DNA from: Thermoplasmata archaeon
GTDB taxonomy: Archaea > Thermoplasmatota > Thermoplasmata > Lutacidiplasmatales > UBA184
Reading direction: 5' to 3'
DNA: 64,000 nt
NCBI GenBank assembly: GCA_022750155.1
Contig: JAKIWG010000010.1
Location: 1 to 64,000 of the forward strand
Part shown: positions 1-64,000 of the stretch, piece by piece
How positions within the stretch are numbered: the first letter of the stretch is position 1
How the letters are laid out: the number at the start of each line of letters is the position of its first letter
Notes under the pieces: model-generated
What the model saw: the letters and a program-made list of their open reading frames with translations, nothing else
Told to the model about the DNA's origin: nothing
The model's database searches: none
Position numbers and translations under genes: made by a program

Positions 1-59
1 GCGTTGATCTGTATGGGCGACTCGTCGACAGTGAAGGACGAGGCGGCTAGCATCCCGTT
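1..59 (-). other. Open continuation of the PKD protein beyond an in-frame stop
   Basis: Downstream of the TAG at 60-62 the same minus-strand frame stays open to the window edge. It encodes NGMLAASSFTVDESPIQIN, which lines up with the end of a PKD repeat (compare TDSSASKATAATSVLVNP in the first repeat of the same protein). The coding sequence therefore looks like it once continued, or still continues, off the left edge. Confidence 0.6.
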
Positions 60-1610
60 CTAATCTTTCGCATAGGCCACCACGCTGAAATTCGCAGAAC
101 TGGCGAACGCATGGGCCACGTTCGCCCCCGGGAACGAGCCGGCGACGTCCCCGAACGACCAACGGAATCCATTGAAGCCCCCCGAGCCGTTCGTGGCCAC
201 CGCCCGGAAGGACAACGGGGTGCCCGGGGCCGCGCGGTAGGAGTTGGCCGAGGCGGCGATCGACAGGGAGGGACTGATATTGAGGGGAACGGAACCGCCG
301 GCGACCGTAGAGGTGGCGTCGGTCGCGCTGCACTCCGCAAGATAGTGACCCGCCGCGGAGTACGTGTGACTTCCATTGCCCACGGTCAGCGTCCCTCCGT
401 CGCCCAGCGTCCAGGTGAGAACGACCGGGGCGGTGCCACCGGAGGCCGCGCAGAGGAAGGTCAGCCCCTGGCCGACATCGGCCGCGGTCCGGTTCACGCT
501 GATATCGAGCACCGGAGCCGGATTGACGAGCACGGAGGTGGCCGCGGTCGCCTTGGACGCCGACGAATCGGTGACCCGACACGTGATGGTCTGAGTGCCG
601 GCGGTCGCGTAGGAGTGGGCGAGGCTGCTCCCGGCGGGTAGGAAGGTGCCGTTGCCGAAGTCCCAGGTGAACGTGAACGGCGAAATCCCCCCGGACGGGC
701 TGCAGAGGTACAGGTTGTTCTGGCCCGTGTCGACGAGGGTCCGTTCGGCGACGACCGATACGGAGAGGGGGAGGGGGGTGCCGAAGGTCACGACGTTCGA
801 GTCGCTGGACGATCGTGCCGGGAGCGCGGTGCCGCACCCGGAGACGCAGTCGGTGGTGTTGAGGTACGCTGCGTAGGCGGTCCCCGAGGAAAGCCCGGAG
901 ATCGTGTAGGTGAGGGTCGTGACGTCCGGGAACGTCGCGACCGCCGTGGGGGAGGCCCCCCCGACGCCCTCGAACAGCACATAGGAATCGAAGGCGATCC
1001 CACCGCCGTAGCTTGCGTTGTTGGTCCAGTTGAACACCACCGAGGCTGCGGTCGGCTGCCAATAGGTCAACACCGCGAGTGGGGGTTGGGCCACCGAGAG
1101 CACGTTGGTGGCCTGCGAGCCAAAAAAGCCGTTCTCGGTCACCTGCCAAAAGTACGTCCCGCCGGGGGTCAGCTGCGTCGCGACGTAGGTGGTGGTCGAC
1201 TGCGCTGTGATCACCGAGATGGTGTTGAACGTACCCGGCGTGCCGTTCGCGGAAACGTCGACCGTGTAGTTTCCAAACGTGAAGTCTGCCGTGGCCGACC
1301 AATTGAGGCTCAGGGCCGTCGGCGAGCGTCCGGAATCCCCCAACGCGAACCCCGCGCTCGGTGTGATCGATGAGCGCACTCCCGATGACGGAGAGTTCGA
1401 TTGAGAGGGGCTGCCACGGTTCATTGCCACCGGACCGGCTCGTGGAGCGAGGGGGTGGTGGAACGACCCGGTCCATGCGGAGGTCGATCCCTGCGGCCCG
1501 ATGGGGGCGAGTAGGATGGCAATACCGACCAAGGTGAGCAGGAGGCTCGGCCCATTGCGCAGTCCCCCATTGCCCCGGGCAAGGGACAGTCGCCTTCGCT
1601 CGGGACCCAT
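60..1610 (-). CDS. Secreted PKD / fibronectin-III repeat surface protein, C-terminus cut by a stop
   Basis: The 516-residue product is probably an exported cell-surface protein. The chosen ATG at 1610 is followed by an Arg-rich segment and a hydrophobic stretch (LLLTLVGIAILLAPIG), a signal peptide or anchor. An in-frame upstream ATG at 1691 would add 27 residues with no signal character. After a Ser/Pro-rich linker come one or two FN3-like domains (about 75-250) and three PKD repeats (about 315-515), with motifs FTWDFGNG, LTWTLGDGG and FRWSFGD. Such domains are adhesive or spacing modules and have no catalytic role. The last repeat stops at a TAG exactly where the other repeats read Ser, and the frame remains open afterwards, so the gene looks interrupted by a nonsense change or a sequencing error. 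Confidence 0.8.
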   Translation of the reverse strand: MGPERRRLSLARGNGGLRNGPSLLLTLVGIAILLAPIGPQGSTSAWTGSFHHPLAPRAGPVAMNRGSPSQSNSPSSGVRSSITPSAGFALGDSGRSPTALSLNWSATADFTFGNYTVDVSANGTPGTFNTISVITAQSTTTYVATQLTPGGTYFWQVTENGFFGSQATNVLSVAQPPLAVLTYWQPTAASVVFNWTNNASYGGGIAFDSYVLFEGVGGASPTAVATFPDVTTLTYTISGLSSGTAYAAYLNTTDCVSGCGTALPARSSSDSNVVTFGTPLPLSVSVVAERTLVDTGQNNLYLCSPSGGISPFTFTWDFGNGTFLPAGSSLAHSYATAGTQTITCRVTDSSASKATAATSVLVNPAPVLDISVNRTAADVGQGLTFLCAASGGTAPVVLTWTLGDGGTLTVGNGSHTYSAAGHYLAECSATDATSTVAGGSVPLNISPSLSIAASANSYRAAPGTPLSFRAVATNGSGGFNGFRWSFGDVAGSFPGANVAHAFASSANFSVVAYAKD

Positions 1611-2096
1611 ACTTCGACACGGTTTTGGTCGCGTCGCGGTTAAGAATCTTTCGTCGGCGCGCGCGGCACCCTTTGGGGGGACACAAGTCACCTGACACCG
1701 CCCGCGGATTCAGGCTCGATCGGCGGGAATCCCTCGACCGACGGCGTGGGACGAAGGCCCTGGCCGCCGACGGCTCACGGCCGGGTGCGGTCCGGGCGCC
1801 TCGTCCGGGACGGGAAACCTCGTGATGGTCCGGAGCTGCATCTGCGCAATCGATCCGAGCCATGCGGGTACCCGTCTAACCTCAGGAACCTTCTCCCCTC
1901 TTCGACCGGCCTCTCCCCCCAGGCCTCGACGGGTCGCGGAGTTCACCTGGGATTGTGCGCGGCGACCGGTGATCCCCAGAGCCAGCTGGGTGGATGGGGT
2001 GTTCGGCGGCTGTCTCGGCGGTCCGAGGCCCGCGAAAACAGGCCGTGGGGTTTAAGTTTCCCATCGCTTCCGGCCCTCTACCCGAGGGGGGCGACT
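1611..2096. other. Divergent intergenic region
   Basis: 486 bases lie between the divergent PKD and kelch genes. Open frames here are short and Arg/Pro-rich, with no recognisable domain. A TTTAAG element at 2051-2056, about 40 bases before the kelch ATG, is a plausible TATA box. Nothing else is supported. Confidence 0.4.
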
Positions 2097-3203
2097 ATGG
2101 TCGGATTCGGAAACGCGGGGCTGGTCTCAGTAGCGGTGCCGTGGATGGCCGTGGTGACCATTGTGCTTCTCGTCCCCGGCGCTATCGGAACTCCTGGCAC
2201 CCATAGCGCCAAGGTCGCTCCGGCCGCCTTTACGTTCCATAAATGGGCCGACCTTTCGAGCCGGGCGGGCGTCGCACCGACCGCCCGGCAAGCATACGGC
2301 ATGACGTTCGATCGTACCCAGGGTGTCACGGTCCTGTTCGGCGGCAACGCGGCCAACGGGTCTGCGTTGGGCGACACCTGGGAGTTCGTGGGCGGGCACT
2401 GGAAGAACATGAACCTCACCGGGAGTGCCGCTCCGGCGGCCCGATGGGCCGAGGGGCTCGTGTACGACGGGTTCCTGGGCGGGGTCCTGATGTTCGGAGG
2501 CCAGAGCTCGTACATCTCCTACTGCGGAATATCGTGTGCCTTCAACGACACGTGGCTGTTCAATTCGACCGGCTGGCACAACCTCAACCTCGCCGTGGCG
2601 CCGTCCCCCCAGCCGGCATCGGGACTAGTCACGGACACCCACGACGGCTACGACCTGCTCCTTTCGCACCCGGTCGGGATGCCTTCCTACACCGAAGAGT
2701 GGCGGTTCAGCGGAGGGAAATGGATCAACGCGACGGCCACGATCAAGGGGGCCATCCCCAATCTGGGGTTCTATTCGGCCGACGACGTCACAGACGGCTA
2801 CGTCGTGATGTACGGAGGCGATTCCGGTTGCAGCGGCGCGGGGATCACGTGGATGTACCGCACCGGGACCTTCCATAATCTCACCTCTAAACAGACGGCC
2901 AGCCCACCCGCCAAGGCGGGGAGCCATGCGATGACCTACGACCCACGAGTGCACGGGGTCGTCATGACTGGGGGATACGACGCCAGCTGCAAGGTCTCCA
3001 ACCAGACCTGGCTGTTCCACCTCGGCCATTGGCAGAATGTTTCCGCCATCACCGGGACGCTGATCCCGGGCCGCTGGGACGCGCGGATGGTTTGGGACTC
3101 CAACCTTGGGCTGCACGGTGGCGACCTGACATTCAGCGGGAATGAGGCCAAGGTGGGGGGTTCGAATTCCTTCGGCTCCGACACCTGGAAGCTGACGCCG
3201 TAA
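2097..3203 (+). CDS. Secreted kelch-repeat beta-propeller protein
   Basis: The 368-residue product starts at an ATG followed by a clear signal or anchor segment (residues 8-28, VSVAVPWMAVVTIVLLVPGA). The rest consists of kelch-like blades, each with a Y/F-D-x-x-x-G-V-x-x-x-F/Y-G-G core and a D-T-W element. Examples are FDRTQGVTVLFGG with DTWEF, YDGFLGGVLMFGG with DTWLF, and YDPRVHGVVMTGG with QTWLF. Blades of this type are common on surfaces of Thermoplasmata-like archaea and usually mediate binding. The longer frame extends upstream to 1746, but that part lacks protein-like composition. A TTTAAG box lies about 40 bases upstream. Confidence 0.85.
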   Translation: MVGFGNAGLVSVAVPWMAVVTIVLLVPGAIGTPGTHSAKVAPAAFTFHKWADLSSRAGVAPTARQAYGMTFDRTQGVTVLFGGNAANGSALGDTWEFVGGHWKNMNLTGSAAPAARWAEGLVYDGFLGGVLMFGGQSSYISYCGISCAFNDTWLFNSTGWHNLNLAVAPSPQPASGLVTDTHDGYDLLLSHPVGMPSYTEEWRFSGGKWINATATIKGAIPNLGFYSADDVTDGYVVMYGGDSGCSGAGITWMYRTGTFHNLTSKQTASPPAKAGSHAMTYDPRVHGVVMTGGYDASCKVSNQTWLFHLGHWQNVSAITGTLIPGRWDARMVWDSNLGLHGGDLTFSGNEAKVGGSNSFGSDTWKLTP

Positions 3204-3361
3204 GCGGCGGCGCGGGCGCCTCTCGGGCACGGACCGCCGTTCGAATCGTCTCGGCCCGCCTCGGCTAGACCTCGGGAGGAGGGGCAGTGGTGCGACCCCC
3301 TCCCGTGGGCCGAGTAGAGAGGTGGACTCCGCCCCTATGCGGGCCTTCCCGTGAGCTGGTG

Positions 3362-3679
3362 TCACCGCACGACGTTGCGATCCGCCCGGTCCATCCGTTC
3401 CACCAGGTCCCGGGCGATGAAATCATCGAGCTCGCCAGGCTCCGCGCCAGTCAGATCTTCGACGATGTCGTCGCGGGTCGCGTCGAATCCGAATCTCAGG
3501 CCGATCCAGGCGATCACCCCGGCATGGTATGCAACGCCAAATCCGACAAACAGGAGGGTGTTCCCCCCGAACCAAATCAGCACGTAAAAATGATGATCCC
3601 GATTGGAATCATACCGTACGCGACGAACCGTGCGGCGGTCCAGCCCAAGGGCATGGGTCCGTCGCGGGACGTCACCCAC
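3362..3679 (-). CDS. Small membrane protein with acidic C-terminal tail
   Basis: The 105-residue product has a basic N-terminus (1-30), a hydrophobic region (about 30-60, FYVLIWFGGNTLLFVGFGVA continuing to an Ile-Trp-Ile-Gly stretch) that could form two short transmembrane helices, and a soluble charged tail rich in Asp/Glu. No family was recognised. It faces away from the preceding kelch gene and is not obviously co-transcribed with anything. The biased hydrophobic/charged pattern argues for a real gene; function is unknown. Confidence 0.5.
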   Translation of the reverse strand: MGDVPRRTHALGLDRRTVRRVRYDSNRDHHFYVLIWFGGNTLLFVGFGVAYHAGVIAWIGLRFGFDATRDDIVEDLTGAEPGELDDFIARDLVERMDRADRNVVR

Positions 3680-4002
3680 CGATATCTACACTCCGAAGGG
3701 TAGCTCGGCGTGGCCCCTGCCTGCGGCTCCCGGCAATCAGCATCTTCGCCCGCCTCGAGGGAACTCCCCCGGCGGAGCCTTTTCCTTCGCGGCGATCGAC
3801 CCTGCGCCACCGACGGATACGAACCATCCGACGATAATCCGTGACTCCGGGGGTACCGAGTGCAGAGCCACTCCTCGTACACCCGATGGAAGGAAGGCCG
3901 GGGGGGCGGGAGGCGCCGGTTGTGCGGGTTTCGGGTCACCCGCACCCGTCGCCCTCCCCCCAGGGGTGCTGGTCTAATCAAGCGGGGCCCCCTTCGCAGG
4001 CT
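3680..4002. other. Intergenic region
   Basis: 323 bases without a convincing gene. The frame of the next protein extends back to 3841, but that stretch is Pro/Gly/Arg-rich and contains no domain. No promoter element stands out. Confidence 0.3.
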
Positions 4003-4974
4003 GTGTCCGACACCCAGACGATCGAATGGCTCCTCGAGGAAGGGCAACCCTCGATCCGCTATCTGACCCTGACCCAACTTCTCGGGAGAAATGAGAACGA
4101 TTCGGACGTTCGGGAGGCGAAGGCCAGCATCCCAAAGGTCGGCTGGGCCTCGGAGGTGCTTTCTCGCCGGGATCCGGGCGGCTGGTGGGTTCGGGACCGC
4201 GGGTGGCTCGAGCCTCGTTTCCGCGGGACCCACTGGAACATGCTCGCACTCGCGGACCTCGGGGCGACTCGCACCACCCCCGAGGTCGCCCGATCCAGCG
4301 AGTACTGGATGGCCAAGTCTCCCCTCGTCGGCGGCGGGGTCGGAGGGTTCGGGAAGGGGAAGGGCCACCATTGCTACACGGCCAACATGGCCCGAGGACT
4401 CATTCGCCTCGGCTTCGAGGACGACCCGAGGGTCAGAAAGACCCTCGAGTGGATCGTCAGGACAGCGCACCCCAAAGGTGGCTGGGCGTGCCGCTTCTCT
4501 ACGGGCGGCCAGTCTCCCAGCCGGACCCTCGATGCGTGGGAGGGTTTGGGGGCGTTCGCCGCGTATCCTCCCGCCCGGTGGACCCCCGCGATGCGGGAGT
4601 GCGTCGAGCGAAGCGCGGAATATTTCCTGGACCACGAGCTCCACGTTCAGGGCCCGAGATACGAACCGTGGTACCGGTTCCACTGGCCGGTCCACTACTA
4701 CTATGACCTCCTCGTCGGACTCGACTGTCTCACCGCCCTCGGATACGGGCAGGACCGCAGGCTCGGGTACGCTCTCGGACTCCTGCGCAAGAAGCAGCGG
4801 CCCGATGGGAGGTGGAACCTGGACACACCCCAACCCGACCCCGATCCCGAGACGGCGGAGTGGTTCGCCGCTCACCCCGAGCGTCGACCCGAGCCCCTGA
4901 CGTTCGAGGTGGCGGGGCGTCCGAGCAAGATGATCACGCTGCGGGCGCTCACGGTCCTTTCCAGGGTGGGCTAA
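4003..4974 (+). CDS. Alpha/alpha-toroid (prenyltransferase / squalene-oxidase repeat) protein
   Basis: The 323-residue product starts at a GTG; upstream sequence in frame is low-complexity. Repeats resemble the QW/prenyltransferase toroid: GGWWVRD, GGVGGF, GGWACRF and a final QRPDGRWNL, with aromatic helices such as HYYYDLLVGLDCLTALGY. The single toroid is half the size of a squalene-hopene cyclase, and no DxDD protonation motif was found, so it should not be called a cyclase. Similar stand-alone proteins occur widely in archaea with unknown substrates. No signal peptide is visible, so it is probably cytosolic. Confidence 0.75.
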   Translation: MSDTQTIEWLLEEGQPSIRYLTLTQLLGRNENDSDVREAKASIPKVGWASEVLSRRDPGGWWVRDRGWLEPRFRGTHWNMLALADLGATRTTPEVARSSEYWMAKSPLVGGGVGGFGKGKGHHCYTANMARGLIRLGFEDDPRVRKTLEWIVRTAHPKGGWACRFSTGGQSPSRTLDAWEGLGAFAAYPPARWTPAMRECVERSAEYFLDHELHVQGPRYEPWYRFHWPVHYYYDLLVGLDCLTALGYGQDRRLGYALGLLRKKQRPDGRWNLDTPQPDPDPETAEWFAAHPERRPEPLTFEVAGRPSKMITLRALTVLSRVG

Positions 4975-5202
4975 CGGCCTCGATCGAATTTCCTCGCGCC
5001 GGAGGCGTTCCTATCGGGAACCCCCCCGAGGAGGCGAATCCGCCGGCACTCCCCCCGGGGGTTCCTCGTGCGGCTAGGGTCGATCCCTCGGGGTCCGGCA
5101 GGTCGTCCTCCGGCTCGTGACCCGAGAACCCGGGGCGGCCTGTCACCTCGGCCGAATGCGAGGAGGTCTCACCGGTTCACGAACTCGACCCGAAGAACGA
5201 CG

Positions 5203-7134
5203 TCACGGCGACCCGCGGTCCCGACGGCGCCGCATCACCAGCAGGGCGACGACCCCGACGACCAGCACGAGAACGACCCCGACGCCGGCGCCAACGAATG
5301 TCCACGGAATCGCGGGGCCCCCGCCCGAGCTCGTCGAATTGAAGGGCACGCTCAACGGACCGAGGCTCTGCCCGCTCACCGTCACCGAGCCCGGTGTGGA
5401 GGAATGCCCGGCCGCGGAGGTGGTGTAGCTGTACGTCCCGTTCGAGACGCTAAACTTGATCGTGGACGCCCCGTCCGACCAGCGGGTGACTCCCGTGGCC
5501 CCGGAGGGGACCAACAGAATCACGGCCGGGGGCTGCGTGGGCGTCAGGGTGGCCGACCAGTTCGTGCCCGGAGGGAGGCCCATCTGGGCGAACGCCAGCG
5601 GATAGACTTCGTAGAACACGATCGCCTGCGTCAGAGCGGACCCGGCCACCGAGACGTTTCCGTGGGAGGGAATCGGGGCGTAATCGATCAATGCGAACAC
5701 CGTGTAGGCGTACATCCCGTTGGGCTCCGTGAACGTGGTCCCGGTGGTGCTGGTCGACTGGGTTGATCCGTTCAGGGTGACTTGCCACGTGGACCCGGCG
5801 GGCAATCCGGTCTCCGTGAAGGTCACGGCGTAAGGCCCCGAAGCGATGGCTGCGAACGCAACCGAGACGTTGACTGCTTTGCCCGACACCACGACCGGGC
5901 CCGAGCTCGGAGTCGGGGCGTAGCCCGTGACCGGGGACACCGAGAACGAATAGGAACCGTTGACCTCGGAGAACGAGAGTGTCGGATTCGATCCCGTCAT
6001 CCCCGACCCGTTCAGCGCCACCGACCAGGTCGTGTGCTGAGGAAGGCCCGATTCGACGAAGGTCACGGAGTAGTGGGTGGACCCGCCCCCGTGCGTCCCC
6101 GCGGCGACGAGGGTGACGTTGTTCGAGCCGTAGTTCGTGACAAAGGCGAGCGACTTGGCGTCATCGAACCCCACGCCGTACGGATTAGAGCCGACGGGGA
6201 AGTTCGCGACCACCTTCGTGGTCGAATCCGAAATGACGGTGACGTTGTTCGAGCCGGAGTTCGTGACGAAAACGTCTCCCTGAGCTTGGTCGTACGCCAC
6301 GGCGGACGCGCCCGAACCCACTCGCAGGTTCGTGATCACCTTGTTCGATGCGGTGGAGATGACGCTCGAATTGGAATAGACGGAGTTCGCAGTGAAGACC
6401 TCTCCCTTGGCGACATCGGTCGCGATCCCGATGGGGTTGCCCCCGACGGGGATGATGGCGGTCACTAGGTTGGTGGCGGTGGAGATCCGCCAGACGGTGG
6501 CATCGTCGAACATCGCCGTGTACACGCCCCCATGAGTCGGGTCGTAGGTGATCGAGTCCGTCACGTTCCCGACCCCGACGGTCGCAACGACACTGTTGCT
6601 CGAGTCGCTGATCACGTAGACGCTCGTCTGGTCACCGGCGACGAACACCTCGCCCGCGCCGCCGTCGTAGGCGACACCGATGGGGTATCCTCCCGTCGAG
6701 ATGGTCTTCACAACGGTGTTGTTCGTGTCGTTGATGACGCTCACGGTACCGCCCTTTTCGTTTCCGACGAAGATCTCTCCACGCCCGCTGTCGTACGCCG
6801 CGTCGTAAGGAGACGCACCTACGGCGATCGTCGCGACGACCGAGCGGGTCGAATCGCTGATGACGCTGACGTTGTTCGAGCCGTAGTTCGTGACGAAGAG
6901 TTCGCCCTTGGCGCTGTCGTAGGCGATCCCGACCGGGTGGGTGCCGACGGGAATGGTGGGCGACAGACCTAGATTGAAAGGCCGGGCATCATTTCCCGGC
7001 TGGTGGTTGGCACGGGCCGCCTCGTGCGTCGCGGGTCCAATCGACATCGCTCCGATCGTCAGGATGAACACGAGCGTGATCACGGCGATTCCTCGTTCGG
7101 TGGCGATCCCCACGGCCCCACTCCCCTCCGCCAT
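5203..7134 (-). CDS. YVTN-family beta-propeller surface protein with GLP-type repeats and C-terminal anchor
   Basis: The 643-residue exported protein begins at the ATG whose product has a hydrophobic export segment (about residues 15-35, IAVITLVFILTIGAMSIG). Residues about 55-345 form seven or so YVTN blades with cores such as YDSAKGELFVTNYGSNNVSV and YDAAYDSGRGEIFVGNEKGG. Three repeats of about 75 residues follow, each opening VTFVESGLPQHTTW, VTFTETGLPAGSTW or LAFAQMGLPPGTNW. The C-terminus has one transmembrane helix (VGVVLVLVVGVVALLVM) followed by RRRRDRG, a classic stop-transfer. It probably displays the propeller outside the cell. The downstream gene is divergent. Confidence 0.9.
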   Translation of the reverse strand: MAEGSGAVGIATERGIAVITLVFILTIGAMSIGPATHEAARANHQPGNDARPFNLGLSPTIPVGTHPVGIAYDSAKGELFVTNYGSNNVSVISDSTRSVVATIAVGASPYDAAYDSGRGEIFVGNEKGGTVSVINDTNNTVVKTISTGGYPIGVAYDGGAGEVFVAGDQTSVYVISDSSNSVVATVGVGNVTDSITYDPTHGGVYTAMFDDATVWRISTATNLVTAIIPVGGNPIGIATDVAKGEVFTANSVYSNSSVISTASNKVITNLRVGSGASAVAYDQAQGDVFVTNSGSNNVTVISDSTTKVVANFPVGSNPYGVGFDDAKSLAFVTNYGSNNVTLVAAGTHGGGSTHYSVTFVESGLPQHTTWSVALNGSGMTGSNPTLSFSEVNGSYSFSVSPVTGYAPTPSSGPVVVSGKAVNVSVAFAAIASGPYAVTFTETGLPAGSTWQVTLNGSTQSTSTTGTTFTEPNGMYAYTVFALIDYAPIPSHGNVSVAGSALTQAIVFYEVYPLAFAQMGLPPGTNWSATLTPTQPPAVILLVPSGATGVTRWSDGASTIKFSVSNGTYSYTTSAAGHSSTPGSVTVSGQSLGPLSVPFNSTSSGGGPAIPWTFVGAGVGVVLVLVVGVVALLVMRRRRDRGSP

Positions 7135-7580
7135 CTCGCCGCGTTCCTCTGGGCCCCCGATGGCCCGAGGTCCGCGACCGCCGGATGCACTTAGGTCTGG
7201 CGGCGAGCGGTGGCACCCCCTCTCCACCGCGGGGACGAGCGCGGGGGGAAGCTCCTCCTCGGAGAATGGATCGCCGGTGCCGATTACGGCCGAGGGACTC
7301 CGCCCCGATCACGCCTCAGGTGCGTTCTCTCGAACGGATCGGTACGGCGGCCATCGTCTCCCGACGGGACCAAAGGGGATCGGTTCGAGCGCCGGCCCTA
7401 GCCCCCGAACTCACAGCCAAGCCCGTGGGCGGCCGAGCGGTTTGCCGTCGAACCTATCGGCTGGCGTTGCCCAAGGGAAAAAGCGCAAATACCTCGGGAG
7501 AGTGTTCCGCCAATGGAGACCGACCCTTCCCTGGCCCGCCAACCTGTTCTCGGGCTCCCGGAGCCGGGCCCCTGGTGTGT
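7135..7580. other. Divergent intergenic region
   Basis: 446 bases between the YVTN protein gene and the regulator gene. Open frames here have poor composition. AAATAC at about 7488-7493 is the only AT-rich, TATA-like stretch, roughly 90 bases before the regulator start. Confidence 0.3.
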
Positions 7581-8660
7581 ATGAGGTTGCTGGTTGTGGA
7601 CTCCGACCCGGAGCTCCGCGAGGAGCTCGGGTCGATCTTCGAGACGAAACATCACGCCGTGACGACGAGCGACAGCTCGGCGAAGGCGGTTCGCGAGCTC
7701 GAGGCGCGGGAGTTTGATGTGATGTTCACCGACATCCGGTTGGGGCGGCAGAGCGGGATGGACCTGCTCGTGGAGGCCCAGCGGAGATGGCCCCGAATGA
7801 TCGTGGTCATGCTGACCGGTAAGGGGTCGATCGAGTCCGCCGTGGAGGCGATCCAAGCCGGCGCATTCGATTACCTGCCGAAGCCGGTCAACCCTCGCCA
7901 GGTGCTCCGGGTCCTCGAGCTCGTCCAGGCGCAGCTCGCCCTCGTGGAGACCAAGACTCCGCCGCGGGATCCTGTGGAGATCGCCCGGAGTCTCGCGACG
8001 AGTGAAGGGTATGAGGTGCTGCTGATCACCCCGCCTCCCCCTCCGGGAACGATCGAGCGCGTCAGCCACCTGCCCTTGGACGCCGAGAATCCGTTCCGTA
8101 TCCGGGACGCGGTGGAGAGTTTCGCCGAGCCGAGAGCTCGCGCGGCCGTCGTCCTGGCCGCGATCGAGGAGCTACTCGCGCGACACCGGGAGGAGGATGT
8201 TTCCAAGCTTCTCGAGGAGATCCGCGCCTGCTTGGACGGGAAGGGGCCCCTCGCCGTCGGGTACAACCCGTCCAAGATGAGCGCCACCGGGGCCATCGCG
8301 GTGCGCGCGTCGATCGTCGCGGCCGACGCTCACACGACGCTCGAAGTCCTTTCGAATCCGATACGGAGGCTCGTCCTCCGTCGGCTCGGGGACGGCCCCT
8401 GCACCTTCATGCAGGCCATGGAGGCCGCGCAGCTCGATGACACGTCAAAGATCGCCTTCCATCTGCGAAAGATGGTGGAAAGCGGGCTCATCGAGCATGA
8501 CGGCAATCTCCCCTATCGACTCACGCCGAGAGGAACCGGCGCTGTCGATGTGCTCTCGGAAATCGACCAGCTCGACTCGGAACGGGGGAGCGGGAACCGG
8601 ATCTTCACGGTCCCGGCCGCAGGCAGCGCACGTAGCGCGGGGGGCGTGGTCGAACAATAG
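7581..8660 (+). CDS. Response-regulator receiver fused to a winged-helix DNA-binding domain
   Basis: The 359-residue product has a canonical receiver domain in residues 1-120: acidic pocket D7 and D9, phosphoacceptor D51 (FTDIRLG), T79 (MLTGKGS) and K101 (YLPKPVN). The middle region (about 135-245) resembles the DUF835 family often attached to archaeal signalling proteins; this is a weak recognition. Residues about 250-325 form an ArsR-like winged helix (LSNPIRRLVLRRLGDG, then IAFHLRKMVESGLIEHDG). Archaeal receivers coupled directly to DNA-binding domains are uncommon. No histidine kinase is encoded in the window, so the partner is elsewhere. Confidence 0.85.
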   Translation: MRLLVVDSDPELREELGSIFETKHHAVTTSDSSAKAVRELEAREFDVMFTDIRLGRQSGMDLLVEAQRRWPRMIVVMLTGKGSIESAVEAIQAGAFDYLPKPVNPRQVLRVLELVQAQLALVETKTPPRDPVEIARSLATSEGYEVLLITPPPPPGTIERVSHLPLDAENPFRIRDAVESFAEPRARAAVVLAAIEELLARHREEDVSKLLEEIRACLDGKGPLAVGYNPSKMSATGAIAVRASIVAADAHTTLEVLSNPIRRLVLRRLGDGPCTFMQAMEAAQLDDTSKIAFHLRKMVESGLIEHDGNLPYRLTPRGTGAVDVLSEIDQLDSERGSGNRIFTVPAAGSARSAGGVVEQ

Positions 8661-8742
8661 GGGCTCCGCCCTCAACCCGAACAAAGCGGCGCCTTATCTC
8701 CGCGTTCGGGCCCTACAACGCCAGGGGATCGGGGAAATTAGG

Positions 8743-9264
8743 ATGGAGAACTCCCTGGGGGAACCGAGCAGCCACGGCGTCTACGAACAGGTCCGGGCCT
8801 CGGGCAGTGCCACCGCCACACCCCCCGAGGACCGGTTGTCCGAGAATTCCGACCCGGTTCATGGCGTCCTGTCGGCCGAGGGGACCGTCGTGGTGGCTTC
8901 CGAGGACGTCGTCGCCGACGCGTCGGCTGCGGGCGATGCGCTCGATCGTGACCACGAGCCCGCGCCCGGAGATCCTCGCTCGACCCCCCGGGTGGAGGGC
9001 GACCCCCAATTTCGGACCGCGTCGCTCCGCGAGCCAAGGACGACCGTGATGCCCGACTGGATCCTACTCAGCGCATCGGCCGCCCCGGGGGTCGCTTTCC
9101 CGGGCAGCCTCCCGTGCAGAGCGACTGGCCTCACGAAACCGCTCAGGTCGAGTACCAGGTCCGGGGGCGGTTCGCTGCCCGAAGGAGGCCCCGCGGTCCC
9201 CGGCGAGTTCGTGGGATATCCGATGGGCGGGACGGACCCCAAGCACGAGATGAGCGTTCCATGA
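8743..9264 (+). CDS. Possible 173-residue protein of unknown function
   Basis: An open frame starts at an ATG and ends with an ATGA overlap on the membrane-protein gene at 9261, which would suit translational coupling. Composition is Pro/Ser/Gly-rich with no domain, no hydrophobic core and no recognised motif. Opposite-strand frames over the same bases are equally open because of the high GC content. It could be spurious, in which case 8661-9260 is an uninformative intergenic stretch. Confidence 0.25.
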   Translation: MENSLGEPSSHGVYEQVRASGSATATPPEDRLSENSDPVHGVLSAEGTVVVASEDVVADASAAGDALDRDHEPAPGDPRSTPRVEGDPQFRTASLREPRTTVMPDWILLSASAAPGVAFPGSLPCRATGLTKPLRSSTRSGGGSLPEGGPAVPGEFVGYPMGGTDPKHEMSVP

Positions 9265-9977
9265 GCGGACGCGAACCCACCCCCGACCCGGCGGAATCGT
9301 CGGGCCTACACCGGATCGCGATCGGGGCCACGGTCGGCCTTGCCGCCGGGATAGTCGGTCTGGTGACGCCCGTACTATTGCTTCTGATCGCCGCCTACGA
9401 TCCGGATTGGATCCGGCTTTCGGCGCGCCAACTGATCCAGGTCACCGCGGTTCTGGCGATCGCGGGGGCCCTCCTTTTCGCGATCTCGTTACTGGGGTAT
9501 CGTTACGGGTTTTCGTCGCTTCGAAAGGTCGACCGCCGGTTCTGGTTGGCATCGGTCCTCTGCATGCTCGGAAGTGTGGGTCTGCTCCTGATCATCCTTC
9601 CGATCGCCTACGCCCTCGCTTCCTCCGATACGATGGCTTCCTGCATCCAGGGGGCTCCGACGCGGACCCCCGAATGCCTTCGCTCGGCGGCCCCGCTTGC
9701 CTCCTACTTGGCGGTGGCGGGATTCTGGCTGCTCTGGCTCGGCGGCCTAGGCGTCGTGGTCGGGTTGGCCCTCGCCAGCCTGCGATACCGTCAAGCGTGG
9801 CTTACCGCGGGAGCGGCGCTCTACGGGGTCATCGTCCTCGGCCTCGTCGCACCGGCCCTGTCGCTCCTCCTTCCGGTAGGGGGACTCGCGTACCCCCTCC
9901 TCGCACTCCCCGTGCTCGTCCTCGCCGCGCCGGCGGTGACCTCTCGAGGCAGCCACCGAGCCATGCGCACGACCTGA
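9261..9977 (+). CDS. Polytopic membrane protein, about six helices
   Basis: The 238-residue product has a short polar N-terminus, then about six hydrophobic segments (about 20-45, 55-80, 95-120, 145-170, 180-205 and 205-230). The middle loop contains a Cys-x11-Cys pair (residues about 131 and 143). The layout, including a LLGYRYGFSSLRKVDRRFW loop, is reminiscent of the archaeal DUF973 membrane family, but I cannot confirm this by eye. No enzyme motif is seen. Confidence 0.7.
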   Translation: MSGREPTPDPAESSGLHRIAIGATVGLAAGIVGLVTPVLLLLIAAYDPDWIRLSARQLIQVTAVLAIAGALLFAISLLGYRYGFSSLRKVDRRFWLASVLCMLGSVGLLLIILPIAYALASSDTMASCIQGAPTRTPECLRSAAPLASYLAVAGFWLLWLGGLGVVVGLALASLRYRQAWLTAGAALYGVIVLGLVAPALSLLLPVGGLAYPLLALPVLVLAAPAVTSRGSHRAMRTT

Positions 9978-10145
9978 CACCCGGGAGGCGCCGCGCGCCG
10001 CCACCGCGGGCTCATCCCTGATCGGTTGGGCCGCGCACCACCTACGGGGTCGGAGCTCGATCTCGGTCCACGCCGCGTGACCGCCCTTGAACGGAGTTGA
10101 GGGAGCGACTATCCCTCCGGAGCCGCGTGGCAACGCTGGTAACAC

Positions 10146-10529
10146 ATGGTGCAGCGAAGCTTGGTAGCCGTCCTAGCAGCCCTCGGCGCGATCCTGATCA
10201 TCTTGGGAGGGATCCTCGGGTTCCTGCTCAGCTTCGGTCCCGGAAGGTTCGGAGGAAGGTTCGGTTCCGATGGCGGAGCGTTTGTCTACGGAATCGTCGC
10301 CGTCGTCCTTGGCCTAATCATCCTTCTCTGCTCGGGCTACACCCATTATCGCGGCGTGAACAGCTCGCTGGTCGGAGGGATCGTCCTCATCGTTCTAGGC
10401 GCCGTCACTTGGGCCGTCGTCGGAGACTGGGTCCTCGTTGCGATCGGCGCCGTCCTGGTCGTCCTTGCCGGATTGGTCCTCGCGGCAGAGGTCCTCCTCG
10501 GCCAAGGCCGCAGTCAGGGAACGGGATAG
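10146..10529 (+). CDS. Small four-helix membrane protein
   Basis: The 127-residue product is almost entirely hydrophobic, with four predicted transmembrane helices (about 5-30, 42-64, 72-92 and 92-115), a Gly/Phe/Arg-rich loop (RFGGRFGSDGG) between the first two, and a polar tail. It is preceded by an intergenic stretch of about 170 bases and followed by a long gap, so it looks monocistronic. Function unknown. Confidence 0.65.
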   Translation: MVQRSLVAVLAALGAILIILGGILGFLLSFGPGRFGGRFGSDGGAFVYGIVAVVLGLIILLCSGYTHYRGVNSSLVGGIVLIVLGAVTWAVVGDWVLVAIGAVLVVLAGLVLAAEVLLGQGRSQGTG

Positions 10530-11054
10530 GCCGACATCCCATCTCCGCACCGGCCACCCACGGGCCGAAGACTTGCGGCCCATCGTCACGCCACCATAGG
10601 TCCGAGGGGGTCGCGACGCACGCCGGATCGCGTTCTCTGCGAGCGGATTCCGTCGGATCCAGACGCGACCTCAGGCCAGAGCCCCAGAGTGGCGCCCGCG
10701 AGTGGGTTCGCACGGACACGTGGGAGGCGATGCACTCCCTGGGCCGACCTGAGGCACGATAGGACGATCTTGCTCCCCAGGGGAGATCCGGTGGGGCGTC
10801 CTGTCCACTGGTGCGGCCCAGAGCGAGACCCCCCCCTTCGCCCCGTATTGGACGGGGTTGACCTGGGAACCGCCTGGCGCCACCGTCACGCTCAGCTTCG
10901 GTGTGGTCCCGATCCCGAAGCAGCGCCGGAGGGCATCCGGCGCTGGCGATCACAAGCGATGGGTACTCCCGGTCATGTAGCGGGGCAGGGAAAGGGCATC
11001 GGTGCGTCGACGGCACACTTTCGGGAGTCTCCTCCGGAGGGTGCCCCCTGGTGA
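10530..11054. other. Intergenic region
   Basis: 525 bases in which open frames on both strands are Arg/Pro/Gly-rich and overlap one another, typical of non-coding GC-rich DNA. No RNA fold, repeat or promoter element was recognised. Confidence 0.35.
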
Positions 11055-11354
11055 ATGCTTCACCGAGAGTCACCCGTGGGGCTAGAACGTCGGCGGGGAT
11101 ATCTCGTTCCTGCGATGGTCGCCCCGAATCCCCTGGACCTCGGCCTCGTTCTCCTGTTTTGGGCCGAGGTCGCGACCGCCTTTATCGCTCGGTGGACCGC
11201 GCTTCCGATCACGGCCCTGGAGATTGTCGCGGGCCTTCTCCTCGTGGCCCTGCTCGGTTTCACGGTGCCGGCAGGGAAGGACTCGATCATCGCCCTCGGC
11301 GGCCCGTTCACCGTTTCCTGGGCCGGGATCGAGATTCTTGAGTGTAGAGTTTGA
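11055..11354 (+). CDS. Small hydrophobic protein
   Basis: The 99-residue frame has two or three hydrophobic segments (LDLGLVLLFWAEVATAFIA, ALEIVAGLLLVALLGFTV and a weaker C-terminal one). Translation may start at the internal Met 21 (position 11115), because the first 20 residues are polar and lack conservation signals. It is probably a small membrane protein. No family was recognised. Confidence 0.4.
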   Translation: MLHRESPVGLERRRGYLVPAMVAPNPLDLGLVLLFWAEVATAFIARWTALPITALEIVAGLLLVALLGFTVPAGKDSIIALGGPFTVSWAGIEILECRV

Positions 11355-11497
11355 GCACGTACCCCCCACGATGGGCCGGGTCGGGAGGGCGAGGTCGGGA
11401 TTCGGAGCCGACCTGCGGGGTGCGGCGCTCGCCCTGGAGGGGTGGTCGGAACCAGGCGTCGAAGCTGGCCCTATCCCGACCGAATCAGGACGATCGA

Positions 11498-12358
11498 CTA
11501 TTGGGTGGTTCTCGCCGCGCTGCTTTGGCGAGTAGAGTTCACGACCCCGGTTCCGGAGAACGGGAGGTGTGAGACTTTGTTTCCGGCGAGCGTCACGGCT
11601 CCGATGTGGGCCAGGGCGCGGCCGTGCAACGTCGCTCCCGTGGCGAAGGAGATCGACTTGTGGGCAAGGATGTTGCCGTAAACCACCGACGTCGTACCGA
11701 GCGTGGCGGAGCTTCCCACGACCCAGTAGATGTTGGCGGCCTGGGCCCCGCCGGCGAGGATCACCTGGCGACCGGAGGTCATCGTGAACTTCGTGGTGAC
11801 CTGGAAGATGAACACGGCCCCCGGGTGGCCCTTCGCCGTGAGGGTAAGGTCCCCGGAAGAGATCGCGAGGGACGACGTGGACGTGTAGAGACCCGGGCCC
11901 AGAGTCTTGCCACCGATGTTGCCGGCGACCGAGACCGCGCAGTTGCTTCGGCCCATCGCATTCGTGTATGCGATTCCAAGGTCGTGCTGTGCGTTCGCGG
12001 CAGCGGTGTCGGCCTTGTGGATGGTGCCCGTGACGGTTCCCGGTGGGAATCCCGTGACCGCAGAGCCGGGGCTGAGGCCGATGTTACCCTTCACGGTGGA
12101 AGCCCCCGTGTTGGTGATGGTCGTGCCGGCCAGTATCCGGAAGTGGGCGGCCGACCCGAGTGGGACCGAAGTTTGCCCACACGCTGCCGGCAGCGCGCTC
12201 GGCGTGAGGCCGCTCGATCCTGCCGGACCGGAGCTCTGGGACGTCAGGCTCGACGTACCCCGGACCATACCGATCGCGGCGGCGAACATCAAGACGGCCA
12301 CGACGGCGACCGTGGCGAGAACGGCTAGAGGCGGTATCAGGGACCTGCTCAACTGCAT
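11498..12358 (-). CDS. DUF3494 ice-binding-like secreted protein
   Basis: The 286-residue product starts at the ATG that gives a good signal segment (LIPPLAVLATVAVVAVLMFAA). Residues about 65-270 match the DUF3494 beta-solenoid of ice-binding proteins: FRILAGTTITNTGASTVKGN, LGPGLYTSTSSLAIS, GAVFIFQVTTKFTMTSG, NIYWVVGSSATLG and GNILAHKSISFATGATLHGR. The order and spacing of these pieces are characteristic. Known members adsorb to ice or act as adhesins, and many DUF3494 proteins from non-icy habitats have no shown ice activity. The protein is probably surface-exposed, with a Ser/Thr-rich C-terminus and no anchor. Confidence 0.88.
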   Translation of the reverse strand: MQLSRSLIPPLAVLATVAVVAVLMFAAAIGMVRGTSSLTSQSSGPAGSSGLTPSALPAACGQTSVPLGSAAHFRILAGTTITNTGASTVKGNIGLSPGSAVTGFPPGTVTGTIHKADTAAANAQHDLGIAYTNAMGRSNCAVSVAGNIGGKTLGPGLYTSTSSLAISSGDLTLTAKGHPGAVFIFQVTTKFTMTSGRQVILAGGAQAANIYWVVGSSATLGTTSVVYGNILAHKSISFATGATLHGRALAHIGAVTLAGNKVSHLPFSGTGVVNSTRQSSAARTTQ

Positions 12359-12406
12359 TATCCGAGCTTGAGGCCCCGCGTTATTTGGCGGGCCCCTCAA
12401 TTCGGT

Positions 12407-12664
12407 TCAAGTTCCTGCCGGTTGGATCGCCTCGTGCCGGGTCCACCGACTGATCGCCGGAAGTGAGTTCGTCATGCCTAGCTTCCGATTGAGTCGTCGG
12501 ACGGCGAGCGGGGGACCCCCCTCGAGTCCTCCCCATTGGTGTAGCTCGACCCCGTGAACACCCAACGTCGGATTGTAGGGAAGCAGGTCTCGAACGGCGT
12601 TGAGTTGGCTCGCGTACGTCAGGGTGGGCACGAAAGCGATTCTCGGTTTCCGACCCTCGGCCAC
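12407..12664 (-). CDS. Uncertain 85-residue frame
   Basis: A GTG-started minus-strand frame with a fairly balanced composition but no recognised domain. It lies just upstream of the DUF3494 gene on the same strand and could be a remnant of a larger gene. It is listed so that the 12359-12752 interval is not read as empty; the evidence is weak. Confidence 0.2.
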   Translation of the reverse strand: MAEGRKPRIAFVPTLTYASQLNAVRDLLPYNPTLGVHGVELHQWGGLEGGPPLAVRRLNRKLGMTNSLPAISRWTRHEAIQPAGT

Positions 12665-12752
12665 CGTCGCCGGTGTGGTGTACCCTGAGAACAGGTCGGC
12701 CCCCGGTCGACAGGGCCTCGTCGCGGAGTTCGGAGACAGCTAGTCCCCGTCT

Positions 12753-12802
12753 GTAAAATTCTACTGGCTAAATCATTAAGTAGATGTTTTACTTTGTAAA
12801 AT
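12753..12802 (+). promoter_or_regulatory. Operator/promoter of the ribbon-helix-helix gene
   Basis: A strikingly AT-rich island in GC-rich DNA. GTAAAAT occurs as a direct repeat at 12753-12759 and 12796-12802. The second copy forms a perfect 6-bp inverted repeat, TTTTAC TTT GTAAAA (12787-12801). The first is in the imperfect palindrome GTAAAATTCTAC (12753-12764). A TATA-like CTAAATCATTAAG (12768-12780) lies between them, about 30 bases before the TTG start at 12807. Two operator sites bracketing the TATA box fit autoregulation by the adjacent DNA-binding protein. Confidence 0.65.
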
Positions 12803-12806
12803 CTCG

Positions 12807-13205
12807 TTGCGGACCTCCCGAGCGACTGAACCCGCCGGCCACTTCCTGGGTGTTCGACTCACCCTCGAAGAGCTGGCCCTGCTCGACCGGTTCCGCGAAT
12901 CCCGGGAGCTGACGACCCGTTCCGACGCGGTGCGCGCGCTCGTGCGCGCGGCGGATCGTCTGGCCCGCGGGGTTCCGGATCTGCCGGTCGGGTTGCAGTC
13001 CCGACTCGAGGAGCTGACCGAGGACGGCTACGCGAACAACCTGGACGGGGCGCTCACCCTCGTCCTGACCTACGGCCTCGACGAGGTCGGTCGGGTCCAC
13101 TCCGACCGGCACACCGCGCTCCGAAAGTCGGCGCGGGAGACGGCCGAGCGTCGCCAGACTCGTCGCCGGGCGGACCGCGAGGGTCGGGAGCTCCTCGAGC
13201 GATAG
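12807..13205 (+). CDS. Ribbon-helix-helix (CopG/NikR-like) transcriptional regulator
   Basis: The 132-residue product has an N-terminal ribbon-helix-helix module: strand LGVRLT, helix LEELALLDRFRESREL, then TTRSDAVRALVRAADRL. A second helical segment (about 65-95) and a very basic C-terminal tail (RRQTRRRADREGR) follow. RHH proteins bind DNA as dimers through the beta-ribbon, normally at inverted repeats, and such repeats lie immediately upstream. TTG is the only available start. The effector is unknown. A cobalamin adenosyltransferase lies about 170 bases downstream, so a link to cobalamin or metal supply is possible but unproven. Confidence 0.85.
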   Translation: MRTSRATEPAGHFLGVRLTLEELALLDRFRESRELTTRSDAVRALVRAADRLARGVPDLPVGLQSRLEELTEDGYANNLDGALTLVLTYGLDEVGRVHSDRHTALRKSARETAERRQTRRRADREGRELLER

Positions 13206-13232
13206 CTCTCAAAGAAAGGGGTTGGGTCGTAA

Positions 13233-13460
13233 ATGGAACAGTTGGGGATCGCCTGGAGCGAACGAAGCGGATTCATTTGCCGGCTCTGCCGGGCGGACGC
13301 GAAGCATAATGAGGTGCTGCATATCTCGTTCTGCCCCGTCCACGGGCTGAGCTCGCCGCTCGATATGCTCCCGTGGCGACCGGAGGCCCGACTCCTACGA
13401 AGCTCTACACCCGGACCGGGGACCATGGCGAGACCGGTCTCGTCGGTGGTTCGCGCGTAG
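13233..13460 (+). CDS. Possible small zinc-binding protein overlapping the adenosyltransferase gene
   Basis: A 75-residue frame with an ATG and a purine-rich upstream sequence. Residues 16-38 contain Cys-x2-Cys followed by His, Cys and His (CRLCRADAKHNEVLHISFC), which would suit a small zinc knuckle. The last third overlaps the start of the adenosyltransferase gene in another frame and has poor composition. Only the first 47 residues look protein-like. Confidence 0.35.
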   Translation: MEQLGIAWSERSGFICRLCRADAKHNEVLHISFCPVHGLSSPLDMLPWRPEARLLRSSTPGPGTMARPVSSVVRA

Positions 13461-13948
13461 CGAAGGACTCCGAACGCATTCGGGCCTTCGGCTCGCTGGA
13501 CGAGCTGGGGGCCTCCCTCGGCCGCGCTTCGGCCACGCTGGGGGAGGGGCACCCCGCCGTGTCCGAGCTGTTGCTGAGGCTGCAGCACGAGCTGTACATC
13601 GCCCAGGCCGAGCTGGCGACGCCCTCGCCGGCCTCCGCCCCCTCGCCCCAGATCCTCGAGCGACACGTCGCACGCCTCGAGTCGGACATCGATCGGTTCA
13701 GCGCCACGTTCGAGCCGGTCCACACCTTTGTGCTCGCGCGCGGGAAGCGGGCCGGCTCCGAGCTGCATGTCGCACGGACCGTGGCCCGCAGGGCGGAGCG
13801 CGACCTGTGGGCCCTCCATCGGCTGGAGCCGCAGCGCTCCGAGCTTCTGCGCTGGACGAATCGAATGAGCGACCTGCTGTTCGCGCTCGCCCTCTCCGTG
13901 AATCGCGCGGAAGGGGTCCACGAGGTCCCGCCGGACTACTCGGTCTGA
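13373..13948 (+). CDS. Cob(I)yrinic acid a,c-diamide adenosyltransferase, PduO type
   Basis: The 191-residue enzyme transfers the adenosyl group of ATP to cob(I)alamin, making coenzyme B12. Characteristic parts are the N-terminal KLYTRTGDHGETGLVGGSR ATP-binding segment, FGSLDELGASLGRA, and the C-terminal ARTVARRAERDLW and NRMSDLLFALA helices. The length is typical. The GTG start is the only one placing the KLYTRTGD motif near the N-terminus. It lies downstream of the RHH regulator and 17 bases before the YchF gene. Confidence 0.93.
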   Translation: MATGGPTPTKLYTRTGDHGETGLVGGSRVAKDSERIRAFGSLDELGASLGRASATLGEGHPAVSELLLRLQHELYIAQAELATPSPASAPSPQILERHVARLESDIDRFSATFEPVHTFVLARGKRAGSELHVARTVARRAERDLWALHRLEPQRSELLRWTNRMSDLLFALALSVNRAEGVHEVPPDYSV

Positions 13949-13965
13949 AACATGGGGAGGGATCG

Positions 13966-15162
13966 GTGGAGGTAGGGGTCGTCGGCAAACCGAATGTCGG
14001 GAAATCGACGTTGTTCAACGCGCTGACGTTGATGGACGTCCCGATGGCCCCGTACCCGTTCACGACGATCCATCCGAACCGCGGGGTGAGCGCCGTCCGG
14101 ACGCCCTGCCCGCACCTCGGAAAGGGAACCCCTTGCACCCCCGGCAACGCGCGGTGCATCGATGGGGTCCGGTGGGTCCCGGTGAACCTGGTGGACGTCC
14201 CCGGTCTCGTCCCCGGCGCCCACGAGGGGAAAGGGCTCGGCCACAAGTTCCTCGACGATCTCCGGGCCGCCGACGGCTACCTGCAGGTCGTGGACGGCTC
14301 CGGGGCGACCACGGCCGAGGGGGAGCTGGCCCCGGCGGGCTCGGTCGACCCGTCCATCGAGGTCGAGTGGCTCGAAGAGGAGCTGGTCCGATGGGTCGCG
14401 GGGATCCTCGGCCGGGATTTCATGAAGCACGCACGGACCGCCGAGCTCGAGGAGTCCGAGGCCGAGGACTTCCTGCACGTGCGACTGACCGGACTCGCCA
14501 TCGGCGTGCCCGCCATCGCCACGGCGCTCCGCGCCGCCCCGATCGACCGCGACAAGCCCTCGACGTGGACCGAGGCGGACCGGTTCCAGCTGGCGCGGGC
14601 CCTCCTGCACGCCGCGCGACCGCGCCTCGTCGCAGCGAACAAGTGCGACCGGTCCGACGCGGAACGCCTCGGCCAACTGGCCTCGGACGTCGCGCCCATA
14701 CCGGTCGTCCCGACCTGCGCCGAGGCCGAGCTCACGTTGCGGCGGGCGGGGCGGGCCGGCCTCGTCCAATACCATCCCGGGGACCCGGGATTCTCCCTCT
14801 CGGAGCCCAGCCGGCTGAACGACGCGCAGCGAAAGGCGCTCCACGAGATCGAGATGATCATGAAGCGGTTCGGATCGACCGGCGTCCAGCAGGCGCTGGA
14901 GCAGCTCGTGTTCGGCCAACTTCACCAGATCGTGGTGTTCCCGGTGGAGGATGAGACGCACTGGACCGACTCGAAGGGGAGGGTGCTTCCGGATGCCTTC
15001 CTCCTACCGGCCTCAAGCCCGGTCCGTCAGATGGCCTACAAGGTCCACACCGAACTGGGCGAGAATTTCATCCGGGCGATCGACGGTCGGACCCACCGGG
15101 CCCTGGCCGCCGACCACCCCCTCGAGAACGGCGCGGTCGTCCGCATCGTCGCCCGTCGATAG
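13966..15162 (+). CDS. ychF: YchF/OLA1-family Obg-like GTPase/ATPase
   Basis: The 398-residue P-loop NTPase belongs to the archaeal YchF group, a ribosome- and translation-associated family. Motifs: G1 GKPNVGKST (residues 8-16), YPFTTIHPN, G3 DVPGLVPGAHEGKGLG, G4 NKCD, and a C-terminal TGS domain ending the protein (HQIVVFPVEDETHWTDSKG onward). GTG at 13966 is preceded by GGGAGGGA; the upstream ATG at 13952 is out of frame. Confidence 0.95.
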   Translation: MEVGVVGKPNVGKSTLFNALTLMDVPMAPYPFTTIHPNRGVSAVRTPCPHLGKGTPCTPGNARCIDGVRWVPVNLVDVPGLVPGAHEGKGLGHKFLDDLRAADGYLQVVDGSGATTAEGELAPAGSVDPSIEVEWLEEELVRWVAGILGRDFMKHARTAELEESEAEDFLHVRLTGLAIGVPAIATALRAAPIDRDKPSTWTEADRFQLARALLHAARPRLVAANKCDRSDAERLGQLASDVAPIPVVPTCAEAELTLRRAGRAGLVQYHPGDPGFSLSEPSRLNDAQRKALHEIEMIMKRFGSTGVQQALEQLVFGQLHQIVVFPVEDETHWTDSKGRVLPDAFLLPASSPVRQMAYKVHTELGENFIRAIDGRTHRALAADHPLENGAVVRIVARR

Positions 15163-15256
15163 CGTCGTACGGCCCGAATCGAGTAATACGACCGCGCCGG
15201 ATTCGTCGAGTTGAAATACTTGGGTCTCCGGACCCTAACCCCCAAGGGGACCTGAG

Positions 15257-15820
15257 ATGCAGGAACGAGCACGGAATCGGGCGATCTACATTGGCACCAT
15301 TGCGTCGATGCTCGCGTTGACCGCGGGCTTCGTGCTGGCGGCGACCGTCGGAACCATCCCCGCGCCACCCGCCCAGGGCGGTGCGTACACCGCGGCCGGC
15401 ACCCCGCCGGCCAACGTCGCCACCACCGGCGCGCGCCTGACCCAGGCGGCTGCCACCGGTGCGGTGACGACCAACTCGCTCGCCTCTCCCCACGTCCTCA
15501 CCGTCACGACCTCCTCGGGGAGCGACGCCCTCAACATGAACGCGATCTCCACCGTCGGCGACTACGTCCAGACGATCACCATCACGCTGACCGCGGGCTC
15601 TCCCTCGGTCGCCGCGAACACGGAGTACTCCATCTCCCTGTTCATTGCCGGAGCGACCGGCACCCCCCAACTGCTCTACGTCGAGACGAGCGCCACCTTC
15701 GGCTCGGGCGCCGTGGACACCCTCGATATCAGCTACGACATGGGTAGCGGCTCGAGCGGGTTCACGATCACCGCCGTAAGCGACCTGATCACGCAGTGTT
15801 CCGCGGTGGGTACCTGCTAG
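15257..15820 (+). CDS. Secreted Thr/Ala-rich protein, possible filament or surface subunit
   Basis: The 187-residue product has an N-terminal hydrophobic segment (about 10-30, YIGTIASMLALTAGFVLAAT) and a beta-rich, Thr/Ser/Ala/Gly-rich remainder with two Cys near the C-terminus. It loosely resembles the two secreted proteins encoded at 37127-38731 in length, anchor position and composition. A TATA-like TTGAAATACT lies about 40 bases upstream. Function is unknown; structural surface or fibre proteins often look like this. Confidence 0.7.
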   Translation: MQERARNRAIYIGTIASMLALTAGFVLAATVGTIPAPPAQGGAYTAAGTPPANVATTGARLTQAAATGAVTTNSLASPHVLTVTTSSGSDALNMNAISTVGDYVQTITITLTAGSPSVAANTEYSISLFIAGATGTPQLLYVETSATFGSGAVDTLDISYDMGSGSSGFTITAVSDLITQCSAVGTC

Positions 15821-15912
15821 GTTCGCGTCGAATAACACGCGGCCAACCCCTTCTCCTTATCCACCTCGCGGGTCGTTCCGCCGAAGGGCCGTGACCGCGG
15901 CCCCTCCGACCG

Positions 15913-17178
15913 ATGGTGGACCGTTTCGGGCGTTCTCAGGATTCCGCGCCCCCGCGGGGCTCGCTCGTGGACGGGCCGGAGGGGCGACGCATCGGGGTGG
16001 GGGGCGGGGTGCCGGTCCGACGCCGCTTCCACCGGCTCCGCATGGACCTGCGCGAGGGCGCGCCCCTGGTCACCCTCGGCGTCGTGGTCATCGGAATCGG
16101 GATCTACGCCCTGTGGGTCAACGCCCGATTCGGGTCGTCCCACTTCCCGATCTGGCTGTACCTCGTGGCCCTCGGGGGCGTCGCCATCGTGGGTGGCCTC
16201 GGTACCTCCCTGGCGGGAGAGGCGATGGAGGGACTCGCCCGCCCGGGCGAACGGGTCGGAGAGGACCTCATCGCGATCCCGATCGCCGAGTGGGAGGCGA
16301 TGCGCGCGCTGATCCGCGACCGCCTCGGCGAAGAGTCCGCGCGGGTCACGCCGCCCGCTCTCAACCCTGCGCCATTCGCAGAATGGGCCGAATCGCCGCC
16401 GCCCCAGCCCGCGCGGTCCGTCGCGCCGCCCGCGCCGACGGCCCTCCCCTCCCACTCGGAACCGCGATTGGCCCCTCGCGTGGCGCAATCCGGGGCCGCC
16501 TCCCCTCCCCCCGTCGCCCCGGGGAGGAGCGATCCGCCGGTGGATCGCGGGGACCTAGGGGGCGTCGCCAACCGGATCCCCGCCCGGTTCGAGCCTGCCA
16601 TCCACGCCGACTGGATGAACCCGAAGATGCCCGCGCGCGCCGGACCCGCTCCTCCCTCCCCCAGGGAATCGGGGACGGCCGCGCCTAAACCCTCCCCCGT
16701 TTCACCGACCGGGTCGACCGGCCCGGGGGCTCCCCCGGTGGTCGCCCCGGACCGTCGGAAAGCGGTTCGAAACGTACAGCCGTCGACCCCCCCTCCCACG
16801 CCCGCCGTCTCCGCCCCTCCCGCCAAGGGAGGGGCCCCCAATGCACCCAAGCGACGCCCCGGCATTCGGGCGGGGACCGCGTCGGAGAGCCCTCGCCCTC
16901 GGGCGACCGATGAGGTGGGGGATGTGATCGACATCCTCGAGTCGGCGCTCCCGTCGCCGACCGAAGCCGCGCCCGCCCCACCGGGAGAGTCGGGGGAGGC
17001 CGGGCCCGTCAACTGTCGACACTGCTCGGCCAAGATCCCTGCCAATCGCCCGTGGCTCCGCTGCGAGTCCTGTGACGGGGGCCTTTGCTTGGAGGGCCTC
17101 GTGGAGGCCGCGGAAGCCGGCACGCCCGGGGTGTGTCCGGCGTGCCGCTCGTTGTTCGGGGAGCTCACCAGCGAGTAG
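15913..17178 (+). CDS. Two-TM membrane protein with long Pro-rich linker and C-terminal zinc domain
   Basis: The 421-residue product has two hydrophobic helices (about 52-70 and 78-98), a charged segment (EWEAMRALIRDRLGEE), a long disordered linker rich in Pro, Ala and Arg (about 145-345), and a C-terminal double zinc knuckle: CRHCSAKI, LRCESCDGGLC, CPACRSLFG. The eight Cys are arranged like a cross-brace or treble-clef finger. The zinc domain is probably cytoplasmic and held at the membrane by a flexible tether. No enzymatic motif is seen. The downstream neighbour is convergent. Confidence 0.75.
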   Translation: MVDRFGRSQDSAPPRGSLVDGPEGRRIGVGGGVPVRRRFHRLRMDLREGAPLVTLGVVVIGIGIYALWVNARFGSSHFPIWLYLVALGGVAIVGGLGTSLAGEAMEGLARPGERVGEDLIAIPIAEWEAMRALIRDRLGEESARVTPPALNPAPFAEWAESPPPQPARSVAPPAPTALPSHSEPRLAPRVAQSGAASPPPVAPGRSDPPVDRGDLGGVANRIPARFEPAIHADWMNPKMPARAGPAPPSPRESGTAAPKPSPVSPTGSTGPGAPPVVAPDRRKAVRNVQPSTPPPTPAVSAPPAKGGAPNAPKRRPGIRAGTASESPRPRATDEVGDVIDILESALPSPTEAAPAPPGESGEAGPVNCRHCSAKIPANRPWLRCESCDGGLCLEGLVEAAEAGTPGVCPACRSLFGELTSE

Positions 17179-17184
17179 GTCCGT

Positions 17185-18162
17185 CTAACGGACGCCCAAG
17201 TGCTCCACCAGTTGAACGCCGAGGGGGGCCGGTTTGACGATGTACGGCACTCCCCCCGCGCGAGCGATACGTCGCGCCACCTCGAGCTCGTGACCCGGTT
17301 TCGGCAGGACCACCACCGACCCGCCGGCTCCGGCGCCCGTCAACTTCCCCCCGTCGCACCCGGGTGCTGCGGCGGCCAACAACGCCTCGACCCGCGGGTG
17401 GGAGACCCCGACCTCGCGCAGGAGCGCCTGATTCTGGTCGAGCAGCCGGCCGACCGCCTCCCGGCGCTCCTCTCGGAGCGCATCGACCCCTTCCAGGGCG
17501 ACCGATTGGAACCGGTCGAGGAGGGCGGGTCCGTCCGATTGGTCGAGGCGCCTTCCGACGGCCCGGACCGTCTCGCCCGTATTCCTCGGGATCCCGGTGT
17601 AGCCCACCACCCAGACCCACTGGGGGTCGGGGAGGCGTCGGACCGCCCACTCCCGGTCGCCGTCCCGTACCGTCCAAGCGGCGGGACCGGTCCCGGCATT
17701 GATCGAGAGATACCCTCCGCCGACCGTGGCCGTTGTGTCGCCCGGGCTCCCGACCCCCTGGGCCCCGCGCTCCACCTCGAAGCTGGAGGCTGCCAGCTCC
17801 GCCCGCGAGACCCCTCCCCGCAAGGCCCAGAGGCCGGCCGAAAGGGCCGAGGTGAAGGCGGCCGACGACCCCAATCCCGCCGCTCGAGGGAGACGCGAGG
17901 TGACCGTGACGTCTAATGGAGGTCCGTCCGGATGCAGTCGCCGGAGCCCTTCGACGAGATACGCGTTCGACCGGGCGGCCTCCGCGCTCCCGTTGAGCCG
18001 GTGCTCCGTCGCCCCCCGCAGCGCCACCTGGGTGTGGAGGTCGATCGCGAGGACGACCTCGGGCTTTCCATGTACGACCGCGTGCTCTCCGAAGAGGATG
18101 CATTTCCCCGGTGCCCGGGTGGCCAACGGCAGCTTCGAGGACGGGATGCCGGGGTCGCTCAC
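17185..18162 (-). CDS. mvk: Mevalonate kinase (GHMP family)
   Basis: The 325-residue kinase phosphorylates mevalonate for isoprenoid lipid synthesis. The three GHMP motifs are present: motif 1 PGKCILFGEHAVVHGKP, motif 2 PRAAGLGSSAAFTSAL, and motif 3 KLTGAGAGGSVVVL. GTG at 18162 forms a GTGA overlap with the Trm56 stop, supporting this start over the ATG at 18243. It is the last gene of a translation-related operon. Cultured Thermoplasma use a distinct mevalonate-3-kinase, so a classical-looking MVK here is of interest. Phosphomevalonate kinase is less likely because motif 1 is MVK-like. Confidence 0.88.
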   Translation of the reverse strand: MSDPGIPSSKLPLATRAPGKCILFGEHAVVHGKPEVVLAIDLHTQVALRGATEHRLNGSAEAARSNAYLVEGLRRLHPDGPPLDVTVTSRLPRAAGLGSSAAFTSALSAGLWALRGGVSRAELAASSFEVERGAQGVGSPGDTTATVGGGYLSINAGTGPAAWTVRDGDREWAVRRLPDPQWVWVVGYTGIPRNTGETVRAVGRRLDQSDGPALLDRFQSVALEGVDALREERREAVGRLLDQNQALLREVGVSHPRVEALLAAAAPGCDGGKLTGAGAGGSVVVLPKPGHELEVARRIARAGGVPYIVKPAPLGVQLVEHLGVR

Positions 18163-18743
18163 GGACGTGGCTCCTCCCGCCCGAAGTTCCGGACCGTCTT
18201 TCCTCGGGCGCTCGGCACGATCTCCTGGCGAGCGCCCGGCCATCGCCCCGGGGGGGGGATTCCGCGGAGGCGGTCGAGGAGGAGGGCGAGCGCCGCGACC
18301 TCGCTGTGGGGCTGATGGCCCGCGGCGGCGTTGACCGTCGCCATCCGATACAGATCCGGCGGGACCTTCGCCCCTCCCACGACCGCCAGGACCTGGCGGG
18401 CGTTCCTCAGCCGCCCGACGACCGCGTCGAGCGGTTCGCCGTACATGGTGAGGTGAACCACCGGTCCGTCGAAGGCGCGGACCACGGCCTTCCAGTCCGG
18501 CGCCCCGACGACCTCGAACCGGCCGCCGAAGCGTCGCCCCACCGACGCCAGTCGTTCCGCGAGCCCGGAGTCCGGGGGATGAAGATACAGGCGCTCGGCT
18601 CCGAGCGCGCGTGCCGTGAGCGCCACGTGCGTCGTCAGCCGGGGGTCTCGGCCGGCCCGATGGCCGACCCGCAGTACCGAGACCGCGGGCAGCGCGGTAC
18701 TACGCCGTCGCCTGCGGGTTGAACCGCTCGATCCGGTGACCAC
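18159..18743 (-). CDS. tRNA (cytidine(56)-2'-O)-methyltransferase Trm56
   Basis: The 194-residue SPOUT-superfamily enzyme methylates the ribose of C56 in the tRNA T-loop, an archaea-specific modification. Typical elements are VLRVGHRAGRDPRLTTHVAL near the N-terminus, VVHLTMYGEPLD, VLAVVGGAKVPPDLY and NAAAGHQPHSEVAALALLLDR. ATG at 18743 overlaps the upstream gene by 44 bases; no other standard start exists between it and the first conserved residues. It is coupled to mevalonate kinase by GTGA. Confidence 0.9.
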   Translation of the reverse strand: MVTGSSGSTRRRRRSTALPAVSVLRVGHRAGRDPRLTTHVALTARALGAERLYLHPPDSGLAERLASVGRRFGGRFEVVGAPDWKAVVRAFDGPVVHLTMYGEPLDAVVGRLRNARQVLAVVGGAKVPPDLYRMATVNAAAGHQPHSEVAALALLLDRLRGIPPPGRWPGARQEIVPSARGKTVRNFGREEPRP

Positions 18744-19215
18744 GGTACTCCAGCTTGTCGGAGCGCTTGACGAGCCCCTTCAGGCGGGTCGGGGTCATCC
18801 CGAGCTCCTCCGCGACATCGGAGAAGAAGCGGCCCTGCTCGCCGACGGCATCGTAGATCCGCTGCTCGAGCTTGCTGTACTCCTTGAGCTCCATGCTGGC
18901 GATTGCCAGGATCTCGGAGACCTCGGCGAGGGGTGCCGTCGTGTTGATGTTGATCGTCGAGTAGTAGAAGTGATAGCTCTTGTCCGGGGTCCGCCGGCCC
19001 TCCCTCGCGACCCATCGGGTGTCGATGAGCTTGAGCTTCTCGAAGAAGGCGAGGGCCTTGACCCCCTCCTTCCCGAACTCGCGCAGGATGTCCTCCTGGG
19101 TGAGCCAGCTCTCGGCGAGTCGCTGGACGAGCTTCAGCTTCACCGGCGTGTCGACGGCCCGGAGGACCGGGACGAGTTCGCTCATGTCGTTGACGACCTT
19201 GATCCTGTGCATCAT
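18700..19215 (-). CDS. Winged-helix transcription regulator conserved with translation genes
   Basis: The 171-residue protein has two winged-helix-like parts: residues about 15-70 (VKLKLVQRLAESWLTQEDIL onward, ArsR-like) and about 115-165 (LEQRIYDAVGEQGRFFSDVA, MTPTRLKGLVKRSDKLEYRG). A TFE-like general transcription factor is conceivable but no zinc ribbon is present. It lies between nop10 and trm56 in an operon with 12 to 44 base spacing, so it may regulate that unit. Confidence 0.65.
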   Translation of the reverse strand: MMHRIKVVNDMSELVPVLRAVDTPVKLKLVQRLAESWLTQEDILREFGKEGVKALAFFEKLKLIDTRWVAREGRRTPDKSYHFYYSTININTTAPLAEVSEILAIASMELKEYSKLEQRIYDAVGEQGRFFSDVAEELGMTPTRLKGLVKRSDKLEYRGHRIERFNPQATA

Positions 19216-19227
19216 GGAGAGGAATCC

Positions 19228-19416
19228 TCACTCGGTCCGCGGCCCCGGGCTGGCCACGGCCGGTGCGGTCAGGGCGCGCCGGTACTTGCCCCAACGGTCC
19301 GTCGGGGAGAACCGTGCGGGATGGGGATTTCGGGTATCCCCCTGGCACGCGGGGCACGCCGCACGCAATGTGTAGCGACCGCACGCCCGACAGACCCTGA
19401 GCATCGACTCGGTCAT
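19228..19416 (-). CDS. nop10: H/ACA ribonucleoprotein protein Nop10
   Basis: The 62-residue protein of the archaeal H/ACA pseudouridine-synthase particle is diagnostic from CRACGRYTLRAACPACQG (a zinc ribbon) and HPARFSPTDRWGKYRRAL. Its ATG forms an ATGA overlap with the stop of aIF2-alpha upstream. Slightly longer than usual at the C-terminus (APAVASPGPRTE). Confidence 0.95.
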   Translation of the reverse strand: MTESMLRVCRACGRYTLRAACPACQGDTRNPHPARFSPTDRWGKYRRALTAPAVASPGPRTE

Positions 19417-20189
19417 GCGCGGACGAAGGTCCCCTGGCCGCCGGCCGCCTTGATCGACGCCAGGGCGGCCTCCGTCGCCTTCTTCAGGAGCTCCTCGGTC
19501 TGCTTGTACTGGGTCCCCGCGACCTGGACGCGGTATCGTGGCGCTCCCACGTACTGGACGGTGACGGACTCCGGATCGACCTTCTCGGCCTCCAAGAGAG
19601 CGAGGCGGACATGCTCGACCCCGTTCGGCGAGGAATCGGAGACCTCGAGGGTGCCCATGATCGACACGCGGGGCGGGACGATGTTCTCCTGGGCGACCTT
19701 CAGGAACGCGGTGACCCAGGCGGCCTTCCCGCCCTCCTTCTGGAACCGCTTCGGGTCGGCGGACGCGACCTCGAATGCCTGGAACAACGAGCCGTACCGC
19801 TCCACGAGCTGTTCGGCGAACAGGGTGTGGGTCGCATCGACCTCCAGGCTGAGCCCCTGGGCGACGAGCGTGAGCAGGCGCATGGCGCGCTGCTCGTTCT
19901 TCCAGCTCTGGGTCTTCTCGCGTCGCTGGTGGTCGTTGATGCGCTTCAGGGAGAGGTCGATCTGGCTCTTGGCGGGGTCGATGCGCAGCACCCGGGCGAC
20001 GATCTTCTGGCCCTCCCGGATGTGATCGCGGATGTACTTGACCCATCCCGTGGCGACCTCGGAGAGGTGGATGAACGCCTCGCGATTGTTGTACTCGTCG
20101 AGGGTGACGAACGCGCCGAAGTTCCGTATCGAGGTGACCGTCCCGACGATGAGTTCGCCCTCTTCCGGGAACTCAGCCCGGAGCGCCAT
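19413..20189 (-). CDS. Translation initiation factor aIF2, alpha subunit
   Basis: The 258-residue subunit of the heterotrimeric factor delivers Met-tRNAi to the ribosome. An N-terminal S1/OB domain (GELIVGTVTSIRNFGAFVTL; REAFIHLSEVATGWVKYI) is followed by the helical domain and the C-terminal domain that binds gamma. The ATG at 20189 gives the standard archaeal N-terminus; upstream in-frame sequence belongs to the S27e region in another frame. Operon order S27e - aIF2-alpha - Nop10 is widely conserved in Euryarchaeota. Confidence 0.96.
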   Translation of the reverse strand: MALRAEFPEEGELIVGTVTSIRNFGAFVTLDEYNNREAFIHLSEVATGWVKYIRDHIREGQKIVARVLRIDPAKSQIDLSLKRINDHQRREKTQSWKNEQRAMRLLTLVAQGLSLEVDATHTLFAEQLVERYGSLFQAFEVASADPKRFQKEGGKAAWVTAFLKVAQENIVPPRVSIMGTLEVSDSSPNGVEHVRLALLEAEKVDPESVTVQYVGAPRYRVQVAGTQYKQTEELLKKATEAALASIKAAGGQGTFVRA

Positions 20190-20205
20190 GGTCCGGCGGA
20201 CCTCC

Positions 20206-20379
20206 CTAGGCCGTGGCCTCGCGGACGAGTTCGCCGCGCAGGGCCGCCTTGCCACCGGTCGGCGTGGCGAGCGTCGCCCCGCAGACGGCGCAGTTGACGG
20301 TGGTCGCCGGGCGGCTGAAGATCGTCTGCTCCCCGGAACAATCCGGGCACTTGACGACCCAGAACGGAGCGGGACTCAT
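20206..20379 (-). CDS. rps27e: Small ribosomal subunit protein eS27
   Basis: The 57-residue zinc-ribbon protein reads FWVVKCPDCSGEQTIFSRPA then VNCAVCGATLATPTGGKA, the typical archaeal S27e pattern (two CxxC pairs). ATG at 20379, TAG at 20206-20208. It lies 10 bases after L44e and 16 bases before the aIF2-alpha start. Confidence 0.95.
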   Translation of the reverse strand: MSPAPFWVVKCPDCSGEQTIFSRPATTVNCAVCGATLATPTGGKAALRGELVREATA

Positions 20380-20389
20380 CGACTCCCCC

Positions 20390-20677
20390 TCACGTCTGGT
20401 GCTCGACGAGCTCGAGCGAACTCGCGCGCCAGCTGGCCGGCTTGACCGTGTACTTGCACTTCTTGCATTTGAACTTCAGATTGACGCGGCGGACCGCCTT
20501 CGCACGCCCCTCGGGCTTTGGGCGTGGGAAGCCTCCGTACCCGCTCGTGGCCCGCCGGAACCGGCGCTGCCCCCACTTGAGCTCGCTCGCCGGCCGCTTC
20601 TTGTCCTTCTCGACTTCGTGGGCCGTGTGCACCTTGCACCGCGGACAATACGTCGAGACGGTCTTGGGGTAATGCAT
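20390..20677 (-). CDS. rpl44e: Large ribosomal subunit protein eL42 (L44e)
   Basis: The 95-residue zinc-binding ribosomal protein is identified by YCPRCKVHTAHEVEKDKKRP and the C-terminal FKCKKCKYTVKPASWRASSL. It is the first gene of the minus-strand translation operon. A TATA box centred 27 bases upstream indicates a leaderless transcript. Confidence 0.96.
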   Translation of the reverse strand: MHYPKTVSTYCPRCKVHTAHEVEKDKKRPASELKWGQRRFRRATSGYGGFPRPKPEGRAKAVRRVNLKFKCKKCKYTVKPASWRASSLELVEHQT

Positions 20678-20701
20678 CGGCTCCCGCCGAGACGCGAGGG
20701 G

Positions 20702-20707
20702 TATTTA
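20702..20707 (-). promoter_or_regulatory. TATA box of the L44e operon
   Basis: On the minus strand the sequence reads CCTAAATACC, with TAAATA centred 27 bases before the L44e ATG. That is the distance expected when transcription starts at or next to the start codon. Confidence 0.6.
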
Positions 20708-20840
20708 GGGCTACGGTCTTTTCGAAGTCGACGCGACGGTAGCGCACGCGGGGGCGCGCTCCCCGCGCCACCCCGGCGATCGTGCGGCGTCTCCGGAGCT
20801 CGCCGGGCGCGCTCTCCCCGAGAGAACCGCCCCCGAACCC

Positions 20841-20847
20841 TTAATTA
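20841..20847 (+). promoter_or_regulatory. TATA box of the L1-L10-L12 operon
   Basis: TTAATTA sits in otherwise GC-rich DNA 38 bases before the L1 ATG. It would place the transcript start around 20870 and give a leader of about 15 bases. Confidence 0.5.
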
Positions 20848-20885
20848 GTGGTGCCTGCTCGGCGGCCGCGCCCGAGGTTCACACG

Positions 20886-21524
20886 ATGGCAGATCGTCCC
20901 GCGGTCGACGCGGTCACGGAAGCGCTCTCCAAGGCGCCCGCCCGTGAGTTCCCGGAGACCGTCGAGCTTTCGGTCAATCTCAAGGAGCTCGACCTCACGG
21001 TCCCGAAGAACCGTCTCGAGGACGAGATCCCCCTTCCCCACGGTCGGGGCCGGAACATCAAGGTCGCCCTGATCGCGACCCCCGAAATGTGCCAGAAGGT
21101 CAAGGGAGTCGCCGACCTGGTCGTCACCTCGAACGAGCTCGACGAGCTGGTGAAAGACAAGAAAGCCGCGAAGAAGCTCGTCGCCGACATCGATTTCTTC
21201 CTCGCGGAGGCGCCCCTCATGCCCGTCATCGGTAAGCGCCTCGGAGTCGTCCTCGGGCCCCGGGGGAAGATGCCCCGGCCGGTCCCCCCCGGAGGCGACC
21301 CGACGAACATGATCAACGCGCTCAAACGGTCGATCCGGATCCGGTCCAAGGGAAACCGGACGTTCCACGCCGCCGTCGGGACCCGGGCGATGCCCCCCGA
21401 GCAGATCGGCGGCAACATCGACGCCGTGCTCCAGCGGATCGTCGGGAAGCTCGAGCGGGGCCGCACCAACATCGAATCGGTCTACGTCAAGACGACCATG
21501 GGCCCCTCGGTCCGGATCTGGTAG
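20886..21524 (+). CDS. rpl1: Large ribosomal subunit protein uL1
   Basis: The 212-residue L1-stalk protein is marked by LPHGRGRNIKVALIATPEM, VLGPRGKMPRPVPPGGDP and the C-terminal GRTNIESVYVKTTMGPSVRI. It starts the L1-L10-L12 operon. L11, often next to L1 in archaea, is not in this window. Confidence 0.96.
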   Translation: MADRPAVDAVTEALSKAPAREFPETVELSVNLKELDLTVPKNRLEDEIPLPHGRGRNIKVALIATPEMCQKVKGVADLVVTSNELDELVKDKKAAKKLVADIDFFLAEAPLMPVIGKRLGVVLGPRGKMPRPVPPGGDPTNMINALKRSIRIRSKGNRTFHAAVGTRAMPPEQIGGNIDAVLQRIVGKLERGRTNIESVYVKTTMGPSVRIW

Positions 21525-21538
21525 GGGGGTCGAGCGAG

Positions 21539-22399
21539 ATGCCCGGACGAACCGAGGTCCGCCCCGAGAAGCACGAGCGGGTCAAGCGACTCCGGCGGGC
21601 GATGCTGGCCGAGCCGATGACCGCCCTCGTCGGGGTCCGTGGGGTCCCCGCCTCCGCCCTTCAGACGATGCGCCGCGGCCTTCGGGAACGCGGCCACCCG
21701 ATCCTCGTCACATCGAACAGCGCGCTGCGCCACGCCCTCGAGGAGGCGGTCGCGGACCGCCCTTCCCTTAAGCCGCTGCTCGAGCACATGAACGACCAGA
21801 CGGCGCTGATGACCGCGCACGGGAACCCGTTCTCGCTGTTCCACGAGCTCGCCAGCACGCGCTCCCCGACCCCCGCGAGGGGAGGGGAGATCGCTCCGAA
21901 GGACATCTTCGTCCCGGCGGGGACGACCAATTTCAAGCCGGGCCCCATCGTCGGGGAGCTCCAGCACGCCGGATTCCCCGCGGCGATCGAGAAGGGAAAG
22001 GTCATTCTCAAGAAGGACACGACGATCGTGAAGGCCGGCGGCGTGATCTCGCGCGAGGTGGCGACGATGCTCACCCGCCTCGAGATCCTTCCGCTCGAAG
22101 TCGGCCTCAACCTACGTGCCGTCGTCGACGGGGACGTGTTCTACTCGCCCAAGGTCCTCGCCGTCGACCTCGACGCCCGGCGCGCGGACTTCGCCCGCGC
22201 GCATCGGATGGCCCTCGGACTCGCCCTCGAGGTCGCGTATGCGACCCCCGAGACGGCCCCGCTGCTGATCACGAAGGCGCACCGCCAGGCGCTCGCCGTC
22301 GCCGTGGCCGCCGGATACCTGTCCAAGGAGACGCTCGCTCCGGTGCTGGCCCGGGCGCTCCGAGAGGCCGCCGCCATCCAGGGATTGAAAGGAGCTTAG
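21539..22399 (+). CDS. rpl10: Large ribosomal subunit protein uL10 (P0)
   Basis: The 286-residue stalk base protein begins [20 protein letters not shown] and contains the rRNA-binding domain, an insertion domain (about 110-185, [20 protein letters not shown]) and a helical spine that binds L12 dimers. The charged tail plus LFG-type end found on many archaeal P0 proteins is absent; the protein ends AAIQGLKGA. Spacing to L1 is 14 bases. Confidence 0.95.
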
Positions 22400-22433
22400 C
22401 GTTCCCCCCAGAAAGAACACGGAGTGGAGAGAA

Positions 22434-22751
22434 ATGGAGTACGTCTACGGAGCCCTGCTGCTCAATGCCGCCGGAAAGCCGATCGATGAGAAGGGTCTGA
22501 GCGCCGTCCTGACCGCGGCCGGGGTCGCCCCGGACTCGGCGCAGGTCAAGGCACTACTGGCCTCGCTCGAGGGAGTCAACCTGAAGGACGTGCTGGCGAA
22601 AGCCGAGACGTTCGCCGCCCCCGCCGCGGCCGCCCCCGCCGCCTCCGAGAAGAAGGACGGCAAGGGAGAGAAGAAGGAAGAAGAGAAGAAAGAGGAGAAG
22701 GGCGTTTCCGAAGAGGAAGCGGCCGAAGGCCTCTCGGCGCTCTTCGGTTAG
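22434..22751 (+). CDS. rpl12: Large ribosomal subunit protein P1/L12
   Basis: The 105-residue acidic stalk protein has an N-terminal dimerisation domain ([20 protein letters not shown]), an Ala-rich hinge, a Lys/Glu-rich segment and the conserved C-terminal end GLSALFG that recruits translation factors. A GGAG motif lies a few bases before the ATG. Confidence 0.95.
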
Positions 22752-22840
22752 TCACCCTCGCTTAACCGAGGCCGCGTCGCTTAAGTCCCCACGACCCGGT
22801 GGCTCCGGCCGGAGGCTTCCCCGGAGCCCCACCTCGAGCC

Positions 22841-24247
22841 ATGGCGGTTCACGAGTTCTGCGGCGTCGTGGGGGTGTCCCTGCAGGGGAAGGGGGCCGCG
22901 CCCTACCTGTACCGCGGGCTCCGGGCGCTCCAGCACCGCGGCCAGGAGTCGGCCGGGATCGCGACGAGCTCCCACGGGGTCCTGCACCACCGCAAGGGGA
23001 TGGGCCTCGTCCACGAGGTGTTCGACCGCGAGGTCCTCGAGTACCTGCGCGGACCGGTGGGGATCGGCCACGTCCGCTATTCGACCACGGGCACGAGCGA
23101 CCTCGAGAACGCCCAGCCGCTCGTACTCAAACTGCGGGACGAGGATGCGGCGTTCGCGCACAACGGCGACATCGTCAATTTCGAGCGGGTCCGGCGCAGG
23201 TTGCAGGCGCAGGGTATCGAGTTCCTCGGCTCGGCGGACTCGGAAACGATGGCTCAGCTCATCAGTGTCGAGTTCGGCCGCACCCGCGACCTGGACGCGG
23301 CGATCCGGCGCGCGTGCGGGGAGCTGATCGGGGGCTACGCCGTCGTGATGCTGGTGGGCCATCGCGTCGTCGGCTTCCGCGACCCCCTCGGCATCCGTCC
23401 GCTCGTCCTCGGTTCGCTGGACGGCGGGTTCGCCGTCGCGAGCGAGTCCGTCGCCCTCGAGCTGATGGGCGGAAAGTTGATCCGGGACATCGCGCCGGGC
23501 GAAGTGGTCGTGCTGGAGCGCGGCCAGATCACCCACACGAGCCAGGTACCCACCCCGGGGGAGACGGCCCACTGCATGTTCGAGTACGTCTACTTCTCGC
23601 GCCCCGACTCGGTCATGCAGGGCCAGTCGATCTACGAGGTGCGCCACCGGATCGGACAGACCCTCGCACGCGAAGCCCCGGCCGAGGCGGAGATCGTGAT
23701 CCCCGTCCCGGACTCCTCGCGCCCCCAGGCGCTCGGGTTCTCCGAGGTGTCGGGGATCCCGTACGCCGAAGGACTGATCAAGAACCGATTCGTCGAGCGG
23801 ACGTTCATCCTCCCCGACCAGAAGCGTCGCGAGGAGGAGGTCCGCGTCAAGCTCCACCCCGTTCCGGGGATGCTGAAGGGCAAGCGGGTCGTGCTCATCG
23901 ACGACTCGATCGTCCGGGGCACGACGCTCCGGGAGATCGTCGGCATGGTCCGGGCGGCCGGGGCCACGCACGTCGACGTGCGGATCGGATGCCCGCCGAT
24001 CGTCGCCCCGTGCTACTTCGGCGTCGACATGAAGGAACGCAAGGCGCTCGTGGCCTTCGACCGCACCGAGGAGGAGGTCGCCCAGATCATCGGGGCCGAC
24101 AGCGTCCGATACCTATCCATTCCCGGCCTCGTCGGCGCCGTCGGGATCCGGCAGGACGGGCTCTGCATGGGATGCCTGACCGCCCGCTATCCGGTCGAGG
24201 TCCCAGAAGAGCGGGTTCGCTTCCAGAAGGCGCTAGAGGAGTTCTAG
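22841..24247 (+). CDS. purF: Amidophosphoribosyltransferase
   Basis: The 468-residue enzyme makes 5-phosphoribosylamine from PRPP and glutamine, the first step of purine synthesis. The catalytic Cys follows a short propeptide (MAVHEF before CGVVGV), so N-terminal processing is expected. Glutaminase motifs RALQHRGQESAG, GHVRYSTTG and FAHNGDI and the PRPP loop VVLIDDSIVRGTTLR are present. Cys residues at THCMFEY-like TAHCMFEY, APCYFG and CMGC match the 4Fe-4S ligand pattern of the Bacillus type. A TTAAG box lies at 22781-22785. An in-frame GTG at 22799 is an alternative start. Confidence 0.96.
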   Translation: MAVHEFCGVVGVSLQGKGAAPYLYRGLRALQHRGQESAGIATSSHGVLHHRKGMGLVHEVFDREVLEYLRGPVGIGHVRYSTTGTSDLENAQPLVLKLRDEDAAFAHNGDIVNFERVRRRLQAQGIEFLGSADSETMAQLISVEFGRTRDLDAAIRRACGELIGGYAVVMLVGHRVVGFRDPLGIRPLVLGSLDGGFAVASESVALELMGGKLIRDIAPGEVVVLERGQITHTSQVPTPGETAHCMFEYVYFSRPDSVMQGQSIYEVRHRIGQTLAREAPAEAEIVIPVPDSSRPQALGFSEVSGIPYAEGLIKNRFVERTFILPDQKRREEEVRVKLHPVPGMLKGKRVVLIDDSIVRGTTLREIVGMVRAAGATHVDVRIGCPPIVAPCYFGVDMKERKALVAFDRTEEEVAQIIGADSVRYLSIPGLVGAVGIRQDGLCMGCLTARYPVEVPEERVRFQKALEEF

Positions 24248-24249
24248 GG

Positions 24250-25161
24250 GTGCCCAAGCGCCTCGTCCTGCGCGGCAGCCTGCGGGCCTACCGGGTCGAC
24301 GCGGGAGGCCGGGTCGGAGCGAGCGCCTCGCTCGGCGAGACTCCCGCGGAGGTCGCACGGCTGCTGAACACCGACCCACCGGTCGTCCTCCCCGCGTCGG
24401 TGCAGAACCTGCTCTCCTCCGGGGGGACCGACCCGATCTCGGTCGCCGACCCGTTCCTCCTCTCCAGTCTTTCGGACGGAGATCTCCGGCGCGCCCCCCC
24501 CTCATTGGGGGAGCTCCGCGTCGCGCGGGAGGCGTTACCCGTCCCCCCGGCGGAATCGGAACGGGCGCTCCTCCTCGCGCTCGCCGACGAGCGGATCCGG
24601 AAGATCCTGCGGGACCCGGAAGAGGTCCTGATTTCCCTCGCCCGCGAGGAGGAGCGGGTGGAACGTTCGTTCGACCGAGAGGTCGCGGCCGCGGACCACT
24701 GGCTCGACGCCGGCTCCCCGCCCCTCACCGAATACGCGGAGAGCTGGCGCGCATTCCGCGAACAATACGAGCAGCACCACACGCAGCTATCCGTCCGGGT
24801 CGAGGCCGCGGCCCGGAGAGTGGTCCCGAACCTGAGCGAGCTCGTCGGTCCCCGCGTCGCCGCGCGCCTGGTCTCGGGGGCCGGGAGCCGGTCGGCGCTC
24901 GCCCGCATGTCCGGCTCGCGTCTCCAGCTCCTCGGCGCGCGGCGTCGGCCGTCGCACGGGCGAGGCCCTCGCTACGGTCTGTTGTATCGGGCGAGCCGGA
25001 TGACCGACGTGCCTCCCGACCGGGGAGGGGCGTACGCCCGTAGCCTCGCGGCGCTCGCCGTCATCGCCGCCCGGGCGGATACGACCGGGGCCTCGATCGG
25101 GCGGGAGCTCGTCGCCCGGCGGGACCGGCGGATCGAGCGGTTGAGGCGCCAGCGGAAATGA
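24250..25161 (+). CDS. C/D box RNP core protein Nop5 (short, divergent)
   Basis: The 303-residue protein bridges L7Ae-bound C/D guide RNA and fibrillarin. The GTG start lies 2 bases after the purF stop; the frame stays open much further upstream only as a shadow of purF. The N-terminal domain is followed by a coiled-coil helix region (about 150-190) and a Nop domain (about 195-285) with PNLSELVGPRVAARLVSGAG and GPRYGLLYRASRM. It is shorter than the usual 370 or more residues, and the normally conserved segment between GA and YG is altered. The stop overlaps the fibrillarin ATG (ATGA). Confidence 0.85.
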   Translation: MPKRLVLRGSLRAYRVDAGGRVGASASLGETPAEVARLLNTDPPVVLPASVQNLLSSGGTDPISVADPFLLSSLSDGDLRRAPPSLGELRVAREALPVPPAESERALLLALADERIRKILRDPEEVLISLAREEERVERSFDREVAAADHWLDAGSPPLTEYAESWRAFREQYEQHHTQLSVRVEAAARRVVPNLSELVGPRVAARLVSGAGSRSALARMSGSRLQLLGARRRPSHGRGPRYGLLYRASRMTDVPPDRGGAYARSLAALAVIAARADTTGASIGRELVARRDRRIERLRRQRK

Positions 25162-25925
25162 GGCGCTCCCGGGGGTTCGAGGCGATCCGCGGCCACGCCC
25201 ACCTCTTCGAGCGCCCCGGCGACGAGCCGCCCTCGTTCTGGACCGAGGCGTTGGGGGACCCGCCGGAGGTCTATCGCGAACGCATCCAGCACGTCGGCGA
25301 GCGAGCGGTCCGCCGTTGGGACCCGGGTCGGAGCAAGCTCGGTGCGGGACTCGCCAAGGGCTGGAGCGAACCGCTCCCGGTCGACGGGGAAAGGTGGCTC
25401 TACCTGGGGGCGGGCACCGGGACGACCCCCTCGCACGTCGCCGATCTCGTGGGGCCGACCGGTCGGGTCTACGCGCTCGAGCGGAGCGTCCGACCGTTCG
25501 CGCGCCTTCGCCAGCTCGCGGGGCGCTACCCGAACCTGCTGCCCATCTTGGCGGACGCCCGCCGGCCGATGGAGTACTGCGGCCTCGTGCCGCCGGTCGA
25601 TGGCGTGTACGCGGACGTGGCGCAGCCCGACCAGGTGGCGATCGCGCTCGACAACGCCCGGCTGTTCCTGAGGGGCTCGGGGTCGTTCCTGTTGGCGCTC
25701 AAGACCGCGAGCATGGGAAGGGACCGCGAACCGCGCCAGCACCTCGCCGCGGCGGTCGAGCAGCTCGAGGGGATCGAGCTCGAACGCCCGATCGACCTCG
25801 CGCCCTACCACCGCCGCCACTACCTGATGGGCGGTCGACCGACCCGTGCCCTCTTTCGGGAGCCGGCAGCGGCCCCTTCGCGGCGGCCTACTGACCCCGC
25901 GCCCCGCGCTCGACGACGATCGTGA
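25158..25925 (+). CDS. flpA: Fibrillarin-like rRNA/tRNA 2'-O-methyltransferase
   Basis: The 255-residue SAM-dependent catalytic subunit of the C/D box RNP. SAM-binding motif YLGAGTGTTPSHVADLVGP and GRVYALERS are present, then ILADARRP, VYADVAQPDQ and LLALKTAS (the catalytic Lys region). It starts in an ATGA overlap with nop5, the standard archaeal pair. The last 12 or so residues (Pro/Arg-rich) overlap the 3' end of the convergent GTPase gene by 38 bases. Confidence 0.95.
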   Translation: MRRSRGFEAIRGHAHLFERPGDEPPSFWTEALGDPPEVYRERIQHVGERAVRRWDPGRSKLGAGLAKGWSEPLPVDGERWLYLGAGTGTTPSHVADLVGPTGRVYALERSVRPFARLRQLAGRYPNLLPILADARRPMEYCGLVPPVDGVYADVAQPDQVAIALDNARLFLRGSGSFLLALKTASMGRDREPRQHLAAAVEQLEGIELERPIDLAPYHRRHYLMGGRPTRALFREPAAAPSRRPTDPAPRARRRS

Positions 25926-27006
25926 CGACGTCCTCGTCCTCCAGCGCGTGGGTCCGGCCGACGGTCTGCCCCGGAAACCTCGCGCTCTTTCCCCAGACCA
26001 TCGCCGCCTTGAAATGGAGGTCGAGATCTTCCGGGAGCCGCTTCAGTAGCTGCTCGACCTTGTCCCCGCGACGCAAGATCACCGGCTCTTCCCGGTCGGG
26101 GGGCCCTCCGGGGGGTTTGACGTAGATCCGGACGAACGCGAGCGCGTCGGCGATCGCCCGGACGAGCTCGGGGAGCCCTGCTTTGGTCTTCGCGGAGATG
26201 AAGGTCGTCGGGAACCCGCGCGTCTTCTCGTTGAGCTTCGCTCGCTCCTCGGCGGTGAGCAGTTCGGTCTTGTTGACCGCCAGGATCGCGACCAGGTAGA
26301 CCCGGTTGCCGGCGAGGACATCGATCAGCTGGTCCGCCGTCGCATCCTCGCGGAGCACGATCTGGCCGTTGTGCATCCCGAATTCTCGTGCGATCTGCAC
26401 GGCGAGACCGCCCGAGAGGTGGGTCAGCCGGACCGTCGAATTGATCAACAACCCCCCGCGGTCCCCCGGGGTCACCACGATCTTCGGCGGACGCGAATTG
26501 ATCCGGACCCCGGCTCCCTCGAGCTCGTTGAGCAGCGCCCGGAAGTCGGTGTGCTCCGGGTCGACCATGAAGAGGATCAGGTCCGTCGACCGGACCACGG
26601 AGAGCACCTCGCGTCCACGTCCCCGGCCCTTGGAGGCCCCGGGAATGAGCCCGGGCATGTCGAGGATCTGGATCGACGCCCCCTCGTAGCGGAGCATCCC
26701 GGGGATGATCGAGACCGTCGTGAAATCGTAGGCGGCCGCCTCGCTCTCGGCCCCGGTAAGCTTCGTGAGGAGAGTCGACTTCCCGACCGACGGGTAGCCG
26801 ACCAACCCGACCGTGGCGTGACCGGACTTTCGGACCGCGTAGCCGAGCCCGCCACCGCCCTTGCTCGCCGCACGTTTCTCCCGCTCCAAGCGCAGGACGG
26901 CGATCTTGGCCCGCAGGCGCCCGATGTGGTGGGAAGTGGCCTTGTTGTACTGGGTCTTGCGGATCTCGTCCTCGACCTCGGTGATCTGCTCTTCGATCGA
27001 GGACAA
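25888..27006 (-). CDS. DRG-family GTP-binding protein (Obg superfamily)
   Basis: The 372-residue GTPase of the archaeal/eukaryotic DRG group is implicated in translation. It has an N-terminal helical segment (IEEQITEVEDEIRKTQYNKA), G1 GYPSVGKST, DFTTVSIIPGM, G3 DMPGLIPGASKGRGRG, and a C-terminal TGS domain (VRIYVKPPGG; TVGRTHALEDEDVVTIV). The G4 box reads NKTE instead of NKxD, a conservative but unusual change. TTG at 27006 is the best start for a normal DRG N-terminus. Confidence 0.93.
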   Translation of the reverse strand: MSSIEEQITEVEDEIRKTQYNKATSHHIGRLRAKIAVLRLEREKRAASKGGGGLGYAVRKSGHATVGLVGYPSVGKSTLLTKLTGAESEAAAYDFTTVSIIPGMLRYEGASIQILDMPGLIPGASKGRGRGREVLSVVRSTDLILFMVDPEHTDFRALLNELEGAGVRINSRPPKIVVTPGDRGGLLINSTVRLTHLSGGLAVQIAREFGMHNGQIVLREDATADQLIDVLAGNRVYLVAILAVNKTELLTAEERAKLNEKTRGFPTTFISAKTKAGLPELVRAIADALAFVRIYVKPPGGPPDREEPVILRRGDKVEQLLKRLPEDLDLHFKAAMVWGKSARFPGQTVGRTHALEDEDVVTIVVERGARGQ

Positions 27007-27121
27007 GGACGGTCTCCGGGACCTCGAAGGACGGTCTGCGATACTTGAGGGTGACGCGCGCCGACCGCCTCCACCGTTCACCGTCCGGCGTGCGCGAAAC
27101 GACGATGGCCCCGCACCGTGA

Positions 27122-29560
27122 TTGGCACTCGGGGGCCCGGAGTTGGACCGAGGCTCTCGGCCGGTCCGTTATCGGTTCGAATCCCGGCCCACGCGAGTCG
27201 AGCGGGAGGAGGCGGAGCGGTTCGAGACCCGGCTCTCTCGATCCCTGCGGGTCGCGCTCGCGTGGGCTCTCCCATTATCGCTACGGTGGGAGGGCGGCGT
27301 TGGGGGTGGGATCGTGCTCTCGGTCCGGGGCCTGTCGGCGGCCCGCTGGGTCGACCGCGTGCTCCAACCCACGTACGAGCCCCACGGTTGGAGGCTCCAG
27401 GGCGGCCGCGTCGAACCACGGCGGTGCGAGATGCCGCCGCGATGGGCGGAGCGAACACGGGCTCCTCCCCTCGCCCTCCCCGGACCCGAGTCCGGTCCAG
27501 GAGGCCGCTGGTCGGAGACGGTCTTTGCGGGGATGGGGGCGATGCCGTCGGGGCTCGCCGTGGAGTGGGACGTTCAGCCATTGGGGCTCGCCGAGCACCC
27601 GATCGAGCTCCTTCCCCCGACGATCCTGCAGCCGGTCCCTCTGGGATACCGTCCGGTTCCAGCTTCGGCGTCCGAACGTCAGGTGATGGACGACTCGATC
27701 TCCCACCGTTGGCAGGCACAGTGGGGCGTGGTGGGACGACTGACCGCCGGGGCCGGCGCGGACCTCCAGGGCATGGAAGAGCTCGACCGGCTGGTTCAGT
27801 CGGCTTCGCATGTTCCGGGGAGGGCCGGAATCCGGTTCCGGCGCCGGCGCGCCTGGCTGCCGGGGCGTCCGGCACAGTTCCGGATCTCCGAGGCGGAGCT
27901 TCGGGCGTTCTTCCCTTCCCCGTGGTCGTTCACGGCGTTCCGACCGCAGGAGGAGGGAGCGGCCCCGGTGCATCGTCTGCGGTTGCGTCCACCGGCCACG
28001 GACCCTGCCATCGCGATCGATGCCCAGCAGGGCCGGCACCTGCTCGTGCTCGGCGAGACCGGGATGGGGAAGAGCACGCTGTTAATCGAGCTCGCGCGCC
28101 GAGCGATGCGATGGGGCTCGGTGGTCCTCTTTGACCCGATCGGGGACACGACGCGTCGCTTGGTCGGGTCGATGACGCCGGCGGAGCGCGCTCGCGCCGT
28201 CCTGATCTCGCCCATCCACTCGCCCGTGGGGATCAACGCGGTCCCCGTTCACGGCCGGGAGGGCCGGGGCAATGCCGCGTCCGCTGAGCGGGCCCGGGAG
28301 GACCTGGTGGGAGCGCTCCGCAGGGTGCGGGAATCCCGGTACGAGGGCTCCCCGTTCTGGGGCCCGCGCCTCGAGGAGACCGCGACGATCGCGATCGATG
28401 CCGCGTCACGGTTCCCCGGAGGAACCCTGCTCGATGCCCAGCACCTGCTCGAGGCCATCGGGCACAGGCCCGGACCCGTCCCCCCCGAGGCCCGGGAGTC
28501 TGTGGAGGCGCTTCGCCGCCGCGTCATGGAGCGGCCCGAAGAGGTCGACGGGACGCGACGCCTTCTCGGCGAGATCACGAGACACTCATTGCTACGCCGA
28601 ATGCTCTGCGAGCCGAACCCCCGTTGGAGCGTCGCGGACGCGCTGGCCCCGAACCGCACCGTGCTGCTCGCCGGTGAGGCCCCCGAGGCGGGCGAAGGCG
28701 TCGCGCGATCGCTGCTCTCCGTGCACCTCGCGATCCTGTGGGCCGAGCTGATCGCCCGCCCCCGCCCCTCGAAGGTGTTCCTGGTGCTGGACGAGGTTCA
28801 ATGGTACGCCCACGAGAGCCTCGGTGAGATGCTTCGCTTGGGGCGTCGGTTCAACCTTCACGTGTGGGCTGCGACCCAGTCGCTCTCGCGGCTCCCGCTC
28901 CCGCTGAGAGATGCCCTGCTGACCAACTCCGCCGATGTCGTCCTGTTCCGAGGGTCGCCGGAGGAGGCGCGCGAGTTCGCTCGATGGTCCTCTCTGATCA
29001 AAGCCGAAGAAATCGGGGCGCTACCGAGGGGGCGCGCGCTGGTGTTCGTCGACAAGGGTCGAGAACTCTCCTGGCTGGATGGGGACCGAGGGGTGGAGTC
29101 GTCCGCCCCGGACCCCGAAAGCTGGGAGGAGGTCGTCGAGCGATCGGAGGCATGGGTCGTCCCCCAGGCCGTTCCCGTCCCGTCGGACCATCCGATCGGT
29201 GGGGACGGTCCAGCCCCGCCGGGTGCGGCTGATCCCCTCCGGGACCTGATCCTCATCCTCTGGGCAGGGTTGCTTGCGGTCGAGCCCGCTCCCACGCTAA
29301 GGATATCGCTCACCGGTTTGCGTCGCGTCGCCGACCCGGCCGGGCAGCGCGTGCGCGAGCTGGGCCGACGATTGGCCGACGCAGGGGTCCGGATGGATAC
29401 GGGCCGGGACGACTCCGGGAGCTTTTGGATCGTCGCGCGCGAGGGATTCCGCACGCTCCTGTCCTCCGGGGTCGATCCGGCCGAGCTCGTCCGGGCGGCC
29501 GAGCGATGGCGGTCCATCGGCGAGCGGGACTCGGCCCGGCCGGCACAAAAAGCACATTAG
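27122..29560 (+). CDS. VirD4/TraG-HerA-like DNA-pump ATPase
   Basis: The 812-residue product has an N-terminal region of about 290 residues without transmembrane helices, then a FtsK/HerA-type motor. Walker A is GETGMGKST (about residue 311), followed by VVLFDPIGD. Walker B is VFLVLDEVQWY (about 555), followed by a sensor-like LHVWAATQSLSRLP, as in conjugative coupling proteins and VirB4/HerA relatives. The C-terminal 130 residues look like a small winged-helix domain. TTG at 27122 is the furthest upstream start. It heads an operon with three RecA-fold genes. No relaxase or pilus gene is near, so a conjugative role is not supported. Confidence 0.8.
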   Translation: MALGGPELDRGSRPVRYRFESRPTRVEREEAERFETRLSRSLRVALAWALPLSLRWEGGVGGGIVLSVRGLSAARWVDRVLQPTYEPHGWRLQGGRVEPRRCEMPPRWAERTRAPPLALPGPESGPGGRWSETVFAGMGAMPSGLAVEWDVQPLGLAEHPIELLPPTILQPVPLGYRPVPASASERQVMDDSISHRWQAQWGVVGRLTAGAGADLQGMEELDRLVQSASHVPGRAGIRFRRRRAWLPGRPAQFRISEAELRAFFPSPWSFTAFRPQEEGAAPVHRLRLRPPATDPAIAIDAQQGRHLLVLGETGMGKSTLLIELARRAMRWGSVVLFDPIGDTTRRLVGSMTPAERARAVLISPIHSPVGINAVPVHGREGRGNAASAERAREDLVGALRRVRESRYEGSPFWGPRLEETATIAIDAASRFPGGTLLDAQHLLEAIGHRPGPVPPEARESVEALRRRVMERPEEVDGTRRLLGEITRHSLLRRMLCEPNPRWSVADALAPNRTVLLAGEAPEAGEGVARSLLSVHLAILWAELIARPRPSKVFLVLDEVQWYAHESLGEMLRLGRRFNLHVWAATQSLSRLPLPLRDALLTNSADVVLFRGSPEEAREFARWSSLIKAEEIGALPRGRALVFVDKGRELSWLDGDRGVESSAPDPESWEEVVERSEAWVVPQAVPVPSDHPIGGDGPAPPGAADPLRDLILILWAGLLAVEPAPTLRISLTGLRRVADPAGQRVRELGRRLADAGVRMDTGRDDSGSFWIVAREGFRTLLSSGVDPAELVRAAERWRSIGERDSARPAQKAH

Positions 29561-29585
29561 GGCGGAGTTCCCCTCATTTACGCCG

Positions 29586-30365
29586 ATGGCTGATGGGGCA
29601 CTTCCGGGAGGGCCGGCCTCCGAACCTCCCGGGGAGCGCTGCCCCTCGGGGATCGAGGCGCTCGATAATATCTTGGGTGGCGGGTTCCCGCGCGGCCATC
29701 TGGTGCTGGTCGCCGGATCCGTCGGTACCGGAAAGACGACCCTCACCCTCGAGTTCCTGGTCCGCGGGGCGGAGCGGGGGGAGCGTAGCTTGTTCCTGTC
29801 GGTCACCGAGGCGTCCAGCAAGCTTCGGCAAAACCTCTCGACGTTCGAGTTCTTTCGGCCCGAGCTCGTCTCGAGCGGCCGGCTCGTCTTCGTCGACATC
29901 CCCGTCGTCTACGAGAAGCTCGGGCTCGACCACGAGGAGCTGACCCTCGAGGAGATCGACCTGCTCATCCGGGCGATCCAGGGCCTCGTCACCGAGCTCA
30001 AGATCTCCCGCCTGGTCATCGATTCGCTCACGAGCGTCTGCTACCGGATCCGACGCGAGGAACGGATCCGAGATTTCATGCTGAAGCTCTCCCAGGTGCT
30101 CGCCGACCTGAACTGCACCACGCTGCTCGTCTCGGAGATCGGGCAGGCGAGCGGGCGCTTCTCCCTCCATGGGGTGGAGGAGGCGATCGTCGACGGGGTG
30201 ATCCTCCTCGGGAACACGCGCCGCCAGGGGGACATCATCCGGGTGCTCCAGATCATCAAGATGCGCGGCACCTCGCACTCCCGCGCCCAGTACGTGGTCG
30301 AGCTGACGCCCATCGGACTGCTGATGGCCCCCCACCTCAAGGGCGGGCGCCAGGAGGGGATGTAG
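29586..30365 (+). CDS. KaiC/RadA-like RecA-superfamily ATPase, intact active site
   Basis: The 259-residue single-domain KaiC-like protein has Walker A GSVGTGKTT (residues 44-52), Walker B LVIDSLTSV (about 140) and an acidic residue after strand 2 (LFLSVTEASS). Family members form hexamers that act in signalling or DNA transactions. It begins 25 bases after the DNA-pump gene and ends 1 base before the next gene, so it is firmly in the operon. Confidence 0.88.
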   Translation: MADGALPGGPASEPPGERCPSGIEALDNILGGGFPRGHLVLVAGSVGTGKTTLTLEFLVRGAERGERSLFLSVTEASSKLRQNLSTFEFFRPELVSSGRLVFVDIPVVYEKLGLDHEELTLEEIDLLIRAIQGLVTELKISRLVIDSLTSVCYRIRREERIRDFMLKLSQVLADLNCTTLLVSEIGQASGRFSLHGVEEAIVDGVILLGNTRRQGDIIRVLQIIKMRGTSHSRAQYVVELTPIGLLMAPHLKGGRQEGM

Positions 30366-30366
30366 G

Positions 30367-30951
30367 ATGGCCCCGGACGGCGACATCGGCGAACGCCTGC
30401 GCGCGCTCTCCGGCGGTTCCGCGGTCGCCCTGCGGCTCGACCCGCACGAGTACGCCGACCACTACTTCGCCGCCCTCGCCGCGACGTTGCGCGACCTCGG
30501 CCCGGATTCGAGCTCGATGACGATCTACGTCTCGGTCACGAACCCGGCGTCGCTCGTCTGGTCGCTCGCCCAGGCCCTCGACGTCACGGCCGACCGCCTC
30601 TGGTTCGTCGATGCGATCTCGCACATCATGATGAACTACCGCGACCCGCTCCCGAACGCCACCTACATCGAGAGCCCCCGGATGCTCGAGGACATGATGC
30701 TCCGGGTCGAGTACCTCCTCCGGAAGTACCCGAGTCCCCACCCGACGGTGGTGATCGACTCGGTCAACTCCCTCGCGATCCACAATCCGCCCGACCTCCT
30801 GTCGGAGTTCTTCCATATCCTACTCAACAATCTGAAGAGCCGACAGGTGCTGACCGCGCTCCTCGTGGTCTCCGACGATACCACGAGCGCCCTCGACCAG
30901 ATGCTCGCGCTGGTCGTCGACGAGACCATCGACCTCGGGCGGAGGGGCTAG
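30367..30951 (+). CDS. RecA-fold protein lacking a P-loop
   Basis: The 194-residue protein keeps the outline of a KaiC-like domain: strand SMTIYVSVTNPASL, WFVDAISHI, then a Walker-B-like PTVVIDSVNSLAI and LTALLVVSDD. The N-terminal part that should hold Walker A is truncated and reads ALSGGSAVALRLDPHEY, with no GxxxxGK. It is probably a non-hydrolysing partner of its neighbours. It is separated by 1 base from the gene before and 0 from the gene after. Confidence 0.75.
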   Translation: MAPDGDIGERLRALSGGSAVALRLDPHEYADHYFAALAATLRDLGPDSSSMTIYVSVTNPASLVWSLAQALDVTADRLWFVDAISHIMMNYRDPLPNATYIESPRMLEDMMLRVEYLLRKYPSPHPTVVIDSVNSLAIHNPPDLLSEFFHILLNNLKSRQVLTALLVVSDDTTSALDQMLALVVDETIDLGRRG

Positions 30952-31737
30952 ATGGGCAAGCTCGCCGGCGATGTCGTCCTCGGGATCCCCGAGCTCGACC
31001 GGGACCTCACCGCGTCGCTGCCCCCCGGATGGCTCGGCCTGCTCGTCGGCTCGGCCGGTTCGGCGACCTCGCTGTTCGCCAAGCAGTTCGCCCACGCCGG
31101 ACTGGGGAGCAGCCCCGTGCTCTACTACTCGGTCTACGAATCGACCTCGGACGTGGAGCGGGCCTTCCACGACTTCGGCTGGGACCCGAGCGGTCTCAAG
31201 ATCTTCAATCTCGCCGAGGAGTACTACCAGAAGGTACTGCTGCGGGACCTCGAGATCTCCCGCCTGAGGGAGCGCGGCCTCAGCTATGGAGAGGTCGCCG
31301 GGGTCCCGGTCTCGGTGAGCAATCCGCGCACCTTCAACCTGACGAGCCGCCTGTTGGCGGACCTGGCCGCCCTCGACTCCCCGTTCCGCCTGGTCCTCGA
31401 CTCGCTCGACTTCCTGCTCGAGATCCTCGAACCGGAGGCCGTTCTCACGGTGGCGCGCCAGATCCGTCATCGGGCGCAGACGCTGGGGGGGATGGCCCTG
31501 CTCTCCATCCAGGGGGACATCCACGAGCGTCGGACGACCGGACTCCTGGAGGACATGGCCGACCTCGTCATCGAGCTCCAGGCGCTCCCGCAGGCCGGGG
31601 GCTACGAGCACCGGATCGCCGTCTCGAAGATCCGCAACCACCCGGAACGCTCCCGGATCGCCTCGGCCCAGGTGACCGGCTCCGGCTTCGGGCTCCTCGA
31701 TGCCCCCGTGGGGGCCACCAGCCCACCCTCGCGGTAG
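30952..31737 (+). CDS. KaiC-like protein with destroyed Walker A
   Basis: The 261-residue paralogue starts directly after the preceding stop. The KaiC fold is recognisable (LGIPELDRDL; LYYSVYESTSDVERAF; Walker B FRLVLDSLDFLLE), but the P-loop reads GSAGSATS (residues 33-40), without the Lys needed for phosphate binding. Loss in two of three sister proteins suggests structural or regulatory subunits rather than decay, since both frames are intact. Confidence 0.8.
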   Translation: MGKLAGDVVLGIPELDRDLTASLPPGWLGLLVGSAGSATSLFAKQFAHAGLGSSPVLYYSVYESTSDVERAFHDFGWDPSGLKIFNLAEEYYQKVLLRDLEISRLRERGLSYGEVAGVPVSVSNPRTFNLTSRLLADLAALDSPFRLVLDSLDFLLEILEPEAVLTVARQIRHRAQTLGGMALLSIQGDIHERRTTGLLEDMADLVIELQALPQAGGYEHRIAVSKIRNHPERSRIASAQVTGSGFGLLDAPVGATSPPSR

Positions 31738-31787
31738 CTAGCGCTTATCTATCGTCCTCCGCTCGTAGAGACCGAGAGGTTCCTCCG

Positions 31788-32561
31788 ATGGACGATGTGG
31801 TGGTCCGCATGCTCGAAACCGTTCAGCTGAAGGACCCGGTATTGGTCGAGGGGCTCCCCGGGGTCGGGAACGTCGGCAAGCTCGCCGCCGACTACCTCCG
31901 CGACAAGGTCGAGGCGAAGCCCCTCGCGACGTTCTATTCGAAGTTCTTCCCCCCGCAGGTCTACGTCAGCGAGACGGGCCTCACGAGGCTCGTGTCGCAG
32001 GACCTGTTCTACCGGCGGGCGCGCCGCTCGGGCGAGCGGGACCTGCTGATCCTCGGAGGGGACTACCAGGGGATCTCGCCGGAGGGTCAGTACGAGCTCA
32101 CCCACCGGGTCCTCGAGGTCGCCCACCACCACGGCGTCAAGCAGGTGTTCACTCTCGCCGGGTTCGCCCAGGGCCACGTCGTCGAGACCCCGCGTGTCCT
32201 CGGGGCCGCCACGTCGACGGACCGCGTCGAGGCGATGAAGAAGCTGGGCGTCGTCTTCTCACGCAACGATCCCGGCGGAGGGCTGATCGGCGCGAGCGGA
32301 CTGTTCCTCGGGCTGGGCCGCCTCTTCGACATGGAAGGCGTCTGCCTCATGGGGGAGACGAGCGGCTACTTCGTCGACCCCCGCAGCGCCGAGGCCGTGC
32401 TCAAGGTCCTCGCCAAGGCACTCGGCATCGAGCTCGATTTCGCCGACCTCGAGGCGAAGGCGAAGGAGATCGACCGGATCGCTCAGAAGATCCACGACGC
32501 CGAGTCCAAGGCCCCCGACTCCCCGGCCCAGACCCGGGAAGACCTGGGATACATCGGCTAG
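31788..32561 (+). CDS. PAC2-family protein (proteasome assembly chaperone-like)
   Basis: The 257-residue protein has the archaeal PAC2 pattern: PVLVEGLPGVGNVGKLAADY near the N-terminus, LLILGGDYQGISPEGQYELT, FTLAGFAQG and LMGETSGYFVDPRSAEAVL. Eukaryotic PAC2 helps assemble proteasome alpha rings; the archaeal role is not established. The C-terminal 45 residues form a charged helix. TTATCTAT at 31745-31752 is a possible TATA box, so it may be transcribed separately from the ATPase operon. Confidence 0.88.
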   Translation: MDDVVVRMLETVQLKDPVLVEGLPGVGNVGKLAADYLRDKVEAKPLATFYSKFFPPQVYVSETGLTRLVSQDLFYRRARRSGERDLLILGGDYQGISPEGQYELTHRVLEVAHHHGVKQVFTLAGFAQGHVVETPRVLGAATSTDRVEAMKKLGVVFSRNDPGGGLIGASGLFLGLGRLFDMEGVCLMGETSGYFVDPRSAEAVLKVLAKALGIELDFADLEAKAKEIDRIAQKIHDAESKAPDSPAQTREDLGYIG

Positions 32562-32580
32562 CCCCGGCCCGGTCCGCACG

Positions 32581-33681
32581 ATGGGGACACCGTCGATCCC
32601 CGAGGGACCCCGCACCGTCCCCGACCGCCTGCGGAGCGCGGCGGGCCACGGCGGTCGACTTTCGTTCGACCGGTTCTTGGAGATCGCCCTGTACGACCCC
32701 GACGCGGGGTTCTACCAGGCGGAGCGTCCCCGGCTCGGCCCCGAGGGGGACTTCTACACCGCCGCCCACGTCCACCCCCTGTTCGGACGAACGATCGCCG
32801 CCCGGATATGGGCGGAGTTCGTGCGGCGGGGACGCCCCTACGGATTCCGGGTGGTGGAAATGGGTCCGGGCGATGGCGCGCTGGCCTCCCAGATCGCATC
32901 GGCCCTGAGTGCCCGGCTCACCCCGGGAGAGGAGGTCGAGTACCTCCTGGTCGACCGCGCCGCGCGCATGCTCGACCGGGCGCTCGACCGGATCGCGCGC
33001 GACGGGCCGATGAACGGGATCCGGTGGCGAAGCGCGCCCTCGCTGTCGGGCGACGGCGTGTTCGCCGGGGTGGTGCTGGCGAACGAGTTCCTCGATGCGC
33101 TTCCGTTCCGCCGGCTCGTGTGGCGCGGCGGCTCGTGGCACGAGCTCCTCGTCGACCTGAGCAGCGAGCCGTTCTCGTGGGCCGAAGGCCCGATGGCCCG
33201 AGGGGTCCCCTCCCCCGCCCTTCCCCCGGGAGCCCGCGAAGGCGCGATCCTCGAGGTCGGACTCCAGGCCGAAGCGTTCCTTCGCGAGGTGGGGGACCAC
33301 CTGCGTTCCGGTGCCGCGCTGTTCCTCGACTACGGGGCCGATGAGGAGGTCCTGATCCAGGGCCACTCGGCCGGCACGCTCACCGGTTTCCGTAGGCACC
33401 GGGCCGTCCCGTATCCGCTCGAGTCGCCGGGAGAGGTCGACCTCAGTGCCTTCGTCAATTTCACGCGAGTTCGATCCTCGGCGCGCGCGAGCGGGTTGAC
33501 CGAGGTCGGCTACCGATCCCAGGCGGACACGCTGGGCGCCTGGGGCTTCTCCGAACTTCTGGAAGCCGAACTCGCCGCCACCGGCGACCCCGAGGCGCGG
33601 GTGAAGACGCAACTCGCCGCGAAGAACCTCCTCTTCGGGTTCGGCAACTTCCAAGTGCTCGAGCTCGCCACACGCGCTTGA
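32581..33681 (+). CDS. SAM-dependent methyltransferase, MidA/NDUFAF7 family
   Basis: The 366-residue protein matches the COG1565 family. It has the N-terminal SFDRFLEIALYDPDAGFYQ, DFYTAAHVHPLFG, a SAM-binding VVEMGPGDGALASQI, and ANEFLDALPFRRLV. In eukaryotes the relative methylates an Arg of a complex I subunit; the archaeal substrate is unknown. It starts 19 bases after the PAC2 gene on the same strand. Confidence 0.9.
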   Translation: MGTPSIPEGPRTVPDRLRSAAGHGGRLSFDRFLEIALYDPDAGFYQAERPRLGPEGDFYTAAHVHPLFGRTIAARIWAEFVRRGRPYGFRVVEMGPGDGALASQIASALSARLTPGEEVEYLLVDRAARMLDRALDRIARDGPMNGIRWRSAPSLSGDGVFAGVVLANEFLDALPFRRLVWRGGSWHELLVDLSSEPFSWAEGPMARGVPSPALPPGAREGAILEVGLQAEAFLREVGDHLRSGAALFLDYGADEEVLIQGHSAGTLTGFRRHRAVPYPLESPGEVDLSAFVNFTRVRSSARASGLTEVGYRSQADTLGAWGFSELLEAELAATGDPEARVKTQLAAKNLLFGFGNFQVLELATRA

Positions 33682-33712
33682 CGGGGGAAGCGAGCGCGCC
33701 CCGAGCGAATGG

Positions 33713-34384
33713 TCAGGTCGTGAGCTTGGGCTTCGCCGGGAGGATCATCTCGGCGACCTTCGCGGTCACGAGCAGGCGCGCTGTCTCGGGGGGGAGCGTA
33801 AGCACGTCCTCCTTGCGAAGGTCGACCGTCTCCCCCAGGACCTCGATCGGTCGCCCATCCTTGAGGACCCGGACGTACGCTACGGGCGGCAGCACGGGGC
33901 CATGGGTTCCCTCCCCCGCTGGGGCGGGCAGGGGCGCGGGAGGGGCCGCCACATCGGGGAGCACCGGGAACGACGGAGATTCCCCACTCGGGGGGGGTCC
34001 GGTGGGTTCGAGGAACGGGGCCACGGCGGTGCGGTGCCCACGGAGCAGGCGCAGGAGCTGGTCGAACAGCGTGCGCTCCTCGGGCAGGGCGTTGGGGAGC
34101 TCCCGGGCTCCGCCGACCGCGGCCTGGAACGAAAGCGAGAGGATCTTCGTCATCCGCGCTTCGATGACATCCCGGGCGACCTGGGTGGCCCGCTGGTAGG
34201 TTTGCCGGGCGAGCTCCCCCTTCTTTCCCGAGGGGTTCTCCCGGAGCTCGAACTCGAACGTCTTGCGGAGCTCGGCGAGGTAGTTCTGGGTCGCCGGGTA
34301 GAATTCGTGGGGGAGCTTGGCGAGCCCCCGCGCCGCCGCTTCCGAGCGTCGCCACTCGAGAAGTTGGGTGTACGGGTCGGCCAC
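33713..34384 (-). CDS. GINS complex subunit (Gins51/Sld5-like)
   Basis: The 223-residue protein is a subunit of the GINS complex that activates the MCM replicative helicase with a GAN/Cdc45-type protein. The A domain opens YTQLLEWRRSEAAARGLAKL with PHEFYPATQNYLAEL, continues through a helical region, a Pro-rich linker (about 130-170) and a small B domain (VAYVRVLKDGRPIEVLGETV). The GTG at 34384 is the natural start; upstream frame overlaps the divergent Toprim gene region. Confidence 0.8.
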   Translation of the reverse strand: MADPYTQLLEWRRSEAAARGLAKLPHEFYPATQNYLAELRKTFEFELRENPSGKKGELARQTYQRATQVARDVIEARMTKILSLSFQAAVGGARELPNALPEERTLFDQLLRLLRGHRTAVAPFLEPTGPPPSGESPSFPVLPDVAAPPAPLPAPAGEGTHGPVLPPVAYVRVLKDGRPIEVLGETVDLRKEDVLTLPPETARLLVTAKVAEMILPAKPKLTT

Positions 34385-34436
34385 GGATACCTCGGGGAGA
34401 ACGCCGAAGGGGCGGATGCTATAGGAGTTTTGGCAC

Positions 34437-34958
34437 GTGACCGGAGCTGAAAGGAGGAGTCGCTCCGGCCAAGCCGGCGCGGCCCCCGCAGTGGAACCGA
34501 TCGATCGTCGAGAGGCCGCCTGGACCGAGTTCCAGAAGGTCTGGGGGGAGCTTCTCGAGTCGCTCCAGACGCCCGGCTCCGCGATCCTCGTGGAGGGGGA
34601 GCGGGACCGGGACTCGCTCCTGCGGCTCGGGGTGCGTGCCCCCATCCATCTGGTCCATCGCGGCCAGTCTCTCAGCCAGCTCTCCCACGGGCTAGAGGGC
34701 CAAGTGCGGAGGCTCATCGTCCTGACCGATTGGGACCGCTCGGGGGGTCAGCTGGCCCAGCGGGTCCGCGAGCTCCTCGAGGCGGGGCCGGTGACCGTTG
34801 ACCTCGAGTTTAGGCGCCGGGTGGCCCGCGCGCTCCGCGGCGAGCTGGTCCACGTCGAGGGTCTCGCCGGCTGGGCCCAACGCCTCGCCGAGCGGCACGC
34901 CGGCTCTCTCGAGCAACTGTGGGACCCGGAGCCCGTGACCCGTCGGCCTACGGGATGA
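34437..34958 (+). CDS. Toprim domain protein
   Basis: The 173-residue protein contains a Toprim fold (about 45-125): AILVEGERDRDSLLRLG carries the catalytic-type Glu, and LIVLTDWDRSGGQLAQRV the DxD. Stand-alone archaeal Toprim proteins are related to RNase M5/DnaG Toprim but have no settled function. It lies divergent from GINS, and its last 11 bases overlap the convergent L15e gene. Confidence 0.82.
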   Translation: MTGAERRSRSGQAGAAPAVEPIDRREAAWTEFQKVWGELLESLQTPGSAILVEGERDRDSLLRLGVRAPIHLVHRGQSLSQLSHGLEGQVRRLIVLTDWDRSGGQLAQRVRELLEAGPVTVDLEFRRRVARALRGELVHVEGLAGWAQRLAERHAGSLEQLWDPEPVTRRPTG

Positions 34959-35562
34959 CCTTGCTCTGGGTGCGGCGCGTGTCGCGCCGGTTCCGCTTGC
35001 GGGAAGGCCGCATCCGCTCGGTCCCTTTCCCCTTCCAGCGCAGGCCGCGGCTGTCGGTCCCCGCGCGGGTCAACCCGCGGAAGACCCGCCCCTGGTTCGC
35101 CGGTGCGGCAATCCAGTTGATCTTGGGGTCCGAGACGATCTCCGGGTGATCCGGGTCGACGAGGATGACCTCGAAGAACTTCTGCTTGCCGTCCTCCCCG
35201 ACCCAGTACGAGTTCAGCACCTCGAGGTTGGGGTAGTGCTTCGCCGCCCGCTCTTCCGCGATCCGCTGCAGGCTCTTGGCGAGCGTCATCCGGAGAATCC
35301 CCTTGCGCTTGGGGCGACGACCGGCGATGATCGCGTGCTTGCGCTGGCCCCCGCGCCGGACCCGCACTCTCACGAGAAGGTATCCGCCCTTGGCCCGCCA
35401 GCCGATCGCCCGTGCGCGGTCGAGGCGGGTGGGGCGCTCGAGCCGGGTGACCGTGTTGTCGCGCCGCCAGGTGAGTAGGCGCTCGTGTCGGAGCGCGGCG
35501 CCCTCGTCGCCCTGGGTCTGGCGGAACGAAGTGGCCATGTAACGATAGGCAGAACGCGTCAT
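34948..35562 (-). CDS. rpl15e: Large ribosomal subunit protein eL15
   Basis: The 204-residue basic protein is identified by RLDRARAIGWRAKGGYLLVR, RRGGQRKHAI, PNLEVLNSYWVGEDGKQKFF, VDPDHPEIVSDPKINWIA and GLTRAGTDSRGLRWKGKG. The length is typical. It is probably monocistronic, with an AT-rich stretch (CATTATAAAGC, 35591-35601) about 30 bases upstream as TATA box. Confidence 0.96.
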   Translation of the reverse strand: MTRSAYRYMATSFRQTQGDEGAALRHERLLTWRRDNTVTRLERPTRLDRARAIGWRAKGGYLLVRVRVRRGGQRKHAIIAGRRPKRKGILRMTLAKSLQRIAEERAAKHYPNLEVLNSYWVGEDGKQKFFEVILVDPDHPEIVSDPKINWIAAPANQGRVFRGLTRAGTDSRGLRWKGKGTERMRPSRKRNRRDTRRTQSKVIP

Positions 35563-35672
35563 GGGGAGCGGGGCGGGGGACCCGCGTCCCCATTATAAAG
35601 CTGACCGGACGAGGTGAATTCGATTCGCCTCGAACGTGCGGCTTATGGGCCACCTCCCACGTCGCCGCGGCC

Positions 35673-36371
35673 GTGGGCCTCATCTTCGATTGGGGGAACC
35701 TGAGCCAGGTGGCCCTCCCATGCTTTGTCTCCCTCACCGTCGGGGCGTTCCTCGCGCTGTTCATGCGGCGGGCCGCGGACCATAGCCGCCTCCCGCGGAC
35801 CCGGGAGCGGTGTGTCCGGTGCCGATTCGAGGAGGGGCTGATCGAACGCGGAACGTGCGAACAATCCTGCGCGGTCAACGCGATGCCCACGCTCCCGCTC
35901 GTCCTGTTCGTGGCCGTGACTTCGGTGGCGGCCCTCGCATTCCTGTACCCCGACGTGGTGGTGACCTACCTCCTCCCGTTCGGCTCGCCGCTGCCCGCGT
36001 ACCCGGACATCCTTCTGACCCTGGTGCTCGTCACGAACCTCGCCGCCGCCGTCGCCCTCGCGGCGTACTTTGTCCAGGACCTTCCGTATCATCGCGATCT
36101 GTTCAACTTCGGCGCGGCGGCCGCCGCGCTCGTGGGGTTGTTCGTCGGCACCACGGCGTCCGGGGTCGTGCGGATCGACGGCCAGATCCTCGTCCCGGTC
36201 GCGCTCGGGGCGCTCCTGTTCGGGCTCGCCGCCGAGGCCCGTGCGCGTCAGGGCCGCCCTGCATTCGGATTGCGTGCGCTGGGGGTGGCGACCGCCCCCT
36301 TGTTCCTCCTGACCGTCTTGGCGCTCGGCCGGATCGTCGAGATCGTTCGGATCGCCGCGTCGGCCCACTGA
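35673..36371 (+). CDS. Polytopic membrane protein with a Cys-rich loop
   Basis: The 232-residue product starts at GTG and has about six hydrophobic helices. After the first helix comes a cytoplasmic or periplasmic loop with four Cys (RCVRCRFEEG and GTCEQSCAVN), which could bind metal or form disulfides. No family was recognised. It begins a run of membrane and surface genes up to 39760. Confidence 0.65.
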   Translation: MGLIFDWGNLSQVALPCFVSLTVGAFLALFMRRAADHSRLPRTRERCVRCRFEEGLIERGTCEQSCAVNAMPTLPLVLFVAVTSVAALAFLYPDVVVTYLLPFGSPLPAYPDILLTLVLVTNLAAAVALAAYFVQDLPYHRDLFNFGAAAAALVGLFVGTTASGVVRIDGQILVPVALGALLFGLAAEARARQGRPAFGLRALGVATAPLFLLTVLALGRIVEIVRIAASAH

Positions 36372-36382
36372 CGAGGCGAACC

Positions 36383-37057
36383 TTAGACCGCGCCCGCGGC
36401 GCCGAACGGCGGGGACTCTCCGGGCAGGATCGGCCGCTTCCGGGGGGAATGCTCGATCTCGGCGCTGATGAGGTCGAGTTCCCGCACGACGTCGTGGGGG
36501 TCATCGGGGGCCGAGGGGGCGGCAACCTCCTCCGGTTCGTCCGAAAGGAAGCGGGGGAGTCGATCATCGGCCACAGGGTCCTCTTCCACGATCTCGTCGA
36601 GCGGGGGCTCGCGCGCGGGCGTCCGTGGGGACTTCGCAGGAGGGATACCGTCGGACGCGACCGCGTGCGGGACCATCGAGTCCGCCCACCGAGGAATCTC
36701 GGGCTCGGGGAACGCGTCGCCTCGCGCGGAAGGGCCCACCGAGCGGCGATTCCGCGAGCCTGGACCCGTGGCCCCGAACCCGACCGCCGAGGTGACCGGG
36801 ATGGGGAGGTAGGGACGGATCAGTGGCCCTGCGCCGACGGGGAGGTCCCCGAAGAAACTCGGCACGGCCAGCGGGGCCAGGAACAGCCACGTGACCAGGA
36901 GGACGGCGACCCCGAGGACGGTGTCAAAGACCGCGATGGGTCCCGCGTTGCCCTCGACGAGCACCTGGAATATCCCCGACCCCAGGGCTCCGGCGCCCAC
37001 GAGCAATAGCAATGCGAGGTACGCCCGGTCCCGCAACGATCCCGCGCTCTCCGGCAA
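36383..37057 (-). CDS. Membrane protein with long acidic Pro-rich cytoplasmic tail
   Basis: The 224-residue product starts at TTG. Two transmembrane helices (about 12-32 and 42-64) are followed by a tail of about 150 residues rich in Pro, Asp and Glu, predicted disordered. The architecture recalls the protein encoded at 15913-17178 but without its zinc domain. The tail may be a docking platform; function unknown. It is convergent with the preceding gene, 11 bases apart. Confidence 0.6.
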   Translation of the reverse strand: MPESAGSLRDRAYLALLLLVGAGALGSGIFQVLVEGNAGPIAVFDTVLGVAVLLVTWLFLAPLAVPSFFGDLPVGAGPLIRPYLPIPVTSAVGFGATGPGSRNRRSVGPSARGDAFPEPEIPRWADSMVPHAVASDGIPPAKSPRTPAREPPLDEIVEEDPVADDRLPRFLSDEPEEVAAPSAPDDPHDVVRELDLISAEIEHSPRKRPILPGESPPFGAAGAV

Positions 37058-37126
37058 TCGACCTCCCCCGTTCTCCGAGAATCAGCGGGAACCCTCACTT
37101 AATCATCGCGCTGGAAGCGATGCCCT

Positions 37127-37858
37127 TCAGGGGGTGGTCGCGACGAAGGTGAGGCTCGCCGGCGTGGTCGTGGCGGCTCCGGTGTTGGTGACCGCGAGGG
37201 CGAAGGACAGGTAGAGGAGCGAGGTGCCTGCCGTGACGCCGACGAACGTCTGGCTCGTCCCCGCCGTGACGGCCGTGAGCGAATCGCCGTACTGGCTCCC
37301 GGCGCAGGTGGGGGCAAAGATCGCCCAGGGGTTGCCACGGACATCGGTCCCCGAAGCAACGGGGGCCCCGGTGTCGGGGACGGTGGTCGGCGCCGAAGTG
37401 CAGACGAAGACGTAGGCGGCGTTGACCCCGGTCGCCACAAGGGCGGTCGTGGTGTCGACCCGCAGATGCCACGTGGCGGCCGAGGTGACGTTCGGCTGGA
37501 GCTCGAGGACATCGAGCAGGTAGGTCCCGTACGCTCCGTTGATCCCCGTCACCGATGCGGAGACGGAGACCTGCTGGGTGTTCGGATAGGTGTTCGTGCT
37601 CAGTCCTTGCGCGTTCGCCGCCGCGTAGTTCCCCCCGTTGACGAACCGGAACGGAGAGGACGCGCCCGTGACCTTGGATTGTCCTTGGTAGAGGAGGAGC
37701 ACGTCGGCGACGCCCAATCCCACCGAGAGCAACGAGATCGCGGTGACGCCCGCGAGGATCGGGATCTTCCAATGGCGCCAGGCGGACCGAGCCACGGACA
37801 CGAACGGGCCTTGCGAGCCGAGAAGGTCGGAAGAAGCTACCGTTCGAGGGGAAGCCAC
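37127..37858 (-). CDS. Secreted/anchored surface protein, paralogue of the next gene
   Basis: The 243-residue product has an N-terminal hydrophobic segment (about 33-55, IPILAGVTAISLLSVGLGVA), then ADVLLLYQG, SPFRFVNGGNYAAANAQG and LLDVLEL, followed by a beta-rich Thr/Ala-rich body and no C-terminal anchor. It shares this signature block with the protein encoded at 37970-38731 (see that entry). The hydrophobic helix followed at once by a beta domain resembles TasA/SipW-type fibre proteins, an inference only. Confidence 0.7.
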   Translation of the reverse strand: MASPRTVASSDLLGSQGPFVSVARSAWRHWKIPILAGVTAISLLSVGLGVADVLLLYQGQSKVTGASSPFRFVNGGNYAAANAQGLSTNTYPNTQQVSVSASVTGINGAYGTYLLDVLELQPNVTSAATWHLRVDTTTALVATGVNAAYVFVCTSAPTTVPDTGAPVASGTDVRGNPWAIFAPTCAGSQYGDSLTAVTAGTSQTFVGVTAGTSLLYLSFALAVTNTGAATTTPASLTFVATTP

Positions 37859-37969
37859 CGCGACGCCCCCGGAGAGGCCGGGGTCCGCCCCCGACCGACG
37901 CGGGCCGAGGGGCGGAGCGCCGACCGGGGACGGAGGGGGAAAGGGTTGGCCTGACGGGAGCGCCGGAAC

Positions 37970-38731
37970 TCAGGGCAGAGTGACCGGGATCACGAAGGCG
38001 TTCACGGAGGTGGTACCGGAGACTGCGGCGTTGGTCGTCACCCAGTAGCTCACGTAGAGCAGGGTCGAGCTCGCCGCGGTCCCCGAAGCGACCGCGCACG
38101 TGAGGGCCCCGGCGAGCGTTCCGCTCAGCAGGTTGACCACCGTGACGGCGGTCGCGACGACTCCGCAGCCGGCCGAGACACTCGCGACGGTCGGCATCGT
38201 GGCGCCGCACCCCGCGGGGGCGCCGGCGACGGGGGCGACCCCGAATGCGGGGGCCCCGTTGGTGACGAACGCGTACGCGCAGACGACCCCTGCGATCGCC
38301 ACGACGGCGGGGGAGGGGACGTAGGGGGTCTTGATCGACGCCGAAGCGGGGGTGGCCGAAGCCCCGACCGCGAACTCGTTCACGTCGAGGAGCCCCACGG
38401 GCACCGATTGGATGCCGGCGAGGGTCGTGGTGACGGTCACGCCGTTGACAGCGGCCCCTGGGAACACGTCGGTGGCGACCCCGAGCGAGCTCGCCGAGGC
38501 ATAGTTCCCTCCTTTGATGAACAGGAATGGAGAGGAGATGTTCGGCCCGATCGAGTTGTTCGCCGTATAGGCCAGGATCACGTCGGCGACGACGGTGCCG
38601 CTCACGAGGATGACCCCCAGGCCCACGAGGAGTGTGAGCCAGCGGACGGGTCTTCGGCCTATGGACGCTCGGGGTTTGTTGTTGGTTTTGTTGGTCTGGT
38701 CGTTCACGTTTCCCCCACCCGAGGGGTGCAT
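37970..38731 (-). CDS. Secreted/anchored surface protein, tandem paralogue
   Basis: The 253-residue product has a polar basic N-terminus, a hydrophobic helix (about 30-50, WLTLLVGLGVILVSGTVVAD), then ADVILAYTAN, SPFLFIKGGNYASASSLG and LLDVNEF, matching the block in the protein encoded next (ADVLLLYQG, SPFRFVNGGNYAAANAQG, LLDVLEL). Four Cys in the second half may pair. Tandem duplication and a common export segment suggest subunits of one surface structure or alternating antigens. Confidence 0.7.
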   Translation of the reverse strand: MHPSGGGNVNDQTNKTNNKPRASIGRRPVRWLTLLVGLGVILVSGTVVADVILAYTANNSIGPNISSPFLFIKGGNYASASSLGVATDVFPGAAVNGVTVTTTLAGIQSVPVGLLDVNEFAVGASATPASASIKTPYVPSPAVVAIAGVVCAYAFVTNGAPAFGVAPVAGAPAGCGATMPTVASVSAGCGVVATAVTVVNLLSGTLAGALTCAVASGTAASSTLLYVSYWVTTNAAVSGTTSVNAFVIPVTLP

Positions 38732-39034
38732 GACTTTCGGCGGCGATTGGTTCTTAAACCCTCGCGTGGAGTCGGCGCCGGAATTCTCTTCGGGTCCGTC
38801 CAGGGTTCACTCGCTTGGCCTCGACGCCTCTTTCGGGGGGGGGGTGAGGCCTCTCCACCGGTGACGCCGGTCGAGCGGACCCACGGGAAGCGGGGGAACG
38901 AGATCGGTCCTCCGGGGCACCGCGGGAGTGGAATGGACCCCCCTCGGCGGGTCGAGTTCCGCCCCACGGCCCGCCCGGTCGACCGCGTCCATTCGAGACT
39001 CGAGTTGAAGAACCGAAGGGGATAGCACACGGTC
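38732..39034. other. Divergent intergenic region
   Basis: 303 bases between divergent surface-protein genes. TCTTAAAC at 38751-38758 is the only AT-rich element and could serve the minus-strand pair. No gene or repeat is supported. Confidence 0.35.
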
Positions 39035-39760
39035 GTGCACCGAAGGGCGCGGATCGCTCTCAGTGGGGTGGGGGTGCCTCGACCATTGAGCCGTTCGCAA
39101 GGGGCGCCGCGGCTGGGGGTACATGTGGCCCTCCTGGTCATCCTGATCCTGCCCGCCCTCCCTCTCGCGGGAGGGGCGGTCTCCCTCCAGCTCGTCGCGT
39201 CGTCTCCGTTGAGCGGGCACCCCACGATCGGCCCGATGACGGCGACCTCAACGGCGGCAGGGGTCGGGACCTGCGCCAGCACGGAGACCGCGAGCGTGCC
39301 GTTCCTATCGGGGAACGCCCGGGGTTCGGCGGTGGTGGCGGAGCCACGGACCTGCCCTTCGAACACCCGGCTGATCTTCCTCGCAGCCCTGCGCTTCTCC
39401 AACGGCCTTCCCGTCCCCCTCGGCCATGTCCTCACCGTTCGGCTCGACGCCGCGGTCCTCAACGGAACCACGGGGATGCTGCGGAACGTCCAGTTCTACG
39501 TCCAGCGGATCGCATTCGGAAATCCGATCGTCACCCTCGCCCACGTGACGATCCTCCGGGGCACCCTGCGGGTCGCCTCGACCTCGACCGCCGTCCTGGC
39601 CGCCGGGTCCACCTACGGGATCGGGATCCGGATGCAGTTGACGCACCTGCCCCTCGCCTCCACGGCCCAGGTCGGGCTGGTCGTGTATCTCGTCGACGCC
39701 GATGGGGGCCTGACCCGGGTCGTGGACGAGCAGTGGGCCGCGTTCACGTTCACCTACTGA
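39035..39760 (+). CDS. Secreted beta-rich protein of unknown function
   Basis: The 241-residue product begins at GTG, with an export segment (about 28-48, VHVALLVILILPALPLAGGA) and a beta-rich body containing repeats of Leu/Val strands (RLDAAVLNGTTGMLRNVQFY; YGIGIRMQLTHLPLASTAQV) and two Cys. No anchor follows. It belongs to the surface gene cluster 35673-39760. Confidence 0.65.
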   Translation: MHRRARIALSGVGVPRPLSRSQGAPRLGVHVALLVILILPALPLAGGAVSLQLVASSPLSGHPTIGPMTATSTAAGVGTCASTETASVPFLSGNARGSAVVAEPRTCPSNTRLIFLAALRFSNGLPVPLGHVLTVRLDAAVLNGTTGMLRNVQFYVQRIAFGNPIVTLAHVTILRGTLRVASTSTAVLAAGSTYGIGIRMQLTHLPLASTAQVGLVVYLVDADGGLTRVVDEQWAAFTFTY

Positions 39761-39799
39761 GCGAGAACGGCCCCCGCCCCCCGGGGCGCACGGATAGGG

Positions 39800-40198
39800 C
39801 TACGCCGGGGCTTCCCAGGGGAGGTGCGCCGAAGGGGGGCGGGTGACCTTGGCCGTGGCGTGGCTCTCGGTGGCGACGGCGCGCTCCACCGCCTGGACCA
39901 GCTCTCGGACGAACCGGTCGAGACGAGCCCGCTCGGGCTCGGGAATGGTCGCGGGGAGGACCCACCGGGCGAACGCCCCTCCGCTGTTCGGGTAGAGCCG
40001 GAGCTCGATCTCCTTCGCCCCATCGGGCACCGCCGGGTTCATCCGGGTGAGGTGCGCCTTCACCGTGCTTTCGGCCGGGTCGTTCGTGTCGATCCGCTCG
40101 ATGGCATATCCGGCACCGGTGAGGAATTCGGCGAGGTAGCCGGCAAAACGCTCCCGCCCCATTCCCCGGACTCTCAGCCACTCACCATTGTCAACCAT
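39800..40198 (-). CDS. Conserved-looking small protein of unknown function
   Basis: The 132-residue soluble protein has mixed alpha/beta composition (RERFAGYLAEFLTGAGYAIE; KEIELRLYPNSGGAFARWVL; RLDRFVRELVQAVERAV). Its ATG lies within the last 8 bases of the SpoU methyltransferase gene, so it is likely the tail of the LX - pfdA - ftsY - SpoU operon. No family was recognised. Confidence 0.6.
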   Translation of the reverse strand: MVDNGEWLRVRGMGRERFAGYLAEFLTGAGYAIERIDTNDPAESTVKAHLTRMNPAVPDGAKEIELRLYPNSGGAFARWVLPATIPEPERARLDRFVRELVQAVERAVATESHATAKVTRPPSAHLPWEAPA

Positions 40199-40925
40199 GG
40201 GTTCTCTTCAATCGCCGGTCGATGCTCTTGAGGAAGCCCAGGAGCATCCGGTATTCCGACTCGGTAGGAGTCGACCGGCCCATTACCCGCCGGAACAGGA
40301 GCATAAGACCTCGCCGCTTGTGGGCCGGGTAGCCCACCCGGCGGGCGAGCTCGTCAATCCGCTCCAAAAACAGCTCCTTTTCGCCCCCGTGCAGGGTCAG
40401 TTCCTCCGGCTCCGGGGTGCTCTCCGGATGGTCGATCCCCCGCCCTCGGTGCACGGCATAGAGCACGACGCTCACCGCATGGGAGAGGTTGAGCGTCGGG
40501 AACTCCCGGCGGGCGGGGATGTGCACGAGCAGGTCGCACTCCCCGAGCTCCTCCCGGCCCAGTCCGTCGTCCTCCGGGCCGAAGACGATCGCCACCCGGC
40601 CTACCATGGGCCGCAGCATCTCCCCGAGGCGTTCGGGCGCCACCCCTCGCCGCAGGTAGGTCCGGGCGCGGCCGGTCGACAGGTCGGTGGTGCCGACGAT
40701 CAGGTCGGCCTCAGAGACCGCGTCGGCGAAGTTCTTGACGATGCGCGCATTCTTCAGGAACGGTTGGCCTGCCATCGCCCGCCGATACGCCTCGATCCCG
40801 AGGCGGGCGCGGGGGGCGACCAGGACGAGGCCACGGACCCCGAAGTTCTTGGCGAGGCGTGCGATCGCCCCGACGTTCCCGTCCTCCTTGGGCCGGACGA
40901 GGATCACGTCGACCTGGGCGCTCAC
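40191..40925 (-). CDS. SpoU-family RNA 2'-O-methyltransferase (TrmJ-like)
   Basis: The 244-residue SPOUT enzyme probably methylates tRNA ribose. Motifs: VILVRPKEDGNVGAIARLAK (motif 1), VAIVFGPEDDGLGREEL (motif 2) and FPTLNLSHAVSVVLYAV (motif 3), with a C-terminal helical extension as in TrmJ. The GTG start at 40925 makes a GTGA overlap with the ftsY stop, which fixes it. Confidence 0.9.
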   Translation of the reverse strand: MSAQVDVILVRPKEDGNVGAIARLAKNFGVRGLVLVAPRARLGIEAYRRAMAGQPFLKNARIVKNFADAVSEADLIVGTTDLSTGRARTYLRRGVAPERLGEMLRPMVGRVAIVFGPEDDGLGREELGECDLLVHIPARREFPTLNLSHAVSVVLYAVHRGRGIDHPESTPEPEELTLHGGEKELFLERIDELARRVGYPAHKRRGLMLLFRRVMGRSTPTESEYRMLLGFLKSIDRRLKRTHG

Positions 40926-41902
40926 GCGGCGCCGTCCTCCGCGAAGAGGCGCGCGACCATCCACTCCAGGTCGAACGGTTTCAGGTCGGAGTAGCCCTGG
41001 CCGACGCCCACGAACAGGATCGGCTTCTTCGTGACGAACGTCGCCGAGAGCGCCGCCCCCCCCTTGACGTCGGCGTCGAGCTTGGTCAGGACGAGGCCGT
41101 CCACCCCCAGCGTCTCCTGGAAGAGGCGCGCCTGCTCGACCACGTCGTTGCCGCTCAACGAATCGCCCACGAACAGCGTGAGCTGCGGCTTGACCACCCG
41201 ACGGATCTTCTGGGCCTCGGCGATGAGGTTCTCGTTGGTGTGCTGGCGCCCGGCGGTGTCCACCAGCACGACGTCCAGCTTCCGCGCGCGCGCGTGCTCG
41301 ACCGCGTCGTAGGCGACGGCGGCCGGATCGCTCCCCTCCTGCTGCCGGACGACCCGGATACCGAGGCGTTCGCCGTGGACGAGGAGCTGCTCGATGGCAC
41401 CGGCCCGGAACGTATCGCCCGCGGCGATGACCACCCCGATCCCCTGGTCACGCATCCAACCGGCCATCTTGGCGATCGTCGTGGTCTTGCCCGTGCCGTT
41501 CACGCCGACGAACAGGATGATGTACGGTTTGGGCTGGTGGGCGCGGACCGCCGCCGCGAGGTCGATCGACGGCCGGTCGAGGATCGACCGTACCGAACCC
41601 TGGAGCGAGCGTCGGACGGCGGCCTCGACGTCGCTGCCCCATTTCAGGCGACGGCCGGAGAGCTCCTTCTTGAGGTCCTCGCGCACCTTCTCGATGACCG
41701 GTACGGCCACATCGGACTGGAGCAGGACGATCTCGAGGTCATCGAGGACCTCGTCGAGCTTGGCCTCCTGCAGGCGGGTCCCGAACACCCCTTCGGTGAA
41801 CGCCGGGTCCGAACCTCCGGTAGCGGCGGCCGGTGAGGGGGTCGCGCCCGGTTCCGGAGGGTTCGCGCTCCGGCGGAGTCGGGACTTAATCGCCGCCCAC
41901 AT
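40922..41902 (-). CDS. ftsY: Signal recognition particle receptor FtsY
   Basis: The 326-residue SRP receptor GTPase docks ribosome-SRP complexes at the membrane. It has a short N-terminal region, the N domain (LDEVLDDLEIVLLQSDVAVP), then the G domain: G1 GVNGTGKTTTIAKMA, DTFRAGAIEQL, G3 DTAGRQHTNENL, G4 TKLDAD, and VGVGQGYSDLKPFDLEWMV at the end. It overlaps pfdA by 17 bases upstream. Confidence 0.96.
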   Translation of the reverse strand: MWAAIKSRLRRSANPPEPGATPSPAAATGGSDPAFTEGVFGTRLQEAKLDEVLDDLEIVLLQSDVAVPVIEKVREDLKKELSGRRLKWGSDVEAAVRRSLQGSVRSILDRPSIDLAAAVRAHQPKPYIILFVGVNGTGKTTTIAKMAGWMRDQGIGVVIAAGDTFRAGAIEQLLVHGERLGIRVVRQQEGSDPAAVAYDAVEHARARKLDVVLVDTAGRQHTNENLIAEAQKIRRVVKPQLTLFVGDSLSGNDVVEQARLFQETLGVDGLVLTKLDADVKGGAALSATFVTKKPILFVGVGQGYSDLKPFDLEWMVARLFAEDGAA

Positions 41903-42362
41903 CGTCCGGGGAATCCCCTTCTCCCGGCGCGCCGCGGGTGATCGAGTCGAGCCGCTGCGTCAGGCTCTGGATCCGCTCCTCGAGCTGCCGGATCTGCCCC
42001 TCGAGCTCCTGGGAGGCCTGTTCGATCTTCTGGAGCCTCTGGGCGAGGACCTCGCTGACCTTCGGACGGTCGAGCTCGACGATGACGCCGGCCCCGAGCC
42101 CGAGGAACACCTTCTCGTCCTTCTTCGCCGTTCCGCGGAGGAACGCGTCGCCCCCGACCGGGACCAGCACCTCCGCCCCGGCCTCGGTGCGGTCGAGTCC
42201 CTCGAGCGTCTCGCGGGCCCTCAGATGGTCCCCCCGGGACGTGACGAGGTATTGGTACTGCTGGACCATCGCGTTGAGCTGGCCACGGTATGCGTCCAGT
42301 CGCAGTAGGTCCTGCTGGACCTGCTCCTCGGTGATCGTCTGCGGAGGGGCGCCCAAGCTCAC
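41886..42362 (-). CDS. pfdA: Prefoldin alpha subunit
   Basis: The 158-residue chaperone subunit has two long coiled-coil helices (about 8-50 and 105-140) flanking beta strands (AEVLVPVGGDAFLRGTAKK; VFLGLGAGVIVELDR). GTG at 42362 overlaps the LX stop as GTGA; the frame upstream of it is not protein-like. The partner beta subunit is encoded at 51967-52347. Confidence 0.92.
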   Translation of the reverse strand: MSLGAPPQTITEEQVQQDLLRLDAYRGQLNAMVQQYQYLVTSRGDHLRARETLEGLDRTEAGAEVLVPVGGDAFLRGTAKKDEKVFLGLGAGVIVELDRPKVSEVLAQRLQKIEQASQELEGQIRQLEERIQSLTQRLDSITRGAPGEGDSPDDVGGD

Positions 42363-42538
42363 GCCTCGGCGACGGAGTCGATGTGGACGAGGCCGCGCTT
42401 CACGCGATGGCAACCCCCGATCTCGGAGAACGCCCACTCGCGCGCGCCGTCCGCGTCATGGGCTTCGCACGTCTTTTGGAACGTCTGCCAATAGTCTCGA
42501 CGCGCGAGGAACGAGCCGGTCACCGTGAATTGTGCCAT
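42359..42538 (-). CDS. Large ribosomal subunit protein eL20 (L18a/LX)
   Basis: The 59-residue protein begins MAQFTVTGSFLARRDYWQTF and continues with EWAFSEIGGCHRVKRGLVHI, the archaeal LX pattern. ATG at 42538; TGA at 42359-42361 overlaps the prefoldin GTG. The order LX - pfdA - ftsY is a classic euryarchaeal operon. It is too short for most automatic size cut-offs. Confidence 0.93.
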   Translation of the reverse strand: MAQFTVTGSFLARRDYWQTFQKTCEAHDADGAREWAFSEIGGCHRVKRGLVHIDSVAEA

Positions 42539-42641
42539 CGATGCCCCTCGGTCGGGCGTCTCACGGGTAGGGGGGACATAAGGTTAGCCCGGCGGGAGGC
42601 GCGCGGGTGGAGGTGCGGAATCCCCGCCGCGCCCGGTCGAA

Positions 42642-42917
42642 CTACTCCGGGGGATTATCCGGAGGAACCCGAGGCTCCTCCGCCTCGACCCCCGCGATGG
42701 GCGGACGGCCCCGTCGTTCGAACCGATCCAGCTCCGCTTGCCAGCGGCGCTGTCGTTCCTCCAAGTCGGTTCGCGATTGGTACAGGTCGGGCCGGGGGGA
42801 CACCGCCGGGGGGTCCTCCGCGGGAAGCAGGTCCGGGTCTCCCGGCGGCTCCGGGCTCGCGAGCTGGGGCTCGGTCAACTCGTCGAGCGAATGCACGCGG
42901 GGGGCCTTCGCGGTCAC
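42642..42917 (-). CDS. Small acidic Pro-rich protein coupled to the ThiI-like gene
   Basis: The 91-residue product begins at GTG 42917, forming a GTGA overlap with the stop of the ThiI-like gene, a strong sign of a real coupled gene. It is Pro/Glu/Asp-rich with one helical segment (RTDLEERQRRWQAELDRFER). No domain was recognised; it may be an adaptor or stabiliser of its neighbour. Confidence 0.5.
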   Translation of the reverse strand: MTAKAPRVHSLDELTEPQLASPEPPGDPDLLPAEDPPAVSPRPDLYQSRTDLEERQRRWQAELDRFERRGRPPIAGVEAEEPRVPPDNPPE

Positions 42918-43810
42918 GACCCCAGCGCGCTGACCTCCTTCCAGCGTCCTTCGACCTCGGAGTCGGTGAGTCCCACCGTGGGGGAGAACACGACCTGGTC
43001 CGCCCAGCGTTCGCGGGCGTGTACGTAGTCGTCGACCGTCAGGGGCAGCACGATGCCATCGACCTTGGGGTCGGAGGCGAGCCGGCCGAGCGGGTCGTCG
43101 GTCGACGTCGCGCCGGGCGAGGAGGCGATCGACAGCTTGGGGTCGAATCGGGAGAGGACGTCACGGGCGAGGCGCTCGCCGGGACCCTGTGCGACCACGG
43201 CGCATCGGCACCCGCGTTTCATCATGAGATAGGCCCCGAGGGCCCCGCGGGGGCCGTCCACGAGGGCGACGAGGTGACCCGCTACGCCGAGGGGTAGCCC
43301 GCCCGGCCCCGGGCGACGACCCAGGTATACGTAGGTCCGCGGTCCCCGTACCTCCACGAACAGCTCGACCTCGGGATGGTCGAGGTCGACCTTCAACCCC
43401 CGGTCGGGCCATCGCTCGAAGATGACGCCGCCCAGGTCGCGCGCGAGCTCCTGGCTGGTGAACGGGTGTTGACCGGTGCGACGGGCACGCACCGCGAAAC
43501 GGGAGCCCGGATGGAGCACTGCGTCCGACAGGCCGAGCAGCGCCGCCCCGATGGATGCGAGGTCGGTCGGGGTCTCGGTCACCGGGCTCACCGAAGTGAC
43601 CCCGAACACGCGTTGGAGGATCCTCTGGGCCCGGTCCGCGTCCTCGGCCTCCACGTACAGATGGCCGTGGTCGGATCGCAATCGACAGCTCTCGCCCTCG
43701 CGGAGGAACGCCTCGACGATGTTCCGCTGGAGCGTTCGCTCGAACTCGCGGCGAACCGGGGGTGACTTGAGAGCCAACTCCCCGTACCGGACGAGAATCA
43801 GGGCGCCCAC
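42914..43810 (-). CDS. ThiI-like THUMP protein lacking the PP-loop
   Basis: The 298-residue protein has the ThiI N-terminus: ferredoxin-like domain (LVRYGELALKSPPVRREFER), a THUMP domain (about 55-165), and the junction GGLPLGVAGHLVALV. ThiI has SGGIDSPVAAYLMMKRG next. Here it reads DGPRGALGAYLMMKRG (residues 185-200), so the ATP-pyrophosphatase signature is gone while the flanking residues remain. The conserved downstream catalytic Cys was not identified either. It probably binds tRNA but cannot activate U8 for thiolation. GTG at 43810 gives the standard ThiI N-terminus. It is divergent from argS. Confidence 0.85.
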   Translation of the reverse strand: MGALILVRYGELALKSPPVRREFERTLQRNIVEAFLREGESCRLRSDHGHLYVEAEDADRAQRILQRVFGVTSVSPVTETPTDLASIGAALLGLSDAVLHPGSRFAVRARRTGQHPFTSQELARDLGGVIFERWPDRGLKVDLDHPEVELFVEVRGPRTYVYLGRRPGPGGLPLGVAGHLVALVDGPRGALGAYLMMKRGCRCAVVAQGPGERLARDVLSRFDPKLSIASSPGATSTDDPLGRLASDPKVDGIVLPLTVDDYVHARERWADQVVFSPTVGLTDSEVEGRWKEVSALGS

Positions 43811-43862
43811 GGGGATACCGTTAAGATGGCGGCGCCACTTGAGCGTTTCCGCCGAGGAATCT

Positions 43863-45662
43863 GTGCCGGGCGACGCCTCACGCGATGCGGGGGCGGGGTT
43901 CGACCCTTGGGCTCCGGTCATCGACTCGGTCGTGGACACTCTCGCGGCCTCGCTCCGCAAGCGCGGCCTCGCCTGGGAGCCCCCCGCGGTCCGCGCCCTG
44001 GTCGACGAGCAGGGTTCCGAGTACGCCGACCTGGCGATCCCGCTCCACAAGGTGAGCGCCCTCCTCAGGCAACCGGCCGCGAGCCTCGCTTCCGAGTTGG
44101 TCGTGGAGCTCGGAGGGCTGTCCGGACTGCTGCCGCCGGTGGCGGCCGGTCCGTACCTGAACCTGAGCGCCGACCCTCAGTGGTTGGTCCGGGTGACGCT
44201 CGATCAGATCGCCGAACGGAAAGGGGCGTACGGTCACCGCAGCGCTCTCTCTGAAGCCGTCTGCGTCGAGCACACGAGCGCCAACCCGACCGGCCCGTTC
44301 CACATCGGGCGGGTCCGCAACGGAATCATCGGGGACACGTTGGCCCGCGTCCTGCGGGCGGCGGGGCACCCGGTGACGACGCAGTACTACGTCGACGACG
44401 TCGGGCGACAGGCCGCGATGATCACCTGGATCTGGAGCAAGCCTGCGACCGAGTGGCCCCCGGAGATCCGGGCGACCGTGCCCGAAACCCCCGAGGCAGG
44501 GGAGAAACCCGATCTTCGGCTCGGACGGCCGTACCCGGCCGTCTCCGCGTACCTCAAGGAGCACGCGGAGGCCCGGGAGGAGGTCGCCCTCCTGACCAAG
44601 CGGCTCGAGCGGGGCGAAGGGGGACCGGGGCATCGGCAGTTCGCCGAGGAGATCCTGGGAGGGATGACCGAGTCCCTCGCGCGAATCGGGATCCGGTTCG
44701 ACGAGTTCGTCTGGGAATCCGGGTTCGTCCGGGACGGGTCGGTCGAGAAGGTCGTCGAGCGGCTCCGGCGGGCCCCGCACGCGGTCCAGGAGGAGAACGG
44801 GGCGTGGGCGATCGATACCTCCGGATATGGACTTCCGAAGGAGACGGCCCGGGTCATCGTGACCCGGGCCGACGGGACGACCCTCTACCCCACGCGCGAC
44901 GTCGCGTACCATCTCAGCAAGTTCGCTCGATTTCCGCGGGTGATCGACGTCCTAGGCCAGGACCATCAGCTCCACGCACGGACCCTGGACGCGCTCCTGG
45001 CGGAGATGGGAGAGAGCCGGCGACCGGAATTCGTGATCTACCAGGATATCACCGTGCCCGAAGGCGGTCGAATGTCGACGCGCAAGGGCTCGGCCGTCTA
45101 CCTGGACGCCCTCCTCGACGAAGCGGTGGAGCGTGCGCGCAAGGAAGTGCTCGCCCGGCGGGAGGACCTCGCCGTCGGCGAGGTCGAGGAGATCGCCACC
45201 AAGGTCGCCTGCAGCGCCGTCCGCTACCATATCCTGCGGGTGGCGTCGGAGAAGACCGTCGGGTTCCGGTGGGAGGATGCGCTCTCCTTCGAGGGGCGCA
45301 GCGGCCCGTTCCTACAGTACGCCTACTCCAGAGCGTCGAGCATCCTGCGGAAGGCCGAACGCACGACGGGACCGTATCCGTTCGATCCGGAGCTGCTCCA
45401 GCACCCCCAGGAGCTCGCCCTCGTCCGGAGCCTCTCGAAATTGCCGTCGACCGTGGCCTACGTCGCTCGGACCAGCCACGTCCACACCCTGGCCGGGTAC
45501 GCCCACGGTCTGGCGGAGAGGTTCAATCGGTTCTACCAGTTCGTTCCCGTGCTGAAGGCCGGGCAGGAGCGCGAGGGGCGGTTGGCCCTCGTCGCGGCGA
45601 GCCGGCAGGTCCTCGCCAATTGCTTCGAGCTTCTGGGAATCGACCCTCTCGAACGGATGTGA
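43863..45662 (+). CDS. argS: Arginyl-tRNA synthetase
   Basis: The 599-residue class I synthetase has the HIGH-type motif HTSANPTGPFHIGRVRNG and the KMSKS-type MSTRKGS. It also has the Add1 domain at the N-terminus and a C-terminal anticodon-binding DALR domain (LQYAYSRASSIL; LAERFNRFYQFVPVL). GTG at 43863 is preferred, with a TTAAG box about 40 bases upstream; TTG at 43839 is an alternative. Confidence 0.94.
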   Translation: MPGDASRDAGAGFDPWAPVIDSVVDTLAASLRKRGLAWEPPAVRALVDEQGSEYADLAIPLHKVSALLRQPAASLASELVVELGGLSGLLPPVAAGPYLNLSADPQWLVRVTLDQIAERKGAYGHRSALSEAVCVEHTSANPTGPFHIGRVRNGIIGDTLARVLRAAGHPVTTQYYVDDVGRQAAMITWIWSKPATEWPPEIRATVPETPEAGEKPDLRLGRPYPAVSAYLKEHAEAREEVALLTKRLERGEGGPGHRQFAEEILGGMTESLARIGIRFDEFVWESGFVRDGSVEKVVERLRRAPHAVQEENGAWAIDTSGYGLPKETARVIVTRADGTTLYPTRDVAYHLSKFARFPRVIDVLGQDHQLHARTLDALLAEMGESRRPEFVIYQDITVPEGGRMSTRKGSAVYLDALLDEAVERARKEVLARREDLAVGEVEEIATKVACSAVRYHILRVASEKTVGFRWEDALSFEGRSGPFLQYAYSRASSILRKAERTTGPYPFDPELLQHPQELALVRSLSKLPSTVAYVARTSHVHTLAGYAHGLAERFNRFYQFVPVLKAGQEREGRLALVAASRQVLANCFELLGIDPLERM

Positions 45663-45828
45663 CGCCCGCCCGGTTCGTGTGCGGGACCCCCGACCCGGTT
45701 GCGGGACCCGCCCCGTGCATCGTCCGACCGAACCGATCGTCCTGCCGGCGCTCCACTCCTCCCTCTGAGCGGTCGCCTCGAAGCACGCCCTAGGAGTGAA
45801 ATACGTGGGGTCGGTGGCGGTCTCACCC

Positions 45829-46233
45829 ATGTCGATCGCTCAGGACTTCAAGACGTTCATCACCCAGGGGAACGTGATCCAGATCGCCGTCGCGTTCATC
45901 ATCGGCGCGGCGTTCACCGCGGTCGTGACCGCGTTCGTCGCCGACCTGGCCACTCCGCTCATCGGGGTCGCGGCCCATATCGATTTCTCGACATGGACCT
46001 ACACCCTGAACGGGTCGACGTTCCGGCAGGGGGCGTTCCTCAACGCGATCATCTCGTTCATCCTCGTCGCGCTCGTCGTGTTCTTTGGGATCGTCCAGCC
46101 CGTGGCCCACCTCGAGGCGAGGGCGGCGGCGAAGAAGGCCGCCGCCGCACCCACCCAGAAGGAGTGCCCGTACTGCAAGTCCAAGGTGGACATCACCGCG
46201 ACGCGGTGCGCGTTCTGTACCTCGAACCTGTAG
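45829..46233 (+). CDS. mscL: Large-conductance mechanosensitive channel MscL with zinc-ribbon tail
   Basis: The 134-residue pore protein opens under membrane tension to release solutes. The N-terminal amphipathic helix (SIAQDFKTFITQGNV), pore-lining TM1 (VAFIIGAAFTAVVTAFVADL), a loop, TM2 (AIISFILVALVVFFGIVQPV) and an Ala/Lys-rich linker are standard. The usual cytoplasmic helix bundle is replaced by, or extended with, CPYCKSKVDITATRCAFC, a zinc ribbon. ATG at 45829 matches bacterial MscL starts; a GTG at 45796 is possible. Confidence 0.92.
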   Translation: MSIAQDFKTFITQGNVIQIAVAFIIGAAFTAVVTAFVADLATPLIGVAAHIDFSTWTYTLNGSTFRQGAFLNAIISFILVALVVFFGIVQPVAHLEARAAAKKAAAAPTQKECPYCKSKVDITATRCAFCTSNL

Positions 46234-46945
46234 GTCCGCCTCGCGGGCGAGGCGACGTCAGGGGATCCACCATCCCGGCTTCCCGGAACCCCTTCTCACG
46301 GAACCGGCACGCGTCGCACTCCCCGCACGGGCGTCGGCCGCCCACGTAGCAGCTCCAGGTCAGCTCCCAAGGCACGCCCAGGCGAGAGCCCCTTCGCACG
46401 ATCTCCGACTTGGTCAGGCGCAGCAGCGGCGCCACGATCCGTACTGGTCGGTTCCCCTCGACGCCGGCCCGGGTCGCGAGCCGGGCGAGGCGTTGGAACG
46501 CGCGAAGAAACTCCGGCCGGCAGTCCGGGTACCCGGAATAATCGACGGCGTTCACGCCTACGTAGATACGGTCCAGCCGGTGGCTCTCGGCGTACCCGAG
46601 CGCGACGGAGAGAAAGATCGTGTTCCGCGCCGGTACGTAGGTGGAGGGGATCCGCGATCCTCCGCGAGCCCGGGATCGGCGAGGGATCGGCCGGGAGCGG
46701 TCGGTCAACGAGGAGGAGAGGAGGGCGCCGAGCCGGAGCGGAAGGACGGTATGGTGCGCGATCCCGAAATGGCGGGCCAGGGCCCGGGCGCTCTCCGTCT
46801 CCCTCGCGTGCCGTTGACCGTAGACGATCGACAGGGCGTGCACCGGCTCCCCCGTTCCGCACGCCTCGGCGAGGCACGTCGCGGAGTCCATCCCCCCGGA
46901 CAGCAGGACCAACGATGCCGATCGCCCACCGAGCGCCGTTTTCAT
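46193..46945 (-). CDS. queC: 7-cyano-7-deazaguanine synthase QueC
   Basis: The 250-residue PP-loop enzyme converts carboxy-deazaguanine to preQ0, the precursor of archaeosine. It has the ATP motif LLSGGMDSATCLAE, FIPARN-like STYVPARNTIFLSVAL, GVNAVDYSGYPDCRPEF and zinc ligands CYVGGRRPCGECDACRFR. The last 25 residues overlap mscL on the other strand. The ATG is in an ATGA overlap with the DUF92 gene upstream. Confidence 0.95.
   Translation of the reverse strand: MKTALGGRSASLVLLSGGMDSATCLAEACGTGEPVHALSIVYGQRHARETESARALARHFGIAHHTVLPLRLGALLSSSLTDRSRPIPRRSRARGGSRIPSTYVPARNTIFLSVALGYAESHRLDRIYVGVNAVDYSGYPDCRPEFLRAFQRLARLATRAGVEGNRPVRIVAPLLRLTKSEIVRRGSRLGVPWELTWSCYVGGRRPCGECDACRFREKGFREAGMVDPLTSPRPRGGPTGSRYRTRTASR
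46237..46254. terminator. Hairpin between convergent mscL and queC ends
   Basis: CGCCTCG CGGG CGAGGCG is a perfect 7-bp stem with a 4-base loop starting 3 bases after the mscL stop. No T tract follows, so it is at best a pause or processing element; it also lies within the queC coding tail. Confidence 0.3.
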
Positions 46946-47736
46946 AACCCGCCTCCGGCGACCTGCACCGCGACCGCCGCGACGACGATACTGGAGAGCA
47001 TGGCGAGGAAGTTCGTGCTCCCCTTGGTCAGCAGTCCGCGGTTTTCCAAGGTCTCGCCCAGCACGCTGTCGAACTGGCACCCCAGGAACCCCGCGAGCGC
47101 GGCGACTCCGATCAGGAGACCAGGGCGGGGGAGCCCGACCTCGGAGAGCGAGAAAAGGACCGCCGCGACGACCCCGGTGGTGAGGGCCCCGACGAGGGCC
47201 CACATCTCCCCCACGGCAGAGACCCCCCCGTTCGTCCCGGGGGGAACGGGGCGACCGGTGAGAATGCTCCGCGCATTCCCGGCCAGCACCCCAAACTCGC
47301 TCGCGAAGGTGTCCGCCGCACCGAAGGCGAGAGCGGCCGTATACAGCACGATCTCGGGAAACCGCGCCAGAAGCCTGGGGTCGAAGCCCGCCACGACGAC
47401 GAGGCCGGTCGGGAGCAGGATGTGGGCGAGTACGTTCGAGACCCCACGCTCTCCCTCGGTCCCCTCGTGGACGTTCTTCCGCTTCTTCTCCTCGAAGCCG
47501 TAGCGGGTGGCCAGGACGCTCGCCACGACGAACAGGACGAGCAGGGCGAGGAATGCGAACCCGCCGAGGACGACGATCACCGACCCGAACAGGGCCGCCA
47601 CTCCGCCCGCGACCGGGGTCAGCGAACGGGACAGGACCGCGGCCACCGCGAGCGCGACCGTGGCCGCGATCCCCTCGACGGCCGGCACTAGGGTAAGGAG
47701 CACAAAGAAACCTCCGGAACGAGGCCGGCCGTTCAA
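46942..47736 (-). CDS. DUF92 family integral membrane protein
   Basis: The 264-residue protein has about six helices and the DUF92 signature: TRYGFEEKKRKNVHEGTEGE with RGVSNVLAH, AALAFGAADTFASEFG, and GCQFDSVLGETLENRG, including the conserved Asp in AADTFASE. Relatives include plant phytyl-phosphate kinase VTE6 and, more distantly, CDP-archaeol synthase-like membrane enzymes; the archaeal substrate is unclear. It is coupled to queC by ATGA. Confidence 0.88.
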   Translation of the reverse strand: MNGRPRSGGFFVLLTLVPAVEGIAATVALAVAAVLSRSLTPVAGGVAALFGSVIVVLGGFAFLALLVLFVVASVLATRYGFEEKKRKNVHEGTEGERGVSNVLAHILLPTGLVVVAGFDPRLLARFPEIVLYTAALAFGAADTFASEFGVLAGNARSILTGRPVPPGTNGGVSAVGEMWALVGALTTGVVAAVLFSLSEVGLPRPGLLIGVAALAGFLGCQFDSVLGETLENRGLLTKGSTNFLAMLSSIVVAAVAVQVAGGGL

Positions 47737-47770
47737 TACAAGCTTTCTGGGGTGCGGGAGCGTCCCGGGG

Positions 47771-48379
47771 TCAGCCCCGCGTAAGGATCCGGAGTGCCGC
47801 CTCCAGAAACCCGGAAGCGCGGACGTCCGGAGTGATGTTGCGCGAGGCGAGCTCGGCTTCGACCGACGCCTCGTGTCCCGGTGGGGGAACGACCACGGTC
47901 AGGAGCCCGATCGACTCCCCGGCTTCCACGTCGAGGCTCCGGTCCCCCACGATCGCGCTCCCCGCGAAGTCGACGTTCCAGTCGAGGGCCGCTTTCTCGA
48001 GCATCCCGGTCGCCGGCTTCCGACACTCGCACGCCGACTCTGGCGCGTGGGGGCAGTAGTAGAACGCATCGATCGAGGCCCCTCCCCCGGCGAGGATCTC
48101 GTTGACGCGGTGGTGGATCGCCCCCACGTCGGCGTGGGTGTAGTAGTCCCGCTCGATGCCCGATTGGTTGGTGGTGCAGAGGACCCGGTAGCCGTGGGCC
48201 CGGAGGAGTCGGATCCCCTCTGCGACCCCCAGGAATACCTCGAGCCGGGCCGCGTCGGCCAGGTAGCGGAGGTCGGGGTTGATCGTGCCGTCCCGGTCGA
48301 CGAACACGGCGCGCTGGGCCTGCGCCGGTCGCGGGGAAGGTGCCGGTCCGCCAACGCAGCCGGGCGGTTCCGAGTGCAC
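47771..48379 (-). CDS. HAD-IIIA phosphatase, GmhB-like
   Basis: The 202-residue HAD-superfamily phosphatase of the heptose-1,7-bisphosphatase/histidinol-phosphatase type. HAD motif 1 is VFVDRDGTINPD, motif 2 CTTNQSG, then a zinc-binding loop CPHAPESACECRKP with motif 3, and motif 4 IVGDRSLDVEAG. GmhB acts in sugar-nucleotide synthesis; the true substrate here is unknown. About 20 N-terminal residues are extra, so a later start is possible. Confidence 0.88.
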   Translation of the reverse strand: MHSEPPGCVGGPAPSPRPAQAQRAVFVDRDGTINPDLRYLADAARLEVFLGVAEGIRLLRAHGYRVLCTTNQSGIERDYYTHADVGAIHHRVNEILAGGGASIDAFYYCPHAPESACECRKPATGMLEKAALDWNVDFAGSAIVGDRSLDVEAGESIGLLTVVVPPPGHEASVEAELASRNITPDVRASGFLEAALRILTRG

Positions 48380-48456
48380 GGCCGCCGGAGGCGGGGGCCC
48401 CTTAAGACCCTCGCCGTCGTGAAGCCCTCCACGAGGAGAGTGGGTCGATTCCGTCC

Positions 48457-49215
48457 GTGGAAGCCTCCGGCGATCCCCCGCCCTGGGCCCGCCTCGGCGA
48501 GCTGCTCGACCGCGCGGTCGAACGGAACTCTGCGACGGAGGGCGGATGCTGCGTCCTGTTCTCCGGCGGGATCGACTCGGGACTGATCGCGGATGCCGCG
48601 GCGCGATTCGGGGGGGCGACGGGCATCACCGTGGGGGTCGAGAGCAGCGAGGACGTTCGATGGGTCCGCTGCCTTCCACCGGGGTGGCCGTCCGGGTCGA
48701 CGATTCGCATCGTGACCCACGCCGAGGTCCGGGCGACGGCCGAACTCGTCGGACCCCTGCTCGACGGGGCCTCGCCCCTTGAACGGTCCGTCGCCATCTC
48801 CCTCGCCGTGGCGCTGCAGAGCTCGACCCGGGAACGGGTCCTGTGCGGCCAGGGTGCGGACGAGCTGTTCCTAGGCTACGCGCACTTCCGGGGTCTGAGT
48901 CCCGCGGCCGCTCTCGCGCGCAGCGCTTCCGACCTCTCCTCGCTCGTCGACCGCGAATGGCCCCGTTCCTGCCGCATCGCTTCCGCGCTCGGCCGCGACC
49001 TCCGGGCCCCCTTCCTCGATCCCGAGGTGATCGCCGAGAGTCAGCGGATCCCGATCGAGCAACGGCTCCCGGGGGTGGAGACCAAGGGGTTGCTTCGCTC
49101 GCTCGCTCGCGCTCGGGGACTTCCGGAGCTGATCTGTGGGCGACCGAAGAAGGCGCTCCAGTACGGCACCGGCTTCGATCGACTGATCCGGCGGGCCGAA
49201 CCTGTACCGCGTTAG
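48457..49215 (+). CDS. Stand-alone asparagine-synthetase-type PP-loop protein
   Basis: The 252-residue protein contains only the synthetase half of AsnB. The PP-loop is VLFSGGIDSGLI (residues 33-44), followed by LCGQGADELFLGY, a DLRAPFLDPEVI segment and GRPKKALQYGTG. The N-terminal glutamine amidotransferase domain (with Cys1) is absent and none lies adjacent. It might use ammonia directly or modify another substrate. GTG start. The last 4 bases overlap the convergent carbamate kinase gene. Confidence 0.85.
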   Translation: MEASGDPPPWARLGELLDRAVERNSATEGGCCVLFSGGIDSGLIADAAARFGGATGITVGVESSEDVRWVRCLPPGWPSGSTIRIVTHAEVRATAELVGPLLDGASPLERSVAISLAVALQSSTRERVLCGQGADELFLGYAHFRGLSPAAALARSASDLSSLVDREWPRSCRIASALGRDLRAPFLDPEVIAESQRIPIEQRLPGVETKGLLRSLARARGLPELICGRPKKALQYGTGFDRLIRRAEPVPR

Positions 49216-50180
49216 GCGCGAACCACCCGGGTCCCCGCCTCGGAGCGGAGCGCCCGTCCGAGGGAGGGGATGTCGGTGATCAGGACGCGGCGGCCGCCCT
49301 CGGCGAGGAACTGAAGGCAGGCGTCGATCTTCGGCGCCATGCTTCCCGCCCCGAACTCTCCCTGCTGGCGATACTGACGGAGTTCTTTGGGCCCAACGTC
49401 GGCGAGCCACCGTTCCCACGGTTTGTGGAACCCGACCGCCACGGCCGGAACGTCGGTGACGATCGCCAGCGTGTCGGCGCCGAGGTCGGCTCCGACGAGG
49501 GCCGCGGTAAGGTCCTTGTCGATGACCGCCTCCACCCCCTCATAGACCCCCCGCCCACGGTCGAGCACCGGGATCCCGCCCCCGCCCGCGACGATCGGGA
49601 TGCAGCGTGATCCCCAACCGGCGTCGAGCATACGACGGACGATCTCCCGTTCCAGCCATTCGACGGGTTTGGGAGATGGGACGACCCGCCTCCAGCCGCC
49701 CCGGGCGCCGTCGAACTCCATCTGCCAGCCGTGCTGCTTGCGGAGGACCCGCGCCTCGACCTCCCGGAAGTATCGGCCGACCGGCTTCACGGGTTTCCGG
49801 AATGCGGGGTCGCGTCGTGAAACCACGATCCGGGTCACGATAGGGAGCACGATCCGGGGAACTTTGGCCTTCAGGAGCGCGGAGGTGAGCTCCTGTTGGA
49901 TCACGTAGCCGATCTGGCCCTCGGTCTCCGCTCCCAGGACGTCCATCGGTCGGGGAGGCACCTCCCGTTGGCTGACCTCGTTCTGACGGAGCAGGGCGCC
50001 GATCTGGGGACCGTTGCCGTGGGTCAGGACCAGTTCGTGACCGTCGGCCACGATCGCGGCGAGCCCGGGGGCGGTCGACCGCATCTGGCGGACGGTCTCC
50101 TCCCACGTCCCCCCTCCGCCCGCGCGCTGGAGGGCATTTCCTCCGAGCGCGACGAGGATCCGGACCACGGGTTCACCCAC
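49212..50180 (-). CDS. arcC: Carbamate kinase
   Basis: The 322-residue amino-acid-kinase-fold enzyme interconverts carbamoyl phosphate plus ADP with carbamate plus ATP. Recognised by VALGGNALQRAG, LVLTHGNGPQIGALLRQN, GYVIQQEL, VVPSPKPVEW, AGGGGIPV, VIDKDLTAALV and the C-terminal GAGSMAPKIDACLQFL. It is divergent from purB with about 110 bases between. A role in ATP gain from arginine or purine breakdown is possible; no deiminase is nearby. Confidence 0.94.
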   Translation of the reverse strand: MGEPVVRILVALGGNALQRAGGGGTWEETVRQMRSTAPGLAAIVADGHELVLTHGNGPQIGALLRQNEVSQREVPPRPMDVLGAETEGQIGYVIQQELTSALLKAKVPRIVLPIVTRIVVSRRDPAFRKPVKPVGRYFREVEARVLRKQHGWQMEFDGARGGWRRVVPSPKPVEWLEREIVRRMLDAGWGSRCIPIVAGGGGIPVLDRGRGVYEGVEAVIDKDLTAALVGADLGADTLAIVTDVPAVAVGFHKPWERWLADVGPKELRQYRQQGEFGAGSMAPKIDACLQFLAEGGRRVLITDIPSLGRALRSEAGTRVVRA

Positions 50181-50261
50181 CCGAAAGAACGGGACTCGCG
50201 GTCATAAACTCGCCATCATCGTTGGAAGGGCGGCCGGGGGCGGATTCCTCCGAAGGTATCC

Positions 50262-50268
50262 ATTAATA
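50262..50268 (+). promoter_or_regulatory. TATA box of purB
   Basis: ATTAATA is centred about 26 bases before the GTG at 50291 and directly abuts the alternative ATG at 50270. A TATA box cannot lie at the start codon, so this decides the purB start in favour of GTG and a leaderless mRNA. Confidence 0.6.
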
Positions 50269-50290
50269 CATGGGGCCGGGTCGGCGCCCC

Positions 50291-51658
50291 GTGAGCGAGG
50301 CCAACGACGCACTGTTCTGTCCGCTCGAGTTCCGCTACGGCCGCCCGGCGGTGCGTGCCGTGTTCTCCCGAGGGGCCCGACTGGCACGCGCGCTCCGTGT
50401 GGAGGCCGCCCTCGCCGAGGCCGAGGCCGAGGCAGGGATGGTCCCGGCCGAAGCGGCCGCGGCGATCTCCGCCGCCGTGGCGGGCCAGAAGGTCTCGTTG
50501 GCGCGCGTCGACGAGCTCGAGATCGAGCTCCGCCACGACGTGATGGCGATCACTCGGGCGCTCGCCGAAGTCTCCGGCCCCGGTGGGGCCTGGGTCCACT
50601 ACGGTGCGACCTCGGCGGACATCACCGACACCGCGTTGGCCCTGGAGTTGAAGGAGGCGGCATCGATCCTCCGTCAGGATCTGACCGACCTCACCGGAAC
50701 CCTCGTCGAGCTCGCGCATCGCCACCGCGCGACCGCCGAGGTCGGGAGGACCCACGGACAGTACGCGGTGCCCCTCTCCTTCGGCTACAAGATGGCGGTG
50801 TGCGCCGCCGAAGTGTTCCGGCACCGCCGGCGCCTCGACGAGCTGCTCCCGCGTCTCGCCGTCGGAAAGCTCTCCGGGGCCGTCGGAACCGGGGCGGGGT
50901 TCGGCCCGCACGCCGAGGCGGTCGAGGCCGGGGCGATGGCCCGTCTCGGCCTCACGGCCGACGATGCGCCTACTCAGGTCGTGGGACGGGACCGCATCGC
51001 CGAGTTCACGAACCTGCTGGCGCTCATCGCGGGGACGTGCGAGCGGTTGGCGACGGAGGTGCGGAACCTCCAGCGCACCGAGCTCGCCGAGGCGGCCGAG
51101 GCGTTCGACGAGCGCAAGCAGGTCGGCAGCTCGACGATGGCGCAGAAGCGGAACCCCATGGTGTCGGAGAACGTCACCTCCCTCGCCCGAATGGTACGGG
51201 CGCTCGCCCTCCCGCCGCTCGAGAACATGGCGCTCTGGCACGAGCGGGACCTGACGAACTCCGCGAACGAGAGGATCGCCGTGCCTCACGCGATCGTGCT
51301 CACCGACGACATCCTCACGAAGCTCACCGGGGTCTTCCGGCACCTGGAGGTCGACCCGGCCGCGATGGCACGCCACCTCGATAGCTCGCGGGGCTCGGTC
51401 ATGACCGAGAACCTGATGCTCGCGATGACCGCGCGAGGGGTCCCGCGGGCCGAGGCCCACGAGATCCTCCGGAACCTCACGCGCGACCTCGTCCATGGCA
51501 CCTCCCTCGCCGAGCGGGCCTCCGCGAGCCCCGAGGTTGCCCGGTACTTCCGCCCCGGGGAGGTCGAGGAGCTACTCGACCCGGCCTCCTATGTGCGCGC
51601 CGCCACGCAAAAGACCGAGCGCATCGTCGCCTCGATCCGCCGCGAGCTCGGGCAGTGA
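50291..51658 (+). CDS. purB: Adenylosuccinate lyase
   Basis: The 455-residue fumarase-superfamily enzyme acts twice in purine synthesis (SAICAR and adenylosuccinate cleavage). Signature GSSTMAQKRNPM, plus VHYGATSADITDT, VGRTHGQYAVP and LWHERDLTNSANERI. The start is set by the TATA position. It is translationally coupled to pcc1 by a GTGA overlap. Confidence 0.95.
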   Translation: MSEANDALFCPLEFRYGRPAVRAVFSRGARLARALRVEAALAEAEAEAGMVPAEAAAAISAAVAGQKVSLARVDELEIELRHDVMAITRALAEVSGPGGAWVHYGATSADITDTALALELKEAASILRQDLTDLTGTLVELAHRHRATAEVGRTHGQYAVPLSFGYKMAVCAAEVFRHRRRLDELLPRLAVGKLSGAVGTGAGFGPHAEAVEAGAMARLGLTADDAPTQVVGRDRIAEFTNLLALIAGTCERLATEVRNLQRTELAEAAEAFDERKQVGSSTMAQKRNPMVSENVTSLARMVRALALPPLENMALWHERDLTNSANERIAVPHAIVLTDDILTKLTGVFRHLEVDPAAMARHLDSSRGSVMTENLMLAMTARGVPRAEAHEILRNLTRDLVHGTSLAERASASPEVARYFRPGEVEELLDPASYVRAATQKTERIVASIRRELGQ

Positions 51659-51918
51659 ACGGCCCGGAGGGGTGGCATGCGACCATCGACGTACGCCGAG
51701 GCTCCCCGGCCGATGCGGACCGGCTCGCGAGGGCCCTCGGCCCGGAGTCGACCCGGGAGGTGCCGAGGGCCCGCGCCGAACTCACCCGCCCGGAACCCAC
51801 CGTACTCCGGCTTTCGATCACTGCGCGGGACACCGGGGCACTTCGGGCCGCCCTGAACACCTACCTCGGCTGGGTCCAGCTCGCGCTCACCACCGAAGGT
51901 CGGGTGGAGGGCCTCTAG
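51655..51918 (+). CDS. KEOPS complex subunit Pcc1
   Basis: The 87-residue protein has the small beta-alpha-beta-beta-alpha Pcc1 fold: HATIDVRRGSPADADRLARA, then LRLSITARDTGALRAALNTY and LGWVQLA. Pcc1 dimerises KEOPS, which makes N6-threonylcarbamoyladenosine in tRNA. GTG start overlaps the purB stop. Kae1-Bud32 is not in the window. Confidence 0.88.
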   Translation: MNGPEGWHATIDVRRGSPADADRLARALGPESTREVPRARAELTRPEPTVLRLSITARDTGALRAALNTYLGWVQLALTTEGRVEGL

Positions 51919-51966
51919 CTCGCCGACCCCGAAGCTGTTATCTCGTCTGCCCGGTCCGGAGCGATC

Positions 51967-52347
51967 GTGGCACTACCGGCCAAGCTCCAGAACGACCTGA
52001 AGCAGTTCCAGCGGCTCCAGCAGGAGCTCTCCAACGTCGCCCAGCAGCGCATGCAGCTCGACCTCAAGCTCCGCGAAACGGTCCACACGCTCGACGAGCT
52101 CAAGCAGATCCCCGAGGACACCCCCGTGTATCGTCCGATCGGGGGTCTTCTCGTGAAATCGAAGGGACGCAAGGAGGTCGAGGACCTTCTCAGCGAGGAG
52201 AAGGAGACGCTCGAGGTCCGGGTCAAATCGATCGAGCGCCAGGAGGGCCACCTGAAGGAGCGCTACACCGAGATGCAGCGCGAACTTTCCGAGGCCCTTC
52301 AAAGCGCCGGAGTCACGAGCGGCGGCGACGCCGCGGCGCGCTCGTAA
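51967..52347 (+). CDS. pfdB: Prefoldin beta subunit
   Basis: The 126-residue chaperone subunit has an N-terminal coiled coil (LQNDLKQFQRLQQELSNVAQ), a hairpin with VYRPIGGLLVKSKGRKEVED, and a C-terminal coiled coil. It follows pcc1 in the conserved euryarchaeal Pcc1 - prefoldin beta arrangement. GTG start. Confidence 0.93.
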   Translation: MALPAKLQNDLKQFQRLQQELSNVAQQRMQLDLKLRETVHTLDELKQIPEDTPVYRPIGGLLVKSKGRKEVEDLLSEEKETLEVRVKSIERQEGHLKERYTEMQRELSEALQSAGVTSGGDAAARS

Positions 52348-52353
52348 GCCCGC

Positions 52354-53415
52354 CTATCGGTTCCGGTGGACCAGTCGGTCCGCCACGTCGTGCAGGAACT
52401 CCCGGTCCCCTCGGCGGAGACGCGGGCTCCGGTCCACGCGGGCCAATGCACGTTTCGTGAGCTGTTCGATGCGGGATTCCGAGTAGCGCAGGCTCCCCGT
52501 GTCCCGGATGACCCGTCGCGCCTCCTCGACCGAGTCGGGAGTCGCCTCCGGTCGCCCCAGGACTGCGGCCAGCGCCTCCCGGCCCCGCGTGCCGGCGTCG
52601 GCCCACGCGCGGACGACGAGCAGGGTTCGCTTCCCTTCCACCAGGTCGTTCGCGCTCTTGCCGGCCTCCGTCGCTTCGAATCCGGTACCGAGGATGTCGT
52701 CGCGGAGCTGGAAGGCGACCCCGATGTCGATGCCGAACGACTCCAGGTCGGACTGGAGGCCCGCGTTCCCCCCTCCCAGGATCGCGCCGATGCGGAGCGG
52801 CGAGGCCACCGTGTAGACGGCCGACTTGAGCCGGTGGACCGTGAGGACATCGGACTCGCGCACCCGGTCGACCGGGGTGGCCCCATTCTGGATGTCGAGG
52901 AGTTGGCCATAGGCGGTCTCCCGCGTCATGCGGATGTACTCGCGCAGGGCGTCGAGTCGACGTGCCGCGGGGACCGGACACGACAGGAGCCCCTCGATGG
53001 TGAACGGTTCCTGGAGGTCCCCGAGGGTGATCCCCACCCCGACGCCGTACTCCTCCGACCGGCCGAGGAGCCCCGCTGCGCGGTGGCGTGCCTCGACCAG
53101 CCGGTGGAGCGTCGGACCGCCGCGCCGCTCCTCCGAGTGGTCGATGATGTCGTCATGGACGAGCATCCAGCTCTGGAAGTGCTCGAGCGCGGCCGCGGCC
53201 GGTAGCACCGCCGAGACCGGCCCGGCGCTCGCGATCCGGTAACCCCCGAGGACCAGGAGGGCCCGGAATCGCTTCCCGCCGCGGAGCGTGAACTCGTTCA
53301 GCAGGTCAAGGTACGGCCGGAACACCGGCATCGCCGCGCGTCGGGACCCTCGGTACGATTCGCCGATCGAGCGCTCCAGCGCCGGCAGGTCGGCCGTCAG
53401 GTCCGAGAACTTCAC
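52354..53415 (-). CDS. idsA: Geranylgeranyl / short-chain polyprenyl diphosphate synthase
   Basis: The 353-residue all-helical prenyltransferase supplies C15-C20 diphosphates for archaeal ether lipids. It has GGKRFRALLVL, the first Asp-rich motif LVHDDIIDHSEERRGGPTLH, and KSAVYTVASPL. The second Asp-rich region is FQLRDDILGTG, where the last Asp of DDxxD is Gly; GKSANDLVEGKRT follows. The GTG at 53415 lies 33 bases after a TATA element shared with the divergent gene. Confidence 0.92.
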   Translation of the reverse strand: MKFSDLTADLPALERSIGESYRGSRRAAMPVFRPYLDLLNEFTLRGGKRFRALLVLGGYRIASAGPVSAVLPAAAALEHFQSWMLVHDDIIDHSEERRGGPTLHRLVEARHRAAGLLGRSEEYGVGVGITLGDLQEPFTIEGLLSCPVPAARRLDALREYIRMTRETAYGQLLDIQNGATPVDRVRESDVLTVHRLKSAVYTVASPLRIGAILGGGNAGLQSDLESFGIDIGVAFQLRDDILGTGFEATEAGKSANDLVEGKRTLLVVRAWADAGTRGREALAAVLGRPEATPDSVEEARRVIRDTGSLRYSESRIEQLTKRALARVDRSPRLRRGDREFLHDVADRLVHRNR

Positions 53416-53442
53416 GGACTTCGGCTCCGCCGATGAGTGTAT

Positions 53443-53453
53443 GTATTTAACGG
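53443..53453. promoter_or_regulatory. Shared TATA element between divergent idsA and TPR genes
   Basis: GTATTTAACGG contains TATTTAA on the plus strand (about 21 bases before the GTG at 53468) and TTAAATA on the minus strand (about 33 bases before the idsA GTG at 53415). With only 52 bases between the two starts, one AT-rich element seems to serve both directions. Confidence 0.5.
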
Positions 53454-53467
53454 AGGGGTTCTGAAAC

Positions 53468-54592
53468 GTGCCCGGACCGGCCTTCACCGAGCTCGTCGGC
53501 CGCCTCGTCGAGTCGATGGGGCAGAGCCTGGAGGCACTGAAACGCCAGGACGAGGAGATCCTCTTTCGCACCTCGGACGGCTTCCTCTACGCGTTCCTCG
53601 AAGACCCGAACCGGGTCTCGTGGGGCCAGGTCGAGCGGTTGCTGGGGGAGGTCCGGGACCAACCGGCGAAGCTCGCCGTCCTGACGCCGGGTCGACTCCC
53701 GCTCGCGCTCTCGGCCGAACTCCTGAAGCACGGCGCGACGGTCGTGGATGGCGAGCGGTTCCACGAGCTCGCGCGCGGTTTCGGACTGGGCAGCTACCTG
53801 GGAGAGGAGCCGCCGGGCGAGAAGGCCCGACCCTCGGCACGACTTCTTCCGAGCGCCCGCCAGCTCGACCAGGTGATGGTCCGGGCCCGGACGTGGATGG
53901 ACTGGGGGGTGCCGGCGATCGCCCTTCGATTCTATCGGCAGGCGAGCCAGATGAAGCCCGGGTTCCTGCCCGCGCGCAACGGGATCGGCCGCGCGTTGGC
54001 CCAACTTGGACTGTGGGAAGATGCAGGAAGGGTGTTCGACGAAGTCCTGTCGCTCCACGCAGAGGACCTCGAGGCCCGGATCGGGAAGGCCGCACTGCTC
54101 GGATCGATGGGGCACGCCCGCGACGAGATCGCCGCCTACCGGGCCTTGCGCGAAGAGGCACCGCAGCGCGTCGACCTGCGGATGTACCTTGTCGCCGCGC
54201 TCCTCGACGCCCAGGATTGGGCCGGTGCCCAGGTCGAGCTCGAAGGGATGCTGAAGGTCACCCCGGAAGACCCGCAGGTCCGCTTCCTGTACTCGGTCGC
54301 CCTTTCGCACACCTCCACCCCGGCCGAGGCCCAACGAGAACGGGAGCGCGCTCGGACGCTCGGGCTCACCCCCGAACGGGAAGCCGCACTCTCTGCGCAT
54401 CTGGAGCTCGGTGCCGCCGAACCTCGCCCGGCTCGACCTCCGAGCACTACCCCGCCGGTCCCCGTCGCGCCCGCCCCGATGCCGATCATGGCCCCATCGC
54501 CCCCCGCCATCCCCCCGTCGGAGCCGCGGGTCCCCCCGCCGGCGAAATCCAGTCGGAAGAAGGGGAACCGACGGGGTCGAAAAGCCAGTTAG
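53468..54592 (+). CDS. TPR-repeat protein with N-terminal restriction-like/Toprim-like domain
   Basis: The 374-residue protein has an N-terminal alpha/beta region of about 120 residues (LVESMGQSLEALKRQDEEIL; AKLAVLTPGRLPLALSAELL) of unknown class. Four tetratricopeptide-like repeats follow (about 135-300; GVPAIALRFYRQASQMKPGF, GLWEDAGRVFDEVLSLHAED, DWAGAQVELEGMLKVTPEDP). The tail is Pro-rich and ends in a basic stretch (KSSRKKGNRRGRK). It may be a scaffold. The domain name for the N-terminus is descriptive only. Confidence 0.7.
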   Translation: MPGPAFTELVGRLVESMGQSLEALKRQDEEILFRTSDGFLYAFLEDPNRVSWGQVERLLGEVRDQPAKLAVLTPGRLPLALSAELLKHGATVVDGERFHELARGFGLGSYLGEEPPGEKARPSARLLPSARQLDQVMVRARTWMDWGVPAIALRFYRQASQMKPGFLPARNGIGRALAQLGLWEDAGRVFDEVLSLHAEDLEARIGKAALLGSMGHARDEIAAYRALREEAPQRVDLRMYLVAALLDAQDWAGAQVELEGMLKVTPEDPQVRFLYSVALSHTSTPAEAQRERERARTLGLTPEREAALSAHLELGAAEPRPARPPSTTPPVPVAPAPMPIMAPSPPAIPPSEPRVPPPAKSSRKKGNRRGRKAS

Positions 54593-54626
54593 TCGGCGAC
54601 TGCCCACGGCGCGAGGGCAGGCCCGG

Positions 54627-55538
54627 ATGCGGATCGTTTCCCTCCTCCCTAGCGCCACCGAAACTGTCTACGCCTTGGGCAGGGGAACGGAGCTGGTGGG
54701 GCGAAGCGAGGAGTGCGACTACCCCGGCGAGGTGAAACCACTCCCGGTCGTCATGAGGGTCCGAACGCCGGATTCCCATCTCTCCTCGGGGGAGATCGAC
54801 GCCCGGGTCCGTTCCGTCCGTGGCGAGGGGGAGAGCCTGTATCTCCTCGACCTGGAGGTACTCCAGACCCTCTCCCCGGACGTCATCCTCACCCAGGACC
54901 TGTGTCGAGTGTGCTCGGTGACCGACGAGGAGGTCCGGGTGGCGTGTCGGCAGGTGGGCATCGACCCGGCCATCGTTTCGCTCACTCCCTCCAGCCTAGA
55001 CGGAGTTTGGGAAGGGATCCAGCGGGTAGGGGACGCGATCGGAGCCGGCGCGGAGGCCACGAAGCTCGTCCGCGAGCTCCGCAGACGGTCCTCCCCCGGG
55101 GAGTCGCGCGACGCGAAACGGCCGACGACGGCCGTGCTGGAGTGGCTCGACCCACCGATCATTGCCGGACTCTGGACCCCGGAGATGATCCGCGCCGCCG
55201 GAGGCGAACCGTGGGAGGCGACCGGCGGGATGCCGGGACGGAGAACCGAATGGTCGGCGGTGGCCCGTGCCGAACTCGACCTGCTCGTGCTGAGCCCGTG
55301 CAGCTTCCCCGTCGAACGCACCCGGGCCGAATCGGAGGCCGAGCCGACCCGCTCCGCGCTCGATCGGATCGCCCCTTCGCTCGGCGTGTGGATCGCCGAC
55401 GAAGCATATTTCAGCCGCCCCGGCCCACGGCTGATCGACGGCGTCGAGCTCCTTCGAGGGCTCTTGGCGGGCCAGGAGCCCCCGGGGAAGCTACCCTGTG
55501 AGCGCTATCTGGGGACCCGGTTAGGAGCGGCCCGATGA
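54627..55538 (+). CDS. BtuF-like cobalamin/metal-complex binding protein without signal peptide
   Basis: The 303-residue protein has the periplasmic binding protein class III fold: RIVSLLPSATETVYALGRGT at the N-terminus, LVGRSEECDYP, PDVILTQDLCRVC, VLEWLDPPIIAGLWTPEMI and a long spine helix. ABC-transporter versions are exported, but this one begins directly with the first beta strand and has no export or lipobox sequence. It is probably cytosolic or exported by another route. No permease or ATPase gene is adjacent. ATGA overlap with the protease gene follows. Confidence 0.85.
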   Translation: MRIVSLLPSATETVYALGRGTELVGRSEECDYPGEVKPLPVVMRVRTPDSHLSSGEIDARVRSVRGEGESLYLLDLEVLQTLSPDVILTQDLCRVCSVTDEEVRVACRQVGIDPAIVSLTPSSLDGVWEGIQRVGDAIGAGAEATKLVRELRRRSSPGESRDAKRPTTAVLEWLDPPIIAGLWTPEMIRAAGGEPWEATGGMPGRRTEWSAVARAELDLLVLSPCSFPVERTRAESEAEPTRSALDRIAPSLGVWIADEAYFSRPGPRLIDGVELLRGLLAGQEPPGKLPCERYLGTRLGAAR

Positions 55539-56230
55539 GTTGGACACCTTCCTCCCAGTACACGTTCGGGTCCACGCCCCGCCCGACCCGCGGGGTCTCC
55601 ACCTCCCCCACGGAGGTCGCCCACGTCACAATCGCGTTCCTGGTGCTCACGTTCGACCTGATGGTCGTCGGCGGGGCCCTCACCCCGGGGGACTTTGGGA
55701 CCGTCCAGCTCGCGACGCTGCTGCCATTTCTGGTGTTCGGGCTCGTGGCCGCGGCCTCCGGGTTCGTCGCCCACGAAATGGCGCATAAGATCACGGCCGA
55801 GCGCTACGGCTTCTGGGCGGAGTTCCGACTCTCCGCCTCCGGACTCCTCCTCTCGGTCGTGACCGCCCTCTTCGGGTTCATCTTCGCCGCCCCCGGGGCG
55901 ACCGTCGTCGGAGGGATGGGGGACGCACGCGAGTGGGGCCGAACGAGCCTCGCCGGCCCGCTCGTGAACCTCGTCGAAGCGACCGCCTTCCTCGGGGCCG
56001 GGGGCGCAGTCGCGTCCCTCACCCATTCCTCCAGCTACTGGCCGTTCTTCCTGCTCCTGGCGTTCATCAACGCGTGGTTCGCGACGTTCAACCTCGTGCC
56101 CCTAGGCCCGCTCGACGGGCGAAAGGTCTACCGTTGGGACCCGCGGGTCTGGGTGGTGTCAATCGCCGCCTCTGCCTCGTTTGCCGGGGCGATGCTCTAT
56201 CTGACGAGCGTCCATCCCCCGCCGTTCTAG
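55535..56230 (+). CDS. Site-2-protease-type (M50) membrane metalloprotease
   Basis: The 231-residue polytopic protein has the zinc motif FVAHEMAHKI (HExxH) in the second helix and the third-ligand region NLVPLGPLDGRKVYRW, the M50 arrangement. Such enzymes cleave membrane-embedded regulators. There are about five helices and no PDZ or CBS domain. It is coupled to the BtuF-like gene by ATGA and is 7 bases from the next gene. Confidence 0.9.
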   Translation: MSWTPSSQYTFGSTPRPTRGVSTSPTEVAHVTIAFLVLTFDLMVVGGALTPGDFGTVQLATLLPFLVFGLVAAASGFVAHEMAHKITAERYGFWAEFRLSASGLLLSVVTALFGFIFAAPGATVVGGMGDAREWGRTSLAGPLVNLVEATAFLGAGGAVASLTHSSSYWPFFLLLAFINAWFATFNLVPLGPLDGRKVYRWDPRVWVVSIAASASFAGAMLYLTSVHPPPF

Positions 56231-56237
56231 GAGTCTA

Positions 56238-57194
56238 ATGGGCGCCGCGGGGACGGTTCGCGAACTCGGCCAGGGACGCCTGATGATTGACCTAGGGTTC
56301 CGGGACACCGAGGGGCTGATCGCGTCGTACCTGATCCCCGGTCGCGATGGGGACTGGACGCTGGTGGAAACCGGGCCGTCGTCGTGCCGCGAAGCCCTCT
56401 CCGAGGGCGTCGCCCGCGCTGGGGTCGACCCGCAGGAGATCCGACGGGCGTTCGTGACCCACATTCACCTCGACCACGCCGGCGGTCTCGGACCCGTCGC
56501 CGGGGCGTTCCCCCGGGCGAGGCTGTTCGCCCATCGTTCCGGGCTCCCGCACCTGATCGACCCGACCCGGCTGATCGCCTCAGCGCGTCGGGCCTGGGGA
56601 GCTCAGGCGGACCCCCTCTGGGGCCCCATCACCCCAGTCCCGCCGAACCGGCTTGAGCCCCTCGACGGAGGCGAGACGTTCCCCGTCCTTGGAGGGGAAC
56701 TCCACGTACTCGCCACGCCCGGACATGCCACGCACCACCTGTCGTTCTTCGATTCCGCGCGACGGTCGATGATGACCGGAGACTCGGCCGGAGTGCTTCT
56801 CGAGGGGGCGGACCGCTCCCGGCCCGCCCTGCCCCCGCCGGACCTCGACCTGGAGCTGCTCTTCCAGAGTCTCGAGCGCATGGCGAAGCTCCACCCTCAG
56901 GAACTATGGTACGCCCATTTTGGACCTAATCCCGGCGGGGTCGGGGCCCTGGAATCGTACCGGGTGACGATCGAGGAGTGGAGGCAGGTGGCGCTGGGCG
57001 CTGCGATGACCGAACCGGAGGTTGGTGCCGTCGCGCGGGCGCTCCGCCAGCACGAGGAGAGCCGGGTCGTCTCTGGTGCCGGGACGCCCGCGACCGGGGA
57101 CCGGGGCGAGATGATATCCGGCTACGAACTGGCCGCGATGGGGCTGCTACGATACTTCCGGACCCGGGGGCTTCTCGGGGAGCGCGGAGGGTGA
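56238..57194 (+). CDS. Metallo-beta-lactamase-fold hydrolase
   Basis: The 318-residue protein has the HxHxDH motif THIHLDHAGGL (about residue 75), a second-metal His in ATPGHATHHLSFFD, an Asp in MMTGDSAGV and a final His in WYAHFGPNP. This is the glyoxalase-II-like MBL architecture with a C-terminal helical extension. The substrate is unknown. The stop overlaps the MFS start (GTGA). Confidence 0.9.
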   Translation: MGAAGTVRELGQGRLMIDLGFRDTEGLIASYLIPGRDGDWTLVETGPSSCREALSEGVARAGVDPQEIRRAFVTHIHLDHAGGLGPVAGAFPRARLFAHRSGLPHLIDPTRLIASARRAWGAQADPLWGPITPVPPNRLEPLDGGETFPVLGGELHVLATPGHATHHLSFFDSARRSMMTGDSAGVLLEGADRSRPALPPPDLDLELLFQSLERMAKLHPQELWYAHFGPNPGGVGALESYRVTIEEWRQVALGAAMTEPEVGAVARALRQHEESRVVSGAGTPATGDRGEMISGYELAAMGLLRYFRTRGLLGERGG

Positions 57195-58426
57195 CCCCGC
57201 TCCCCGCCGGGGAACGTGCGAAGCCGGCCGCGGCCCTGTTCATCGCGCGCGTGGTGTACGCGCTCAACTGGTACAATGTGGGGGCGGTACTCCCCCTGAT
57301 CGGAGCCTCCTTCGGGATCGGGACGGCTCGGCTCGGGCTGGTGCTCGGCGCCTTCCTGGTCGGCGTGGGGATATTCCAGGTCCCCGCCGGGTTTGCCGCC
57401 ATCCGATTCGGGGCACGGAGGGTCTCCCTCGCGGGGCTCGCCGTCATGGCGGTCGCTGGGATCGTCTCCGGCTTCGCACCGACCTACCTATGGCTCGCCG
57501 CCGCGCGGTGCGTGGCCGGGGTGGGGGCTGCGTTCTTCTTCTCCCCCGGACTCTCGCTCATCGCGTCCTACTACCCCGAGGGCCAGCGCGGTCCGGTCAT
57601 CGGCCTCTACAACGGGGGATTCAGTGTGGGCGGTGCCATCGGACTGTTCGGCGGCGCCCTCCTCGGTCAGCTCCTCGGATGGCCGGTCGCCCTCGCTTCC
57701 GCCGGGGGGGCGCTCCTTCTGACCGCCGGCGCGGCTTCGCTCCTTCTGCCCCCGGAAACCGAACCCGCGGCCTCGACGGTCCGGGCGCTGTGGATGGCGG
57801 GGCGTCCGGTGTTGAGGTCGCGGTCGATCTGGGCGCTGTCACTCGGCCTCACCGGATTCTGGGCGGCCATGTTCATCATCGCCCAGTACTTCGTGAAGTT
57901 CGGCCACGACGTCCACCCCGAATGGGGACCGAGCCTCGCGGCGGCCCTCGCGGCGACCCTGGTGATCATCTCCTTCCCCGGTGGACCCCTGGGGGGATGG
58001 CTCGCCGAGCGGGGGTGGGACCGGCGAGTCACCGTCGGGGTGTTCGCGGCGGGGGCGAGCCTCCTCGTCCTGACCATCCCGTTCGCGCCCCTGTGGCTGC
58101 TCTGGCCGATCTTCCTCTTTCTCGGGCTCATCGACGGCGTGATCTTCGCGATCCTGTACGTGATCCCGACGTATCTCGCGGAGACGCAGGGCCAAGGGCT
58201 CGCTCTGGGCCTCGCGGTCGTGAACTCTATCCAAGTCCTTTGCGGGAGCGCGTTGGCGATCACCTTCGGGTGGATCGCCTCGCAGTGGGGATTCACTCCG
58301 GCTTGGGCATTCACCGCCGCGACGAGCCTCGGTCTGATTCCCCTCCTCGCGTGGGTCGCCCCCAACCGCGGCGAAGGGAGCGGCTCCCGTGGAGATCCGG
58401 CTCCGGTGCGTCCCGCGCCCCCGTGA
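57191..58426 (+). CDS. Major facilitator superfamily transporter
   Basis: The 411-residue protein has about twelve transmembrane helices in two six-helix halves joined by a loop at about residues 185-210. A motif-A-like RFGARRVSLAGL lies between helices 2 and 3. GTG at 57191 overlaps the MBL gene stop. The substrate is unknown. The Pro-rich tail overlaps the convergent pyk gene by 116 bases. Confidence 0.88.
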   Translation: MTPLPAGERAKPAAALFIARVVYALNWYNVGAVLPLIGASFGIGTARLGLVLGAFLVGVGIFQVPAGFAAIRFGARRVSLAGLAVMAVAGIVSGFAPTYLWLAAARCVAGVGAAFFFSPGLSLIASYYPEGQRGPVIGLYNGGFSVGGAIGLFGGALLGQLLGWPVALASAGGALLLTAGAASLLLPPETEPAASTVRALWMAGRPVLRSRSIWALSLGLTGFWAAMFIIAQYFVKFGHDVHPEWGPSLAAALAATLVIISFPGGPLGGWLAERGWDRRVTVGVFAAGASLLVLTIPFAPLWLLWPIFLFLGLIDGVIFAILYVIPTYLAETQGQGLALGLAVVNSIQVLCGSALAITFGWIASQWGFTPAWAFTAATSLGLIPLLAWVAPNRGEGSGSRGDPAPVRPAPP

Positions 58427-59837
58427 GCTCGACCACGTGGACCAGGTTCGTGGGGCGACCCTCCACGGGGTAGCCCGCGGTAAGCACGATGCGGGCCCCG
58501 GTGCTCTCACCCAGGCGCTCGAGGGCGACTCGGGCCGCGTGCCCACGCAGAGCATCCAAGCCGAGGTGGCCCGGGATGGCCCCTGCCTGAACCCCCCATA
58601 CGAGCGCAAGTTGCCTTCGCGTGACCCGGTCGGGGGAGAGTGCTACGATCGGGGTGCACGGCCTCCATTGAGCCACCGCCCGCGCTGTCGCGCCCGAATG
58701 AGTAGGCGTCATGATCCCGGCCGCCCCAATGCGTTGAGCGACGTCGACGGCGGCTCGGGCGACGGCCCCGTCCACCGAAAGCAATCGGGACGCCTGCCCG
58801 GCCGAGTCGGCTCTCCGTGGAGGGAGCGCGCCCTCGGTCGTGCGTGCGATCCGATCGAGCCAATCGACCGCGGCGAATGGAAACCGTCCGACCGCGCTCT
58901 CTTCCGACAACATCAGGGCGTCCGCGCCGTCGAGCACTGCGTTCGCCACGTCGGTGGCCTCGGCACGCGTGGGCCGGGGCGCCCGGACCATGCTGAGAAG
59001 GAGCTGGGTGGCGACGATCACGAATCGCCCGGCGTCGTTGGCGCGCGCGATCAATGCCTTTTGTTCGAGCGCAAGCCGTTCGAGGGGGACCTCGATGCCC
59101 AGGTCTCCGCGGGCGACCATGATCCCGTCCGACTCCTGGAGGATCCTATCGATCGACTGGAGCGCCTCGGCCCGCTCGATCTTTGCGATCAACCCGATCC
59201 GGGCGCCCGAGCTCGTACGAGCGATCCGCCGTCGAGCCGTTCGCACGTCGGAGGCGGATCGGACGAAGGAGACGGCGACGTAATCGATGCCCTCCTCCAC
59301 GGCGATCGACAGGTCCCGAACGTCCTTCGGACCCAGGATCGACGCGCGGAGGTGGGCCCGGGGGAGGTACAATCCCTGGTGCGGTGCGACTATCCCCCCG
59401 CGAAAGATCCGCGTCGTCACCTCGGAGTTCGAGACCGACTCCACCACGAGCTCAATGGCCCCATCGCCGACGAGCAGGGGGTCGCCGGGTCGGGCCGCCT
59501 CGGCGATCCGCGGAATCGAGACCGGGGCGACGCGGTCATCACCCGGCGGCCCGCCGGAGCGCAGGGTCCATCGCTCGCCTTCTCGGAGTCGATAGGAGGG
59601 CCGGAGAAGTTCGCCGATCCGGATCTTGGGACCCTGCAGGTCCGCGACGATCGCGAACTCTCGCCGGGTCGATCGGCGGACGCGGTGCAGGTCCTGGAGG
59701 GTCGAGCGCTGCTCCTCTTCCCGGCCGTGGGAGAAATTCAGCCGGAACCCGTCGACGCCCGCCCGTGCGAGCCGCTCGAGCCTCGTTCTCGCGCGGGTAG
59801 CGGGACCGACGGTCACGAGGAGTTTGGTTCGACGCAC
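58311..59837 (-). CDS. pyk: Pyruvate kinase
   Basis: The 508-residue glycolytic enzyme transfers phosphate from PEP to ADP. Motifs: RTKLLVTVGPATRARTRLER, FRLNFSHG, VADLQGPKIRIGEL, IGLIAKIERAEAL (catalytic Lys), MVARGDLGIEVPLE, and PRPTRAEATDVANAVLDGAD with SEESAVGRFP. The C-terminal regulatory domain is present. GTG at 59837 places the first strand at the N-terminus. The last 35 residues, basic and Ser/Gly-rich, overlap the MFS gene antisense. Confidence 0.94.
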   Translation of the reverse strand: MRRTKLLVTVGPATRARTRLERLARAGVDGFRLNFSHGREEEQRSTLQDLHRVRRSTRREFAIVADLQGPKIRIGELLRPSYRLREGERWTLRSGGPPGDDRVAPVSIPRIAEAARPGDPLLVGDGAIELVVESVSNSEVTTRIFRGGIVAPHQGLYLPRAHLRASILGPKDVRDLSIAVEEGIDYVAVSFVRSASDVRTARRRIARTSSGARIGLIAKIERAEALQSIDRILQESDGIMVARGDLGIEVPLERLALEQKALIARANDAGRFVIVATQLLLSMVRAPRPTRAEATDVANAVLDGADALMLSEESAVGRFPFAAVDWLDRIARTTEGALPPRRADSAGQASRLLSVDGAVARAAVDVAQRIGAAGIMTPTHSGATARAVAQWRPCTPIVALSPDRVTRRQLALVWGVQAGAIPGHLGLDALRGHAARVALERLGESTGARIVLTAGYPVEGRPTNLVHVVELTGARDAPEPDLHGSRSLRRGWGRPTRGGESDRGSSRR

Positions 59838-59929
59838 CGAGAGGAGAGCCCCCTCGGGGTCAAATGGGTTCGTCCGCCACCGTACGAGCCGCCACACGCT
59901 TTTGTAATGTCCATTCGTCCCACCCGCGC

Positions 59930-60002
59930 AGCCCCGTGGTGTAGTGGCCAAGCATGCTGGCCTTTGGAGCCGGCGACAGCGGTTCGAATCCGCTCGGGGC
60001 TA
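59930..60002 (+). tRNA. tRNA-Gln, anticodon TTG
   Basis: The acceptor stem AGCCCCG pairs with CGGGGCT. The anticodon stem CTGGC/GCCGG encloses loop CTTTGGA with anticodon TTG at 59964-59966. The T arm is AGCGG TTCGAAT CCGCT. Discriminator A at 60002; no encoded CCA and no intron. A TATA-like TTTTGTAA (59900-59907) lies about 26 bases upstream. tRNA-Gln is the better call because CTTTGGA is the usual archaeal Gln(TTG) loop. Confidence 0.93.
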
Positions 60003-60145
60003 CCCGTCAGCACTTTTGCCCGATTGGCCCAAGTGGCCCCGTGCCCGCTCAGACACGACGATCTCGAGCGCCTAAACCGCGAACACGCCCTCCGCGTAGC
60101 CGAGACCAATCCCTCCACTCCCGACCAATCTGAGCCAACACCTTC

Positions 60146-60178
60146 GGAGGGCCGGGTCCTCCCCCGGCCCTCCATTTT
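60146..60178 (+). terminator. Strong stem-loop followed by a short T run
   Basis: GGAGGGCCGGG (60146-60156) is separated by TCCTCC from its exact inverse CCCGGCCCTCC (60163-60173), followed by ATTTT. A perfect 11-bp GC stem with a T-run looks like a factor-independent terminator. It lies between the tRNA-Gln gene and the recombinase gene, ending 52 bases before the recombinase start. It could instead be a recombination-related site. Confidence 0.55.
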
Positions 60179-60229
60179 CCCTGATCGGCAGCGGAGGCGG
60201 CGGGACATCGGTCGCCTCAGAGAGCGCGA

Positions 60230-60939
60230 ATGACCGAGCCTGACTCATGCGCCGCACTCTATCTTCGCGTTTCCAGCCAGGATCAGGACCTCGCCGGTCA
60301 GGAGCGGGAACTCCGGATCGAGTGTGATCGCCGCGGGTGGCTAATCTTAGCCGTCTACTCGGAGAAAGTATCCGGGACGGGGAAAGTCGAGCGGACCGGG
60401 TACGAACGGCTACTCGCCGATGCCGCGACGCCCGACCGTCGTTGGGATCGTGTCCTCGTATGGTCGCTGGACCGATGGTCTCGGGACCCCTCATTCGTGA
60501 AAGCTGTGGGCTCAATCGAGACGCTCGAGGCATTGGGCGTCAAGTTCCACTCCCTCCGAGAACCGATGCTGGACTCCTCCGAGGACGGGACGCCAAACAT
60601 GGGCAGGGACCTCCTCCGCGCAATTCTCCCGGTCATCGCATCGTTCGAGTCAAGGCGTCGCTCCGACCGGGGTCGGGTTGCGATGAAGGAGATCAAGGCA
60701 GGGCGCCGGCAAACGCGCTCGGGGCGCCCACCGGGACGTCCTCGGGTGGTCACCGAAGAAGCCGTAGACCGGGCCGTCGAGCTTCGCGCCCGGGGCGAGC
60801 CGTGGGCCCGGACCGCCCAGCTGATCGGCATCAAGGCCCAGACGCTCGCCGGGCCGTCCTGGAGCGAAAGAAAGCCGCAGGGACCGCGGGAAACCCCCCG
60901 CCACCGATTCCCCCTGAGCTCCCGCCAGCAACGGGTTGA
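60230..60939 (+). CDS. Serine recombinase (resolvase family), probably frameshifted at the HTH
   Basis: The N-terminal catalytic domain is canonical: CAALYLRVSSQDQDLAGQER contains the nucleophile Ser, then WSLDRWSRDPSF, RDLLRAILPVIASFESRRRS and RVAMKEIKAGRRQTRSGRPP, leading to a C-terminal HTH (EPWARTAQLIGIKAQT). After QT the frame gives an implausible sequence and runs into the next gene. The +1 frame gives RRAVLERKKAAGTAGNPPP and stops at 60937-60939, the normal end of such an HTH. One base seems lost near 60846-60852. Read literally, the frame fuses to the next protein up to 62029. Such enzymes move small mobile elements. Confidence 0.75.
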
Positions 60940-61114
60940 CCAAGGGGCCCCAACGGGCGCCTCAGCCTGCGTGGCATTCGGGGGTCACATCCCGCAGTCC
61001 GGGGCGGGACGGGGGGCTCGCCGGGGGGTCAAAAGACGTGGGTTGGCCTCCACTACCCTTTCCAGGGAGAATGAATACGCCGGGCGAGTCTCCGCCGGTT
61101 GGAGGAGCGCGTCG

Positions 61115-62029
61115 ATGGGAACCTACCGAGAATTTCTGCTGTCCGAGAAAGGCTCGCCCTCGTCCTCGAGCCTAACTACCTATCTGAACGCGATCCAACC
61201 GGAGGATTGGGGTGCCGAACTCAAGGCCGCGGCAGAAGACGCCGACTTCCAACTCCGGAAGGCGACCGCGTCTTTAGGAAACCGATGGGGAGGCGAACTG
61301 TTCATCGGGGTTCGAGAATCAGACCGATTCCTCGTCGGAACCAGGCTCACGAAGGAGACGTTCTATGATCGACTTCGCCAGGCCGTGGTCCCCGGGGACT
61401 GGTTCTCGGTGGACCTCACCTCCCTCTTGACGTCTCTGATTGAGGTCCCCCGTCCAGACCCCGACCGCAGGATATTGGTCGGCGAGATCCGCAAGGGGCT
61501 CCTCCCCTCCTTCGTGGTTGATGATGATGGCGACCTCGTCTGGTTTCGACGGGAGGGCAGATCCGACCGGCGCCTGACTGGTTACCAGGGGGTGGAGGCA
61601 AGGCGAGAGTACGCCCGGGGCAGGCTGCTCCTCGAGTTATTCTGGGAGTTCGACGCGACCGTAAGGACGATCCCCTTTACGCCATACGTCGGCGCTCCGG
61701 TCGGGAGGGCGTACTTCTCCCTGCCCAGGTACGAAGGCTCACGTGCGGACGGGTCGTTCTATAGCGAGCTGGCCACGGATGACCTTGAGTTCCTTTTCGC
61801 GTCCCGACCCCAAGGAGGCACCGGGTTCAGTGCTCACGGGCTACTTCCGAGGTTCCTAGCGAACGGAGAGAGGCTTGATCGGGCCGTCGTGAGATGGAAC
61901 GCCGACACCTCACGCGATTGGGAGGTCGCGGTCGGCAACTACATTCGCAGCGCCCGCGAGGACGCGATTCGCGAGTCCCACGAGTTCCGCCGCTACCTTG
62001 AGAGGCTTGGGTTGCTGCCGAAGAGCTGA
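61115..62029 (+). CDS. Accessory-region protein with an AlbA_2/Schlafen-like core
   Basis: The 304-residue product is read from an internal ATG after the recombinase. Residues about 30-105 (FQLRKATASLGNRWGGELFI; GVRESDRFLVGTRLTKETFY) recall the Schlafen AlbA_2 domain, where a GGxLxIGV segment follows a helix. The match is loose. The remainder has no recognised motif. It is literally in frame with the upstream recombinase, which I regard as an accident of the frameshift. Function is unknown; such proteins occur in mobile elements and defence loci. Confidence 0.6.
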   Translation: MGTYREFLLSEKGSPSSSSLTTYLNAIQPEDWGAELKAAAEDADFQLRKATASLGNRWGGELFIGVRESDRFLVGTRLTKETFYDRLRQAVVPGDWFSVDLTSLLTSLIEVPRPDPDRRILVGEIRKGLLPSFVVDDDGDLVWFRREGRSDRRLTGYQGVEARREYARGRLLLELFWEFDATVRTIPFTPYVGAPVGRAYFSLPRYEGSRADGSFYSELATDDLEFLFASRPQGGTGFSAHGLLPRFLANGERLDRAVVRWNADTSRDWEVAVGNYIRSAREDAIRESHEFRRYLERLGLLPKS

Positions 62030-62096
62030 ACCGGCGCTCGAAGACGGGAGGGATTCCCCCGCCCGGCCTGGGCGCTTTGGATTGGACGCTTTCGAC

Positions 62097-62879
62097 CTAG
62101 CCGAGGACCTCGAGAAACGCTCGAGGGCGAGCCGAAGGGAATGCCAGATGCCGGTAAAGAGAGACTACCCCCCATTGCAACCGGCTTGGGGGAGTCGAGT
62201 AGAACCAAACCCTGGTCTTGATGCCGTCCGTACGGCTCAGCATCCGCGCGGATCGGAACCCGGCGAGCTGACACATCCGCTCGAGCCCCGAGATTGTCGC
62301 CGCACAGCACGTCGTCGGCTCGATCTCCTCTGGCGCGAAGTAGTGAAGCTCCGGTTGATTCCCGAGCCGGATCATCCCCTCGAGGAAGAGCTTGCCCCCT
62401 GGCCGTAGCAGACTCCGTATCTTCTCCAGCGCCGCCATCGGCTCCTTCAAGTGGTAGTACACACCGAAGAAGAACACCGTGTCGAACGGGGGGGTTGTTA
62501 CGGGAAGGTCCATCAAGTCAATGTGTCGATACTCGACCTTCGAACCCAGGGCCTCCTTCGCCAAAGCGAACGTACGGGGGGTATCCGCGTGGTCCTCAGG
62601 GTTCTGAAATGAATCGATTGCAAGAACCTGAGTTGCGTGGCGGCCTTCAGCGAGGAAGCTGAAGAAGCCATCCCAAGCCCCGATATCGAGCACACGGGCC
62701 CCCGATAATTCGGCCGGGACGCATTTCGCAACCCAGGACTGCTGGCGCAGGTCGGACCTGCCTGGAGTGACCAGGGTTCCCAAGTCGATGTGATGCCACC
62801 ACTTCAACTCGGCGACCCGATCTGATAGATTGGGACCCGGGAGGCCGCGTTCGGGGGATTGCAAGGTAATCCCGCTCAA
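62097..62879 (-). CDS. CmoB-like (DUF1698) SAM-dependent methyltransferase
   Basis: The 260-residue protein begins at TTG and has the family N-terminus (LKWWHHIDLGTLVTPG), SAM-binding VLDIGAWDGFFSFLAEG, VLAIDSF, FFFGVYYHLKEPMAALE and LLRPGGKLFLEGM. CmoB modifies tRNA wobble uridine with carboxy-SAM, but many relatives alkylate glycans or small molecules. In this accessory region the latter is just as likely. It sits alone, facing away from its neighbours. Confidence 0.85.
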   Translation of the reverse strand: MSGITLQSPERGLPGPNLSDRVAELKWWHHIDLGTLVTPGRSDLRQQSWVAKCVPAELSGARVLDIGAWDGFFSFLAEGRHATQVLAIDSFQNPEDHADTPRTFALAKEALGSKVEYRHIDLMDLPVTTPPFDTVFFFGVYYHLKEPMAALEKIRSLLRPGGKLFLEGMIRLGNQPELHYFAPEEIEPTTCCAATISGLERMCQLAGFRSARMLSRTDGIKTRVWFYSTPPSRLQWGVVSLYRHLAFPSARPRAFLEVLG

Positions 62880-63072
62880 CGGCTCTTCGGCTTTGAACCC
62901 TCCGGGTGCCGAAACTTCGCCGTGCCCGCCGGACGCAGCAAACCAATCCTTAGCGCCACCGCAGGCAGCTTGGCAGGCGAGGTCCTTCGAAGGGCCAAGA
63001 ACGCCATGCGCATCGGGAATCCACCTCCCGTGACCCTCTTCAAATGCGACCTAAGCTGCGAGATGGGAAGCT

Positions 63073-63714
63073 GTGACCGAGGTTCGAGGATTCGGGTTCG
63101 ACGGTTTACTCATTGAACTTCCGCTAGTCTCCGGGGAGGCCCGTATCGACTCCAGGTTCAAGAAGCGAGCATCTCTCTCATTTTGGGTGCTGAGCGGAGC
63201 ATCGTTTGCCGGGTCTCTCATCGCCCTCGCCTTCGTCTTAGGGCAACACCAGTGGAGTTCGATTGAAGACTGGCTCGGAATCAGCCTTTTACTCGTGATC
63301 GGAGTCGGATCACTCGGCGAGGCAGACCAGCTCGGGTCCGCTTATCCTCTTCTCGAAAGCGGTAAGGTCAGTGAAGTGCGCGCGTCGTCGGTTGGCGTGG
63401 ACGGACCTTTCTTTTCGAATTCCGCCTATTCAACGGATTCTCAGGGGGCCTCAATCATACGATCGCGATACCTGCGCCAGGTGATCCTTCGCACGCGCGG
63501 CCCGAATCTGATTCCGTGGTCCGCGCTCGTCATTGACCTCCAGGAGCTCCCGTCGGCTTCGCGACCGAACGCTTCGTTGGTGGGACTGCTCTCCCGACGG
63601 ATGCCCGATGCCGACGCATCCTGGGTCGCACCCCCTGTCCTTGGGCCGTTCTTGACCACCTCCTCCCGAGCCGGAGGGGGGTTGCGAGTCCTAGTCCCCC
63701 AGTCCCAGCTCTAG
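63073..63714 (+). CDS. Two-TM membrane protein of unknown function
   Basis: The 213-residue product starts at GTG, with a short cytoplasmic N-terminus, two adjacent helices (about 35-57 and 67-85; WVLSGASFAGSLIALAFVLG) and a soluble C-terminal domain of about 125 residues. Codon use is visibly less GC-rich than in the core genes. No family was recognised. Probably operonic with the next short frame. Confidence 0.5.
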   Translation: MTEVRGFGFDGLLIELPLVSGEARIDSRFKKRASLSFWVLSGASFAGSLIALAFVLGQHQWSSIEDWLGISLLLVIGVGSLGEADQLGSAYPLLESGKVSEVRASSVGVDGPFFSNSAYSTDSQGASIIRSRYLRQVILRTRGPNLIPWSALVIDLQELPSASRPNASLVGLLSRRMPDADASWVAPPVLGPFLTTSSRAGGGLRVLVPQSQL

Positions 63715-63726
63715 GAGTTACTGTGG

Positions 63727-63948
63727 TTGGCGTGCCAGTTCGGAGTGGACCTCCGGGTAAACCGCGAATTGTTGACCCCCGAGGGTCGACGGGCAGCTGC
63801 TAGCCTTCCTTTCGGCGTGGGACTGCTGAAGCGCCCCGTGCACGGTTACTCGGCCATCTCCGTGCCCTTGCCTCCGCCGTCGAGTTGGGAAGAGCTCGGA
63901 GGGTGGATTGGATTGGCGTTTCCACGGAGTCAATGGGTCCGCCGGTAG
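63727..63948 (+). CDS. Possible small protein after the two-TM gene
   Basis: A 73-residue TTG-started frame begins 12 bases after the preceding stop. Composition is ordinary (CQFGVDLRVNRELLTPEGRR), with no recognised domain. It might be the C-terminal part of the preceding gene separated by a stop, or a separate short gene. The remaining bases to 64000 show nothing. Confidence 0.25.
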   Translation: MACQFGVDLRVNRELLTPEGRRAAASLPFGVGLLKRPVHGYSAISVPLPPPSSWEELGGWIGLAFPRSQWVRR

Positions 63949-64000
63949 CGGAACTGGCTCGGCGACCTGAATGCCCAACCGCGAACAACCCCCTAACGGG

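Follow-up and report, generated by a model that had tools for sequence, protein, structure and literature searches.

A candidate KaiC-family pseudo-ATPase encoded in a conserved three-gene cassette of the Thermoplasmatota

What does a KaiC-like protein do in an archaeal cell once its P-loop has lost the Walker A lysine? To our knowledge, little is known of how archaeal KaiC-like ATPases work, and the question is raised by a window of 64,000 nucleotides (contig JAKIWG010000010.1, GenBank assembly GCA_022750155.1) from a Thermoplasmata archaeon of the Lutacidiplasmatales, in which three genes, here named K1, K2, and K3, follow each other on one strand (Table 1). An earlier note on this DNA had claimed that K3 carries GSAGSATS where GxxGxGKT/S is expected, that its Walker B motif and the architecture of a KaiC paralogue are kept, and that it may act as a structural subunit that senses or caps an active neighbour. 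The available text of PMC5847659 proposes that KaiC-like ATPases serve as signalling hubs in archaea, and it ties a divergent, possibly inactivated KaiC domain named 'iKaiC' to archaeal signal transduction (Galperin et al. 2018, citing Makarova et al. 2017 mBio).

Table 1. Features of the K1-K2-K3 locus, in coordinates of the window
Feature	Coordinates	Strand	Description
K1, active-looking KaiC-like ATPase	29586..30365	+	259 aa; Walker A GSVGTGKT, Walker B VIDS, KaiC finger KMRG; PF06745 187.5 bits
K2, short KaiC/RecA-like protein without P-loop	30367..30951	+	194 aa; PF06745 E = 3.5e-5, 23.7 bits, below the cut-off of 26.6
K3, putative KaiC-family pseudo-ATPase	30952..31737	+	261 aa; PF06745 profile, profile-profile match to K1, residue counts
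Degenerate Walker A of K3, GSAGSATS, residues 33-40	31048..31071	+	Sequence and alignment
K44 of K3 (AKQF)	31081..31083	+	Five residues past the lost Lys; K in 66/69 rows, R in 2, M in 1
Walker B aspartate D150 of K3	31399..31401	+	D in 63/70 rows, N in 6, H in 1
KIRNHP of K3, residues 226-231	31627..31644	+	Aligns with the KMRG finger of K1 and KaiC

Identity of K3

The reading frame of K3 is open throughout and its ATG stands immediately past the stop of K2. The product scores 48.5 bits against the Pfam family PF06745 (E = 9.3e-13; cut-off 26.6), and a profile-profile comparison with K1 (Prob 97.5, E = 5e-12, 216 columns) pairs the P-loops, the Walker B motifs, and the C-terminal K-x-R regions of the two proteins. 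Specifically, GSAGSATS is aligned with GSVGTGKT of K1 and does not fit the Walker A pattern of active ATPases, GxxxxGK[T/S]; the Walker B aspartate is present in LVLDS, and K226 and R228 are the predicted counterparts of the K-x-R finger residues. The loss of the P-loop lysine and the retention of Walker B and of the paralogue architecture are thus confirmed, as the earlier note had it. KaiC structures are matched piecewise by the K3 profile over most of the length of K3. Two structure models, built from four sequences each (the window and L034-L036), are poor (mean pLDDT 53.2 and 52.4); with the low-confidence single-chain model of K3 (mean pLDDT 53.2), Foldseek returned KaiC on top (E 1.7e-9, prob 1.00), at TM scores, by query length, of just 0.37-0.43 among the top 50 matches.

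K3 falls outside the circadian clock KaiC family (TIGR02655, 14.7 bits versus a cut-off of 546.25), having one domain and not two, and its weak similarity to DUF7504 (PF24336, 25.2 bits), like that of K2 (18.1 bits), stays below the cut-off of 27 bits; DUF7504 itself was detected in 1 of 14 control genomes, that of Haloferax volcanii. A role in the archaellum of the ArlH/FlaH type was considered and rejected, the NF052589 score being 25.9 bits against a cut-off of 215, and the accessible text of PMC9287336 reporting Lutacidiplasmatales to be without archaellum genes. In Haloferax volcanii, CirA affects cell shape and motility and ArlH is part of the archaellum, as stated in the available part of PMC13286277. 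We file K3 as a putative inactivated KaiC-family paralogue rather than an active KaiC ATPase.

Loss of the Walker A lysine is fixed in K3

Seventy K3 rows, that of the window among them, were gathered from the phylum, and 69 of them are readable at the P-loop site, where the remaining row is truncated. The rows are uneven, many coming from one genus, 40 regions were selected by hand among the K2 and K3 matches, the alignments A1, A2, and A3 comprise 31/41, 27/40, and 27/39 related rows, each plus the window, and one contig was entered as L036 in the residue counts and as L053 in the gene-order count. The Walker A lysine is missing in 66/69 readable rows, its position being taken by T (20), A (17), M (9), I (9), S (3), F (2), G (2), or others (4), with K in the remaining 3. 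At the following Thr/Ser position, E (36), P (17), S (7, among them the window), D (5), G (2), and H (2) are found, Thr never. The three lysine-bearing rows (L118, L119, L133) read GKE, and GKT or GKS occurs in 0/69 readable rows. The alignment of orthologues that the earlier note had proposed for recognizing a pseudo-ATPase supports that role, and the orthologues with GKT that were to betray a sequence error were sought in the 69 rows and not found. K226 is kept in 69/70 rows.

The nearest relative, L034, reads GSASSATS, and GHSGSGAP, GPTDAETS, and GSAGSATS coexist within the genus of the window. Beyond that genus the remodelled loop shows a pattern, G-x-P-G-[S/A]-G-[T/M/I]-E being a frequent form with L-F-A-K-Q-F after it. 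Past the loop, K44, Q45 (69/69), and D204 (70/70) are near constant and the Glu column, E63, is kept in 67/69 rows; K1 has mostly Leu or Met at the position matching K44. The second finger residue is more variable: the R228 position holds R in 45 of 70 rows, K in 9, A in 9, G in 4, L in 2, and H in 1.

Among 61 genomes (that of the window and 60 relatives), 50 have a K3 match at E <= 0.001; in 40 of these 50, window included, it reaches 1.2e-31 or better (the match of G017 is cut by its contig), and the weak matches of the remaining 10 we take to be other KaiC paralogues. A quickly built tree with 69 K3 and 12 K1 rows separates K3 from K1 with a support of 100; its branches are long, K1 is the sole other KaiC paralogue in it, and the placement of L133 is unsure. 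Since the rows with GKE occupy two separate positions in the K3 part, with three state changes by parsimony, the lysine was lost at an early stage, perhaps repeatedly, or has been regained. The dN/dS values of K3 are 0.115 (window/L034), 0.059 (L035/L037), and 0.008 (L061/L062), those of K1 and K2 in the same pairs lying at 0.009-0.070; mean column identity, computed on slightly different row sets, is lowest in K3 (47%, versus 52% in K2 and 66% in K1). K3 is under purifying selection and the loss of its lysine is fixed.

The K1-K2-K3 cassette and its surroundings

The earlier note had placed the active neighbour of K3 at K1. K1 is indeed active-looking and belongs to the same cassette, with K50 and T51 identical in 63/63 rows and E75, D146, K225, and R227 in 64/64 rows from K3-bearing loci; the direct neighbour of K3 is K2. 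The C-terminus of K2 corresponds roughly to the start of the K-x-R strand of K3, K2 is without the finger, and the motifs IDSxNSLAIHN and ESPxxLE are conserved in K2 within the class of the window. K2 is a weak relative, its profile scoring Prob 20.8 against K3 and Prob 1.5 against K1; the profile retrieved no PDB chain at E <= 0.1. The low-confidence K2 model matched chain X of BCDX2 (7.0e-5), which we take from its letter to be XRCC2, as well as KaiC (8.9e-5) and RAD51 (1.5e-4). A RecA-like fold of K2 is likely, if uncertain, and K2 is probably a second dead KaiC-like paralogue, the case being weaker than that for K3.

In the window, 1 nt separates K1 from K2 and 0 nt K2 from K3, and the order K1-K2-K3 on one strand, with fewer than 200 bases between profile matches, recurs in 60 of the 70 K3 loci sampled in the phylum. 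Of the ten exceptions, L033 and L041 are truncated where their contigs end, L066 has a gap of exactly 200, L113 and L116 carry an extra gene between K2 and K3, L126 gives no K1 match, L134 has K1 and K3 without K2, and in L131-L133 K3 stands by itself. Moreover, K1 and K2 matches without K3 were found in 11 further sampled loci (L104-L110, L114, L115, L135, where the K1 row is partial, and the doubtful L111, whose K1 match, on the opposite strand, is probably another KaiC paralogue), and K2 alone in L112. Neither K3 nor the K1-K2 pair strictly needs the other, K3 being alone in three loci and K1-K2 in ten or eleven.

Across 340 genomes of the phylum, K2 was detected in 162 and K3 in 149 at E <= 1e-20, both in 138, K2 only in 24, K3 only in 11, and neither in 167, which corresponds to an odds ratio of 87 that ignores phylogeny. 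At E <= 1e-10, the counts are 170 for K2, 175 for K3, 151 for both, and 146 for neither, and many of the K3 matches so added may be other paralogues. These counts cover K2 and K3; the K1 profile was searched in 20 whole genomes. Seven genomes have K3 (E <= 1e-20) without K2 (E <= 1e-10), and among them K1 is missing at 1e-20 in three, weak (2.9e-25) in one, clear but on another contig in two, and near K3 in one.

The extra gene between K2 and K3 (L113:3785-4897 and L116:3751-4872, from two families of the phylum) has marginal MetOD1 scores of 26.0 and 24.5 bits against a cut-off of 23.8, and an ATC hydrolase match below cut-off. MetOD1 is described as a domain of archaeal two-component regulators (PMC5847659, in its available text), and the MetOD1-like gene therefore points to signalling. 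Where K3 has no nearby K1 or K2 match (L131-L133), it adjoins a PRC-barrel gene in L133, a locus with a GKE loop whose genome carries a K1-like gene on another contig, and in L132 it lies close to a DUF7504/KaiC-like gene whose P-loop is intact. The 20 neighbouring genes scanned at seven loci (L060, L064, L116, L120, L131-L133) include transketolase, ThiC, NadA, and methyltransferases; none is shared between the loci, and they point to no pathway. Some archaeal KaiC-like families are associated with type IV pili (PMC4858521, in the part available); no link to such pili was found among the neighbours scanned.

The three genes are missing together in some close relatives. Four genomes of the genus of the window, 93-97% complete (G001, G002, G019, G379), have no K2 or K3 by profile search, and their best K1-like matches are distant (1.3e-27 to 2.3e-34, versus 1.5e-131 in the window), whereas PAC2, the gene that follows K3, is present in all four, as a fragment only in G379. 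A HerA-like gene adjoins PAC2 in G001, with about 0.5 kb between them, and in G002 the two are separated by a stretch with a transposase-like ORF; in G019, PAC2 adjoins the GTPase gene that in the window lies beyond HerA, and likewise in G013, which has no K3 match and a distant K1-like one (1.2e-27). At these sites in G001, G002, G019, and G013, the profiles of K1, K2, and K3 gave no match at E <= 1 among ORFs of at least 25 residues, and tblastn gave one weak K2 match (E 0.077), inside the HerA gene of G002. In G002, the place that the cassette occupies in relatives (L147, about 2700-5200) holds, as judged by eye, the transposase-like ORF (3200-4015, minus strand) and a pair of small genes resembling a toxin-antitoxin locus.

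On the other side of the cassette, an 812-aa HerA/TraD/CedB-like ATPase is encoded at 27122-29560 of the window, 25 nt upstream of K1; no match to it was found in the cassette-free G019, G379, and G013. PAC2 and the HerA-like gene accompany the cassette in loci of the window genus and in three named relatives and in 0/16 loci outside the genus (L058-L073), and both were set aside because of this absence. A link to the PbaA/PF0014 tholos through PAC2 was rejected: PF0014 has a small globular fold with nothing KaiC-like according to the accessible part of PMC6992696, and PAC2 does not accompany the cassette in those 16 loci.

A mixed KaiC ring or stack, its rivals, and known systems

We favour, at a probability of about one half, a reading in which K1, K2, and K3 form one KaiC-family signalling ATPase and K3, itself non-hydrolysing, completes the ATP site of K1 in a mixed ring or stack; the physical complex, the finger acting in trans, the activity of K1, and the signalling role are all inferred. 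K1 alone would bind and hydrolyse ATP. K3, which has lost its own phosphate-binding loop, still has its Walker B strand and the Lys(-x-Arg) finger and has probably retained the fold; it would sit beside K1 and direct K226 and R228 onto the gamma-phosphate of the ATP of K1, like the n+1 subunit of KaiC, so that the assembly of the partners would set hydrolysis. K2, lacking both P-loop and finger, may be a cap or docking subunit. In KaiC, according to the available text of PMC2777353, ATP is held by K294 of subunit n and by K457 and R459 of subunit n+1; K3 has lost the counterpart of K294 and keeps, in K226, that of K457. The earlier proposal is supported in part: K3 is a fixed pseudo-ATPase under purifying selection, and gene order, co-occurrence, and joint loss tie it to the active neighbour, which it may or may not sense or cap. 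With K2, the picture widens from a lone capping subunit to one of two dead paralogues in a trio.

A finger supplied by K3 would explain both the retention of K226 and the behaviour of K1 with and without K3. In K1 rows from loci without K3, the finger Arg is present in 4/10 and the Glu column in 5/10 (3/9 and 4/9 when L111 is omitted), a hint, in rows of which five come from one family (f20), that these residues drift where K3 is absent. The finger there reads KMSG, KMAG, KMKG, or KMKA in L104-L108 and L110, the Arg being lost and in some of them the Glu column too; KMRG is kept in L109, L114, and L115, and in L135 the Walker A Lys of K1 has become Arg. Against the mixed ring or stack, R228 is Arg in only 45/70 rows, and K226 may be required for the fold, as K1 rows share it. 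A bolder and more tentative proposal is that of a widespread archaeal KaiC-type switch with one catalytic and two dead paralogues, in which ATP would be hydrolysed only at the contact of K1 with the K3 finger and ring composition, not phosphorylation, would set the output of a hetero-oligomeric KaiC.

The patterned loop and the near-constant residues also suit other explanations. K3 could have become an adaptor or sensor built on a dead KaiC fold, with another ligand or a protein bound in the emptied pocket and with shared signalling, rather than the ATP site, as its tie to K1. The G-x-P-G-[S/A]-G-[TMI]-E loop common in the class, the E or D that follows the lost Lys in 41/69 rows, the constancy of K44, Q45, and D204, and the three loci in which K3 stands without K1 or K2, one of them beside the PRC-barrel gene, all agree with such an adaptor; it would need neither the ordered adjacency to K1-K2 nor the kept finger lysine, and we regard it as rather improbable. 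If instead K44 or another basic residue had replaced the P-loop lysine, as in displaced-lysine kinases, K3 would be a rewired active nucleotide binder, and the conservation of K44, E63, and the Walker B aspartate and the three GKE rows would follow. However, in 62/69 rows the position of the Mg-binding Thr/Ser carries Glu, Asp, Pro, Gly, or His, which should repel Mg-ATP or fail to hold it; K44 sits five residues further along the helix, and the loop varies within the genus of the window. We regard this explanation as unlikely. That the motif is a sequencing error or belongs to a decaying pseudogene, for which its departure from the consensus is the one argument, is already refuted by the lysine-free rows, the loop of L034, the open frame, and the dN/dS values given above.

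Compared with the iKaiC case, the K1-K2-K3 trio shares a divergent, possibly inactivated KaiC-family domain and differs in being a stand-alone three-gene set, one live and two dead, whereas iKaiC is a HalOD1 fusion in haloarchaea (PMC5847659, as far as its available text goes). K3 is homologous to one domain of cyanobacterial KaiC, including Walker B and the K-x-R finger; cyanobacterial KaiC, however, is a homohexamer in which CI and CII both bind ATP, and K3 consists of one domain whose P-loop is dead. In the human RAD51B-RAD51C-RAD51D-XRCC2 hetero-oligomer (BCDX2), RecA-fold paralogues differ in their ATPase roles and act with lysine fingers on the ATP of the adjacent subunit (PMC7614784, available part); unlike K2 and K3, which have no usable P-loop, RAD51D and XRCC2 bind ATP through Walker A according to the same part of that source, and no DNA role is known for the trio.

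If the proposal is true, a hetero-oligomeric KaiC would stand against the homohexameric one of cyanobacteria. The trio, with K2 and K3 together in 138/340 genomes, offers a compact system for probing the role of dead subunits and a finger in trans. The abstract of Makarova 2017 reportedly names homologues with inactivated ATPase domains. Inactivated KaiC-like domains have been reported in archaea before, and what sets the present case apart is the fixed combination of one live with two dead paralogues; the full-text literature searched, whose scope did not include Makarova 2017, yielded no description of a K1-K2-K3 set, and no claim of absence is made. A second adjacent KaiC-like pair is encoded in the same genome on the minus strand (G000:C9, about 38857-40483; L153:588-2214), where an active-looking protein of 241 aa (GLPGTGKT) is preceded by an overlapping partner of 304 aa that reads GEPGAGHQ and likewise lacks both Lys and Thr.
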